From Owenia fusiformis (Eukaryota > Annelida > Polychaeta > Sabellida > Oweniidae): a stretch of 64,000 nucleotides of DNA. Below are positions 1 through 64,000 of this stretch, in pieces. Both the position numbers and the translations under genes were made by a program. The DNA is taken from contig CAIIXF020000010.1 in NCBI GenBank assembly GCA_903813345.2, positions 36,445,425-36,509,424 of the forward strand, given 5' to 3'. Position 1 is the first letter of the stretch, and every line of letters starts with the position of its first letter. The notes beneath the pieces were generated by a model. The model worked only from the letters and a program-made list of their open reading frames with translations, was not told where the DNA came from and ran no database searches.

Positions 1-1038
1 TATACTAATAGGATATCTCTGGTCTCACATGGGGGAGGAATAGTCGCGATACCGCAAATAATCCGGGGTCTAAAAATTTCCTGGTGAGAACCCTGCTGAT
101 TGTGTCTGATTTATTTAGAGTCCAATGCACAATAGTGTTCAAACACCAAATCATTAATTCAAATCTCAATTAAAAAATTTCTGGAAACTTAACAATGATG
201 AAACATCATATCTTTTAAGATCAATATTTTATGGTACAGTGTATTTTCAAAACTTTAAATCTGAAGTAAATGAAGATTTGTGTTAAAATGAAAGTGATTA
301 ATTCTATTATGATCAGTAAAAATAATTTCTAATCCGCATTTTGACAAATGATCAATATTTATCAAAAAATATCAATATAATTGTATTTTTAAAATCCAAA
401 TCTCAAATAAAATAAGGTTAAAATCACATATTACAATTACAAAAAAAGCAAAGTAGAAACGGAATTACGGAAATACTCTTTAATTATCGATATTTTATCA
501 TGCTGAATTATTGGCTCACATGGCCTTTCTTTGTGACAAAAATGAAGTAACAGTTGATCTGATTCTTAAAATGCAATAAGTTTCAAAGGTAGAATTGATC
601 TGAATTAACTTCAAAAACGGAAAAGATTTCACATGAAATCTATTCTTCGGACCAAGAATAAAACACACTGGTTTATCAAATAACTTCCCCGATTTCCCCT
701 AGTAGTACTGCCCTCTATTATAGCTACACAAAATGGTATTTGTTGATTAATTATTCCATATCACTTTTTTAATCCTTTTAACGCGACAATAACCTGCCCC
801 ACCCTACCCAAACTCACCAACTTGATTTTATAATAACATCAAAACAGTATTATCAATCATAATGAAAATTTGTAGAATAATCAAAATGTCTCTAAGGAAC
901 ATTCACTGAAAATTTCATGGAAAAATTTCAATTATTGAAAAAATTTGAGCATATAGTGCATTACTTCTGGGACAACCCTTGTACTCTTTCAAATCAGCCT
1001 TTAATTTATCTCAACAATTGAGTTAACAGAAGGCATAC
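1..1038. other. MAEL downstream intron, no feature
   Basis: No exon of the expected C-x-x-H MAEL segment is found here, so the next exon is off the left edge. AT-rich, without recognised repeats. Confidence 0.4.
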
Positions 1039-4000
1039 CTTGTGTTTGACTCATAGTCAAATGCTGTCGAAGTAAGTATATCAGCAATCTGCGTTTCGGA
1101 GACTCTGATCCCACCATTATGGCCAGAGAGTAGCGAGACCATTGTCTCCAGGGAATAGATGCGATCGAGACGGTTCTTTATTCCGACACATGCATGAGAG
1201 TGAATCCATTGAACGCAATAATCTACACATTCAGTACTTTCGTTCTAAAAAGGAAGGATAGCATTAAGTGCAATATTGATTAACATTCAGTACAATAAAA
1301 TACAATTTAAAAGTATAATTCACATTCAAGAAGTTAACATTCAATACAATAAAATGCAATTTAAAAGTATAGTTCACGTACAAGAAGTTAACATTCAGTA
1401 CAATAAAATGCAATTTAAAAGTATAGTTCACATTCAGGAAGTTAACATTCAGTACAATAAAATGCAATTTAAAAGTATAGTTCACATTCAGGAAGTTAAC
1501 ATTCAGTTCAATAAAATGCAATTTAAAAGTATAGTTCACGTACAAGAAGTTAACATTCAGTACAATAAAATGCAATTTAAAAGTATAGTTCACATTCAGG
1601 AAGTTAACATTCAGTACAATAAATTGCAATTTAAAAGTATAGTTAACATTCAAGAAGTTAACATTCAGTTCAATAAAATGCAATTTAAAAGTATAGTTCA
1701 CATTCAAGAAGTTAACATTCAGTACAATAAAATGCAATTTAAAAGTATAGTTCACATTCAGGAAGTTAACATTCAATACAATAAAATGCAATTTAAAAGT
1801 ACAGTTCACATTCAGGAAGTTAACATTCAGTACAATAAAATGCAATTTAAAAGTATAGTTCACATTCAGGAAGTTAACATTCAATACAATAAAATGCAAT
1901 TTAAAAGTATAGTTCACTTTCAAGAAGTTAACATTCAGTTCAATAAAATGCAATTTAAAAGTATAGTTCACATTCAGGAAGTTAACATTCAGTACAATAA
2001 ATTGCAATTTAAAAGTATAGTTAACATTCAAGAAGTTAACATTCAGTTCAATAAATTGCAATTTAAAAGTATAGTTCACATTCAAGAAGTTACCATTCAG
2101 TACAATAAAATGCAATTTAAAAGTATAGTTCACATTCAAGAAGTTAACATTCAGTTCAATAAAATGCAATTTAAAAGTATAGTTCACATTCAAGAAGTTA
2201 ACATTCAATACAATAAAATGCAATTTAAAAGTATAGTTCATGTTCAAGAAGTTAACATTCAGTACAATAAAATGCAATTTAAAAGTATAGTTCATGTTCA
2301 AGAAGTTAACATTCAGTTCAATAAAATGCAATTTAAAAGTATAGTTCACATTCAGGAAGTTAACATTCAGTACAATAAAATGCAATTTAAAAGTATAGTT
2401 CACATTCAAGAAGTTAACATTCAGTTCAATAAATTGCAATTTAAAAGTATAGTTCACATTCAAGAAGTTAACATTCAGTTCAATAAAATGCAATTTAAAA
2501 GTATAGATCACATTCAGGAAGTTAACATTCAGTACAATAAAATGCAATTTAAAAGTATAGTTCACATTCAAAAAGTTAACATTCAGTACAATAAAATGCA
2601 ATTTAAAAGTATAGTTCATGTTCAAGAAGTTAACATTCAGTTCAATAAAATGCAATTTAAAAGTATAGTTCACATTCAAGAAGTTAACATTCAGTACAAT
2701 AAAATGCAATTTAAAAGTATAGTTCACATTCAGGAAGTTAACATTCAGTTCAATAAAATGCAATTTAAAAGTATGGTTCACGTTCAAGAAGTTAACATTC
2801 AGTACAATAAAATGCAATTTAAAAGTATAAGTTAAGAGTACAGTGGTGATCATTCAATTAATATCACCTAATAATATTTTATAATTTCATTGTTTATTGG
2901 AAACTTAACTTTATTTTTTACAGTTAGAAATATTCAGTGAGAAACAGTGATTGACATATATGTACTAGATAGTATGAGGCAAGCTGATTGTGTTCTGCTA
3001 TCATCAATTACTCATCATATAATATGTGTTTTTGAAGTATCAAAATTACTAGAATAATCCTTAATTTACCTATATTCACCCTATAGAGTGAAATTATATT
3101 ATGACCAAAACTGTTGGGATAAACCAACCATCAACCAACCAACCAACCAACCAACCAACCAACCAACCAACCAACCAACCAACAACCAACCAACAACCAA
3201 CCAACCAACGTCGCAAAAAAACGGAGACCATAACAATATGTCACCACTTGTGGTGGTGATATAAATAAAAATGATAGAAAACCTACCATACAAAACAAAG
3301 GTGGATACTCCTGTTTTTCACCACTGGGGTTAACAAAGTTCTCCATCTGTATCCAGATTCCTCTATAGTTGTCATCTGCTAACTCAAATCCTGACACTGG
3401 AATCTGATGGCTCTCATCACCTTGCAAAAGCAAAATTGAAAACAGGATACTAAGCACATACAATATTTCATATAAAAAACTAATCAACATTAAAATGCTG
3501 AAATGTCAATCATACTGAATTCTTAAACTATTTTATAAGTATTGTGTCATTTGTTATGTCATTTGTTATATATAAAACATATATTCAAGAACTGAATAAT
3601 GGTATTAAACGTAATTTTGAAGGCACTATTAAAACTTTAAATTTTGAAATCTGTACTTGTAAAAATGAATTTTTTAAAAACAAATGGAAAATGATTAAAA
3701 CATAACTCATTATACATTATTGTAATTTATTGTATCATTGTATTTCTGTATTGTAAAAACCTAAATTGGAATAAACTATATTTGAAAAATAAAAAAACAC
3801 ATTAAAATGCTTAAACATATAGAGACTTGTCACTAGGCATCAACGTATAAAATGTAAACCATGTCCGTAAATTAGCATTTGAGTAATCAAAGATTACATC
3901 CCTTTTTTACAAAAAATAACAGCAATTTTGAAATTCAGCTGCCATTTTGAAAATCTTTATCGAACAGAGCTACTGTGTCCCATTTTGCCGCCATCTTGGA

Positions 4001-7000
4001 AATTCTTTCTTGAAGAAATCTACTTTGTCTCTAGGCATCATCATCTTTTAAAGTTTGAACCGAATCCGTTCACCTTTAATATTTGAGTTATCAAAGATTG
4101 TTTTTTTGCGAAAAATGGCCGCCATTTTGACATTTAGCAGCTATTTTGAAAATCTCTTCTACAGCATGGTCCTTTGTCCTTATGGATCAGCATTGAACCA
4201 AATCCATCAACTTGTATTTGAGTTATCAAAGAGTATGGTTTTTTACGAAAAATGGCGGCCATTTTGAAATTCAGCCACAATCTTGGAAATTCTTTCTTGA
4301 ACAAATCTACTTTGTCCTTGGGCATTATCATATAAAATTTGAAGCAAATTTGTTCACTGATATTTGAGTTATCAAAGAGTACGTTTTTTTACGAAAAATG
4401 GCTGCCATTTTGATATTTAGCAGCCATTTTGAAAATCTCTTCAACAGCATAGTTCCTTCGTCCCTAGGCATCAGCATATAAAATTTGAACCAAATCCGTC
4501 AACTAGTATTTGAGTTATCAAAGATTATGGATATAGCCCTGCATAAGGACACTAGCGGTTACCGTTAGTGATTTTGTTTTCTGTATAAAAGGTCATTTTT
4601 CTCCTTCCCTACCCCATTAGAGCGCCATCTGGCATTCAGAAAGTGAATCGGGACTCGATATTTTTAAGGTAGGTCTTAATTTATCTGAAAACATGTCATA
4701 GTTCACTGGGAAATCTCATTTTAAGCTGGCGGCAGTGATTTTGACCTTGGTGACTTTACCAGAATTCTCTGAGAAATCTGACGATAGAGGGGGTTAGTGT
4801 CTTCAAGTTTATTTATCTCAAAAATTCGGTGGACAACCCATGGTAAGATTGTTATAGCAGGCTAAAAAGTCTCTCCCGAACACTGTGGTATGTTGTGCTA
4901 AGCTTGGATACTAATCGTCAATGTAAAATGTTACAATGGCAATCTATGGGAAACTCTTCTGGAGTCTCCAACCTATATTTTTTATGAAAAATGGCGGCCA
5001 TTTTGAATTAAGCAGCCATATTGAAAATTCCTTCTCGAGCAGAGGTTCTATTCCCATAAGGTATACGCCTATCAAATTTGAATCAAATCTGTCAACTGGT
5101 ATTTGAGTTATCGCCCAGACAAACAGACGGACAGACTGACGAATGGACGGCTTTCCTGTATCCCCCTCAAACTTCGTTTGGTGGGAAAACCATGAGTCAA
5201 AAGGATGACAATAGATATTTGATTTGGATTCTTACTATTACTCTGGCATGTGTATCTGTAACCAAGAGGAATCTCTCCTGGACATACAAACTTCTGGTAA
5301 ATTTTTGATATCCCTTTTCTTAGCGAGAACTCCACTAGCGCCACCTCACAGGGAAGATAATCACCAGCAGTAGTCCGACATAAAGTTTGGAAGTTGATAA
5401 GGTAGAATTTATAGTCCATAATTTCTGCAAGAACGAGACACAGAGTGAATATATCTGAACAGATATAGTCTAAGCATAAATGCAATATAAAATACTGTAA
5501 ATGAGATATTCATACTACAGAGATACTAGAATTCTGCAAGCCAAAATGTGAAATTCTGCATTTTATTGAGGCATTTTTTCATGACATTTTTGTCAAAATG
5601 GTGTGAAATTCAAAATAAAACTGCCATATTTTTCTAATGTGTACATGTATTTGAACAACATACATATTTAATAATAACAATATAGAGATGACATATTGGC
5701 CAGGAGAAAAAGAAGATGCATAGGCTATGAAAGATCTTCATAGAAATTTTTAAAACAATTTTTAAATAAAGATGGCATGGTTATCGATTTGTGTTTATTT
5801 ACTTCGTGACTACTAGTTGTTCCAAGCAACGTAAACTTTTTTTAAAAACATGAACAGTTTTCTGTCTTAATCTCTACAAACGTGAGCTACATATGATTAA
5901 AATGGTCTACAAGCACTTAAAACACTGCTAGGTAAGCTTTCAGTTCAATTTATGTTCTAAAAACATGAATTCCACGAAAATCAACAGAAATACAATATTC
6001 TGCAAAAATTGCTGCGGCGCGGAAAACGTAATTCTAGTATCTCTCCTACATGGCGTTTTTCATAATTAACACACTGGACAATTCTATTTGATATAGATTT
6101 AGTTAACAAGGATTTCTTACCTTCTCCTGGAGGCCACCTGGACTTCAATATCTTCGTCTGTGCGTCTCGTTTCTTCCTCTCTTCTGTCGGTTTGTCTATC
6201 CGTTCCTAGATGATAAAAATATAACTATTAACATGCAAAATGTCACCACATGCCATTTGTTACAGATGCCGAAAGCTGACTGCTGAACTCCGACTGCCAA
6301 ACGCTGTATACTGTCAACAAAATAGTTGAAAACTATAATGATATGCCATGTCTTCTGGTTGTATCATTACAAATAAAAATATTGAAGGCTTGAAGAACCT
6401 TGAATGAAAATAACAAAAAGTGTGAATTACTCAAATATAAAAACAAGATTTCAAATCTTTTTTGGGTTTTCGAGTTGGCCGAGGGGGCTTGAGCGCCTGC
6501 ACGTTCGGGCTAGGCGTTTGGGTGCCATAACAACGAGGTTGCGAGTTTGATACGCATATGCTCCTTGTGTTTATTCATTTATCATATATTCATATATTAT
6601 TAATGTGAGAAAGTTTACAGGCAGTATTTGATATAGTGCATGTGTTTGCGAATGATATACTGAGTGTCCACAAAGTCTCTTTACAATTGTATGGACACCC
6701 TGTATTTGGTGAGTATTTTTTTATTTTTATTTATTTATTTATTTCGATCTACACTTTTGAAACAGTGGAACGCTCTGCAATGCAAAAGTGCGTCGAATGT
6801 ACAAATTAAGATAAAACAATAATTACAACTTACTAAAAACATTCATTTTGAGTATTTAATATAAACTGTTTTTAAAAACCGTATATTCAAGAATGGGCAT
6901 ACATACACTTATAATATTTCCAACGTTATCTTGTCTGTATTTGTCCCCCTCAACTCCTCGCATCTTTGCTTTGTAATCTTTTGCCATCTTTTCAAACTTT

Positions 7001-10000
7001 TCTTTTTCTTCTGGCGACAGAGCCTGCAAGCAAACAATTCTACATTAAAAATTCACAGGTAGATACTTTAAAGTTGCAGTATGCCATAGATTTGTTTCCC
7101 AGACAATCAATGTCCCCTCATAATAGCTTAAACACAATATCTTACACAAGGCATTAACATGACAAAATGTCACCACCTAAAACAATTTGGGCAATTTAAA
7201 GCAAGTTGGAAAATACATTTTGACCTTAAGAAGGTTTGATTTGAACTTCTTAGAACATGTAGATGATTTTGAGAAAAAAATTCGTCAATTTGAAGCAAGT
7301 TGAAAAAATATCTCTTTGACTTTTTTGACATTGAGAAGGTCATTGAAGGTCAAATGTCAAATCTAAAGTCAGATTTGAACTTCTGAGAACATGTAGATGA
7401 TTTTGAAAAAAAAATTAGTCAATTTGAAGCAAGTTAAAAAAAGACCTTTTTGACCTTGAGGTCATTGAAGGTCAAAGGTCAAATCTAAAGACAGATTTGA
7501 ACTTCTGAGAACTTGTAAAAGTCAAATTTGAACTTCTGAAAAGATGTAGATGTAGATGATTTTGAAAAAAAAATTTGGTCAATTTGAAGCAAGTTGAAAA
7601 CAGACCTTTTTTACCTTTTTGACCTTGAGAAGGTCATTAAAGATCAAATGTCAAATCTAAAGTCAGATTTGAATTTCTGAGAACATGTAGATGATTTTGA
7701 AAAAAAATTTGTCAATTTGAAGCAAGTTGAAAAAAGACCTTTTTGACCTTTTTTGACCTTGAGAAGGTCATTGAAGGTCAAATGTCAAATCTAAAGTCAA
7801 ATCTATTTTGAATTTCTGAGAACATGTAGATGATTTTGAAATTTTTTTTAGTTAATTTGAAGCAAGATGAAAAAAGACCTTTTTGACCTTTTTTGACCTT
7901 GAGAAGGTCATTGAAGGTCAAATGTCAAATCTAAAGTCAAATCTATTTTGAATTTCTGAGAACATGTAGATGATTTTGAAAAAAAAATTTAGTTAATTTG
8001 AAGCAAGATGAAAAAAGACCTTTTTGACCTTTTTTGACATTGAGAAGGTCATTGAAGGTCAAATGTCAAATCTAAAGTCAGATTTGAATTTCTGAGAACA
8101 TGTAGATGATTTTGAAAAAAAAAATTAGTCAATTTGAAGCAAGTTGAAAAAAGACCTTTTTGACCTTTTTTGACTTTGAGAAGGTCATTGAAGGTCAAAT
8201 GTCAAATCTTAAGTCAAATCTAAAGTCAGATTTGAATTTCTGAGAACACGTAGATGATTTTAAAAAAATTTTTTAGTCAATTTGAAGCAAGTTGAAAACA
8301 GACCTTTTTGACCTTTTTTGACCTTGAGAAGGTCATTGAAGGTCAAATGTCAAATCTAAAGTCAGATTTGAAGGTCAAATGTCAAATCTAAAGTCAAATC
8401 TAAAGTCAGATTTGAATTTCTGAGAACATGTAGATGATTTTGAAAAAAAATTTAGTCAATGTGAAGCAAGTTAGAAAAAGACCTTTTTGACCTTGAGAAG
8501 GTCATTGAAGGTCAAATGTCAAATCTAAAGTCAGATTTGAACTTCTGAGAACATGTAGATGATTTAGAAAAAAATTGAAGTCAGTCTAAACAGTATTTGT
8601 TAAGTTATAGGAAGTTGTAAGAAATTGTTACAGACGCCAACCACCAACCGCCGTCGCAAAAAAAACGGAGACCATAACAATATGTCACCACTTTTGGTGG
8701 TTACATAATAACCTTATATATATCGTGAAACCAACTTATGAGCATAGTATTTAATTGCCGTTAAATTGAGAAATTCAACACACCAACCAACTGTCAGAAT
8801 TGAACACAATTGAGTTTGATCGCGGCAAACCCTGACAAGCATCTTCCTTAGCAGGACGGTGTCCATAATTTGTACCTCCTTCTTCCCCCCTGCTTAAACC
8901 AATTTGGAAGCCCCCGATTAAACTGAGTCACGTGATCTAATTATGCACCCATGACGTATACATGAGTTCTTAATCGAGGAAATGCTAACTGCTTATAGCT
9001 AGCAGGGTGTAAAAATAAAGAAGATATTCTGGATTTTGAAGCCCTGTGATCAGAGGATGCCTGACACGTGACATGAGTATACAAACATTGGCAAACTGGG
9101 GAAGTGCTAGAGCCTACCCTGCGTGCAGAGTCTAGTTAAACTACACTCTGCCTAGTAGAGACCATATTACAGTTTAGTAGCCCCGCCCCCACGACGGGCT
9201 TGAAGAAACATACGCCAAATGAGTTCTAATTAAATATGCGCATGTCATTGGTCAATTCCGGGCTCAACGATGACGTCAGAAGGAATAACCATATATAGAA
9301 CGTCGGCCAAATTTGGCCGACGAACACTGATTGGTGCGGTGAGTTAACAGGTTTATTTTAGTCTGAAAGAGTGAAGACGAAGCTCTCTTTTAAGAAGTGA
9401 AGTCAAACGAATGCAAAGGGTAGCTAGAGCCAGGCAGCCCATCAGATTTTTAATTTCTTTTATAATTTCCAGAACTTCTATTTAGCCGATTTCTAATTTC
9501 TTTTATAATTTCCAGAACTTCTATTTAGCCGATTTTTAATTTCTTTTAGAATTAACTTTTATTTACAGAGTTCCTTTGATCACATGATCATACTGATAAA
9601 CAAATTTAACGACCAATCAGATAACATATATGAATTTCCCTGGTTTATTCAAGTTTCAGATAATTCAATTTCAACAAATTAATATAATTCGACCGGTCGG
9701 CACAATCGCATATAGCACATAAAGCGGCAGATTTGGGGCTTCTTTGTTGGTAAGAAGATAGGTGAATATGTGATATGGCGCGACATGCAAAAAAGCATGC
9801 TTTTATCTAATCTATTGTATTTCCATTATTTCCAGTTTGATATGTTTTGTATTATTGCCGACAATGTTGAAAAACTTAGGCAACAATATTGTATTGTATT
9901 TTTATATATGGAATAAATGAGAAATGAAAAAAAATTGCAAAAAAGTCCAGGGGGGTGGTCTTGATTGTGCTTTCCTATCGTAACATACTTTTTAAATAGA

Positions 10001-13000
10001 ATTAAGTAACTAATGCTACATTTATTAATTTTCATCTTTGATAATCTCAGTTGCAACAAGGTATGAATATGATAAAATGTAACATCCAGGAAAAGTGTAA
10101 CAACAGTCAATCTACCCACGAAAATTGATCGGTTGTGGTTGTGGTCACCTGTTTTGACACTCATTTTTTCCCCTGTTGCCTAAGAGTGCCGATTATCTTT
10201 ATGAGATTATTTTTCTCTTATTAAGAAAAAATGCTTGTATTCTCCTCATGTGGTTAAATGATGACCCTTTTTGACCACATTTTTACCACTCAAGATATGT
10301 TTAAGCGTGGTTGTGGTCACCTGTTTTGACACTCATAAAAGTGTGGCCCCCTGCTGGTATTTCTTCCACAATTCCAAGAAATATCTCCCCATAGTTTCTC
10401 CTCATAATGAGAAAGTGTGGTTAAGGTGTTCTGAAACTATGGAGGAGCAGGACATTAACTTTAATATGATTTAAGGTTACAATATTATTAATAGGGCTTA
10501 AAAGGGTTAATGCTTGTTAAAAATATTTTTGGATTTAATGTACATGATAAGTCTGTTATACCTGTTATTCTGGTATCTAAATTGTTTTATGCATCTTCTA
10601 TGAAATATTCCATTACGCATGTGGCATCTATGAGAATGTTGTATGATTGAAGCATAGGGAGATGGGTTCATTTGATCACATATACATTTTATACTCTGAC
10701 TGAGGTTAAAGAGTTTAATCTTTACAAAATATTTCAGTAAAATGACATAAGGGTTAGAGTCAAATGGATGATGCTTGATTTTTCTATTTAGGGAGATCAG
10801 CAGTTTGTATGGATATAAAACAAAGTATTTTAAATTAGTTATTCTAAAGGGAAGCTTATTTTGACTGAACTGACTAATCTTATTATTAATTAAACAATAA
10901 CAGGATGTGTCTGCTGTACAAATACATGTAATCAATATGTTAAAATATAGTCCAGACATGATTTTATTATTTCTTAGACATCAACGACTTGTAGAGTCAC
11001 AGAATAAAAGTTATACCTGTAGTTAGTGAATTTATTTGAATTATATCGATGTTTATTTTAATAATAAGATCATAACTGTAATCAAGAGTCTAAATCTCAG
11101 GATTAAATAAGAAAAGGATGTTGCTGATATGTTTATACAAACAATAGTTCAATAAGTCTGTTTACTTGTTATTACACATTCCAGAATGTGCTTTGTGGAC
11201 AAATTGGGTCCTAAATATATTTTCAAAAACCCTAAATTCATGTGAATGAGGAAACCTAGCAATGTGATTTTTGTTTAACTTTAATTTCAGTATATTTTCC
11301 AAGACATATTTTAATCACCCTTAAAGCTACAGTTATATGGACAGAAAGGATGAAAATTGGCCAGCTTTGTGAAAATCTTAAAAATCCAGTTATTTTGGCT
11401 GTTCCATTAGTCTTCCTCCTATTTATACCCCATGTCCCTCTTTAAGTTGATACCAAAGGTTGATAGTAGTAGGTTGTTCTATAGCAACAACCCAAGTTGA
11501 TGCATTTTGTGCGAGATATTTATATTCATAATCATGTGATCTTTTTTGTGAACTGGTCAAACTGTATTTTTTTCTATTATTATCATTTACCTTACGTTTT
11601 GATAGGTAGATCTACTGATCTATACTAGCTTATTGAATATGACTTTTTAAAATCCTGTTAACGATATATCGGAAAGTTTCAATAGTTCAATCAAATTGAA
11701 GTAATTCTGTAATTGTTCTGTTTCAATTTGAAATGCATCTGTTAGTGTTATGAAAAATATGTTGTCTGCATTAGGGTTAACTGTGAATTGAGTAAGTTCA
11801 ATGGGACAACGTACATTCGAGTTGACAACGTACACTTAGGATTTTTTTAATTATAGCCAGAATGTTAATACATGTACTTATTAAATCTTCAACAGACCTT
11901 AATTGTGCTGTTTAAAAAACATATTCTCATAAAAATCTTCGACACTCTTAGACGACAGGGGAGGAAATGATCAAAGGAAATGTGTAAAAACACAACATTT
12001 TCCAACCGACCAATTATATGGGTAGACTGACTAAGAAAAAAATCGAGCACTGTTCGAAAATCTTTTAACGTTATTATGTCTTAAATGTCTTCCTAAACGA
12101 ATACACAAGAAATCAAAAAAGAAATCCTTAATGCATTCCTCAGATTATTTTTTAAAACCTGCATCAAACCTACTACATCATTGTCTTTGCTTCAAATCGG
12201 TTAAATAGTGACATCGTACATCTAAAGTGTACTACGGTTTATTTTGTCATTGTACCTAGTCGATGGTTAGGCGTGTAAGTACATATTTCAAATGAATGAA
12301 CAAATAAAATTTACAGCAATAAATATTTCCATGATGATGGCTATAAAATCGATTGGAATTTATAATCATATTTATGTATCATAATTAATAAGCAACTGAA
12401 TCAACAAGGAGATAGTTCTATCATCCAATACCCTTTACAAAAAGAATGCTAAATATCTAAACTCTTCAAATTAGACATAATTCCTTGAACTTACAGGCCC
12501 ATGACCAGATGGGAGGGGTGGGGCAGGGGTTCTGGGGTTTGACCCTATCTGTTCAAACATCGTTTAAAATCATGCAGTTCTTCACCATTCTAAGCACCTT
12601 TCAAGTTATATTAGGTAAAAATTGTCAAATTCGAGCCCCTTCGGAATTTTTGGAAAAACTGACCCCCCTCAGCAAAAACTGGTTACAGTCCTATCTAGCC
12701 TTATCTAATCAGAATAACTGTACAGTCTAATAACAAGAAAAGTCTGAAAGTTTATCAGCATTAATAAAAGGCTGTAAAAACTTAAGATTTTATCAGAATC
12801 AATATTGTTTTGATATAGTCAGAGTAGAGGATGATACTGAAAGCTTCAGAGTTAAAGGGTATAATCAACTAATTTTTCTATATAGTCATAACAATGTAAT
12901 TCACTTGGAGGTACAATTACTTGCCAATCATGAGTTTATGTTTATATTATTAGTCATAAAATTAAAGGAATAGACAAGAAATAAAGTAAACATAAATGCA

Positions 13001-14902
13001 ATAAACAAGGAGTTAACGCAAAAAAATGAAAGAAAATAAAAAGCATCATGAATTGAAACAACAATCAAAATAAATAAAAATAGCAAGCAATTACTCAAAA
13101 TCTTAATTTTTATACATGGACACAGCTGGCTGCCAAAGTCCTCAAAACAAGGAGAGAATTTGGTAAAAACTACAAATAAACATATGTATTACCCTCCTTT
13201 ATGAATACTTTTGATTATGACAAATATTGATCAGTTGGGACTCTGTTTAATATCCTGTATAGAATATATTAAATGCATCATGTAATTCAGACTCTCACAA
13301 CAAAAAGTTGCTGTGTTGAGGGTTTTGTTCGTTTTTTAAGCAACATCCTAGAATTTTTTGTGCAACATTTTATGAGGCACATTGAACTAGAAGAGAAGGG
13401 AGCGAATTGGTGTTTTGGATTATTAGAAGGTGGTGTGCTTCAATAAGAGATGTCTCATGAGATTTCAGTGTGGAAGAGCACTATAATAGATTGGTTTCAC
13501 AGGGCATATGATCAGTAATGAGCCATAGCTAAATGTCTGTCAGTCAGTCAACTTATGTTCAATTCACTGCATTAACCATATTTCTAGCGATAACTTGTCT
13601 GCTTTTCTGCATTTTCTATAAAATTCAGAGGGTTTATAGGGGTTTCATTTGTACCAGGCATCATGCATATTCCTCTTATCAAAAAGTTTGTTTGCTTTTT
13701 TTCCTTCTATTGTGCATAACTCTTATCAAACTACATAATATTTAATTAAATTTCAGCACATATAGCTGCTGAAAATGCCAGTTTAAGAATACAATCAGAC
13801 CAGTACACAGGGAGAAATGCAGATTACTCAATAAGTGTCACGAGTGCTAAATTAGCACTCGTGACATGAGTGCACTTTTGCCAGAGTGCTAATTTATTAC
13901 TACTTGAGTGCTATTTTAGTACTTATTTTGTGAAAATTAAAATAAGGGTTTATTTTAGTACCGCTTTAGTAACGATATTTTAAGTAATGATTGAGTACTA
14001 TAGACCTATTGTTGACTCAAATAATCAATTATAATCAACATGACATGACAGCAAACATTTAGGTCATTAAAGCTATACCTCTCTCCAAAATGCAATAAGT
14101 GAACATAAATTATTTTTCCATTTTCATACGACTGAAGAGATAATAAACGCTTAAATATAAATTTGACATAGATATAAACGTTTTTTAAGCATAAAATCAA
14201 AGCACAACCATTAACTTAAAAAATAAGAAAAGACAGTGTCGGGATACGAACCCGAACTGTCACAGTGATGGGCGAGCTCTCTGCCACTGTACTAACCAGG
14301 CATTAGTTAGGCGCATGTACAATTTAAGCGGAGTTATTTAAATTTCTTTTTAGTTAGTCACGTGAGACATTCTAAATTTAGAAATCTTCAAAGAAATAAT
14401 ACCGGCGAACTTCTGAGCAATTGAATGAACAATCGTCAAAATAACATCTTTATTGTGAGTATTTCTTCACAGTATTTGCTCCATTTGTTCATTATTCTAT
14501 ATTTTCTCATTAAAGCACAAAATATTACCAGGGACCCCGGGAACAACCTAAGATTGCATTTCAGAGAGAGGCGCCACTTTAATCAGCACATTTGAACCTC
14601 ATAATATCTTTCCAAGATCTTTCCAATACATCAAGCCTTTGTGATGAACTCTCTAATTTTCAAATGGGTGCAAATGGATTTTCAGGTTGGTGCCATCCTT
14701 TTTTAAAAAGCTCAAGCAGGTGAAGCTGCACCCACGTGCCATTTGTAACATCAGTTTGACGTACCTTAAATCTGGGGTGCGCTATTGGGACGACATCAGC
14801 CAGACCATTCGGGAAAACGCGACCTTCACGCTTCAAATCCGGCAAGATGGTCTGCATAAACCAATAGAAGGCATTCCCCTTAGATTGATTCTTCTTAGGC
14901 AT
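1039..14902 (-). CDS. MAEL: Maelstrom (MAEL), 5' six exons, 3' end off window
   Basis: Maelstrom is a germline piRNA-pathway protein with an N-terminal HMG box and an RNase H-like MAEL domain. The exons, 5' to 3', are 14902-14765, 7023-6907, 6205-6121, 5424-5236, 3420-3287 and 1244-1039. All have consensus splice sites, and the phases join (0,0,1,1,0,2) to give about 290 residues. The first two exons encode the HMG box: MPKKNQSKGNAFYWFM, then ALSPEEKEKFEKMAKDYKAK. Exons 3-4 join to give SRWPPGEEIMDYKFYLINFQ, followed by LPCEV and PGEIPLGYRYTCQ, which match the start of the MAEL domain. Exon 5 reads SHQIPVSGFE and exon 6 ends FDYESNTR, just before the usual Cys-x-x-His segment, which lies off the left edge. 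The Glu of LPCEV should be the first residue of the ECHC motif. The start is the first ATG of the HMG box. Intron 5 carries a 54-bp satellite, and intron 1 carries another array and a promoter-like cluster. Confidence 0.9.
1281..2835. repeat. 54-bp satellite array, about 29 copies
   Basis: The unit runs from ATTCAGTACAATAAAATGCA through ATTTAAAAGTATAGTTCACA to TTCAGGAAGTTAAC. Because 54 is a multiple of 3 and a stop-free frame exists on each strand, the array is open for 519 codons forward and 529 codons in reverse, coding an 18-residue repeat each way. It lies inside MAEL intron 5, ending about 30 bp from an exon, so I treat the ORFs as by-products. Variants are mostly single substitutions (GTACAA/GTTCAA, CATTCA/CGTACA). 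Confidence 0.95.
3122..3207. repeat. CAAC tetranucleotide microsatellite
   Basis: An almost pure (CCAA)n run in MAEL intron 5, directly followed by the GTCGCAAAAAAACGGAGACC and AACAATATGTCACCAC tail of the dispersed family described at 7,140-8,707. The tetranucleotide may be the internal core of a short member of that family. Confidence 0.9.
3208..3262 (+). mobile_element. Helitron-like 3' tail (ATGTCACCACTTGTGGTGGTGA)
   Basis: The sequence CGCAAAAAAACGGAGACC, then AACAATATGTCACCAC, then a short palindrome (CCACTTGTGG) recurs near 8,650-8,707, 37,660-37,790 and 59,130-59,365. Shared sequence up to a terminal hairpin, with no long inverted repeat, suggests a Helitron or Helentron-type non-autonomous element. 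The family name is inference. Confidence 0.5.
3825..5185. repeat. Dispersed element with about 160-bp internal repeats
   Basis: Four or five degenerate units carry AAAATGGCNGCCATTTTGA, TTTGAGTTATCAAAGA and ACTTTGTCC/TAGGCAT words, ending in GACGGACAGACTGACGAATG and a CCCCTCAAACTTCG..GGTGGG hairpin 51 bp from MAEL exon 4. The unit order is interrupted at about 4,533-4,974 by unrelated sequence with GCGCCATCTGGC, probably a nested insertion. The ATGGCGGC words are part of the repeat and not start codons. Confidence 0.7.
6470..6560 (+). repeat. tRNA-derived SINE head (Leu/Ser-like)
   Basis: The stretch has an A-box-like GTTGGCCGAGGGGGC, a long variable-arm region and a B-box-like GGTTGCGAGTTTGATAC. 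No acceptor stem closes it, so it is a tRNA-like SINE head or tRNA relic in a MAEL intron and not a working tRNA. Confidence 0.45.
6660..6702. mobile_element. 43-bp TA-flanked mini-element
   Basis: Reads TGAGTGTCCA...TGGACACCCTG between TA dinucleotides. It matches the ends of the 67-bp element at 57,876 and of other CAGGGTGTCC elements here, so it looks like a minimal mariner MITE. Confidence 0.5.
6719..6747. repeat. TTTA microsatellite
   Basis: A short run of TTTAT/TTTA units in MAEL intron 2. Confidence 0.7.
7143..8707. mobile_element. Helitron-like element with about 140-bp tandem core
   Basis: It opens with GGCATTAACATGACAAAATG and TCACCACC (also present at 6,225 and 59,120). About ten units follow, spaced 133-178 bp apart and anchored on GAAGCAAGTTGAAAAA and GAAGGTCAAATGTCAAATCT. 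It closes with the CGGAGACC..AACAATATGTCACCAC tail and CCACTTTTGG hairpin. A shared 5' end and hairpin 3' end around a variable tandem core is the layout of Helentron-type non-autonomous elements. Two degenerate units in reverse orientation occur at 20,260-20,480. Confidence 0.6.
8708..9240. other. MAEL intron 1, no gene seen
   Basis: Unique-looking sequence that becomes more GC-rich towards 9,240, with E-box CACGTG-like words (8,930, 9,066). No ORF or RNA gene is recognised. Confidence 0.4.
9246..9346 (+). promoter_or_regulatory. CCAAT / CRE / TATA promoter-like cluster
   Basis: In order: inverted CCAAT (ATTGGTCAAT, 9247-9256), a perfect CRE TGACGTCA (9271-9278), a TATA box (ATATATAG, 9291-9298), a perfect 22-bp palindrome (9301-9322, centre CCAAATTTGG) and a consensus 5' splice donor GCG/GTGAGT at 9340. 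The spacing fits transcription starting near 9,320-9,330 with a tiny first exon. It lies inside MAEL intron 1, antisense to MAEL. It could be a transposon or LTR promoter, or the start of an unrecognised gene. Confidence 0.5.
9449..9541. repeat. 46-bp direct duplication
   Basis: Two adjacent near-identical copies of a segment containing TTCTTTTATAATTTCCAGAA and CTTCTATTTAGCCGATTT, with a partial third start. Confidence 0.8.
10133..10338. repeat. Direct repeat flanking about 145 bp
   Basis: GTGGTTGTGGTCACCTGTTT and TGACACTCAT occur at 10,136 and again at 10,308 in the same orientation. The sequence between carries no recognised feature. Confidence 0.7.
10340..13836. other. MAEL intron 1, no gene recognised
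   Basis: AT-rich, with scattered short ORFs that lack recognisable motifs, including a 150-codon reverse-strand frame at 10,507-10,959. A G/C-rich patch with runs of GGGGT and CCCC (about 12,495-12,670) looks like a degenerate dispersed repeat. Confidence 0.45.
13837..13865. repeat. Perfect 29-bp hairpin
   Basis: GTCACGAGTGCTAA is followed by one base and its exact reverse complement. Related GAGTGCTAATTT/GAGTGCTATTTT words follow to 13,915, so this may be the tip of a small repeat. Confidence 0.8.
14236..14312 (-). repeat. tRNA-derived SINE or tRNA pseudogene
   Basis: On the minus strand, an A box TGGTTAGTACAGTGG and a perfect B box GGGTTCGTATCCC lie at tRNA spacing. The 3' GACACTG has no pairing partner at the 5' side, so a functional tRNA is unlikely. 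It sits about 450 bp inside MAEL intron 1. Confidence 0.55.
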
Positions 14903-15049
14903 ATTGTTTCTGTGTAGGTGCTTCGTTCAGATTTTTTTTATTTCTGGGATGATCTGAAATATAAGAAGTTAGGGTGTTAATGGAAGTAGTGCACTCTCCA
15001 AAAAATTTATTCATCTGATTTTTCAAAATGAATACACTGCTTTTATTCG

Positions 15050-15441
15050 TGAAAAAAATTGCTATACCTGCACATGTTATTTTCTGGTACAAAATAAAGT
15101 ATGAAGGCATGTGTTAATTTCCTTGCTTTTTTCAGGAAAGTATCATTGCATTGTCTTCTTTTAGAATATCTGGTAATAGTTCAATGGGAACTCAAGGAAA
15201 TTCTGATATTTCACACTTTCTATTTTTCCAAATTTTCTTTCAAAGTTTCCAGACAACACAGGAGCTACCATTGACCTGTTTCCAGGTTTACTAAAAGTAG
15301 ACAGTGTAATGATACTTTCCTGAAAAAAGCAAGGAAATACACACATGCCTTTATACTTAATTTTGTACCAGCAAATACCATATGCGTCTGTGCAGGTATA
15401 GCAATTTTTTACCAAAATGTTACTTTCCAGCTGAACCTTAA
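15050..15441. mobile_element. TTAA-type MITE, copy 1 (left end truncated)
   Basis: Same element as 18,141-18,550: long inverted arms (TTGCTATACCTGCACATG, TTTTCTGGTACAAAAT) meeting in the middle. The right end is intact (GTTACTTTCCAGCTGAACC, then TTAA), but the outer left end is missing before about 15,048. Small ORFs inside it are repeat shadows. Confidence 0.75.
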
Positions 15442-16529
15442 GTAGACATGATAAAAAATTTCATGTTATTTTCAAGATGTTTAAATCACCAATAATTAAA
15501 GGATTCGGTAATATTTTTCACAACTTTATAAGGATATGTTTAGCCATTTGAGTTCTCAAATTTGACTGCTATAATATAATGGAATTAATGGGGACATTAG
15601 CTTATATTGAGGCAGACCAGGGTAGGAAATGGTTATAAAGTTGGTGTGACAACTTTGAATAACATTTACCCAGAATGTCGAAAAACTAATCAGTTCTAAA
15701 CTTTCATAGGTAGAAACATCCCTGAGAATTTCAAATGAATCCCTCAAACGGTTTGGCTGGAAACCTGTAGACAAGATAATTCGAGGCGGCCGCCCGCCCG
15801 CCTGCCGCTTGGCAAACTGATTACAATATAGCACCTTAGGGTGCGATAAAAACACATTTTTTAACCCCATTTGATTCTACTGTAAATACCAGCCTAAATG
15901 TCCTCTCAAAGCCCAAAAAGTTGTGGTTGTCTAAAATTGAAGAAATGTATACACTCCAATCTTTAAATCAGCCAGTATTTCAAAATGTTCGCCATGGACA
16001 TGTAGGGATCATATTGATGTCACTAACAATCAACTACACGTAACTATTCAAACTTGCTTATGCGTAGTAAGATATAAATGAATCACAGGTTGTAAACATT
16101 CAGCCTTGGCACCACAGGAATTGCCTTGTATTTTACCAAACAACATGTCAAATACAACTGCAATTCTTTAGTGAAATTATTCAATACACAATTTATTAAT
16201 GTTATTGACCTAACAACCAGAAATGCTGTGGAAAACCTCTGGAGATTTCCGTAAATTACCTAGCGAAAACCGCCATATTGAAATTGGGCTGAAAAAAACG
16301 TTCACTTACAAGTCTTGATTGACAAAGAAGCATTTCAGCGCTCCAATATTTGCACAGATGAATGCCACTGATGTAGGATACAGTTAAAGACCAAAAGTAA
16401 GCCGCGCGCCAATAACATTAATTTGTGTTTTAAACGTCACTACTATTCAGCTGTCCAGTACGCAGTGGGAGAGCTATTATATCAAAATCCACATTGTAGC
16501 TTTCGCAGGAAGAAGGGCAAAAGGGTGTA
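15442..16529. other. Intergenic between MAEL and MRPL17
   Basis: No gene recognised. A CCGCCCGCCCGCC run lies at 15,786-15,802. CG-containing sequence at 16,390-16,530 may be promoter-associated. Confidence 0.35.
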
Positions 16530-16766
16530 ATGTCGACACCATTTTGGGTTAACTTCGACAAATCATTGTTTATTTGCTCTAATTTCCGATCTTAGCCATG
16601 TTTTTTTTCTCGTATGGATCGAGATTTCACGAGATTTAATTTTTCCAGAAATCAAACATGGAGGAAAACGGAAATTCTACTTCTAATAAGTAAGTGTCGA
16701 AGTTACCCCATATCTTATGTCGACATTACCCCACACGTCAACGTTACACACCTTTGCCCTAAATCT
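16530..16766 (+). repeat. Dispersed first-exon-like segment, copy 1
   Basis: About 190 bp of this segment is repeated at 32,008-32,200, with shared words TAATTTCCGATCT, AGCCATG, GGAAATTCTA and AACAAGTAAGTGTC or its close variant. Copy 1 contains ATGGAGGAAAACGGAAATTC ending in a perfect donor (AATAA/GTAAGTG), which looks like a ten-codon first coding exon. It may be a captured promoter and first exon, or a mobile element. Confidence 0.55.
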
Positions 16767-16857
16767 AGATAGTATTGGTGCTAGATAAGAGGTCCACTTA
16801 TCACATAAAAAGAAAACAGAATTTGAATTTTTCTTACCCTAAACAATTAACACTAAA

Positions 16858-17135
16858 CAGTGGCGTAGCGTGGCAATTTTACTAGGGGACGCAAAATTCC
16901 AAAATTGGGATGGGGGGGGGGTTTACCCGATACGCATTCATTTCCACTTGAAATTTACTCATAAGTACTCATAATAAGTCTTGTAGAAATTCCAATTTTT
17001 ACGAAACGATAAGGTTGAACAATGGCTTTGCTTATTAAAACTTGAGAAATTTAGAATTTCCAAATATTCAGATAAACATTGGATTGTTTCAGTGGACGCA
17101 TTTGCGTACTTTGCGTAAACGACGCTACGCCACTG
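16858..17135. mobile_element. hAT-like MITE
   Basis: Terminal inverted repeats CAGTGGCGTAGCGT are present at both ends (about 15 bp), in the form typical of hAT elements. Flanks share CTAAA, but a full 8-bp target duplication is not clear. Confidence 0.65.
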
Positions 17136-17673
17136 CTAAAACTACAATCTAAGGGAGTGTACATTCCCGGGGATCATGATCTGAATTCATGGGAATTTGA
17201 GTGATCAGCACATTTGATTTCAGGACTAATTTTGAATCGAATCAGAAGTATCTACTATGCAGAATCCCAAACAGAAAATGTATTCAAATTGAGACTTTAT
17301 AACTACTTTAAATATTGGAGAGTAATTTGCTGTGTTGAAACGAGATATAGGCAGCGAAAACGAGAAAATAAACAAACCTTTCTGGCAGCAACTCGTGAAA
17401 ATTTTGGCCATGAGAACTTTGAGATGGACAACTTAGAAGAAGAACGAAACCATCAATTATTTAAGATTAAAGATGTCCGTGGTAAATTCATACGGTTTAC
17501 GGATTATGTATTTTTCGAATTTATTGAGTAATTATTTGGTTGTTTATATATAAGTGCAAAAAGTCTATTATTCAGTCCTATTGTGGAAAATTTTAAGTAT
17601 TTCCGTTTCCGAAATTCCATGACTAAAATGTTGACTGTGTCTAGAAGTAGGAATCAGTAAAATCTGAAGAAAC

Positions 17674-20600
17674 GTGAATTTAATTTTTATAAATCTTAAT
17701 ATTTTGACAATGTCATCTTCTTCAGCACCCCGTGCTTTGAGAATAGCTTACAGAAATAAAAAGCGCAATATGTCAGCAACGTATGGTCACGATGAAATGG
17801 GTATAGGGTCTGGACCAGCCGGTCGAATAAGGAGACTTCGCGAAGTTGTCACTGCCCTCGTTCGACATGAACGAATAGAATCTACAAATACTCGACTTCT
17901 TGAGACCCGTCCATACATGGAGAGGGTGAGTCTACACGTTTCAATTATTAAGTAAATCAGTCGCGTCGGGTAGCCTTGTAGCATGACGGTAGAAAGAGTG
18001 GTATTCCTTCGGTTGAGCATGGAAATATGACATAGGCTAGAAAGTACTAAAAAGTCGGAAAATTATTGTTTTGGCTCATTGCTTTTTACAAAATTTGAAT
18101 CTTTTTTTAATTCGCTCACAGTTATTATCACACGCCCGCCTTAAGGTACATCTGGAAAGTAACATTTTGGTAAAAAATTGCTATACCAGCACATGTTATT
18201 TTCTGGTACAAAATAAAGTATAAAGACATGTGTCAATTGCCTTGCTTTTTTCGGGAAAGTGTCATTACATTGTCTTCTTTAAGAATATCTAGTAGGAGTT
18301 CAATTGGAACTCAAGGAAATTCTGATATTTCACACTTTCTATTTTTCCAAATATTCTTTCAAAGTTTCCAGACAACACAGGAGCTAATTGACCTGTTTCC
18401 AGGTTTACTAAAAGTAGACAGTGTAATGATACTTTCCTGAAAAAAGCAAGGAAATACACACATGCCTTCATACTTGATTTTGTACCAGAAAATAACATGT
18501 GCAGGTATAGCAAATGTTTACCAAAATGTTACTTTCCAGCTGAACCTTAACACAAAATCCTGGATTCGCCCCTGTTATCTTACGAATTACATGTAACTTG
18601 AAAGCCCATGATGTAATTTATCGCAGTAAAATCAAGCGTTTTCCAATGGGTTTGTTTCAAGGCTTTGCATTTGGAAACAAATATCAAAATTTTAAAAATC
18701 AATAAATCAATAAATGCTAAAGCCTTCTACACTGGGGGCCCGCCCCCCCCCCTTGGGTGGGCCCAGAAAAAAAAATGGGCCCAATTTCTGTTCTGATTTT
18801 AGTAAAAAGATTTTGGGCAAAAAAAGGCCTTCAGACCTAAAAAAGTGGGCCTTTTTGGTCATTACAAGGCCTTCTAAGGCCTTATTTTTTAATTTCAGGC
18901 CGAATTTTGAAGAAAATGGGCCTCAAAATTTCAAAATTTCGGCCCACTTTTGAGTTTCAGGGGCCCAAAATTTTCGACTGACTAATAAGATGGGCATCTG
19001 GCACAAGGTCACGTGACCCATTCTTACGATGGTCTCAAACAAGACATGACAATCTAAAATTCCCAGTAAGTTTACCCTTCTAAAAAATTCGACCTACTTT
19101 AAAAATTGAATTCCTTCGTGTTTCCTACCAATTAAATTCACCATATTTTTTTTAATCCTCATGTACATTATTATTTTGACCAATTGATGATGCCTGCATT
19201 GGTGTTAATTTAACTACCAACAAAGGTCAGGCACCAACCTTGGGGGAGGTGTTCTGTCACAGGGTGTTCTACTGTGTATATCACAGTGGATTGGGCGTAT
19301 ACAGCAAGAGGTGCTCACCCAGCCGGGCCTGACCTCACACCCGGCAGGCACTCATCAATCATGTAAGGGGGTGTAAACGGACTTTCCATCAAATCGGAGC
19401 AACTTAAGCGTCTCATACGTTTGTTTAAACATATGAGATGTTAATTTCTAATGTAAGAAGAATTCATTCCACACAGTTACTATGCAGCTCATTGAGAATT
19501 CCCTTCAAACCCCCCTCCCCTGCTACCGTAATCTTCATCGTCTAGTTTACGAATACCACATGTTGATATGATGTTTTAATTGATAAAAGCGATTTCTTAC
19601 ACATTTCTTTATCTTATTGTGAAATAGCTATGAGATAGGTTCACTCGCCAGAAATTAACATAATATTATTTGGAGCGATTTTAGAAAATTTTGAAACCAC
19701 TATCTTGGTAATATTGATTTAAGTGAAGGTGAGGTCAAGGGTCATCCATCTTGCCATTTCCTCGGCCGTATCTTACCAGTCGACAAAAAACAATGAAATC
19801 ACATTAAAAATAAAACATACACTTTAAAATTGAGGCTGATTGAATGCGAAAAAACTCTTTTGAATACAGCTGTGCAAGTTACAGTCAATTACAGTTAATT
19901 CTTAGTATGAAAATCTTGTAACTGATTAGTTTTTCTGCATTCTGGGTAAATTTTAAGGTGGCTTTTTTGAATTTTCCATCCTAAAATCCTCTCTGTAAAG
20001 TCTACACATTTCCTGGCAAACTAGATGAAGGATCAATTTCAAATTTCCGGGAATGATTCTTTGTATATAAATCTCAAACAACTTAGTCTTTGGGCAGTCC
20101 TGCTAAATTTTAAGGCACCCAAATTTTATTTTTCTCTTAAAATCTCGTCGTCTCAACTGATTTGTGTTCGCCATTCAGGATGAAAAGTTTGCAGTATATA
20201 GGATCACCCATTGGTGGGGACATGTTGTGCACATTTGTGTTCTTGTTTCAAAATTATCTACAAGTTATCAGAAGTTCAAATCTGATTTTAGATTTGACAT
20301 TTGACCTTCAATGATCTTCTCAAGGTAACAAAATGTCAAACTTGCTTCAAATTGACCAAATCCTTTTTTTCAAAATCATCTAGTATAGAAGTTCTCAGAA
20401 GTTAATCTGACTTTAGATTTGACATTTGACCTTCAATGACTTTCTCCAGGTCAAAAAGGGTATTTTTCAAACTTGAAAATTGAAATACCAAACACCACTC
20501 TAAATATTTTATTTTTTGTTCTAGCTTATTGCTGATGCTATAAAGTTTGGTGACAAACACAGAGCAACAATGGAACTAGCTGATTTTTGGCTCTTGGTAA

Positions 20601-21694
20601 GTTTTTTTCTATATCAGTAAATGATAAGAAGCATGCATGATCTTTTTTTATTTATAGTATAAACTTGGCAAAGTAAAGTTAATATATTGTTGCCTGCCCC
20701 AATCACCATGTTGGCATTATAGTTTTGCCAGCGTTTCATTATGACAAAATTAAAGTATACACTTTGCTGCTTTCGGACATTGTTCCTAATATTATATTAT
20801 ATCTTTTATTGACTCTTTAGATGTCATATCATGACATATTAGTAACTAAGGTAGAGCAGTTCTTCCCATTGTACATTGATTTTGCAAATTATCTGTTTTT
20901 TGGCTCATTATGATATCTGGTGATCTCCGCAGCATTAATGTATGTATGTATCTTTATGTCTGAATTGTGAAAATGAGAATTTTGCACCCACCTGAGAAAA
21001 AATCCTGGGGAGATCACTGATATCCATTGCTTTGATTACAGGAAAAAGATTTAGTGCATAAATTGTTCAAAGTGCTAGTTCCACGACTGGAACATACAGA
21101 GAAGTCATATACCATGATGCACAACTTGCCAAATAAATATCCATCTGGACTAGGCCAGGCCATATTAGAACTTAGAGGTAAAAAGTTCTTTTATTTTTCT
21201 GAGCAATTAAAATTATAATGTGGTAACACCCATCTCACTGGTGGTAACACATGCTTTTGTGATAGCACATGTCCCCTATTGGTTATACCTATCCCACCAG
21301 TGGTAATACACATTCTCTAGTGGTAACAGATATCCTCAAGTGGTAACATACATCTCCTATTGGTTACAATTAGCCAACCAGTGGTAAGACATATCTTTCA
21401 GTGGTAACAAATAGTCCAGTAACACTCATCCTCCAGTGGTAATGATATGCATGTCGTTTGTACTTTTCAGGTAACCCCTACCCTCCTGTAATCACCAAAT
21501 TCAGGGAAACAAAGAACAATTTAGTGAATGTCCTTGTCGAAGAAGCCAAGAAAGACTATCGCAGTCAGAGAGCCAATGAACAGAAAATGGCGACATTTAA
21601 GGATATAGACACTGATGTATTAGAAGCAGAAGAAAAGACTTTAGTAGATGAAACAAAAAACATTGATAAACATAAGGAAGGAACCCCTGTATAG
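17674..21694 (+). CDS. MRPL17: Mitochondrial large-subunit ribosomal protein bL17m
   Basis: bL17m is a structural protein of the mitochondrial large ribosomal subunit. Exons are 17674(or 17710)-17925, 20525-20596, 21042-21177 and 21471-21694, joined in phases 0, 0 and 1 by GT/AG introns. Family motifs are visible: GPAGRIRRLREVVTALVRHE near the N-terminus, then KFGDKHRATMELADFWLL, EKDLVHKLFKVLVPR and, after it, LPNKYPSGLGQAILELRG. The product is 227 residues from the first ATG, or 215 from the second at 17710. The stretch after the second ATG (SSSSAPRALRIAYRNKKRN) is basic and free of acidic residues, like a mitochondrial presequence, so I slightly prefer 17710. The C-terminal tail is acidic and Lys-rich, beyond the conserved core. 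Intron 1 holds a TTAA-flanked MITE, and intron 3 holds degenerate AGTGGTAACA repeats. The gene is divergent from MAEL, with starts about 2.8 kb apart. Confidence 0.92.
18141..18550. mobile_element. TTAA-flanked long-arm MITE, copy 2 (intact)
   Basis: Runs from TTAAGG to CCTTAA. The arms are inverted for about 150 bp (TGGAAAGTAACATTTTGGTA, TTGCTATACC, TTTTCTGGTACAAAAT), leaving only a short unique centre. TTAA at both ends suggests a piggyBac-type target. It lies in MRPL17 intron 1. Confidence 0.8.
18728..18970 (-). repeat. GGCCC-rich dispersed repeat, copy 1
   Basis: On the minus strand it reads GGCCCATTTTCTTCAAAATT and, later, GGCCTTGTAATGACC and AAAAAGGCCCACTT. It aligns to plus-strand copies at about 42,520-42,720 and 52,320-52,450. 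Confidence 0.7.
19195..19350. repeat. Imperfect hairpin GGTCAGGC / GCCTGACC
   Basis: An inverted GGTCAGGC..GCCTGACC pair about 125 bp apart in MRPL17 intron 1. It may be a folded repeat; no RNA family is recognised. Confidence 0.3.
21200..21445. repeat. Degenerate about 30-bp AGTGGTAACA repeats
   Basis: About seven diverged units (CCAGTGGTAAGACATATCTT and similar) in MRPL17 intron 3, ending some 25 bp before the last exon. Confidence 0.8.
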
Positions 21695-21889
21695 TGTTAG
21701 ACTGGATGTGGAGTTGGCATGAATGATTTTGGTTGAACTGTAATCCATTGACAAAATGTCTAGAATTGAGCTCAGTTGGTTGAAAAAAAACATGAAAAAA
21801 TTAATCTTCATGCTGTTTATTGTGTTTTTTTGTTGTTGGCTGGGAGCCAGATAAATTCTGTTATCAAAACTCCAGAAAAATCACTTATA

Positions 21890-22155
21890 TAGGGTGGTCC
21901 AAAAAATGGGACACTTGTATTAATAAAAACGTATCATATTATATACCAGTGGATAAGGAATTTAGTTATCTTTAATTTGGTATATCATAAGTTCAAATCT
22001 ATTATAATGCCTTTCAACCAGCGTCCATAATCCAAATGACGTCAATTTCGTTTCAAAACAGTTTTTCAAAAACTTAAAAATCAAGTTCTGATTTTACAAG
22101 TTACAATCATTGTTTATTTTTGAAATACAAGTGTCCCATTTTTTTTGACCCCCTG
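21890..22155. mobile_element. TA-flanked mariner-type MITE
   Basis: Inverted ends AGGGTGGTCCAAAAAATGGG / CCCATTTTTTTTGACCCCCT, both followed inward by ACACTTGTATT or its complement, with TA on each side. 266 bp, no coding potential. It starts 195 bp after the MRPL17 stop. Confidence 0.75.
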
Positions 22156-22861
22156 TACACTGGTGATCAACTCAATTACGCTGGTTAACGGAATGGTTCG
22201 TTTCTGTTTTGTCGCAACCTCGAAGGTACGATTTTTCTTTTTTCCTTCGTTGTACGCAGAATTCCTATGACATTTTTTTTATCAAAACCGTGTGTCAGTA
22301 TCAAATGTTTAAGAAAATGTACATGTTTGCAATTAACAGAATAATAGATTAAATTCCTCACTTTGGTAACGTAAACGGAACTTCAAAAACCGATTAGGAT
22401 CTGCACTTCTAACCCGTTCTGATTACGTAACAATAGTGAGGTATAAAATCGACCATTCAACAAGTTCTAATCAATTGAACTATTGAATGACATCAGTTAT
22501 TTTAATTACAGTTAATCCCCAAATACATCATTCTGTTTTGGTGAATACATACCTGATCGATGCAACACGAACAGTAGCATTTGATATAGGCGGCTTTTTT
22601 AGTTCATGAATTTTGTTTCAAGAATATGATTTAAATATAAAATACATTGAAGAATTGCCTGTTGAATTAGACTCACAGTTGCCCTGTCTTAATTTTGCAT
22701 GCATTCCAAGATCCACCAATGCACATTGGACGTTGCATCGAGAAATGTGTCGGTCGGCGCATAAAACGTGCCGATCGGTGCATCGATGAAATGCGCCAAG
22801 ATACACTGTGCAGATGCACTGTGATGGCCGCTCTGGACTGTACTGTATGCATTTTTTGCAA

Positions 22862-22902
22862 GTGATATTTCATGAAGCCAGATGGGCTCATGAAATATCA
22901 CC
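22862..22902. repeat. Strong hairpin in intergenic DNA
   Basis: GTGATATTTCATGAAGCC is followed by a near-perfect inverted copy. CG-containing sequence with repeated CGGTCGGCGCAT-like words precedes it (22,715-22,810). Its function is unknown. Confidence 0.65.
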
Positions 22903-23079
22903 CCGGAACACAAAACAGGTATTCACACAAAATAGAATGAAATATTTCTTTTATTATTATATGATACTGTCAAGCTCATTCAATATTACCAATTTACAAC
23001 ATTGACAAAATTAATATACATGTCATGATTATAATCTGGATGGACATTGAATGAAATAGATTAATTTCGAAAATTCCCA

Positions 23080-23345
23080 AAAGAGGTGAATTTAAGAAAT
23101 ATAGACCGAATAGCAGGGGTAAAATCATCAAATACACCCCGCAGGGCTAGGCACAAACGTTTTCTGTAATCCAAATGACCAAAGGGAGTGAGGGGTTCGA
23201 AAGCTTTCATGCCTAGCCCTAAGGGGTGTATTCGATGACCCCTGCTCTGAGGTCTACCGTATATTACGATTCGAACATGAAAACTCACCAAAATGTTTCG
23301 AATGTCGATTATTGCCTTATTGTTCGTGACATGTGACTCAATTTG
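23080..23345 (-). repeat. Hairpin-bearing dispersed repeat, copy 1
   Basis: Contains an inverted pair of AAATACACCCC..AGGGCTAGGCACAAACG and CTAGCCCT..GGGGTGTATTCG about 140 bp long, followed by ACGATTCGAACATGAAAACT. It matches 36,671-37,016 in opposite orientation. Confidence 0.75.
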
Positions 23346-23860
23346 ACCAATCATACAATTGCAACTTGACAGTGATATTATAAGTAATCTTGCCAACAGA
23401 ATTAAAAAAAAAATTTCAATGAATTCAATATGAAAATCACCGTTTTGTTGAAATGACTCTGAAATTAAAGCCTGGTAAAGCATGTTTTACTGTAACAACC
23501 TTCACACAGGCATTTGATAAATGTACATTTCCTGTTTGTATTGAGCTTCCTTTTTATATTAATATAGTTAAAAAGTGACATTGAGATATAGTGGAAATAA
23601 AAGTATTGGTTACACAAAGTTTATCAATAATCATTATCTCTTAATAAATCTGGTATGACCAAAAAATATTAACTTTATATCATATTACACTAAAAAGGCT
23701 ATCAAATGCAGGAATTTGAATTAACTATTTTGGAGATTTATTCTAAAATACAAAATGGCCATGTTATATAAGTTCTAACTTCTTATTCTGAAATAAAGAA
23801 AACAGGATTGTGAATATATTTTGTTTGCTATGACTTGCTATTGAATGGAGTTGTCATATA

Positions 23861-24482
23861 CAGGGTGGGCCAAAAAATGCCACTTTTTTCAAAATGCTAT
23901 AACTTTTTTTAATTTTTGATACAAAATTATAATTTGCATACCAAATGAAACTTGAGGTTGTTATCTAGCCATGGATCATGAATTATACACTTTTACTTGA
24001 ATAAAATATGTTACCAGCATCTCACTAAACATGTGGTGTGCCATGAGAAATAAGCATAATTTGCAAAATGTTCCTGAACTGATACAGCCTGATGATCACC
24101 AAGCTAATAGCCCTGATGCAAACCCCAGTGAGTATAGGGTATGGGAAGGTCTCCAGGAGATTGTATGAAGGCACCCAATCAAGAAAATTGCTCAACTAAA
24201 GCTGGCAATTAAGACAGGTTGAAAAAAGCTTAGCTAACATTTCATTGATACTGCTATATCAGCAAGGCGACTAAAACTAAAATATATCATTAAATAGGGT
24301 GGCATACCAATTGAACTCCTCTTTTAGATCAAAAATATAATCCAAGTTGAAGGACTTGTAACATTATATTATTACTAAGACCCCCTGGCACTATCTAACC
24401 GCAAAATTTGGGGTATTTAGGTTGGAAAATAAAAAAGTTGTAGTGTCTTGAAAAAAAGTGGCGTTTTTTTTGGCCCACACTT
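23861..24482 (+). pseudogene. Degenerate mariner-type transposon with transposase relic
   Basis: Ends CAGGGTGGGCCAAAAAATG and its imperfect inverse (TTTTTTTTGGCCCACACT) sit next to TA. Inside, about 24,090-24,290, the plus frame reads HQANSPDANPSEYRVWEGLQ with later in-frame stops. This matches the last catalytic-Asp block (NSPDxNPxxYxxW) of mariner transposases. The rest of the transposase is gone. Confidence 0.75.
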
Positions 24483-24691
24483 TATTTAGTTTGGTTTAGC
24501 TATGGTTGGTTCCAGGGCCTGTGCACTATATTTCTCTTTACTTTAATATTCCTTTGATTGATGGAATTAAGATGAAGACTACACAAGCATGACGTGGATT
24601 AAGGATATGTTAAATATATACATATTATGTGTTAATCTATCTATCAACTACCATCTGACCATGACTATCACATTGTTGAAAAGATATCGAG

Positions 24692-24970
24692 TTGATACAT
24701 GTTGCTAATTTAACGATGGATAAATCATGCATATTTTTAGCTTTCATACTTTTTGTTCCACTTATAGCAGAGCCAGATCAATGTAATGATCTTAAGCAAT
24801 TGATGAAACGCTTGAAGAAGTCAGTAGATGCTGATTTCAAGGATGTCAAAAATACACTAATGTTGAGTAAAGACACTTCATGTCATTGTGGAAGTCAAGG
24901 TTTGTATCATAAGTCAATTTGTTTTTTATTGGACAAAATTGTGGCCCACTTCGGTGATACCTGTCCATAA
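24692..24970 (+). CDS. Small secreted-type ORF, unidentified
   Basis: The ORF encodes 92 residues from the first ATG. The second ATG (24716) starts MDKSCIFLAFILFVPLIAEP, a textbook signal peptide: positive start, hydrophobic core and a small residue before the likely cut. The mature part is Lys/Asp rich with a CHCGS cluster near residue 66. A good donor (CAAG/GTTTGT) follows 24899, so this may be the first exon of a larger secreted protein rather than a complete 84-residue gene. Its phase at that donor (1) does not fit the acceptor at 25391, so if the two are linked another exon is missing between them. No family is recognised. A mariner relic lies just upstream. Confidence 0.35.
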   Translation: MIHVANLTMDKSCIFLAFILFVPLIAEPDQCNDLKQLMKRLKKSVDADFKDVKNTLMLSKDTSCHCGSQGLYHKSICFLLDKIVAHFGDTCP

Positions 24971-25390
24971 TGGAAAAGAAGATTTTAAAAAAGTAAAAAT
25001 TTTAAGAGATTCAAAAGCAGCCGTATGGACCCGTTTTTCATAAGAGGTCAAATATATTGGGTTTGCAAAGTGATTGACGCCATTAAATATTCAAAATTCA
25101 GTCAAAGTGATGTTATATTTGAAATCTACATGTAAAAGTACATCTAGAAATATGGTTTCGAAAATGTTTATCAAGTTTGAAAATTTAATTATTTTTGAAA
25201 GTGTGACTTCTAGTTCGGGTTGATTCTCCATAGAGCCCATGTTACAAAATCACAAAAAGTGAAATATCTTTTCTTGTATTGGTCAGATAACATTTTCATT
25301 TACTGGACATATTTTGATTTGCATAACTATTAGATACATTAGGGTTATATGAAAATTGAACCACTAAAACAGATGTTATTTAAGTTAAAG

Positions 25391-26436
25391 GGAACTTTCT
25401 ACTATACCTGCCATGCTATCTGACCCGAACGAGCCACCTGGTGGTGAAACTGGTAACTACCTACTCGCATCTGCATTATTTACAGCTGGTTTTGAAGAAG
25501 AAATTCGAGATGTACTGAAAGTGCAGACTGATCACATAAAAGCTGGAAATTATATCAAAGCTGCTGAAGCATGGGCTAATGATGCTTTGTTGGTGTTTGC
25601 GAATGATATTGTGTTCACTGGACGGAATGGTAGGTTATTGTTACATTTTTAAAATCGATGTTTTTTGAGTTGTATGGTGATCAGTAGATCATCCATGAAG
25701 TTAAAGGGGCAACAAGGACTGCAGAGAGAAAATTCGAAATTTTTTCTTTTTTCTGAGCTATCAGGTCAATATTTGGATTAACATCTTCTTTGACAAACCT
25801 ATTTTCTTAAAATGTATGGATAAACTATCAATTTCAGCATTAAGAAGTGTAAATTCAGTACAAAGCTTCTATAAACGGAGTCCCACTTATAGATTTTTAA
25901 GATTCATCACGTTTCAAGAGGAATATCAGCTAAAATAAAGTTCATCCAGGGGGTTTCTTTGTAGGTAATGAAAATATATGTTAGTCTTGATGAAATATCC
26001 AAAGTTAAATATATTTTGACACTGGTTGATGATCGTTGAATGACCCCCCTGTACTTATTGTTGCACCTTTAAATATAGGCTATTATGAGCAGAACCTAAA
26101 TGTGATAATGCTTGAAAATTATTATTTAGGAGTTGTGGAAGCTTTTAAAGCATTGGGGAAAGATGGAGTACACCCAAATCCAACGATACAAAGAATAGAA
26201 GGAAATTGCAATTATCAGATTGCATATGGCATCTGCAATATAACAAAAACCGAAACTGATGAAGTCGCTGCTGTCCTCCGGTTAGTTTTACCCTTTGAAA
26301 GAACTCAGCTACTTCACTCTTTAAATTTTAAGTTTGAAATATTTTTTGCTCTGAAATCATACTACCCTATTCCCATACTGTTGCTTCTATTTCTTTAAAA
26401 GGGATACAAGCTACAGTGAAGTTGCAAATGCAGCAG
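25391..26436 (+). CDS. Unidentified multi-exon gene, three exons seen
   Basis: Three candidate exons join in frame: 25391-25629 (after AAAG), 26079-26280 (AG/GC to CG/GTTAGT) and 26402-26436 (AAAG/GGA to GCAG/GTATTC). The first two exons keep long open frames that stop just beyond the donors. Exon 1 includes MLSDPNEPPGGETGNYLLAS and, further on, IKAGNYIKAAEAW. Exon 2 reads NYYLGVVEAFKALGKDG, then RIEGNCNYQIAYGICNI. The spacing GNYL...GFEEEIRDV...IKAGNYIKAAEAW distantly recalls the helical insertion after the catalytic Ser of S10 serine carboxypeptidases, but no catalytic motif is visible, so this is only a hint. The real start and end are not found. The third exon lies in a segment repeated in inverted orientation near 27.2 kb, with a hAT element between the copies. 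Confidence 0.4.
26361..26436 (+). repeat. Inverted repeat arm containing exon 3 of the unidentified gene
   Basis: The segment CTACCCTATTCCCATACTG through GGGATACAAGCTACAGTGAA recurs inverted at 27,187-27,267, including the AAAG acceptor and the exon body. The pair flanks the hAT element at 26,520-27,023. Confidence 0.75.
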
Positions 26437-26519
26437 GTATTCTTTATCTTTGTCCATGGTGCTTTTGTGATAATAATTACAATGCAAGGTGCTCGGTGAA
26501 TATATACACTCATTGTGGT

Positions 26520-27023
26520 TAGGGCTGAAACGAATAGTAAATTCTCATACCGAATATTCGGCCAGCAAATCCCCATTCGGCCCCGAATATTCGTTAAAAA
26601 ACCAGAAGTAGATATAAGTTGTTTGATTTCTAAGAGCATGTGAAGTAAATACGCCAACTTTGATTATAAATACTTATTCCAAGCGCATGCGCGTAAAACC
26701 GAACCTAAAAACGAACCTGGCGCAGATTGCCTCTCGTACAAACGAATGTTTTTAGCTTTATATTCAAGTATTTAACTCTTATGGATGCCACTGGATTAAT
26801 CAACAGTGCTCAGAGGTTACAAGTAAGAGCTGCAGATGACTCTTAGGTGAGTAACCGTGTAATCTATATCGGAATTGCCTTAGAATTGGGGTTGTCTTGG
26901 CGGGAGACTAAATCGGCGCGCATGCGCAGTCAATCGTTTAATATTCGAATACCACAAAATGCCATTCGAATATCACCTCAGATCTATTTGCAACCGAAAA
27001 CTCGAGTATTCGTTTCACCCCTA
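26520..27023. mobile_element. hAT-type non-autonomous element with 8-bp TSD
   Basis: Ends TAGGGCTGAAACGAATA and TATTCGTTTCACCCCTA, flanked exactly by ATTGTGGT on both sides (26512-26519 and 27024-27031). Internally it has repeated CGAATATTCG words and GCGCATGCGC. No transposase remains in its 504 bp. Confidence 0.88.
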
Positions 27024-27289
27024 ATTGTGGTAGGCCACGCCCTCTCCATCTCTATATCCTTCTTGAGATGCAACAGAGAGAGATGCTATGAGTATCAGAA
27101 TGCTATACACTGTATCATGTATATAGTAGAACACTTGGAATATATGTAATATCAAGTACCTTCAGAAATATGAAAATAAACAAACTTCCTCCATTTGTAA
27201 CTTCGCTGTAGCTTGTATCCCTTTTTAAGAAATAGAAGCTACAGTATGGGGGTATAGGGTAGTGTGGAAATATATGCTCAGAAAAGGAC

Positions 27290-28263
27290 CAATTTTTAAA
27301 ATCAAACTATCTCCATTTCCCGATGTTTGTAGACATCAACCTTAATTCATATGAAATAGACCAATTTTGATTGTCATTTTTTTTAGGATGATGCAGTACT
27401 GGACTTACAACTGTTTTGATAAGACATGGCAATTAAAATGGGAACTCAATAAATTTACATGAGTGGATGGGCCTAAATTAAATGTGTAATGGGCAAACAT
27501 TGTCCATTCTTTAAAAACAATACAAAAGAATGCACTCTTCTTTTGTTACAACTGTACATCAATTCTTTAAAATAAACTACAGTTCATTCTATTCAATTGT
27601 GTTGCTACCTAAGTGGGGCTGTTACGAGATATTGTACAATATATTATTGACAATACAGAAACAATGGCCACACCATGATTCATGAGTTACCCAACATTAC
27701 CCAACATGATTTTGGCAAGTCTAACAATTTATGCTTAACAAATAGATGAACAGTTTTCTCGCTATCTTGATGACAAGATTTGCTGTAGTGCCTGCCCACT
27801 TTCCAAACCTGCACAAACAATGATGATAATATCGCACTTTCAAGTGCAAGTGCAACAAAAAGACAAATAAATAAAGTACTCTGAAAAATGTTTCTATTGA
27901 GATTTCAATCTAATGATCTATTTCAATTCAAACAATACAAGACAATGTTTATTTTGAAACTATATTTTTTATTTATTTTATGTAATAGTTTAAAGCATAC
28001 AATTTATTCCATTATGGAATTGTTTGATAAAATAATTTATTTTGTAATTACAAATCAACATTTAGTACAAAATAATTACTGTTTTACATGATTACTTTAA
28101 TTTGTTTCATTTGCTATTTTTATTTTACCGAACATACACCCCCCTCCATAAGTTTGGATTTGGACAGTGAAAATGCAAAATGGGTAGTACAAAAAATCCT
28201 GGTTATGTCTGATCTTGATTTTGTTCATTAAAAAGATTGTAAAATGTATTTGATGAAGTTGTT
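27290..28263. other. Intergenic AT-rich DNA
   Basis: No gene, RNA or clear repeat seen. Confidence 0.4.
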
Positions 28264-28636
28264 AAAATTGCCAAACATAAAGAGCCTAAATTACCTACCA
28301 GAAAGAGGCTAAATTACCAAACATAAAGAGGCTAAATTGCCAAACATTAAGAGGCTAAATTACCAAACATTAAGAGGTTAAATTGCAAAACATTAAGGGG
28401 CTAAATTACCAAACATTAAGAGGCTAAATTGCCAAACATTAAGAGGCTAAATTACCAAACATTACGAGGCTCAATTACCAAACATTAAGAGGCTAAATTA
28501 CCAAACATTAAGAGGCTAAATTACCAATCATAAAGAGGCTAAATTGCCAAACATTAAGAGGCTAAATTACCAAACATAAAGAGGCTAAATTGCCAAACAT
28601 TAAGAGGCTTAATCGCCAAACATAAAGAGGCTTTAG
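28264..28636. repeat. 23-bp tandem array, about 16 copies
   Basis: The unit is CTAAATTACCAAACATTAAG plus AGG, with ATTGCC/ATTACC and CATAAA/CATTAA variants. Confidence 0.93.
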
Positions 28637-29798
28637 CATGTGAACTGAATAGGACTTCGTTGCCAAACCTTTGGAGGGGAGTGTACATTCTGTTATTGGG
28701 GTAAATCATTCTTGCAAGCGAAAAGTCTGATTTTAAAATAAACATGATTTTTAAAAATATTTTTTGATCTCATGGTTGTTTCAAAGTTCTCAAGACATAT
28801 ACATATAAATATAGAGTATTACTTAATTTCAGCTGAATGGATTCTGCTCCACGCAAAAAATGAAATAAACTTTCTCTTCTCTATATTTCTAAATCAGCAT
28901 TTAGTATTTTTTTAGTATTTTGAGAAGTTTTGACACACCCGGTCAGTATTTATCAGCAAGCAACTACTTAAGAAAATCGTTTTTCAGCTTATCAACTCTT
29001 ATTTTCAAAAAATCAGAAAATTACCTTATTCATATGTCTTGTTCATTTTTTCTATATAAATATGTATGTACTTACATATATAAGCCATTATCATCTCATG
29101 TTACCCAACAGTAGGATTTATAAATGCACATATGAACTCTATGGAGTAACTTATTCCAAAACACCAGTTTCCGTAACAAAATGGATGCCCCAGGTATTGC
29201 ATAAATATTCTGCCATTATGAATCATTGATTGAACTTCTCTAAAAGATGGTTCTAGACTGACCATATAACATTATAAATATACTGTACGGCATCAGTGAT
29301 ATGCAAATCTAAAACAAAACAAAAAACTTTTAAACACTTTTCAAAACTTTTGAAAAAGTGTACAAAGTTCTACAAGGTTTAAGTTACTCCTAGGTGGTTG
29401 GCTGGATTTCAAATTATTTTAAACAATCGCTCATTGTTTGTTTACAAAACTACTAAATACAATCTAAAACAAGTTAATTCGAATAGCTCTTGAGAATGAA
29501 CACACTCAATTACGAATAATTTGGCGTTGTTGTTGATTTATTGACGAAAGTGTTACAACGCCTCTAATACAGTGATTTTCTTGATAAAACTTTCATCTTT
29601 TAATCCTTCAAAGTTTGAAGAATTCATTAAAACCGTTCATGCAAACCCGTTGTATACCCCTCCACTTTTTGTGTATACAATATACTAAAATATACGTGTA
29701 GTTCTAAATATACAGATCATTTTAAGAAAATATACATTAGGATACAAAGCTGTACTTTGATACTATAAACATTGCTTATTTCACTCCATTTCTCTCTA

Positions 29799-30192
29799 AA
29801 AGGACGATTCTCGGTTTGGAGAACAGTCTCCTGGGCTAATAATTTTTTTCATGAAAAATATAGAAATATTACCCAAATTAAACTATGAATATTCAAAAGA
29901 GGACATTTAAATCTACAAGATGTAAAAATAACAAATTTGTCTGAAGCAGGGATAACGCTCAATTAGACCGATTTAATAAAATACAAGTCTCGATTTGGGG
30001 AAAGAAGTTAATCAGTGTACTATGCTAATACTTTTTTTGCGAAAAATCTAGAAATATTACCCAAATTAAATTATGACTATTCAAAAGAAGACATTCAAAT
30101 CTATATTATGTAAAAAATCAAATTTGTCCGAAGCAGGGATAATGCTCATTTAGATTGATGAACTTCGTTCTCCAAACCGAGAATCGTCCTTT
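29799..30192. mobile_element. Inverted-repeat element with internal tandem duplication
   Basis: The ends AAAGGACGATTCTCGGTTTG and the following GAGAAC are exact inverted copies (26 bp). Inside, a segment of about 188 bp with AGAAATATTACCCAAATTA and GAAGCAGGGATAA words is present twice in direct orientation. No clear target duplication, so the class is unknown. Confidence 0.7.
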
Positions 30193-30675
30193 GAATGAAG
30201 TGTCTGATTTTCTTGCATTTCTATACAATATAGAGTGTTCACCGCAAGCTTATTTACTTTATTCCATGCTAAGTCATCTCTTTTCCACTCTATTTTGCAA
30301 TTCAAACATCACAAACATAATTCTTGATCACTATTTTATGAATTGTCTATCATAATAGAAGCTTGGAATCAATCAAAAAAGTAAACAGGTATGTATGTAG
30401 TATTCTAAATTGTAAAAATTGTAAAGGAAATCAGACATTTCATTCATATATTATGAGAAAAAGAAAACAGCATCACATGCATGAAGGTGCACATCTTTTA
30501 ACATTGCACATATTATTCTTTTCTTGCCTTCTTATATTTTCTGATATTCAGCATTTTAATAACTATACCTGATTTTGTCCAGCCTTCGTGGCATAAAATT
30601 CAACTGTATCTATATCTTGCTTTTTGGATTATTCCATAATCTACCGGGGTGCATAGAATATATGTCTGCATGTAC

Positions 30676-31500
30676 CTGACATCAGCAATGCCCTGACATA
30701 AGTCTTGTGCCAAGATACCAGTTTGTTGCCCTGACATCTATATTTTGCCTTGACATCAAAAATCAGTATGTTGCCATGACGCCACTGATCATCACCCTAA
30801 CATCAAAATATTGCCCTGACATCATTCAGTATATAGCCCTGACACCAATATTGAGTATCAATGAAAGGACATCAATTAAAGATAAAGCAATTTAACAATC
30901 TGGTCTTGATTGATCAAACCTTTTTCAAAATGAGCAAAAGCAGTCTTTTATTCTACTTTTTTCATCAGTATAATGCCCTGACATCATTCAGAATATAACC
31001 CTGACATCAGTACATTGGCCTGACATAATTCAGTAAAATATATATCGCCTTGACATCAGTTCAGTTTATCGATGAAAGGGCATCCATCAGGGAGAGTGAG
31101 AGAGATAAGGCTAAGGTGAGTTAACTATCCGATTCTGATTCAAGAGCAAAAGCGATGAGCAAACTTTTATTTTGCTTTTTTCTCCTATTTCAAAAAACTA
31201 ATGAGACACTAGGGATTTTTACATGTATATGCAAAAGAAAGCAGTCTTTTATTCTGCCTTTTCATCAGTACAATGGCCTGACATCATTCAGAATTTAGCC
31301 CTGACATCAGTAAAATGCCTTGACATCATTCAGTAATATATGAAAGGGTATCAATTAAAGAGAGAGCTAAGCCTTAGGTAAGTTAACTATCTGATTCTGA
31401 TTCATTGATGAGCAAAATGGAACTTTTCTTTTGCTTTTTTTCTCTTTCAAAAAATTAATGCGACACTAGGGATTTTTAATTACATGCATATGCATGTATG
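30676..31500. repeat. CCTGACATCA repeats nested in about 270-bp units
   Basis: Short CCTGACATCA words cluster at 30,676-30,860, 30,970-31,060 and 31,270-31,330. Each cluster alternates with a longer segment (ATGAAAGG, AGTTAACTAT, CGATTCTGATTCA, GACACTAGGGATTTTTA), present about three times. Confidence 0.75.
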
Positions 31501-32007
31501 TTTAAGCTTAATTGGAATAAACACTTTCATTTTTTGAATTCTGAACTTGATTATGCAATATGCAGAAAATAGAAGTTGCCTAGCCCCGATACCCCGGCCT
31601 GATACCATCAGTAGTGTAAGACACTGAACGATACCATATACTTGTTTGTTTTGTTGTTGGTTAGGAAGCACCCCTGTGACATCACAAACGATTGACAAGC
31701 ATTTAAACCCTGCTTCAGTAAACTTGATTTCTTATTTTCAAGGACAATTTGGATACTTTTAATTCGGGTAGGCCTAAGGCCCAAGTATGTTAGCTTTTTT
31801 TCTTATGACAACATAATCTCAAAGATAGTCCATAAATTAATTTTGGAATGTGTTTTTGACCCTACCATCCCTATGAAAAAAATAAAAGCGCCCACCTGGG
31901 TCGCCTGCATGCCTGTAAAATACTGGTAACCAATATCTTCAGTACAGTATGTATTTCACTTAAATTGATGATCTACTTTAACGTTTTGAAGCAAAAAGTT
32001 AATATTT

Positions 32008-32200
32008 ATGTCAACACCATTTTGATTCAATTTGTGGTAACTTTGCTAATTTGCTTTAATTTCCGATCTAGGTGGAAGCCATGTTTCTTTTCTCGCATGG
32101 CGGGAATGGAAATTCTAATTTCTAACAAGTAAGTGTCAAAGTTTCCCCATTTCTTGTATCGACATTTCCACACATGTCAAGTTACATTCCTTTACCCTAG
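32008..32200 (+). repeat. Dispersed first-exon-like segment, copy 2
   Basis: Diverged copy of 16,530-16,766 lacking about 45 bp. It keeps CATGGCGGGAATGG and the donor-like AACAAGTAAGTGTC. Confidence 0.55.
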
Positions 32201-32620
32201 ATGGGAAGCTGTTCAAAATCAGAGCCAAAGTATTAACTTACCCAGGCCAAGGGTTTTCAGGATTCATCTGAGTTTTCATAGGTGGTGCCAGCCCATTTTA
32301 AAAATCTCAAGTGGGTGCAGCACACAAGCTTCAGTGATATGTTAAATACAACTTACTCTTAGACTAGAGGGTTACATCACGAAAACAGGAAATAACAATA
32401 ACTGAATATAAGACATCAAAAGTAATGATGCTTTCAAATTACAGCACCCGGAATTAAAGTCTCAACTAAAAAAAACTTGAATATCGTCTGATCGACACAT
32501 GAACTTGTCCAAAATGCTACAATGGAGCATTCTATTTCACAAAATAGGGGTGTCAGAAACATTGCATAGGAAAGTATGACACAGGTTACTGCTTTATCTA
32601 GTGCTTGACTAGCCAACATT

Positions 32621-35600
32621 TTATTTTTTCTTGTTGTGTTTAGGCTTCAACACAACCCCTCCCTGGGGCTTGGGGGTCGGAGTCTTACTCTTGAAATTTG
32701 GCGTCACTGGTGACCCGACAACACTCGGAGAGTTCAGTGTGGACCCCACAGTTTGGAATGGGAAGGAGGACGTCAGGGCATCATGTAGTTTTGTTGGCGA
32801 TGTCACATGATTTAAAGTGAACAAATGTGGCTTTTTATGGTGCCGTAGTACTGAGTTTGTCTGCAGATTATCTAACGTACTCCGTAGTTGTTGTATTTCC
32901 TCTAATATTGTACATTGTCTGAGATACTCATCAACGGAACCACCTCCACTAATCACAACTGGCGTGAGCCAGCGTAAATATAAATATGACCAGAATTTGA
33001 CCAATGGCAGCTCAGCTAAGGGTAAAATCAAATCCCTTGATTGTGACATCATATCTTTAGACTGTGATGTCATTTCTTTTGAGCTTGACACCACATGATG
33101 GTTTGCCTCACAGTTTGTTGATTCACTCATATTTAGAGTCGTTTTCTCATTTTCAGAATGTAACGAGTAAATCGGGTTGTTGAACATTGGGAGATCCCCA
33201 GGAGCCAGTTGCGAACCCCACTGCCAAGTATGTACCATTGGAATTCTCCGACCGCCGAAATCCTGACTCAGATTATTCCGTTGATGTGGATTATCGAACA
33301 GGAAGGTATCGAATATGGTTAAATACGTACTGTCCCACAGGATCGTTAGGTAGATTTCTGTGAACTGAAAACTTGTTGGAAAGTTCTGAGTCAACTGCCA
33401 TACACAGTCCAGAAAAATGAGAAAAACTGGCGACTGAAAAATAAAATACAACTGCAATGGGTTTTAGCGTCATAATAAAAACTGTATTTGCATTACACAG
33501 CCCTGGATGTGCAATTTATTGTAATAAAGTATTGTATACAATACAAATCACAATAAGATTCTCCACTCCTTAAAATCAGGCACACAGCCCAAAAGAAAAT
33601 CATATCACTTCAATAATTAATTCAATTTCTACAACAAAACAGCAGAAACTCTGAACTTTTCAATTTTCATATCTCAAAATGAACAGAAAACTTTTGCTTA
33701 TACATTTCCACAAACCTTCTCAATGTCTTGACTGGTGATATGTCCACATCTAGTGAGAAACGGATGCCCCATAGCGATCCACTCCTTCTGTATGAGCGAT
33801 TGGAAGCCTGATATGGTACGGTAATGTGGGTCTAACATCAGCTGAACAAGACTGGTAATGATGCATGTATAATCACAAGACTCCTCTTCTGCAATGAAAA
33901 GATGGCGGCATGCTTCAAAATTTTAAAATGTTTAACTAAAAAGAGGAATCGGCAAGGACTCTATATACAGACGCCATGTTAATGATTCACCCTAAATAGA
34001 CATGGAGAGGAATAAGCAATTGAGTAATTGAAAGAAGTTTTAAAATTTATGCTGTGTACTCAGAGACATGTTTAGCACAGCGACATGTTTGTTTAGCATA
34101 GAGACTTATTTTTTATTCAGAGACATGTTTTGGATAAAGAGACATGTTTTCCACACAGAGACATGTTTTGCATACAGAGACATGTTTTCCACAAAGAGAC
34201 AATGTTTAACATACAGAGACATGTTTTCCATACAGAGACATGATTTCCACACAGAGACAATGTTTAGCATACAGAGACATGTTTTACATACATAGACATG
34301 TTTTCCACACAGAGACATGTTTTCCACACAGAGACAATGTTTAGCATACAGAGACATGTTTTACATACAGTGACATGTTTTGCATACAGAGACATATTTT
34401 CCATACAAAGACATGTTTTCCATACAGAGAAATGTTTTCCATACAGAAACATGTTTAGCATACAGAGACATGTTTTCCATACAGAGACATGTTTTCCACA
34501 CAGAGACAATGTTTTCCATACAGAAACATTTTTTCCACACAGAGACAATGTTTTCCATACAGAAACATGTTTAGCATACAGAGACATGTTTTCCATACAG
34601 AGACATATTTTCCATACAAAGACATGTTTTCCATACAGAGAAATGTTTTCCATACAGAAACATGTTTAGCATACAGAGACATGTTTTCCATACAGAGACA
34701 TGTTTTCCACACAGAGACAATGTTTTCCATACAGAAACATGTTTAGCATACAGAGACATGTTTTCCATACAGAAACATGTTTTCCACACAGAGACATGTT
34801 TTCCATACAGAGACATGTTTTCCACACAGAGACAATGTTTTCCATACAGAAACATGTTTTCCACACAGAGACAATGTTTTCCATACAGAAACATGTTTAG
34901 CATACAGAGACATGTTTTCCATACAGAGACATGTTTTCCACACAGAGACAATGTTTTCCATACAGAAACATTTTTTCCACACAGAGACAATGTTTTCCAT
35001 ACAGAAACATGTTTAGCATACAGAGACATGTTTTACATACAGAGACATGTTTTCCACACAGAGACAATGTTTTCCACACAGAGACATGTTTAGCATACAG
35101 AGACATGTTTTCCACACAGAGACATGTTTTCCATACAGAGACATGTTTTCCATACAGAGACATGTTTTACATACAGAGACATGTTTTCCACACAGAGACA
35201 ATGTTTTCCATACAGAAACATGTTTAGCATACAGAGACATGTTTTACATACAGAGACATGTTTTCCACACAGAGACAATGTTTTCCACACAGAGACATGT
35301 TTAGCATACAGAGACAATGTTTTCCATACAGAAACATGTTTAGCATACAGAGACATGTTTTACATACAGAGACATGTTTTCCACACAGAGACAATGTTTT
35401 CCACACAGAGACATGTTTAGCATACAGAGACATGTTTTCCACACAGAGACATGTTTTCCATACAGAGACAATGTTTTCCATACAGAAACATGTTTAGCAT
35501 ACAGAGACATGTTTTCCACACAGAGACAATGTTTTACATACAGAGACATGTTTTCCACACAGAGACAATGTTTTCCATACAGAGACATGTTTTACACACA

Positions 35601-38600
35601 GAGACATGTTTTCCACACAGAGACATGTTTTCCACACAGAGACAATGTTTAGCATACAGAGACATGTTTTCCACACAGAGACATGTTTTACATACAGAGA
35701 CATGTTTTCCACACAGAGACAATGTTTTCCATACAGAGACATGTTTAGCATACAGAGACATGTTTTCCACACAGAGACATGTTTTCCATACAGAGACATG
35801 TTTTCCACACAGAGACAATGTTTAGCATACAGAGACATGTTTTCCATACAGAGACAATGTTTTCCATACAGATACATGTTTTGCATACAGAGACATGTTT
35901 TCCATAAAGAAACATGTTTTACATACAGAGACATGTTTTCCACATAGAGACAATGTTTAGCATACAGAAACATGTTTTCCATACAGAGACATGTTTTCCA
36001 TACAGAAACATGTTTTCCATACAGAGACATGTTTTACATACAGAGACATGTTTTCCATACAGAAACATGTTTAGCATACAGAAACATGTTTTCCATACAG
36101 AGACAATGTTTTCCATACAGAGACATGTTTTCCATACAGAGACAATGTTTAGCATACAGAGACAATGTTTTCCATACAGAGACATGTTTTCCACACAGAG
36201 ACATGTTTTCCACACAGATACATGTTTTGCATACAGAGACATGTTTTCCATAAAGAAACATGTTTTCCATACAGAGACATGTTTTCCACACAGAGACATG
36301 TTTAGCAAACATACATTTACCACCAGTTTTACCTTGAATTCCAACAGTATTTCCACCAATCATAGCTTGAGCCACTTCACGAGAGATTTGGAGACAATCC
36401 CTAATAATTTGTAACCAGCCAGTGTTATCTAAATCTGCATACCAACTTGCATCCTTGCTTGCACAATCTGACTTAGACCCTATATAAGAAAATATACAAA
36501 CCTCAAGGCTTCATGTAATATATGAATCTGACTTGGACCCTATATAAGAAAATATACAATCCTCAAGGCTTCATGTAATATATGAATCTGACTTGGACCC
36601 TATATAAGAAAATATACAATCCTCAAGGCTTCATGTAATATATGAATCTGACTTGGACCCTATATAAGAAATTCGAACATGACTGTATTCACGCCTTCTA
36701 TAAACTGTAAACAAAGTCAACATTTCACCCGGGGTATATTCGCGAAGAATACCCCTGGTAATATGTGTAATGTGTGACGTCATAACTGCAGGTCGTAGTA
36801 ATGGCGGACCATAATGAATATTCGAAACATTTTGGTGAGTTTTCATGTTCGAATCGTAATATAGGCCTCAGAGCGGGGGTAATATTGTCAAATACACCCC
36901 TTAGGGCTAGGCACAAACGTTTTCGAACCCCTCACTCCCTTCGGTCATTCTGGGTACAGAAAACAGTTGTGTCTAGCCCTGCGGGGTGTATTCGACAATA
37001 TAACCCCTGCTCTTCGTTCTTTATTTCTTAAATATACAACCCTCAAGGCTTCTTCATGCCATTTCATGACAACTGAAAAAATGACACCATTCATATGGTG
37101 AGAAAAAATACATTTCTCAAAATGGTGTATATTACCAGAATGGAGCCCATAAAATATTTCTGAGCATTAAGTCAAACAAAAACCTAAATAGGTGAATAGA
37201 CAATTCAGTGATAGTACATGTACATAGTATATCCTTTCCATTTTTTTATTATTTTGCTCAGTTGATTTTAAATTCTGGCTATGTAAATGACATACTTAAA
37301 GATCAAGGAATGGCTATGATTCATTTCTTAATGACAGGTGAAGTTATATAATATGGAATTAAAAAAAAAAAAAAAAAAAAAAAACTCTTTTCACCTGGCA
37401 TGCATATCTCCTTGAGTTTCTCAAAGTTTGACTGTAAATCTTTAACAGTTGGCAGACGTTTGTTTAGATTTTTGGTAATTAGTTCTCGTTGCGTATTTCC
37501 CGGATTGGTTTCAAGTATGGCCTTGCACATCCTTGAAAAAGATCAGTTTAAATAATATTACAGGCTGAAAATACCTTACATGATGTAAAAGATGAAATGG
37601 ATATTTATTATTATTTATAGATCAATGGTTGTAAAAACAGACACAAAAATACAACAAGCCATTTGTTACAGATGCTAAACACTATTTGATGGATGCCGAA
37701 CACCAACCACCAAACGCCATCCACAAAAATGATGGAGACAATAACAATATGTTATAATAATATATAACACCACAAGTGGTGACATAAAAAATTGAATAAC
37801 TAATGAAAGACCTCCTAACTTAATAGTATGTTCATTAAAAATAAAAGACTCTTATTCTTCTTAATTCCTTGCATATTCTGTTGTTTTCCATACCTTGTCA
37901 CATTTCAATTATCCCATATTTAGAGGTTATGTCACCATTACGTAAAATATGCCGCAGTTCTCCTAATATAGGCCGACTTTGGGAGGCTCTATGGGGCAAG
38001 TATTACATACCTAGCGAAGCATTTGTATTGAAGTCAATGGGGCAGAAGGTCGACTATAAATTCCTGTCTAGCCGCCAAACTTTTTTACCATGACAATCTT
38101 ATGACATCATGTTTCACTTCGTCCAAATTTCACTCGCAAACAGATGTGTGATGTCATTGATATAACGTAGCCATAGAAATAAAGGTATGTAATACAACAA
38201 TAATGTCATGATGGAATATATGTCTTCGGTCTGTCGTAATTATTCAATGATAGGGACATAACTGCTAAGAATAAAGGCATATATCACGTCATCGTGACAT
38301 AACTGATGTATTACAAACCTTTATTCCCATGGCTATTTTATATCAATGACATCACGCATCTGTGAGCGAGTAGAATTTAATCGAAATGAAACATGACATC
38401 ATGATATTGTCATGGTTATTAAAGAAATCTAATATCAAAACGAGGCAAGCGGGCAATATCGGTGGATATAGCATGCTAACTTTCCTACTTCCATACAAAT
38501 GCTTCGCAAGGAATTTAATACAATCATTTATATACAAGTATACATACATGTAAAAATACCAAGTTAATATAACTTACTTTTCTTCGTAAAGTGTGTTTGC

Positions 38601-41600
38601 CGTATCTGGAATGAGTCGGGCCAGTCTGACCAAAGAAGCACCATTTTCGTAGGAGTAACTCCAAGTCTGAAAGATAGAGTAAGATCTGATATAGAAATAA
38701 AAATATAGTACACCAGTTACTAGATCTGGAGATTTAGTATTTGGGCGTGCAAATTTTTCTTACTGTTAGCCATTTCTGTATAAGATCATCAATTCAAAAA
38801 TACTACATAAATGAACATTTCCCATGTAACCTTCAATATATATTGTTTTCTCAAAATTTTGGGATGCCGCCTATGTTCTGAAAATGACCGATTCACGAAA
38901 TTAGATATGTAAGACCCAACTACACCAGCAGTTCAGCACATATCAAATTCAATTCTTCAATTCTGCATACCACAAATGGAAAATCTACCTTTGCCTACGG
39001 CTAAATGAAACCTACACATATACGCTTTACGCTGATTGAATACTTACAGAGACACGATTCTTGATGTTATACGCTGTTCCCTTTGTTATATCCGGATCTG
39101 TCACTGAAGATGGCACGACAAAGCTCTCGGGCAGACTGAAAAATCATCCAAAAATGTGTGGTGCTAACATCTTCAGAATAACTGTTCAATCGTGATAAGT
39201 CATATTTATGTTATGTTTTATCCTTTTTACATGCTATTATTGTATATTCAGTCAAGTTTAGACTGTGGAAACAGTCATGATTTGCCAATAGGGTGTGGAG
39301 GGAGCTAAATAGAGTGTGGTGCTGCGCCACAGTCTAAAAGCCTGGCAAGAGCCCTGAATGACTAAATTTAAATACTGACATTAAATTGATTTTAGCTGAT
39401 TAAATTGTCGCACATAGTTATTCAAGGATTTAAGGGCACAATGAATTGTTGATGATTTATTAGAACATTCTTTTCTTTCAAGAAAATTCTTTAAGCAAGG
39501 CTGGCAAACATCACATTAATGAGCATTATGCAATTTTTTAGTGGGTTTGGTGCTTATGTTCTTTTCAACCACTGCAAAAAAATGCGAAAAATATTCTCAA
39601 GAGTAGTGAAAATTCAAGCAGAAGTAAAATTAAGGGTCAATACCAGATTTTATAAGTTGCCTAATTTGTTGCCATGGTAACCTGACAAAAATCTCAAGAA
39701 CATTTATTATTTGTTAGGTTGTTACAAATTTCAACGTGTAACAACTGTTACTATGGTCACAAAATGGCATCACTTTTGTGGGTGACATAAAAACACAATG
39801 TTACCAAAGAAACCAATTCTATTTTTCATCATAAAAAATCAATGAAGAATTAAGAAAGATGTATTTGATCAGTTTTAAATCATAAATTAACACAGACACA
39901 CATATTAGAATTAACACTTAATGGACAGTTGTTAAACATTTGAAATTTGCAACAACCTAACAAATAATAAATGTTTCTTGAGATTTTTGTCAGGTTACCA
40001 TGGCAACAAATTAGGCAACTTATAAAATCTGGTATTGACCCTTTATTTACTTCTGCTTGAATTTTCACTACTCTTGAGAATATTTTTCGAATTTTTTTGC
40101 AGTGGTTGAAAAGAATATAAGCACCATGTTACCATGGCAACAAATTAGGCAACATTATCACTAACCTACAACTCCTACTGTAGGAAGAATTGACTAGAGT
40201 TACTCTCCATTTGTCGGAACAGTGGAGGCGTTTCAGCTCACCCTCCCAATGAGATGGCATATCATACATGACAGTGGGGTAGGGCAGTTCTGTAAACCAG
40301 AATATTAATTATAAATAAATATAAGTACACAAATACAACATAATTTCTACACTATTTATAAAATTAGAATGATACATCAGTGAGCAACAGTTATTTTATC
40401 TCATCGATTCTGGTCTTCTTCAATTTTAAAGTTTTGTAATTTTTTTATGGATAGTCTACCGTATAAAAAGTGGTATTTAATCTGAGTGCTTAATTTGCCG
40501 AAATTTTATCATTTTCCTAATTCTAATTTTCCTCATGACAAGAAACGTCCCATTGGATGACATTATAAACATAATATTTCTGATATTCAATTTTCTGAAC
40601 CTGGCAAAAATTAGGCAATAGACAAATTAAATGATAAGGCAAAATTACCACTTATACAGTATTACATCACTTATTTCATGAACAAAAGATACCTTCATGG
40701 CACTATACACGAGGGGAAAGTCTACCCACCTATATACAACCTACCCCCTACAACAATTTCCTCACCCTGGAAGCAAAAATAGCTGGTCAAATATCATCAA
40801 AAAATCTGATTATTGATAATACGCATTTAAAAAGTCTCTATTCCGGGGACCAAGTATTGCCTAAGAAACCCACCCCTGGGACAATACTGTGTGTAAAACT
40901 CCCAACTCTCCCCGTGGGGACTCACGCAAACCTCTGAATGGTGCATTAGCTCTTACCTTTCGTTGATTCTGGGCTGGCATAGTCAAAAGCGAAGAGTAAA
41001 TCTGGACGCGCTGGGAAAGCATGGTGAACTAGGGCATTGACAACCTAAAAAAATAAATAATAAAATAAAACACAAAAATGAAATACTTGCATATGTACAT
41101 GCACAATTGAAAATAGTTGTTAATGCTATCCTGAGGTGCAACAATATGTTGTTTCTATTGAACACAAATTATTGAGAATGTTATTCCAAAATAAATGGAT
41201 GGCATTTTTTGTGTCACCCTGTACATGCATAATTGAACTGAAATAAATGCACAATTGAAAATATGCAAAACTGAGTAATATGCACAACAGAGACATGTGC
41301 ACAATGGAGATATGTGCACAATTGAGATATATGCACAATTGAGATATCTCCATCAGTGAAATATATGCAAAATAGAAATTCAAGCATAACTAAACCGTAT
41401 AATCTGAATAATTGAAAATGCACAATTGAATATAAATGTAATACACAATTTACTTATTTGCACAACTGAACTATATTCATTCAAAAGTAATATGTGCACG
41501 ATTGAAAAATATACGAGATAAATGAATAAACCTTACAGATTTTGTTTCGTCTTTTGTAGTCATCTTGAAGCTGAATGTCAAAATTCTAAAATTCTGAAAT

Positions 41601-44600
41601 AAAATAGAGGAATTTATTTATCAAATCTCTTATCAAATGTTTGATTGGTCAATTGCAAAAGAACCTCGCACTATTACATGGTTACTTCTACTTCATACTG
41701 GATAAAATATAAATAAAGATGATCAATTTTGTAAAATTTAATAGAAAAGTAAAATTAACATTTTCAAATTTCCATGACAGATAATATACAGTAGAACCTG
41801 CTAAGTGGAACACCTCCGTAAGTGGAACACCTCGAAAGTGGAACGCTTTTTCAAAGTCCCGTTTTAAAAACCCATTGACTTAGTGTTAATTGAACCTCTG
41901 TAAGTGGAACACTTCCAAACTTGAACAGTGAACACCCCATATTGAAAAATTAACCTGCTAAGTGGAACAGTCAAATTCCATAAATTTCAATATTGATACT
42001 TATGTAAACAGAATTAACCTCCTACGGTGATATCTGGGTATGAAAATAGGTAATAATTTGATAATTGGCAAATTAGATTTTTTAATGGATTACCATTCAG
42101 CAAATTGGATTAACCTCCTGTAGAGGTCAACACATGATGGAACCACTAATTAATTTGATAATCAGCAAATTAGGATTTCATAAGATTATCATTCAGAAAA
42201 TTGGATTAACCTCCTGTAGAGATGGACATGTGATGCTACCACTAATTTATACCCCTTGCTGTTTGTTTCAAACTTGATAAGTAAGATTAAGAATGTCAGT
42301 TAAAAAACAATTGAATTATTAGCAGTAGGAACAAGTCTTTAAAACTTAATTGCCAAACCGTTGTACCGGAGACTGGCAGAATGAGGAGGATTAAGAATGT
42401 CAGAACATTTTTGGCAGAATGAGGAGGATTAAGAATGTCAGATACCTTTTTAAGTAAACCAAATGGATTATTAATGGTATATACCCAGGGGAAAATCTGG
42501 GAACCAACAAGGGGGGGGGCAAATTTCAAGTCTAATAAAAAATATTCCGCTCTTGCGCGGAAAAAACTTTTTGGCCCCTAAAAGCAAAATGTGGGACCAA
42601 AGTTTGCAAATTTAAGGCCCATTTTCTTCAGAATTTGGTCTAAGATTATAAAATAAACCTAAAAAGGCCAAGTAATGCCACAAAGCCCACTTATTGGGGC
42701 CTTAGGGCCAATTTTTTGTATATGTGCCCTGCAATGAAGGGAGAATCATATTTCCAGTGATACATATAAATTCTATATTTGATCTTGTATGTTCATTAAA
42801 TCCCCGCGAACCCAAAACCTCCGTAAGTGGAACACCTCCTAAGTGGAACGCTTTTTGGCAGAACGGAGGGTGTTCCACTTACACAGGTTCTACTGTAATA
42901 CAATTGCTGCAAATGGTTTTCGTAACATTTTTGCAATAAATACACCAAAAAATTAAGAAAGAGATTTAAAAAAATTTTTTTACCTTGCAGTGGACTTCTA
43001 TCGTCTTTGTACTACTTGGAATTCCACCGACCATGAGTTTCACTCTCTTTGTATTCTTCTTTGAAACTGAAAAAGTGATAGAAAAATAAGTTATACAACC
43101 TAACAGAAATTCAAGAACTTCAACAGAAAAAATATTCTGTAACATTTTAGACTGTGATATTACTTGGATACCAAGCTGTACTTTATTGGAGCACACCCAA
43201 CTTTTAAATTAAAAGATGGATAATCTGAACTTACATGTACTCTGTTCTTACAGGGGGTTTCTCTCTAATCTACTTCTTAATACCTATGTGCCGCCCAAAG
43301 ACCCCCCTTTTCAGCATTTTTTCCAGAGCAATTTCCTCTCAAGATTAAAGGTTTCCATGTTTAATTTCTCCGAGACTAATAAATGACTAAAAAATCAACT
43401 TTTCTAGTGACTTAATCCAGGCCTCAGCAATTGACTTAACGGATTTAATACAATTTTCTATAGAAAATATACCAACCCAAATTATTTGGAGTAAACCCTC
43501 CGGGATCAATGCGACCAATAGGCACTCATTTAACTCCCCTATATTTCTGCACATTAAATTGAAATACGCTTTCCTTTAAATCTACATACCCCTAATTCCT
43601 ACCACTAACCCAAATACATTTTGTTTGAAATCCTAATCACGAACAGAGAACACAAAGAACTCATTGATACTAGCCGTACTGAGAGATACATCATCAGTCG
43701 TCAAATCCAATTTCAGTGGTTATGCAACAGACTTTCTCTCGAAATCAATGCTTAAACAAAATTTGATTTTTATTGGAAACGCCAAGCAGAGTTGATTGGC
43801 TGTCACATGTATTTCAAAGTATGAGATGGTAATTAGCAAGACGTAGTTACAAAATACACATATATAATACGTTTGTCACATTTGCTTCTATGTTCAGTTC
43901 CAGCCCCCAGCCAGTACCAGTAAATTTGAAAATCCCCGGGCTGATATTTTTAGATCTAGATTCATCAGAAATGATCACATTAACAAACAGGATTTAAAAC
44001 TTCAAGGATGCAAGCCCCGGATCCCCATTATTGGTAGGCCATTGGCTTCCCATTTCCTCAAGAGCATGCTAATTCTAAATGTAACACAACACCCATGTAC
44101 TCTATTACTTGTTTATGAAAATTTTCTACTCTAGTCTACAGGGTGTCCCGAAAGTATGGGACCCCCCTCTCAGGAGACTTGTAGCAATGTATCCATAGTA
44201 TGTGTCCTATATCATTTTAAAGCTTATCCAAAGTAACATAAATTTACAAAGTATCATGGTTCAACTCATAAATGAGAAAAAGGTTAGGAGCTGTTTCAAA
44301 GACACTGAACTGAACTCCACATTTGGCCAAACACCAAATTTGAAATGCCTGTAACTTTCCCCATTTTTTAGTTGAACAATGATACTCAACAAATCAAGTA
44401 TTTTTGGATTTAAGCTTTAAAATGCTATATGACACATATTATGGAGACATTGGTATATGTCTGCCTAGTGGGGGGGGGTCCCATACTTTCGGGACACCCT
44501 GTATTTTACATCTTAAATAGATCATAACCACCATCGTATTTTCATCATTTGTAATGCTCCCAATCTACACGTACATAGCCCACCTTAACTCACGTAATGC

Positions 44601-47600
44601 TCCCAATCTACACATACATAGACCACCTTAACTCACGTAATGCTCCCAATCTACATGTACATAGACCACCTTAACTCACGTAATGCTCCCAATCTACACA
44701 AACATAGCCCACCTTAACTCACGTAATGCTCCCAATCTACATGTACATAGACCACCTTAACTCACGTAATGCTCCCAATCTACATGTACATAGACCACCT
44801 TAACTCACGTAATGCTCCCAATCTACACAAACATAGCCCACCTTATCTCACGTAATGCTCCCAATCTACATGTACATAGACCACCTTAACTCACGTAATG
44901 CTCCCAATCTACATGTACATAGACCACCTTAACTCACGTAATGCTCCCAATATACACAAACATAGCCCACCTTAACTCACGTTATGCTCCCAATCTACAT
45001 GTACATAGACCACCTTAACTCACGTAATGCTCCCAATCTACACATACATAGACCACCTTAACTCATGTAATGCTCCCAATCTACACATACATAGACCACC
45101 TTAACTCACGTAATGCTCCCAATCTACACATACATAGACCACCTTAACTCACGTAATGCTCCCAATCTACACAAACATAGCCCACCTTAACTCACGTAAT
45201 GCTCCCAATCTACATGTACATAGACCACCTTAACTCACGTAATGCTCCCAATCTACATGTACATAGACCACCTTAACTCACGTAATGCTCCCAATCTACA
45301 CAAACATAGCCCACCTTAACTCACGTAATGCTCCCAATCTACATGTACATAGACCACCTTAACTCACGTAATGCTCCCAATCTACACGGACATAGACCAC
45401 CTTAACTCACGTAATGCTCCCAATCTACACGTACATAGACCACCTTAACTCACGTAATGCTCCCAATCTACACGGACATAGACCACCTTAACTCACGTAA
45501 TGCTCCCAATCTACACGTACATTGACCACCTTAACTCACGTAATGCTCCCAATCTACACGTACATAGACCACCTTAACTCACGTAATGCTCCCAATCTAC
45601 ACGGACATAGACCACCTTAACTCACGTAATGCTCCCAATCTACACGTACATTGACCACCTTAACTCACGTAATGCTCCCAATCTACACGTACATAGACCA
45701 CCTTAACTCACGTAATGCTCCCAATCTACACATACATAGACCACCTTAACTCACGTAATGCTCCCAATCTACACATACATAGACCACCTTAACTCACGTA
45801 ATGCTCCCAATCTACACATACATAGACCACCTTAACTCACGTAATGCTCCCAATCTACACATACATAGACCACCTTAACTCACGTAATGCTCCCAATCTA
45901 CACATACATAGACCACCTTAACTCACGTAACACTCCCAATCTACACATACATAGACCACCTTAACTCATGTAATGCTCCCAATCTACACATACATAGACC
46001 ACCTTAACTCACGTAATGCTCCCAATCTACACATACATAGACCACCTTAACTCACGTAATGCTCCCAATCTACACAAACATAGCCCACCTTAACTCACGT
46101 AATGCTCCCAATCTACATGTACATAGACCACCTTAACTCACGTAATGCTCCCAATCTACATGTACATAGACCACCTTAACTCACGTAATGCTCCCAATCT
46201 ACACAAACATAGCCCACCTTAACTCACGTAATGCTCCCAATCTATATGTACATAGACCACCTTAACTCACGTAATGCTCCCAATCTACACGGACATAGAC
46301 CACCTTAACTCACGTAATGCTCCCAATCTACACGTACATAGACCACCTTAACTCACGTAATGCTCCCAATCTACACGGACATAGACCACCTTAACTCACG
46401 TAATGCTCCCAATCTACACGTACATTGACCACCTTAACTCACGTAATGCTCCCAATCTACACGTACATAGACCACCTTAACTCACGTAATGCTCCCAATC
46501 TACACATACATAGACCACCTTAACTCACGTAATGCTCCCAATCTACACATACATAGACCACCTTAACTCACGTAATGCTCCCAATCTACACATACATAGA
46601 CCACCTTAACTCACGTAATGCTCCCAATCTACACATACATAGACCACCTTAACTCACGTAATGCTCCCAATCTACACGTACATAGACCACCTTAACTCAC
46701 GTAATGCTCCCAATCTACACGTACATTGACCACCTTAACTCACGTGATGCTCCAAATCTACACATACATAGACCACCTTAACTCACGTAATGCTCCCAAT
46801 CTACATGTACATAGACCACCTTAACTCACGTTATGCTCCCAATCTACATGTACATAGACCACCTTAACTCACGTAATGCTCCCAATCTACACGTACATTG
46901 ACCACCTTAACTCACGTGATGCTCCAAATCTACACATACATAGACCACCTTAACTCACGTAATGCTCCCAATCTACATGTACATAGACCACCTTAACTCA
47001 CGTTATGCTCCCAATCTACATGTACATGGCCCACCTTAACTCACCTACACATGCATTCCTTGTATATGTGCTTACTATAGTGAACATAATCCCAAAATAA
47101 ACAAAAATGGCACAAATGATATCATTATTGGATAACAGATCTCAAGGGGACAAATACAGGCTATATACATCTAAGAGATTTTTTTACTTTACTTCTTGAT
47201 GATTAATTTCTTAACTCTCTGATTTGATAATCGTGATTTTCTTTCTTCATGTACAATTCAGTGTCCCCTTCATGCCTATTTACTTATTCTGCTAATTCCA
47301 TCAATTTCTTATCTTTTTAATTTCAAAACATGAGCTATGACGTTTAACCTTTAAAATACTTACCAGAATAAACTGTGTCGACACAAGATAGAGAGATGTC
47401 ATATTCATCGAGGAGCAAATTCCTTTGTTTAGATCCCATCTAAAAATAAATAAAACAAACAAATAAATAAATAAATAAGATAATCATGAAAATGTTATTA
47501 GATCAAGCCTGTCTTTTGAGTATATCTATCTAGATCTCAAAACTACATGAAAATACATAAAACAAACTTCCCAATGGTTTCATTGATTTAAATATTTCAC

Positions 47601-50600
47601 TGTTTTAATATTCCGTGGTACTTAACAGGAAATGACAAAACAGGAAGTGACAAAACCATGCTGGATTTCAAACATTTTTTGAACCAAAATAACAGAGTTC
47701 TGTTTTGACCTCCAGTCAGTTTAACTAGTTCTACATATCATTTACATGACCAGGATCACAATGGCCATGGTCAGAATGACCTTAAACATGATGAAATAAC
47801 TTTTTCAGCCCTCTGAAAATGTGGCTGTAAAATAGCTAAAAGTAGAAGCTTAGAACAGAACTCTGTTATCTTGGTTCAAAAAATGTTTGAAATTCAGCAT
47901 GGTTTTGTCACTTCCTGTTTTGCCATTTCCTGTTAAGTTAATGTTTGAAGCAAGTGTATATTTATTACTGGGAAATTGTTTTTCTGACATAATCGTCAGC
48001 TTTTATATGAAGATAAAGTACATGAAGGTGCAGACACAAAATCATTTATAATTAATTTCACGAATACTAAAACTCACCAATTCATATGATCTTTTTTATA
48101 GATTTTTATCAATTTATTTTTTCATTTCTTACCAATTCATACGAAGACCTATCAGCAGTTAAGAAGCTTAGTTTGAAGTTTGTGCAAAAGAGGGAGCCAT
48201 ATGTCCCACTTCCTTGTTTCTGGTCGCTATAGGGACTGACCTTGAGAACATTGTGTGCTGTTCCTATTAGAATTTCACCTAGAAAATTAAATGGATAATA
48301 AGGAAGTGATTTTTGCCAATAATTGCCTATTTTCTGCCTTTTGGCATGAACATATAAAAATATGAATGTTTAAAGTGGTACATGTAGTTGAGTAAAGATG
48401 AAAACCAATTCCACATAATTGAAACATTAGTTGTGTAAATTAGACTATTGTGTATTGTCAAACTAGTGCCTAATAAACGACATGACAAGTTTTCCACTTA
48501 TACTGTAGTTGCACTTTATTATATCAAAATGTTTTTTCAAAACTAATTTAAAATGTCAAAGTAGTAAGAAGACTGGCATATATATCCGCTGAAAGTGGTA
48601 ACCAAAAAAAGAGTTTCAAAATGTTTGCTTTCATTTGAGATATAATACATCCTAGATTTATAACTCACATAATAAGGCATTAACATTAACTGATAGCTAC
48701 AAAATAATATAATTTTGGGCACACAATACAGTTCTCTTTGGATTTATTATAATATGGATAGAAATCATTCTGATTTATCAGAGTCTCACTTTTATCTAGC
48801 ACTTTGGTGAGTATTCCAAAGGGTAATACTTGCTGTTGATCCCACAATGTATATCTGTTCTTTTTTTCCAATTAAATTCAAATTGCTTCTGGTTAATAAG
48901 TAAATCCTGATTGTTGAAAATCTAATGAGCCATGAAATGTATACGCCCCATCTTTTTCATGTATTGGATGAAACATTGTATGACTGATTTTTAATTCAAT
49001 AAATTGAATTGAATTGAATATGTATTGATTAGACTGACCTGGAAGGAGACTTGGCTCCAGTTTTGCATCCATCACATTTGAAGCCTAAAAGCAAAAAAAG
49101 AAAATCCAATAAGTTCTTCAAATGGCTTTTATTTTACCATCAAATAGTGTAGATTTTTCAGTGATATTCCTGGCATCAAAGCAACAGTGATGAAAATGAT
49201 GAGATATTGGGGTATGTTTGTATTTCAAGATTTGGGGTATGTTTGTATTTCAAGATTTGGGGTATGTTTGTAATTTGTACTTTGTATTTCAAGATTTCAG
49301 GTAAAATCAGGTTGAAGAGTACCCTACTTAAAATCTGGAGTCGAGAACTCACTTAAACAAAACATGACACTTCTTCACAACATCATTTTGTAGTTGGAGC
49401 ACAGAGGGGTGAAAAATGACAACAAGGAAAACCAGTCACTCACCAATGTTGTTGCCAAATAATAACCATATCAATGCTAAAATGTAAGGGAGATTTTTGT
49501 CAACATCAAATAGAGTAAAAGGAAATAGCAGTGGTAATAAAATTGCAATTTATCAAAAGGGACCATCTCAAACTGTTGATGGCATCCAAAATTGAATATC
49601 AAGCTCTACGTTACAATGACAGTCTTCAATATTTCTTCCCGTTGTTTTCATACATTTTGCTTTTTTCAGAATCTTGTAGACCATAGCTTTTATGTTTCAA
49701 TGTGATTTAGATAAGATGATTTTCCCAAGACTAAATTTGTATGTGAACATCTGACCTTTCTCAAAATATTGTGTTTTTGAGAGGGTTGTCTTATTACATA
49801 TATTGTACATATAGTACCTTGCCCATAGCCAGCTTTTACCAGGAGGGGGAGCGTTTTTCCAGGGGGAGGGAGCTTTTTCACAATTTTGGCTAAAATCTAG
49901 TGGTGGGACTCGGCACCAAAATCTCTACTCGAGTAGAATGATAAATTTGACGATCGAGTAGACGATTTTGGCGATTATTTTTTTTAAAAATTGACAAAAA
50001 TTAGAACCTGAAAAATCAAGGCATTTGTCACTACTTACATCGACTTTTAGTTTAATGACCACTCAATGATGTAGTTCTGAACGGATTAGGTTCCGTTTTG
50101 CTTAAATCGTGACTATGGAAGGTAAATCGCGATTTTTCTCAGAAATTTTCAGGATCACGATTTTCAAATTTTCAATCGATTGATCATTTTTCTAGGCTCA
50201 TTCGAGTTCGAGTCGATTACCCGAGTCACTCGTTACACCACTACTAAAATCATGCGAAAAATTCTGGTGGTGAAAAACTGCATGATTTTGAAAGAAATAA
50301 CTCTCAGTGATCTTCCCAGGATTTTTTCTGTAAAGGGTGTTATTTTACCAAATTTGGTCAAAACAACTTAATGTAACCAATTTGGCAGAGTGCAAACACA
50401 TTTTCAACACAAACAGTGTGACGTGTAATTTTCGGATTCAGGTAAATATGAAGAGCACTTTTAACAAATTCAATTTTTCGGGTTATGATATATCTAACAG
50501 ACTGATAGAAAAAAAACTATAAATTTATATAAACATCGCTACAGGGTTTCAAAGTTGAAGGATATGACTTCCTGTAAATGACAATCATAATACTATTTGT

Positions 50601-51187
50601 AATAAGTTGAAAAACAGTTAACAGCAGTCTTGAGCCACAGGAAATAGAAAGACCGAAAGGGAATTCAATATTTGATGAACATATGTGTATGTGACTTTTC
50701 AAGCAAACTGTGGAAAGCTCGGCAAGAGGAGAAGCCTTGAATACAGTAGCAAGCCAAAAACAGATGTTGTGTCAGAAACTTAGCCATTGAACTAGAGTTG
50801 TGTTGTAAAACTATGAATTTGACACATAAAAGCCAATAATAACACCATCTCGGGGCATCTGCCATACATGTATCTATGCACAGGGACCTGTATCAGGAGA
50901 TAATCAGCTTCTTCATGATGTCTGTCTGTACAAATACTTTTCAAGTACTTTTTATCAAGTGAAGGAAATGGGCGTTTCCTTGATGACACTGTTCTTCCTG
51001 ATGGACCACTGAAGATGTCTTCTGATACAAGTTCCTACAGATCGGGGTGAAAAAAAGGGGGAAGGGAAGCAGATCATTGTAGGCATCGTTTCTGGTTTAC
51101 CTCTAGATAGAACACACTATTTGACTCTACCTCGGCCTTCTCTGGCGGTTCCTGTACATCTATGTACGACTTAAACGACCTCGACAT
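32621..51187 (-). CDS. Inactive myotubularin, MTMR10/MTMR12-like
   Basis: A catalytically inactive myotubularin (adapter of phosphoinositide 3-phosphatase complexes). The 14 coding exons, 5' to 3', are 51187-51101, 49084-49039, 48278-48133, 47439-47364, 43066-42984, 41593-41537, 41044-40957, 40289-40166, 39135-39048, 38666-38578, 37531-37395, 36479-36333, 33888-33716 and 33433-32621. All splice sites are canonical and every phase joins; the total is 2,154 nt, or 717 residues, near the usual size of MTMR10/12. The PH-GRAM part reads KLEPSLLPGEILIGTAHNVL and later LFCTNFKLSFLTADRSSYEL. The phosphatase-like part has LPESFVVPSSVTDPDI, ENGASLVRLARL, SLVQLMLDPHYRTISGFQSL and KEWIAMGHPFLTRCGH, then SPVFLIFLDCVWQLTQNFP. 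Where active members have the Cys-x5-Arg loop, this one reads VGIQEEESCDYTCIITSLVQ, the VQEEE form seen in MTMR10/12. MTMR10 and MTMR12 orthology cannot be separated by eye. The C-terminus is Ser/Thr/Pro-rich and ends in a Lys-rich tail. Confidence 0.9.
33716..33888 (-). CDS. Exon with degenerate catalytic loop of the myotubularin
   Basis: Together with the end of the preceding exon (36333), this exon spells GIQ-EEESCDYTC in place of the HCSDGWDRT phosphatase loop. The catalytic Cys and Arg are absent, so phosphatase activity is not expected. The flanking helix SLVQLMLDPHYRTISGFQSL is well conserved, which indicates a maintained pseudophosphatase fold rather than a decaying gene. It enters in phase 1 and leaves in phase 0. 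Confidence 0.88.
34065..36308. repeat. 19/20-bp minisatellite, about 115 copies
   Basis: The unit is CATACAGAGACATGTTTTC, with a 20-bp form (GACAATG for GACATG) and CACACA, TTTAGC and TTTTACA variants. It fills the myotubularin intron between exons 36333 and 33888 and begins about 25 bp past the donor of exon 36479-36333. The many overlapping ORFs here are by-products, though frames stay open because 19- and 20-bp units mix. Confidence 0.95.
36467..36671. repeat. 60-bp tandem repeat carrying a splice acceptor
   Basis: Units start at 36467, 36527, 36587 and 36647. Each contains the minus-strand acceptor TTTTCTTATATAG/GGTC plus the first 13-14 bases of the myotubularin exon that starts at 36479. 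The copy at 36479 is the one continuing into the exon; the others are decoys. Confidence 0.9.
36671..37016 (+). repeat. Hairpin-bearing dispersed repeat, copy 2
   Basis: Inverted relative of 23,080-23,345. The hairpin spans about 36,873-37,014 (AAATACACCCC...GGGGTGTATTCG). It begins exactly where the 60-bp array breaks off. Confidence 0.75.
37655..37790 (+). mobile_element. Helitron-like short element
   Basis: CATTTGTTACAGATGC, CACCAACCACCAAACGCC, GGAGACAATAACAATATG and a CCACAAGTGGTGACAT hairpin end show it to be a short member of the 3.2/8.7/59.3 kb family. Confidence 0.5.
38003..38522. mobile_element. Long-arm foldback element
   Basis: Arms of about 230 bp (GCGAAGCATTTGTAT, CCATGACAAT..ATGACATCATGTTTCA, GATGTCATTGATATAA, AATAAAGGT.TGTAATACA) are inverted around a short centre. 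It lies in a myotubularin intron, about 55 bp from exon 38666-38578. Confidence 0.8.
39545..40126. mobile_element. Foldback element with about 210-bp arms
   Basis: The left arm (39545-39756) and right arm (39911-40126) share GTTGCCATGGTAACCTGAC or its inverse and AACCTAACAAATAATAAATG. It ends about 40 bp before exon 40289-40166. Confidence 0.8.
41220..41480. repeat. Degenerate about 16-bp GCACAATTGAGATAT repeats
   Basis: Imperfect TATGCACAATTGA-like units in the myotubularin intron between exons 41593 and 41044. Confidence 0.75.
41789..42895. mobile_element. Tigger/pogo-like non-autonomous element
   Basis: Ends CAGTAGAACCTGCTAAGTGG and its inverse (ACACAGGTTCTACTG) are flanked by TA. Repeated GTAAGTGGAACACCTCC words lie inside both ends. 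The interior has two direct copies of a segment with GGATTAACCTCCTGTAGAG and, at about 42,505-42,720, a nested GGCCC-family repeat. Confidence 0.8.
42505..42720 (+). repeat. GGCCC-rich dispersed repeat, copy 2 (nested)
   Basis: Reads GGCCCATTTTCTTCAGAATT, then AAAAAGGCCAAGTAATGCC and GGGGCCTTAGGGCC. It appears to sit within the Tigger-like element, so it is likely the younger insertion. Confidence 0.65.
43070..44138. other. Myotubularin intron, unique sequence
   Basis: No repeat or gene recognised, apart from scattered short ORFs. Confidence 0.4.
44139..44501. mobile_element. TA-flanked mariner-type MITE
   Basis: Ends CAGGGTGTCCCGAAAGTATG and GGGACCCCCC are perfect inverted copies with TA on both sides. 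363 bp. The arms extend inward imperfectly. Confidence 0.85.
44551..47043. repeat. 43-bp satellite array, about 58 copies
   Basis: The unit is CTCACGTAATGCTCCCAATC, then TACACATACATAGACC, then ACCTTAA. Variants differ in the ACATAC/ATGTAC/ACAAAC/ACGGAC/ACGTAC hexamer and CATAGAC/CATTGAC. A run of about ten variant units occurs twice in the same order (about 45,170-45,590 and 46,065-46,490), so the array grew partly by block duplication. It lies in the myotubularin intron between exons 47439-47364 and 43066-42984. Confidence 0.95.
47622..47936. mobile_element. TTAA-flanked foldback MITE
   Basis: Starts TTAACAGGAAATGACAAAAC and ends with its inverse. The arms are about 95 bp (AGGAAGTGACAAAACCATGC, AACAGAGTTCTGTTTTGA). 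Confidence 0.8.
49208..49290. repeat. 25-bp GGGGTATGTTTGTATTTCAA repeats
   Basis: Three tandem copies, the last interrupted by TTTGTACTTTG. Confidence 0.85.
49898..50243. mobile_element. hAT-type MITE with perfect 8-bp TSD
   Basis: Ends TAGTGGTGGGACTCG and CGTTACACCACTA, flanked exactly by CTAAAATC (49890-49897, 50244-50251). 346 bp. It is inserted in an older repeat (AGCCAGCTTTTACCAG...AACTGCATGATTTT) that has a relative at about 61,910-62,030. Confidence 0.88.
50252..51100. other. Myotubularin intron 1 remainder
   Basis: No gene recognised. Short reverse-strand ORFs are present but lack motifs. Confidence 0.35.
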
Positions 51188-51245
51188 CGCACAACTCCTT
51201 GTTTTTGACAAATAATTGTAAATCAGGAAATATTTTCCAAAACAG

Positions 51246-51259
51246 TGGCGGCCATTTTA
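51246..51259 (-). promoter_or_regulatory. GGCCGCCATTTT-type motif upstream of myotubularin start
   Basis: About 60 bp upstream of the start codon, the minus strand reads TTAAAATGGCCGCCAC, containing the ATGGC core of YY1-type sites common around first exons. A CG-containing stretch with repeated TCTCGTG words surrounds it (51260-51300). The position is consistent with a TATA-less promoter or 5' UTR; the factor assignment is inference. Confidence 0.35.
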
Positions 51260-51299
51260 AGTCTCGTGAAGTCTCGTGCACCTGCGAGATTTGAGACGT

Positions 51300-52320
51300 G
51301 TGTACTATTGTGTGTGTGGAAGGGGAACGCAAATCCCGGGTAATTGCGACTTTTGAAACAGTATGAAAGCATTTTCGTTGCTTGGATTAAAATTATTTTT
51401 GAACAACCCTTTTCATATTATGCATCATTTTAACACAGTTATCACATAGAATCTAGATCATGTGGTGTCTTTAATAGTGATTGGCCTGATCATTTGATTG
51501 TGCCGCTGCCCCGATTGGGTTGTGATAATAGATTGCCTTGAATCATAAAATTGACAAAATGACATGACTGTGGAGATGATGCTTGACCTTTGATAAACAT
51601 CACACCCTCCAACAGTTATCATGATAGCACTGACTAATATCCTATTGCAAATTTATGAAGTCATTAAAACCTGAAGGGATCTGTATTGCACATTTTGTCG
51701 CTATTGATTGCTTGGTTGATCAATGACGCCAGTGGTAGAGGGTGGGGGTGCCGGTGGGTTAGGTTTATTTAATTTTTCAGTGCCATAACACACTGATAAC
51801 CATCCTACATACAGCAGACAAGTTACATGGAACTGAAATTGTCTGATTATGATGGCCCATGGGGAAGGGGAGGAATGAAAAAGTTCCAAATATTTCTCTA
51901 GACTTTCTATGACTCATTTGTTATTATTATGCCATGTTAAGTAAAAATCAAGCATCGTATTTTTACCTTAAAGGGCATAATCATTTTTAGAGGAGAAGAA
52001 AGAATAAGAAAGCACAAAAAGTTAACTAAAAATAAAAATCACGTAATGTACCTCTGTAATGTATCAAATATATGCAGCAAGTCTTTTTTTAAATTTCACA
52101 ATTCTCTTTTATAATTATTTACTTGAAAAGTTTGACTAAAAAAGTAATCCCAAAACGCGACCTCCTGAATTATCTCAAATATTATTTGGGCCAATCTGTG
52201 GTGTTTACCCACAAGTTAAAGGGTAAAGTGATGAATCTGTTTTACATTTTTGTACTTTATCATAAAAATCAATAAAATTGAAAACTATCAAGGGAGGGTA
52301 CATTTCAAGTTGAAAAATTT
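51300..52320. other. Intergenic, upstream of the myotubularin
   Basis: Nothing coding is seen. There is a G/C-rich patch of simple sequence near 51,735-51,765. Confidence 0.4.
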
Positions 52321-52450
52321 GGGCTCCTAAAACCAAATATTGGGCCAAATGAAAATGAAAATTGAAGGCCCGTTTTCTTGAATATCTGGTCTAAAATTGA
52401 AAATATGGCCAAAAAGCCTAGTTATGCCCAAAGAGGATTACTTATTGAAC
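52320..52450 (+). repeat. GGCCC-rich dispersed repeat, copy 3
   Basis: AAGGCCCGTTTTCTTGAATA, TATGGCCAAAAAGCC and AGTTATGCCCAAAG align to the 42.5 kb copy. Confidence 0.6.
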
Positions 52451-52588
52451 ATGTCCTGGCGATAGAACTTTGAGGCTGATGAGGCGAATGCTCTGTTGAA
52501 TGCCCATGGCATTATTTTGAAAATTTTTGTGATGTTGAGACTGAACGTCATCTTTTGGTCCAAGTCAGAAGTATTCCAATGTGAGTTA

Positions 52589-52755
52589 AGCCCCAGTCAC
52601 ACATGCTCTACGGCGACCGTAGCTTTACAACATGGATACAGAAAATCTACATCGTACTGCTTAATATTCCTATGTTTTATGTTACATATTTCTCTCGATT
52701 TTGCGAAGCTACGGCCGCCTTACGGTTGCCGTAGATCAAATGTAACCGAGCCATC
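52589..52755. mobile_element. Possible inverted-repeat element
   Basis: CTACGGCGACCGTAGC near the left end and its imperfect inverse (GCTACGGC, TTACGGTTGCCGTAG) near the right give a folded unit of about 165 bp. Its class is unclear. Confidence 0.35.
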
Positions 52756-53906
52756 AGTCACCCTTCTATTACACAACTTACTTATACTTGTATAGGGTCT
52801 AACATAGGGTGAGGGGTTGACTTACTCCCCGTGACCCGTGTGCTATTTCTGTTAAATGTATAACATGAACTAACAATGAGCGGAGATATAATCGGCATTG
52901 CGCTTGGGCAAAACATTTAACATAAAACGTAAAAAGCAAAGGCCAACAATGTTTGTCAACTTTTTACTTTTGCACAATCTAAAGGTGACTGTTAAGTGTA
53001 AATAAACAAATACACCCACCTTTTTGTTAAACTTCAAAAGATCCATTTCTGCATGGATTCTGGAATTCAGATTCCTTAGTCAGCTTTCGATGTTCTAATT
53101 TACTGAAATACTGTGCATCAAGGATATCAAAAATTATCTTAAAGTTCCTAGAAATTCTTTAAATTCTTATAAGTTACTACAGGAATCACTGAACTTGATA
53201 ATTCTTGCTACTGGGGAATAACTAGGTCCCTGTGACTTACCATATCCCCTCAGAAATAGACCCAAAATGTTTAGACTGGCAAAATGGATATTATCTATGT
53301 ATAAAACATATAATTAACTATATATTCTTCTTTGTTGGGTAGCTTAAATGCGTAATGTGGTTTCTATTTTTCCAAATGCAACAGTGAAATGATTTTACAA
53401 ACCAGGGGCACATTTTGTATTGAATACGGTATACATTGTCTCCAGTGCAGTGTGTTTATTTATACAACCTGATATCTCTACAGAGCAAGGGCCATCTCAA
53501 AGTTGAGATTATTCTTTAATTTGAAAAATAAGTGAAATGATGGAAATAGACAGGAATGAAGTAAACAGGAAGGTACTGTAGGCAAGATTCAACGCATTTA
53601 CATTAGTTAGTATTTTGATTTTACTAAGGTTTAATTCCCAAGGTTTAATTGATTTTGACATGCCCCCTTTCAGGCTTATCTTGTTAGGATACTGAGTTAA
53701 GGTGGCAATACACCAGTGAACTGAATTCAACAATGTTTTTCTCTTAAACCAATTATTGAAAACATTCTTTAAAAAACAAGGTCCTTTATGTAATGTTGAC
53801 TGATTGGCAACAATTTAATGCAAAAATTATTTATATATATTTTACATAACTGTTTTTGTTAACATTTTTTGTTTTTAGTGCAATTGTTTTTGTGCCTTTC
53901 TACCAA

Positions 53907-54225
53907 TTCTTGAGAATGAAATAAAATGTCTTTCCGAACTTTGTCGGAACAAAATAGCATATACAGCATTTTCTAAGACCTCACAATATTATAGTTATAC
54001 AAAGGAAATTTTGGTTGATTTTACAAAAAGTATGAAAAAACTTAAAACAAAAGCCCCAAAGTAGATAAAAATTAAGATAAACCTTTTATTTCATTAACAA
54101 GATACTTTTTTAAAATCAACCAAACTTTTCTTTGTATAATTACAATATTGATAGACATATGTCGTTTCGTTCCAATGAGGTTCGGATAGATGTTTCATTT
54201 CATTCCGAACATATGATACCAAGAA
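53907..54225. mobile_element. Imperfect foldback element
   Basis: Arms of about 120 bp include TTATACAAAGGAAATTTTGG and TTGATTTTACAAAAAGTAT on the left, and inverse copies on the right. Confidence 0.65.
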
Positions 54226-54270
54226 CGAAAGAAGTGTCTGATGTGTTTTCTAAAACAATATAGAGAAAAG

Positions 54271-55347
54271 TATATAGTAGCCGAGACAACACAAGTCCCA
54301 AGTCTGTATATTTACTCTCATTTCTTCACTTTTAAGAGTTAAGTCACCAGATTTTGCATGCACATTCCTTGGAGAAATCCTAACATAGAATTTCATTGGT
54401 TTTGATAATAATTTATTTGTTAAAAATAGGGAAACATTTAATTTTGATTGGTCTATAACCAAAATTTGCCATTTTGTAACAAATGCAACATTTTGACGAA
54501 ATTAATAAAAGTCTCTACTTTTGGTGTAATAACTCCAAAATGACCAAATGTTTTCTTATTCAGCACAAATGTAACTGTCTTAGGTAGTTAAGACATTTCT
54601 GAGAAAAAATGGTATGCAGAAACATGATATTTTAAATAAAACGGGGCCAAAAATGACCCATGAAGATGCCTGCATTATTTGAAATTTTGGCATGTTTCAA
54701 TGGCCTGAAAAATGGATGGGGTAGGGGAGTGGCATACCTTTTGAGCTTATTCTAGTTACCATTTTAATCAAATGAATGATGACATATTTGGTATCATCTT
54801 AAAGCTTGTAATGTGAGCTTCAATTTGGTACCCATATTATGACATCAAATCATATATTATGACATCACAGTGGTACCAAAACGACCTTAAATAGAAAAAG
54901 AAGCACCAAAATGCAGCAAAATAATGGTGCGACTCCAACATTCCTTTGAAAATTCACTGTTCGCCACAATCAATGAATGCATGTCTCATCGAGGTACACT
55001 TCCAATGCACGATCTGATGACTGGTAAAAAATAACTAGTGATATTTATTGTCAATAAGATTAGAGACACCATATTGTACATGTATCTGTCATTTATAACT
55101 TGGAGTTTTATTAATAACGTCAAAATGTTGCATTTGTTGCACAAAATGGAAAATTTTGATTATAGACCAATCAAAATCAAATGTTTCCCTATATTTAACA
55201 AATAAATAATAATCAAAACCAATGAAATTCTATGTTAGGATTTCTCCAAGGAAGGTGCATGCAAAATCTGGTGACTTAACTCTTAAAAGTGAAGAAATGA
55301 GAGTAAATATACAGACTTGGGACTTGTGTTGTCTCGGCTACTATATA
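54271..55347. mobile_element. Foldback element with about 230-bp arms
   Basis: Arms 54271-54498 and 55117-55347 are inverted copies (TAGCCGAGACAACACAAGTC, AGAGTTAAGTCACCAGATTT, ATTTTGATTGGTCTATA). The central 620 bp is unique and shows no transposase. Confidence 0.85.
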
Positions 55348-55528
55348 TTTCAAATTATAATGTTACAATCCAAAAGATGACCATTGCATTAAATTGACGA
55401 TGTGTAAAGTTTTCAGAATGTTCAAAAAGTTCACCATATCGATACCACTCCTTTCGGGGTAATGACCTATATCGTTGAAAAGAATCAAAGTTTATTCGAA
55501 CACATACATCTCCCTTCTTTATCATATA

Positions 55529-55720
55529 CAGTGAAACCTGTAACTCCGAACACATCACTTAACCGAACACCTCCCTAACACCTCTGATTTTGAACACCTT
55601 TTCCTGGCACCAAATCTCCGATTAACTTATATATTCATGAGACTTTGAAATGTGAACTACTTGCTAATCAGAACACTTCTGGCCGGTTACAGAGGCGTTC
55701 GGATTAGACAGGTTTTACTG
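55529..55720. mobile_element. Tigger/pogo-like MITE
   Basis: CAGTGAAACCTGTAACTCCG at one end and an inverse ending ACAGGTTTTACTG at the other, with CGAACACCTCC words inside. It is related in style to 41,789-42,895. Confidence 0.65.
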
Positions 55721-56680
55721 GATGCGTATTTGCACACTTCCTATCGTAGAGAGTGGTTCTACATCCCGTGAAACGAGGGTGAACAAAATTATTACTGAAA
55801 CTACGTACCGAAATATTTTTGCAGACGACTTACATGTATAAAACGTAATGTTTTTGATACGATATGATATAGCTAGCCTCAACTTACCTTCTTCTAAGGC
55901 CACTGTATCAAGTATTGGCTAGAGACTCGAGTAAGCCTCAACTATGAGTACACCATTGGAAAGCTTACATCATCATGCTTTTTAATTAATCATCTTCATA
56001 CTTAATGGAAATAAAAAATGGGGAGACAGAAATTGTAATATATGTGAAACTGGCGAAATAGAACCATTGGATCATTTTCACGTTTCTGCAATTCCATAGA
56101 TGCGGAAAGAGTTGCACTTCTTCAAATGTTCTCACAACATGCACTTGTTCTAACCACTTGGAATTCGAAGATGGGGAACGTAGCTAGGACCAAATCTTTG
56201 CCGTTTCAGCCAAAATGTTGTAAAAGAAAATGAACAAGGTTCCCCCTCCCAACTATTCAGAAACAGGATGTGTCAAATTGCAAAAACATGTATGATTGAT
56301 TTGCGCATCTATTCCATAATACTACTGTTTTTCCAGGGAAATATGAAACAATAAAAATCGTATTGAATCGTATTACATGAAGCGTATTGTCCCCGGGAAA
56401 TAAATCGTATTGCATGAAAGAATCGTATTGTCCCCGGAAATAATCGTATCTTTGGTTTCCCGGTTATTTTATTTATTTATTTTATCTTTCAAACAATGTG
56501 CATTTATTATATAATGTTTGCATTATCCAAATGTAACATTTTAGAGGAATGTATTATGGAATAAATAGGTTATTTCTGGTCGGGATTGAATATGGGTTTT
56601 ATTCTTCGCAAAAACATGATATTGACCCCGGGTATTGACCCCTTGGCATATTCAATCCCTCCAAGTAAATAACCTATATA

Positions 56681-57328
56681 CAAGGGCCGATCAAAAAGTT
56701 TCTTACCGTTGGCTCTAGATTTTATAATAAGAGGAGTTGGATGCTCAAACTTTTACATGAGACAGGGTAGTAAGTTTGCTTGAGACAGTCTGAGTTTCAT
56801 TTAAATTGGTTCATTGGTAGTGACTCAGAGTCAATACATATTTTCAATGATTGAATTAGGTGGAGCAGCGTTTTTATGAAAAAATAGTGCTAAGCTGCAG
56901 TTATGGAAATTTCTAACACTAAGTAGTGTCATCTGTCAACAGACTGTAGTTTAATCATGTTTAATTAGTTTTTCAGCTAATATTCATTCTCATTCAAAAT
57001 ATTCATCTCCAGTTGCAATGCACGTCCTATATCTGTCCACTCGATCCAAAATCACATGTTTAAGGCCTTCGTATGAGAGGTTTTAAACGATGTCAGTAAA
57101 TTTCCAGAACCACAACTCAGCAGATATTTTATATATAACGCTGCTCCACCTAACTTTGTCATTGAAAATATGAATTGACTCTGTGTCACTACCAATAAAC
57201 CAATTGATATGAAACTCGTACAGTTTCAAGCAAACTAACTATCCTATCTCATGTAAAAGTTTGAGCTTTCAACTCCTCTTATTATAAAATTGAGAGCCAA
57301 CGGTAAGAAACTTTTTGATCGGCCCTTG
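56681..57328 (-). mobile_element. Mariner-type element with long arms and transposase relic
   Basis: Ends CAAGGGCCGATCAAAAAGTT and an exact inverse sit between TA dinucleotides. The arms are about 190 bp. In the centre (about 56,990-57,065, minus strand) a short frame reads HVILDRVDRYRTCIATGDEY, then F, like the C-terminal W-x-K-C-I-x3-G-D-Y-F segment of mariner transposases. The rest is lost. Confidence 0.75.
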
Positions 57329-57875
57329 TATATTCCCTACCGTCTCAAACGTATTTCTCAAAAAATGGTTATTTAACATTCGCATTTTCGCATAGAAAAT
57401 CATAGTAAAAACCATTCATTTCAATTAATTTAGTGATTTATCCCTAATCTTTCTCATGAAAAAATGAATTGCAGATTTGTTGCATTTTCTAGTAGATATC
57501 ACCTCCTCCCCCACCTCCACTCATTTTTCCGATTGCAAGCCGTGATTTTGGACCCAAATGGAGGAATTCAATAAATTCCCAAACTTGAATGGGACAATAA
57601 CAATATTGTGTAAGATGCCATGCTTCAAACTAGTATATTTTAGGGCACAAATTATCACATAATAATCAGTTCATTTTTATTCAGTTGTATATTCAACATT
57701 CAAAATGTACTGTACATAAATTATGTAGAAAAAAGTTGTACACATTATTTCTTGGTACTTCATACTTTCATGTCATTAGTATAAATTTGTTTGATATCAC
57801 ATTACATTAAATTATAATTAAATCATAATAAACAGACAAATGAATCAATACATCGTAAAATGTACATATAAAGTA

Positions 57876-57942
57876 CAGGGTGTTCATAAAGTCACTTTAC
57901 AATAAAATGTCTGTGTAAAGTGTAGATTTTTTGGACACCCTG
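57876..57942. mobile_element. 67-bp TA-flanked mini-element
   Basis: CAGGGTGTTCATAAAGTC opens it, and TTTGGACACCCTG closes it. A relative lies at 6,660-6,702. Confidence 0.6.
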
Positions 57943-58046
57943 TAGTACACTGATCCGATCCCATATATGGCCACACAAAAATTGGCAATAATGCAGGGCG
58001 AGAAAGTACCCTATAGGCAGACAGACATGAGGAACTGGACTCCGGG

Positions 58047-58154
58047 GCCTAGCCTTGTACAAGTCGGTCTCTTTTACTTATCTTGATTTCTATTATTTTC
58101 TATTAATTCAAGATCAGATAAGTAAAAAAATACCGACTTGGGCAAGGCTATTCG
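58047..58154. repeat. About 108-bp hairpin
   Basis: The left arm (CCTAGCCTTGTACAAGTCGG, TTTTACTTATCTTGA) is followed by its imperfect inverse ending GGGCAAGGCTATTCGGGGCC. Confidence 0.75.
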
Positions 58155-58394
58155 GGGCCTTAAATCTTGTGTATGAGGACCTTAGTTCAAAACAATAACC
58201 CTCTCTTGCTAAACAATGATGAAATACCTCACTATGGAAATAAATTCTTGGCACATTTTACAAGATCCTTAGCTATATTGTATTTGTATTTCAAATACAA
58301 AGAGAGGAATACATGTATTTTTGTAAAAAAAAAATAACAATAACATGGACAATGTTCCTAGTACGTAAGTATGACATGATTTGGCAAATCATAG

Positions 58395-58620
58395 TAGTGT
58401 ACATTTCTATAGTGCACTTTAATAGTGCATATTTATGCAGTGCACACTTTTAGAGTGCACATTTCTTGATACTGAACATTTCTATAGTGCACTTTTATTG
58501 AACATATTTCAACAGTGCACACTTTTAGAGTGCATATTTTTAATGATAATTTTTAATGCACTTTTATAGAGCACATTTCTAGAAGACATATCTCTAATGA
58601 GCATTTCTTAAAGGGAGAAT
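58395..58620. repeat. Degenerate about 20-bp TAGTGCACATTTCTA repeats
   Basis: About ten diverged ATAGTGCAC-TTTTA-like units. Confidence 0.75.
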
Positions 58621-59049
58621 CAGATCCATCGGGAGTGATAAAATTGCAAGTAACTTGCTTCAGTTGACCGACCAATATATTCGTTACAAGCTCAAATATA
58701 ACAAAATATCCCAAAAGATCCACATGTTATAAAATGTTGATTTCAAGTGCCAAAATGGGGAAAACTGTTTTAATTCTCCAAAATAATAAAAATTGTAACC
58801 ATAAAATAGAAAAATCAATGTATTATTGTAAAAATGATTGTAAAGTTTTCCTCAAATACAGTACAAATTTTGGTTATCTTTTGAAAATAGGCATGATAAG
58901 GATTAAAATGAGCCGAAAATATTCTAAAATTGAAACAATTTTTGTCAAAAGTTCTCATCTGGACCTTGCAGATCTGATTCTACCTTTAAATATTACTACA
59001 ATGTCATACGGTACTGCAGCTAGTGCTAGGACATAATTTTGGCAATATG

Positions 59050-59365
59050 TAACAACCTGGCTGCAATTATAAATATGTAACAATTTGTTACACAAACTGA
59101 ATGCCAACAGCCACAAACAAGGCATTTACATGCAAAATGTCACCACCTGCCATTTATTACAGACACTGAGTGCCAGCTACAGAAAATCAACCACCAAATT
59201 CTGTCAACATGATGTCACCACATCTGGTGGACTAAAAAATGTCACCACTTGCCATTTGTTACAGATACTGACCGAATCACCGAACACCAACTGCTGAAAT
59301 ACACTTATGTCCACAAAAAAGAAGGTTACTCTAACAATATGTCACCGTGTATGGTGGTGACTTAA
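59050..59365 (+). mobile_element. Helitron-like element, short core
   Basis: Contains GGCATTTACATGCAAAATGT, CACCACCTGCCATTTATTAC, a second partial copy, then AACAATATGTCACCGTGTATGG and TGGTGAC. It shares both ends with 7,143-8,707. Confidence 0.55.
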
Positions 59366-59474
59366 ACATGGCACAACATGTTGCAATTGCACAAAGCAGC
59401 ACAATATGTACTTCTGGAACTGCAAAACTATAAATTGCCATGTTCTGAGATAGAATCATTGTAACAGTATAACT

Positions 59475-59982
59475 GTATCACACACATGGGATTACACACT
59501 CATTAGTATCACACACATGTGATTACACACTCATTTGTATCACACACATGGGATTACACACTCATTTGTGTCACACACATGGGATTACACACTCATTTGT
59601 ATCACACACATGGGATAACACACTCATTTGTATCACACACATGGGATTACACACTCATTTGTATCACACACATGGGATTACACACTCATTTGTATCACAT
59701 ATGGGATTACACACTCATTTGTATCACACACATGGGATTACACACTCATTTGTATCACACACATGGGATTACACACTCATTAGTATCACACACATGGGAT
59801 TACACACTCATTTGTATCACACACATGGGATTACACACTCATTTGTGTCACACACATGGGATTACACACTCATTTGTATCACACACATGGGATTACACAC
59901 TCATTTGTATCACACACATGGGATTACACACTCATTTGTATCACACACATGGGATTACACACTCATTTGTATCACATATGGT
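59475..59982. repeat. 31-bp tandem array, about 16 copies
   Basis: The unit is GGGATTACACACTCATTTGT, then ATCACACACAT. The open frames of about 170 codons are by-products of the repeat. Confidence 0.93.
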
Positions 59983-60147
59983 GGTTGTTTTCACAAAATC
60001 GCCTCTTGTTTTAAGGGACTTTTCAACTTTTCCATGATAAATTTAATTAATTTCCATTAATTTTGCCTGTTGGTTTCATTTATTTAGCCTGTTGTGAGAA
60101 ATTCTAGTGAAACCCCTGACTTGTTTATTTATTTGGCACTTGTTTGT

Positions 60148-63100
60148 TTACGAACTCCACCAGATAATTGTCTGAATGGAATGTGGCTCAGCCACTAGGT
60201 TTATATATCCTATAGTAGGGTCATATATATGATATCCAATAGCATCATCTTCCCTGAAATCAAAATAAATCATTCGTTAATTTATGAATTTTTGTATTCA
60301 AATGCTTATAAAGTAGGCCGACATATATGCAGTATAATAAGTCCTTACAAACCCCCGATCTTTAGAAAAAACTTCTGTAGGAAATGAGACAAAATTTTTC
60401 AAAAAATATTTCGTTACTTTTACTAACTTTATCAAAGTCAGAATGACCTTACCTATTAGAGACAACCATTACTATAGAAGAATCAGCGAGCATGAAACCA
60501 ACCGTCTCTAACTTGGTGCTTTTGTTCCCCTTCACTGCAATTCTCTTGGATCCATTTGGGAGGAATTTACTGAAATAACAAGAAACTCAGTAAAATGACA
60601 AGGAATGTTACAATAGTGACAATTACATTCACAAGAAATTTGCAAGGGTATTATTAAAATCAATAAAAATTTACGAAATCCAAAGGAATTTACTGGAATC
60701 ACAATTTAACTGAAAATCACAATTGATTGAAATCACAATTTACTGAAACTCACATTCTACTTAATACTTTATTTACACATTTCGAGGAGTGGAGTGTAGT
60801 TTAAAATGAAACATAAAGAGGGGTGGGAAATTACCTAAAATGGCCAAGTACATAATACATTGGCTGCTTGTAAAATTCATCTTTGGCTGCATTGACAATA
60901 ATTGGACTGTCTACAAAGTTTTTCACCCAATTTGGTCCACCCTGTAAATCTAGAGCGATGTTCCAGTCGGTCCATCCAACAATCCAATGATTGAGATCCT
61001 GAAAATAATATATGACATCACAGAATATCACCATGGAAACTAATTGTATACTGTAGTATCTGATTGCTTATAACCCAATGTGTATTGCACATCACCATAA
61101 AAATGGGATAAAATATGTATTTTCTTTGTTATCAATATATCCAACCCCCCAGTGTAAACTGATTCATCTCATGTTTTCAAACGCATTGCAGTAATTTTGA
61201 AACCTATATCAATAAAGTTTCAGGATAACAGAAGTTGTATGTCCAATTAAAAGAAAGTGATGAAATATCTCCCTACAGATAACATTTACAGTTAATCCTA
61301 CTCTATGGAATAAATACCATATCTTACCTCTATTATTGAATGAGCATAACTCTCTCCCCTATCCCAGCTTCCTAACTGTGGGCTCCGGCTTTCGAATGGT
61401 AATGAACCTTCACATGCCTCTGTTGATAAAATAAATTTATCCGGAAATGATTCATGTGTCTTGTCAACTCCGATAATTGGTACAATAAAATCTGTATACC
61501 AGTGGACTCCGACCCCAGACACGTACTTTGCAGCTTCCGGGAACTGAAGAATCTGAAAATATATTTGAACATTTTTTAAACAAAATATTTTTTCAAACTG
61601 TATATCACTTATAACTGATAATCAGCAATATTGAAACACACACATTTTCTTTATTGTTTTTTGGTTGATTTACTTTTTTTCTTATTCATAATGTTATTGT
61701 GAGTTTTATAATTGTATTCTAGTTTCACCAAAATTAGAGAGAATAGGTACCAAATTTTATCTTGTGTCGTGATTAGAATACAACCTTCTGCAAGTTAATT
61801 TTGGCAGTATTTAGTTGGAGAATTTGCCTATTTCAAAGGTATGGCATATTATTAATTGGGTCTTTTGTGAGAATATATCGAAATTCATAACAGTTATATG
61901 ACAGGCCAGTCAAGCCAGCTTTTGCCAAGGGAGGGGGTTTACTTTCTGAAAAATTCCAAGGAGGTTCACATTTGACAATTTTTGAAAATTGCTCTAAACA
62001 GTGGAAACTGCATGATTTTTGGCCAGGGGGAGGTCTGAATGACATAGTACTTTACTATGAAATGTGGCTACTCATCACTATGATTCAGTCAACTTTGTGG
62101 TTTTATTGTACTTACTATTTCAGCCCAACGAGGCAATAAAAGTCTCTGATCATCCATAATCATCAACTTAACGTCGTTGTATTTGCTATTCGCAAGTGCC
62201 GGTCCAAGGTCACTTGCTATAAAGTCTCGCTGGCTCTCGGCTGACCAGCCCATAGCTTGGAATGAAAATCGATCAATATTACCATCAGTGGGCTCATTTT
62301 GAGCTGTTAAACCCCACATTGATATATTGTGTGACTCGTAAGCAGCCATAAACCTGGAAGAGTATATAATTACAAGCCTTAATTATGGGGTATAGTTTAG
62401 CTAAATTATTTAAACCCCACATTGATATATTGTGTGACTCGTAAGCAGCTATAAACCTGGAAGAGTATATAATTACAAGGCTTAATTATGGGGTATAGTT
62501 TAGCTAAATTATTTACCTAAAATGGAAGGGGTGAGGGACTGAGGGTTCCCTTAGAGAGCCTACAAAGGTTACTTATTAACTAAGTACAGTACTTAGCTTA
62601 ACAGTCCTTTCTGAAAGCAATTATATATCATTTTAAAGCTTGCTTTTATTCAAAATTTGAGAATTACACAAATGTAAAGCGATTGCATAGAATGAATATA
62701 CAAGACATGGGTGGGCCAATATGAATCCAGAAAGAGTTCAGCAGAACCCCAAATGCTGCATTAAGGCAACTAAAATGAATTTATAACAAGGGCTTACCCA
62801 AGGGGGTTTCTGCTGTGTCACTGCTCACCGAGCAAATACGTATAGTAATTGTTATTCTTATTACATTTATTACATACTGTAACTAAATAATATCTCCAGG
62901 ATTAGAGGGTCAGTAAATATAATAAATAACACATATACTGAACTTAACTAGCACACACACACACTGATATCATATACAGTATGCTTCCTCAGCCATCTAA
63001 TAGCTTAAATATAAATACCTAGTACCTACAGATAAAAAAGCGATTCTATTAAATAAATAAATATCAATACGATGATTAAATAAATAAATTAATTCGCTCA

Positions 63101-64000
63101 GTTGAATCTGGAAAAATATAATAAGCTCAGGTGTTAGATTTGAGACTGCCATCTATCTTAAATATCCCTGAAGATAAAATACTAACCATTATATAAAACT
63201 ATACAGCTCATTCGCATCTGGAAAAATAGAAAAGAAAGCTTAGGCGGTGGATAGGGATGGACGACAGACACTTCCTTAATAGAGAACTTACAGTTTCAGC
63301 CCAACCAGGGAGCATCAACCTCATATCGTCCAAAATCATGAGTTTAACGTTCTTATACCCATTGTCCCATAAAGCTGGACCTAAATCCTGGGCGATGAAA
63401 TCACGCTGCATTTCGGCAGTGAATCCCATGGCCTGAAAGAGGTAATCGGTCCTCAAACCCATGGTTGGCTCATTCTCTGCCGTGAGGCCCCAAACATGGA
63501 TACCATGTGATTCATAGGCCTGGAGGAACCTGAATAACATGCTATGGTTTAACATGCTATGCTTTAACATGCAAAATATGGAGGAGTGGAGAGAAATTAG
63601 CAAGGAACAAAGTACATACAGACATATGGTTAAAAATAAATTAGATGAAATACTAGTATAACATCCGAATAATGAATGAAAATAATGTTTTCAAAGATGA
63701 CATGAAATAAGGCGAGCATTACATATAAGACTCAAAGAAACACAGGAACAAACATCTACAAATATGAATAAATAAAGAAAACAATAAGAATATCATATTT
63801 ATCCACCAGGGGATATCAATATCTGCATTTTAATCTATTAAAACTTTGAAACCTGATCACCTTGACAACATCTGTGGTAAACAAATAAGACCTACTTGAT
63901 GAAATAATTGGCCCAAGTTTTGTAGTATTTTCCACCCGGACTTCCAATTAGAGTTCCCTTTCCCGTCATGTTTTGATTGGTCTTCATCCAAGCAGGGGCA
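60148..64000 (-). CDS. GBA: Lysosomal glucosylceramidase, GH30 family, 3' exons
   Basis: This enzyme cleaves glucose from glucosylceramide in the lysosome. Exons visible, 5' to 3': 64000-63896 (partial), then one of two alternatives, 63529-63292 or 62353-62116, then 61552-61328, 60998-60835, 60569-60453 and 60253-60148 (stop). All phases fit. The first piece reads [20 protein letters not shown]. The acid/base Glu lies in NEP of both alternative exons. The nucleophile is the Glu of LSTEACEGS in 61552-61328, which also has [10 protein letters not shown] and [15 protein letters not shown]. Next come [20 protein letters not shown] and [20 protein letters not shown], and the C-terminal beta domain ends in TIIWWSS. 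Both catalytic residues are intact. The N-terminal signal and first barrel strands are off the right edge. An AATAAA (minus strand) lies at 60124-60129, very close to the stop, and another is near 60077. Confidence 0.93.
60661..60760. repeat. Short GBA-intron repeats (AATCACAATTTACTGAAA)
   Basis: About four imperfect AATCACAATT-ACTGAAA units in the intron between exons 60998 and 60569. Confidence 0.5.
62116..62353 (-). CDS. GBA: GBA alternative acid/base exon, copy B
   Basis: A second 238-bp exon for the same barrel segment, with acceptor CTTCCAG/G, donor ATA/GTAAGT and the same phases as copy A. Key residues: [20 protein letters not shown], then [19 protein letters not shown] and [15 protein letters not shown]. 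Each copy would splice in frame from 63896 to 61552. Both together would break the frame, because the exon enters at phase 2 and leaves at phase 0. Copy B is followed directly by the exon carrying the nucleophile. Confidence 0.88.
62307..62514. repeat. 103-bp tandem duplication of the GBA copy-B exon edge
   Basis: The 5' 47 bp of copy B, its acceptor and the adjoining intron are repeated once with a 103-bp period (62307-62409 and 62410-62514) and only a few differences. The outer copy creates a decoy acceptor followed by about 45 bp of exon-like sequence ([14 protein letters not shown]) that soon reads into a non-coding tail with no matching donor. Confidence 0.85.
63292..63529 (-). CDS. GBA: GBA alternative acid/base exon, copy A
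   Basis: A 238-bp exon with acceptor TTATTCAG/G and donor ACT/GTAAGT. It enters in phase 2 and leaves in phase 0. Key residues: [20 protein letters not shown], then [19 protein letters not shown] and [15 protein letters not shown]. The NEP glutamate is the GH30 acid/base. It differs from copy B at about 28 of 79 positions by hand alignment, with changes around the active-site loop and the DD-RL-LP segment. Confidence 0.88.

Follow-up and report, generated by a model that had tools for sequence, protein, structure and literature searches.

A tandem pair of catalytic exons, probably used in a mutually exclusive manner, in a single glucocerebrosidase gene of Owenia fusiformis

Glucocerebrosidase is a lysosomal enzyme that cleaves the sugar off certain fats. 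The window analyzed here, the whole stretch of 64,000 nucleotides from the annelid Owenia fusiformis, carries exons of a GBA1 gene on its reverse strand, two of which, referred to as A and B, encode the same segment around the catalytic acid/base. The features of the locus are the following:

63896..64000 (-), 3' part of GBA1 exon 5 with donor GTAGGT, the common 5' partner of exons A and B
63580..63610 (-), stretch rich in pyrimidines, 5' of the GCATG cluster, read from the sequence
63572-63568, 63557-63553 and 63542-63538 (-), three GCATG words before the exon A acceptor
63292..63529 (-), exon A (6A), 238 nt, ENEP form, equivalent to human residues 215-294
62354..63291 (-), intron between A and B, 938 nt, holding the decoy and a genome-recurrent sequence (about 62943-62781)
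62410..62512 (-), upstream copy of a duplication, a decoy of the exon B acceptor and the first 47 nt of exon B
62116..62353 (-), exon B (6B), 238 nt, QNEP form, equivalent to human residues 215-294
61328..61552 (-), GBA1 exon 7, the common 3' partner, containing the nucleophile Glu (human E340)
60835..60998 (-), GBA1 exon 8
60453..60569 (-), GBA1 exon 9
60148..60253 (-), GBA1 exon 10 and stop codon

Exon 5 continues beyond the window to the extrapolated coordinate 64068 (locus L001), and the coding sequence comprises 522 amino acids with exon A as well as with exon B. Membership of the GH30 family was indicated by matches of the PF02055 profile to the GBA1 exons. Isoform B aligned to human GBA1 across residues 18-520 (E 3.6e-176), and among the 15 positions checked D127, F128, W179, N234, E235, Y313, E340, C342, S345, W381 and N396 were identical to human, while K346 and W348 were not. 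Both isoforms are predicted glucocerebrosidases with a conserved pair of catalytic Glu residues.

The two exons are adjacent; each has an incoming phase of 2, an outgoing phase of 0, an AG acceptor and a GTAAGT donor. The preliminary description of this DNA, which had reported two 238-bp exons with equal phases and good splice sites, was thus confirmed at 63529-63292 (-) and 62353-62116 (-), and the ends of the single upstream partner at 63896 and the single downstream partner at 61552 lie where it had placed them. At the protein level 52 of 80 residues are identical between A and B and 28 of 80 differ when the split first codon is included, in agreement with the roughly 28 of 79 counted earlier. 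Both copies align without gaps to human GBA1, A to residues 215-293 and B to residues 215-294, with E values of about 1e-25 each. Translation of the computed transcripts revealed that inclusion of both exons leads to a premature stop after 338 residues, as expected from the loss of frame noted before, and omission of both to a premature stop after 299 residues, so that RNAs of either kind are predicted to be unproductive. A published predictor of mutually exclusive exons relies on homology, equal length and compatible phases and splice sites (PMC3228551), and A and B show all of these features; the same source counts 90 of 16180 fly X-chromosome exons that carry them and are regarded as not mutually exclusive.

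Both copies have been under protein-level constraint. Neither of the 238-nt sequences contains a stop or an indel, and silent sites between them are saturated (dS). In a codon model applied to the single pairwise comparison of A and B, omega=1 was rejected (2dlnL 85), and a model in which one copy evolved neutrally since the duplication was worse by 2dlnL 56. Since silent sites are saturated and the model with one unconstrained copy fits far worse, A and B are both old and have both been kept. This is in line with the finding that A and B share more residues with each other (52/80) than with human GBA1 (45/80 and 42/80), which indicates an old pair if rates were comparable. Alignment scores were 272 for A against B, 247 and 248 for the copies against human, and 78-84 against the GH30 genes on contig C4. 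No similarity was retained in the flanking introns over 150 nt to either side, the observed score being reached by 166 and 175 of 200 shuffles; residual homology of the duplicated introns was therefore rejected for these flanks, and the event cannot be dated from them. The difference between ENEP and QNEP, two residues ahead of the catalytic Glu, is real (E233 in A, Q233 in B), but QNEP is unremarkable in itself, as all three GH30 paralogues of contig C4 carry it as well. Borrowing of exon B from these paralogues, which QNEP might suggest, was rejected, as exon B is no nearer to them than exon A.

Taken together, we put the probability at about 85% that the locus represents an old tandem duplication of the catalytic acid/base exon within a single GBA1 gene, the two copies of which are used in a mutually exclusive manner. 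The earlier proposal of such use is strongly supported by the anatomy of the exons and by selection on both copies, although it stays a reading of the DNA.

Both exons retain N234 and E235, the catalytic residue. Among the residues that differ are positions 284, 287 and 290 and those of the loop at 238-245, which studies of human GBA1 locate around the aglycone/acyl groove. Where human GBA1 has Q284, exon A encodes Met and exon B Gln; in human structures and models, contacts with inhibitors or probes are described for Q284, Y244 and P245. Of 10 named aglycone-side positions, seven differ as compared to 21 of 70 others (p=0.019), whereas a wider set gave 7 of 13 named pocket residues as compared to 21 of 67 others (p=0.11), and enrichment of differences in loop 233-250 gave p=0.25; the residue sets were picked after the alignment had been seen, and the modest enrichment changes with the choice of residues. 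Moreover, exon B carries an N-glycosylation sequon, NIS, at 224, where neither A nor human GBA1 has one. Because several of the differing residues are located around the aglycone/acyl groove, the earlier suggestion of two substrate or inhibitor preferences gains some support, and we infer from sequence that such preferences may differ between A and B. The gene probably has the capacity for two enzymes that share their chemistry and have differently lined substrate pockets. A natural exon pair of this kind offers a ready-made map of which residues around fixed catalytic ones can vary and what they do, which would be useful for studies of substrate selectivity and chaperone binding. In human genes with duplicated exons, predicted ligand-binding residues of the swapped part are mostly kept, at 80.6% as compared to 53.1% for other residues (PMC9741552). 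In GBA1 the named pocket residues are kept at 6 of 13 positions as compared to 46 of 67 others, so that this pair opposes the human pattern, albeit in a small sample and with residues named in another way.

Following this, we propose that alternative splicing operates at the locus: the spliceosome would splice exon 5 onto one of the two copies, 6A or 6B, followed by exon 7, giving rise to two 522-residue glucocerebrosidases with signal peptide, nucleophile and sugar-binding residues in common, which would diverge at 28 of 80 residues of the swapped segment, the groove side included. The choice would be enforced by frame arithmetic, as both exons or neither would break the reading frame; with several exon junctions lying downstream of the break, wrong RNAs should undergo nonsense-mediated decay. 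The likely benefit would be that one locus covers two lipid settings or two pH/activator settings. More tentatively, and with the odds somewhat against it, the gene might encode a switchable glucocerebrosidase in which the catalytic exon is chosen cell by cell, perhaps by an RBFOX-type factor, with the sugar chemistry fixed and the lipid groove and entrance loop re-lined; a single gene for a lysosomal enzyme could then serve different glycolipids, activators or inhibitors.

How the choice could be made is suggested by the sequence ahead of exon A. GCATG is the word recognized by RBFOX proteins, and sites upstream of an exon repress its inclusion. The three GCATG words are located 13-43 nt ahead of the exon A acceptor and constitute the only place with three such words within 50 nt in about 71 kb on both strands, whereas the intron between A and B and the intron downstream of B contain none. 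An RBFOX-like RRM is encoded on contig C9 in two stretches of 78% and 79% identity. Thus, tissue control might be achieved by a GCATG-binding protein that blocks exon A, leading to use of B wherever the protein occurs and of A elsewhere. Against this stands the fact that all three words fall inside a single tandem repeat (15-nt unit, 2.5 copies; 63535-63572), so that a single word was perhaps multiplied by repeat slippage, and that the RRM match is imperfect: the stretch of 78% identity includes a TAG, probably due to a run into an intron, and query residues 27-41 were unmatched. The Fox-1_C profile did not match in the genome, where its positive controls were equally silent. We consider the cluster a possible RBFOX-type silencer and this form of regulation a lead, which is rather doubtful as a full account of the choice. 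Steric exclusion through a short intron was rejected on the basis of the 938 nt spacing between A and B.

The splice signals themselves are open to two interpretations. The acceptors of A (-0.34) and B (-1.37) scored lower than each of the gene's eight constitutive acceptors (-0.30 to 7.7), though the exon 2 acceptor (-0.30) was barely above A, the remaining ones ranging from 2.4 to 7.7. Such weak acceptors fit alternative exons but also decaying ones: one exon might be functional and the other a relic or rarely used copy, for instance with B lost in this individual via a decoy or A silenced by its poor acceptor. Exon B is adjoined by a recent 103-bp tandem duplication (62307-62512; copies 98% identical, 2 of 103 bases differing), which supplies the decoy; its use was computed to yield a 341-nt exon form with a frameshift and a stop after 293 residues, and rescue of exon B via the decoy acceptor was rejected on this ground. 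The exon A acceptor is preceded by repeat-expanded sequence with several AGs, and the pyrimidine-rich stretch at 63580..63610 (-) might serve this exon as a remote branch point and tract. However, 238 nt free of stops and indels in each copy, despite saturated silent sites, and the far worse fit of the one-copy-neutral model (2dlnL 56) make a relic unlikely, even if a recent loss could still have happened.

Comparably improbable is a scheme in which competing RNA secondary structures of the introns decide the choice, in place of splice-site strength, a silencer protein and decay of faulty RNAs. Such structures are known to act at tandem exons (PMC6071210; PMC8042237). In a crude test of one species, pairing among the three introns did not clearly exceed 15 shuffles per pair: the upstream-middle and middle-downstream duplexes were weaker than the best shuffle, and the upstream-downstream duplex (-30.4 as compared to -29.0) lay slightly beyond all 15.

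That two GBA1 genes or alleles were collapsed in the assembly with one surplus exon remaining, as the preliminary description had considered for a second complete copy, is very improbable: although a near-identical 103-bp repeat adjoins exon B and exons can escape the profile search (for the third C4 gene, the second part was unlisted yet readable in the sequence), the five GBA1 exons besides A/B covered by PF02055 (3, 4, 5, 7 and 8) were each found once, on contig C10, the exons were covered solely by their own region among the 40 scored matches of 571 DNA candidates, neither search found a second GBA1 copy, and silent-site divergence between A and B is far above the allelic level. Among other genes looked for in the assembly, COX1 gave no match and 5S rRNA only an array.

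In comparison with known systems, human GBA1 (PDB 1ogs and others) is orthologous and aligns ungapped from residue 215 to 293/294. From the intronic variant c.762-18T>A, the human GBA acceptor can be located to c.762, where codon 254 (= K215) has its third base, and its phase is equal to that found here. To our knowledge, human GBA1 has only one such exon, in contrast to the two in O. fusiformis. Drosophila likewise has two glucocerebrosidase forms per animal, GBA1a and GBA1b, but these are encoded by separate genes and not by two exons within one gene. In a partial survey of the literature, which makes for a weak negative, no report of an exon pair in glucocerebrosidase was found: the glucocerebrosidase papers encountered concerned human Gaucher/GBA1 variants (PMC12064688; PMC6538945), and 'glucocerebrosidase' and 'mutually exclusive exons' occurred together in two reviews on splicing in the ageing/Parkinson brain. 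The closest precedents come from other enzymes (PMC9741552). KHK is likewise a metabolic enzyme with a mutually exclusive tandem exon pair, in which the swapped segment includes a catalytic residue that both isoforms retain; however, this segment holds a single predicted ligand-contact residue, which is kept, whereas 7 of 13 named pocket residues differ here. In PKM, a single gene picks one of two homologous exons, 9 and 10, and enzyme behavior is altered, but the difference concerns an allosteric ligand site, whereas the segment swapped in GBA1 includes the catalytic acid/base as well as some of the lipid groove. Tandem exon switching is of a known kind, with KHK and PKM as precedents among enzymes, and KHK already exchanges an exon with a catalytic residue; what looks new, within the limited literature survey, is the occurrence of such an exchange in a lysosomal hydrolase, for which the preliminary description had likewise known of no described case.

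The GBA1 gene model, built from the window and the next 7 kb (L001, into which coordinates above 64000 are extrapolated), lies on the minus strand of contig C10, of which the window covers 36445425-36509424, with the 5' start of the gene past the window's right edge. The genome comprises 498 Mb, and contigs C1-C12 each span 31.9 to 62.2 Mb, about 477 Mb in total (among C1-C14 and C56). The two homologous acid/base exons are termed A and B.

Exons of the GBA1 model and the duplication beside exon B
67142-67073, minus strand, exon 1, signal peptide, placed by eye
65779-65588, minus strand, exon 2
64806-64657, minus strand, exon 3
64433-64300, minus strand, exon 4
64068-63896, minus strand, exon 5
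63529-63292, minus strand, exon A, alternative to B
62353-62116, minus strand, exon B, alternative to A
61552-61328, minus strand, exon 7
60998-60835, minus strand, exon 8
60569-60453, minus strand, exon 9
60253-60148, minus strand, exon 10, with stop
62307-62409 and 62410-62512, minus strand, 103-bp tandem duplication, 2 bases differing (98% identical)

Every intron of the model is GT-AG, and the paired 238-nt exons reported in the preliminary description were borne out, either one giving a coding sequence of 522 aa with a single terminal stop. Across residues 18-520, isoform B aligns with human glucosylceramidase (E 3.6e-176), and of 15 positions compared with the human active site or pocket, 13 are identical (D127, F128, W179, N234, E235, Q284, Y313, E340, C342, S345, F347, W381 and N396, in mature human numbering), the differences being at K346 and W348. 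Inclusion of both exons breaks the frame, as had been proposed, with the first stop after 338 residues; with neither exon it comes after 299 residues, and with use of the decoy acceptor, a copy of the exon B acceptor in the upstream duplication unit, after 293. Judged by the exon lengths, all three stops lie 5' of further junctions, and decay of such RNAs would be expected, since premature stops so placed generally trigger it. Frame arithmetic would eliminate wrong products in this way without setting which exon is chosen. Taking anatomy and selection together, mutually exclusive use of A and B is the best reading, with a probability of about 0.85. Just downstream of the stop codon, a 31-bp minisatellite occupies 59474-59976 (16.3 copies, 96% match).

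Long protein constraint on both exons is shown by their comparison. The differences between A and B fall 27, 18 and 57 at codon positions 1, 2 and 3 of 80, and fixing omega at 1 in a pairwise codon model worsened the fit by 2dlnL 85; leaving one copy unconstrained since the duplication worsened it by 2dlnL 56. Only two sequences enter this single comparison, which has no outgroup and whose estimates sit at the boundary. The likelihood peaks as omega approaches zero with silent sites saturated (cost in log units of 0.55 at omega 0.02, 2.3 at 0.05 and 6.0 at 0.1), so that the duplication cannot be dated from it. In ungapped alignment to the human protein (A, residues 215-293; B, residues 215-294), A and B are identical at 52/80 positions, A and human at 45/80, and B and human at 42/80. 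All three agree at 37 of the 80 positions and all differ at 15; a further 15 are common to A and B with human different, 8 to A and human alone and 5 to B and human alone. In the remainder of the protein, identity between isoform B and human is 102/221 residues upstream of this exon and 102/200 downstream of it. Because A-B identity (65%) exceeds the gene's general identity to human, the exon duplication is old and yet, given comparable rates, would postdate the split from vertebrates.

A very recent loss of one copy is compatible with this constraint. The upstream unit of the 103-bp duplication repeats the polypyrimidine tract, acceptor and first 47 nt of exon B, and thus offers the same acceptor sequence leading to a frameshift. 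Far younger than the A/B pair, this duplication may be allelic, mark a stage in the loss of B or result from misassembly.

A second GBA copy collapsed at this locus was another explanation considered, and the searches favored one gene. The GH30 profile matched exons 3, 4, 5, 7 and 8 once each on C10, in addition to A and B; exons 1, 2, 9 and 10 went unmatched or are not covered by the profile, and the search was incomplete, as the third C4 gene has a readable second part that it missed. A DNA search with 61900-63700 as query gave 571 candidates, and the 40 scored comprised the full-length query region and another 39 hits, all short and outside the exons, covering query positions 758-920 and 1665-1801, which look like dispersed repeats. 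No second GBA1 copy was found by the profile search or among these 40 of 571, and as far as the searches reach there is no second gene behind the pair. When three GH30 genes on contig C4 were aligned to human, A or B, 51 to 62 positions could be compared and 18 to 23 of these were identical, as against 52/79 between A and B, which by sequence places the three genes in a GH30 branch different from GBA1. They lie at 1.53, 1.61 and 2.53 Mb with two open frames each, share 64 to 69 of 77 residues among themselves in the acid/base segment, and all carry QNEP at the acid/base position.

Elsewhere in the window, a long array of IQEVNIQYNKMQFKSIVH repeats at 1249-2853, with frames open on both strands, is probably a minisatellite rather than a gene; a further tandem array of HTETCFPYRDMF-type repeats at 34264-36510 likewise has open frames on both strands. 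On the minus strand, 32621-33463 contains an open frame of 280 aa that is by eye non-repetitive. On contig C56, a 5S rRNA gene array extends around locus L017 (about 1.5-18.4 kb), with equal scores and mostly 310 bp spacing among 47 scored matches of 9065 candidates.

Regarding the choice between A and B, both carry a GTAAGT donor. Acceptors were scored by leave-one-out training on the gene's own eight constitutive acceptors, a tiny set, which ranged from -0.3 to 7.7; A (-0.34, barely) and B (-1.37) both fall under that range. Three GCATG words start 43, 28 and 13 nt before the exon A acceptor, the only such triple within 50 nt in about 71 kb on both strands (51 and 52 words). RBFOX proteins recognise GCATG, and in vertebrates their sites ahead of an exon tend to be repressive. 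Moreover, an RBFOX-like RRM is present on contig C9 (79% over query residues 3-26 and 78% over residues 42-77, the latter match containing a TAG). All three words belong to a single 15-nt tandem repeat (2.5 copies) and may thus have arisen by multiplication of one, which lowers the odds of RBFOX control; we consider such control of the choice unlikely. A Fox-1_C profile search of the genome gave no match, its controls being equally silent. Intron-intron base pairing gave nothing convincing against 15 shuffles, only the upstream-downstream pair beating all 15, slightly.

The residues that a swap would change were taken from papers on human GBA1. In excerpts of a docking and dynamics study, the glucosylceramide lipid chain occupies a groove flanked by loop 1 and residues 233-250, where Q284, L286, L287 and H290 are among the residues involved (PMC6222826); excerpts of a crystal study place probe chains in a channel of Q284, Y313, K346 and W348 and describe a hydrophobic cavity of L241, Y244, P245, F246 and Y313 (PMC9298352). 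Further pocket residues, which docking either used or identified, come from excerpts of PMC6359432 and PMC11394901. Thirteen named residues fall inside the exon: A and B agree at N234, E235, D283, F246, Q247 and L286, and differ at positions 238, 241, 244, 245, 284, 287 and 290. Position 284 is Met in A and Q in B and human. In tests picked after seeing the data, with uncorrected p values, differences affected 7/13 named residues vs 21/67 elsewhere (p = 0.11), 7/10 vs 21/70 on leaving out 234, 235 and 283 (p = 0.019), 7/11 positions at 236-246 (p = 0.038) and 8/18 at 233-250 (p = 0.25); 240-245 was the longest unbroken stretch of differences (p = 0.064). The direction of this apparent enrichment is clear and its statistics are weak. 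Additionally, a sequon (NIS) at 224 occurs in B alone of the three, and the human sequon at 270 is absent from A and B. Functional divergence of the two isoforms is plausible.

The human exon, 238 nt in length, has its end at c.999; the one spelling tried for that end, c.999+1G, had no occurrence among the 6 papers listed. The human intronic variant c.762-18T>A, on record in an excerpt of PMC6400877, implies that the human exon begins at c.762, which is the last base of codon 254 (K215 in mature numbering), and the exon here begins at the same base. Two further spellings, c.762-1G and c.762-2A, appear in that literature search as bare counts and may belong to other genes. Tandem mutually exclusive exons are an already known kind, enzymes included. 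The preliminary description gave the swap of an active-site exon in a lysosomal hydrolase as undescribed so far as known: in the open-licence literature, partly covered and with part of the results not joining the two subjects, no report was found of a catalytic exon swap in a lysosomal glycosidase. In human genes with duplicated exons, predicted ligand-binding residues in the swapped part were kept at 80.6% vs 53.1% for other residues, and the catalytic arginine of KHK is kept in both forms, according to PMC9741552; the GBA1 catalytic residues here conform to this pattern, whereas the aglycone side departs from it.
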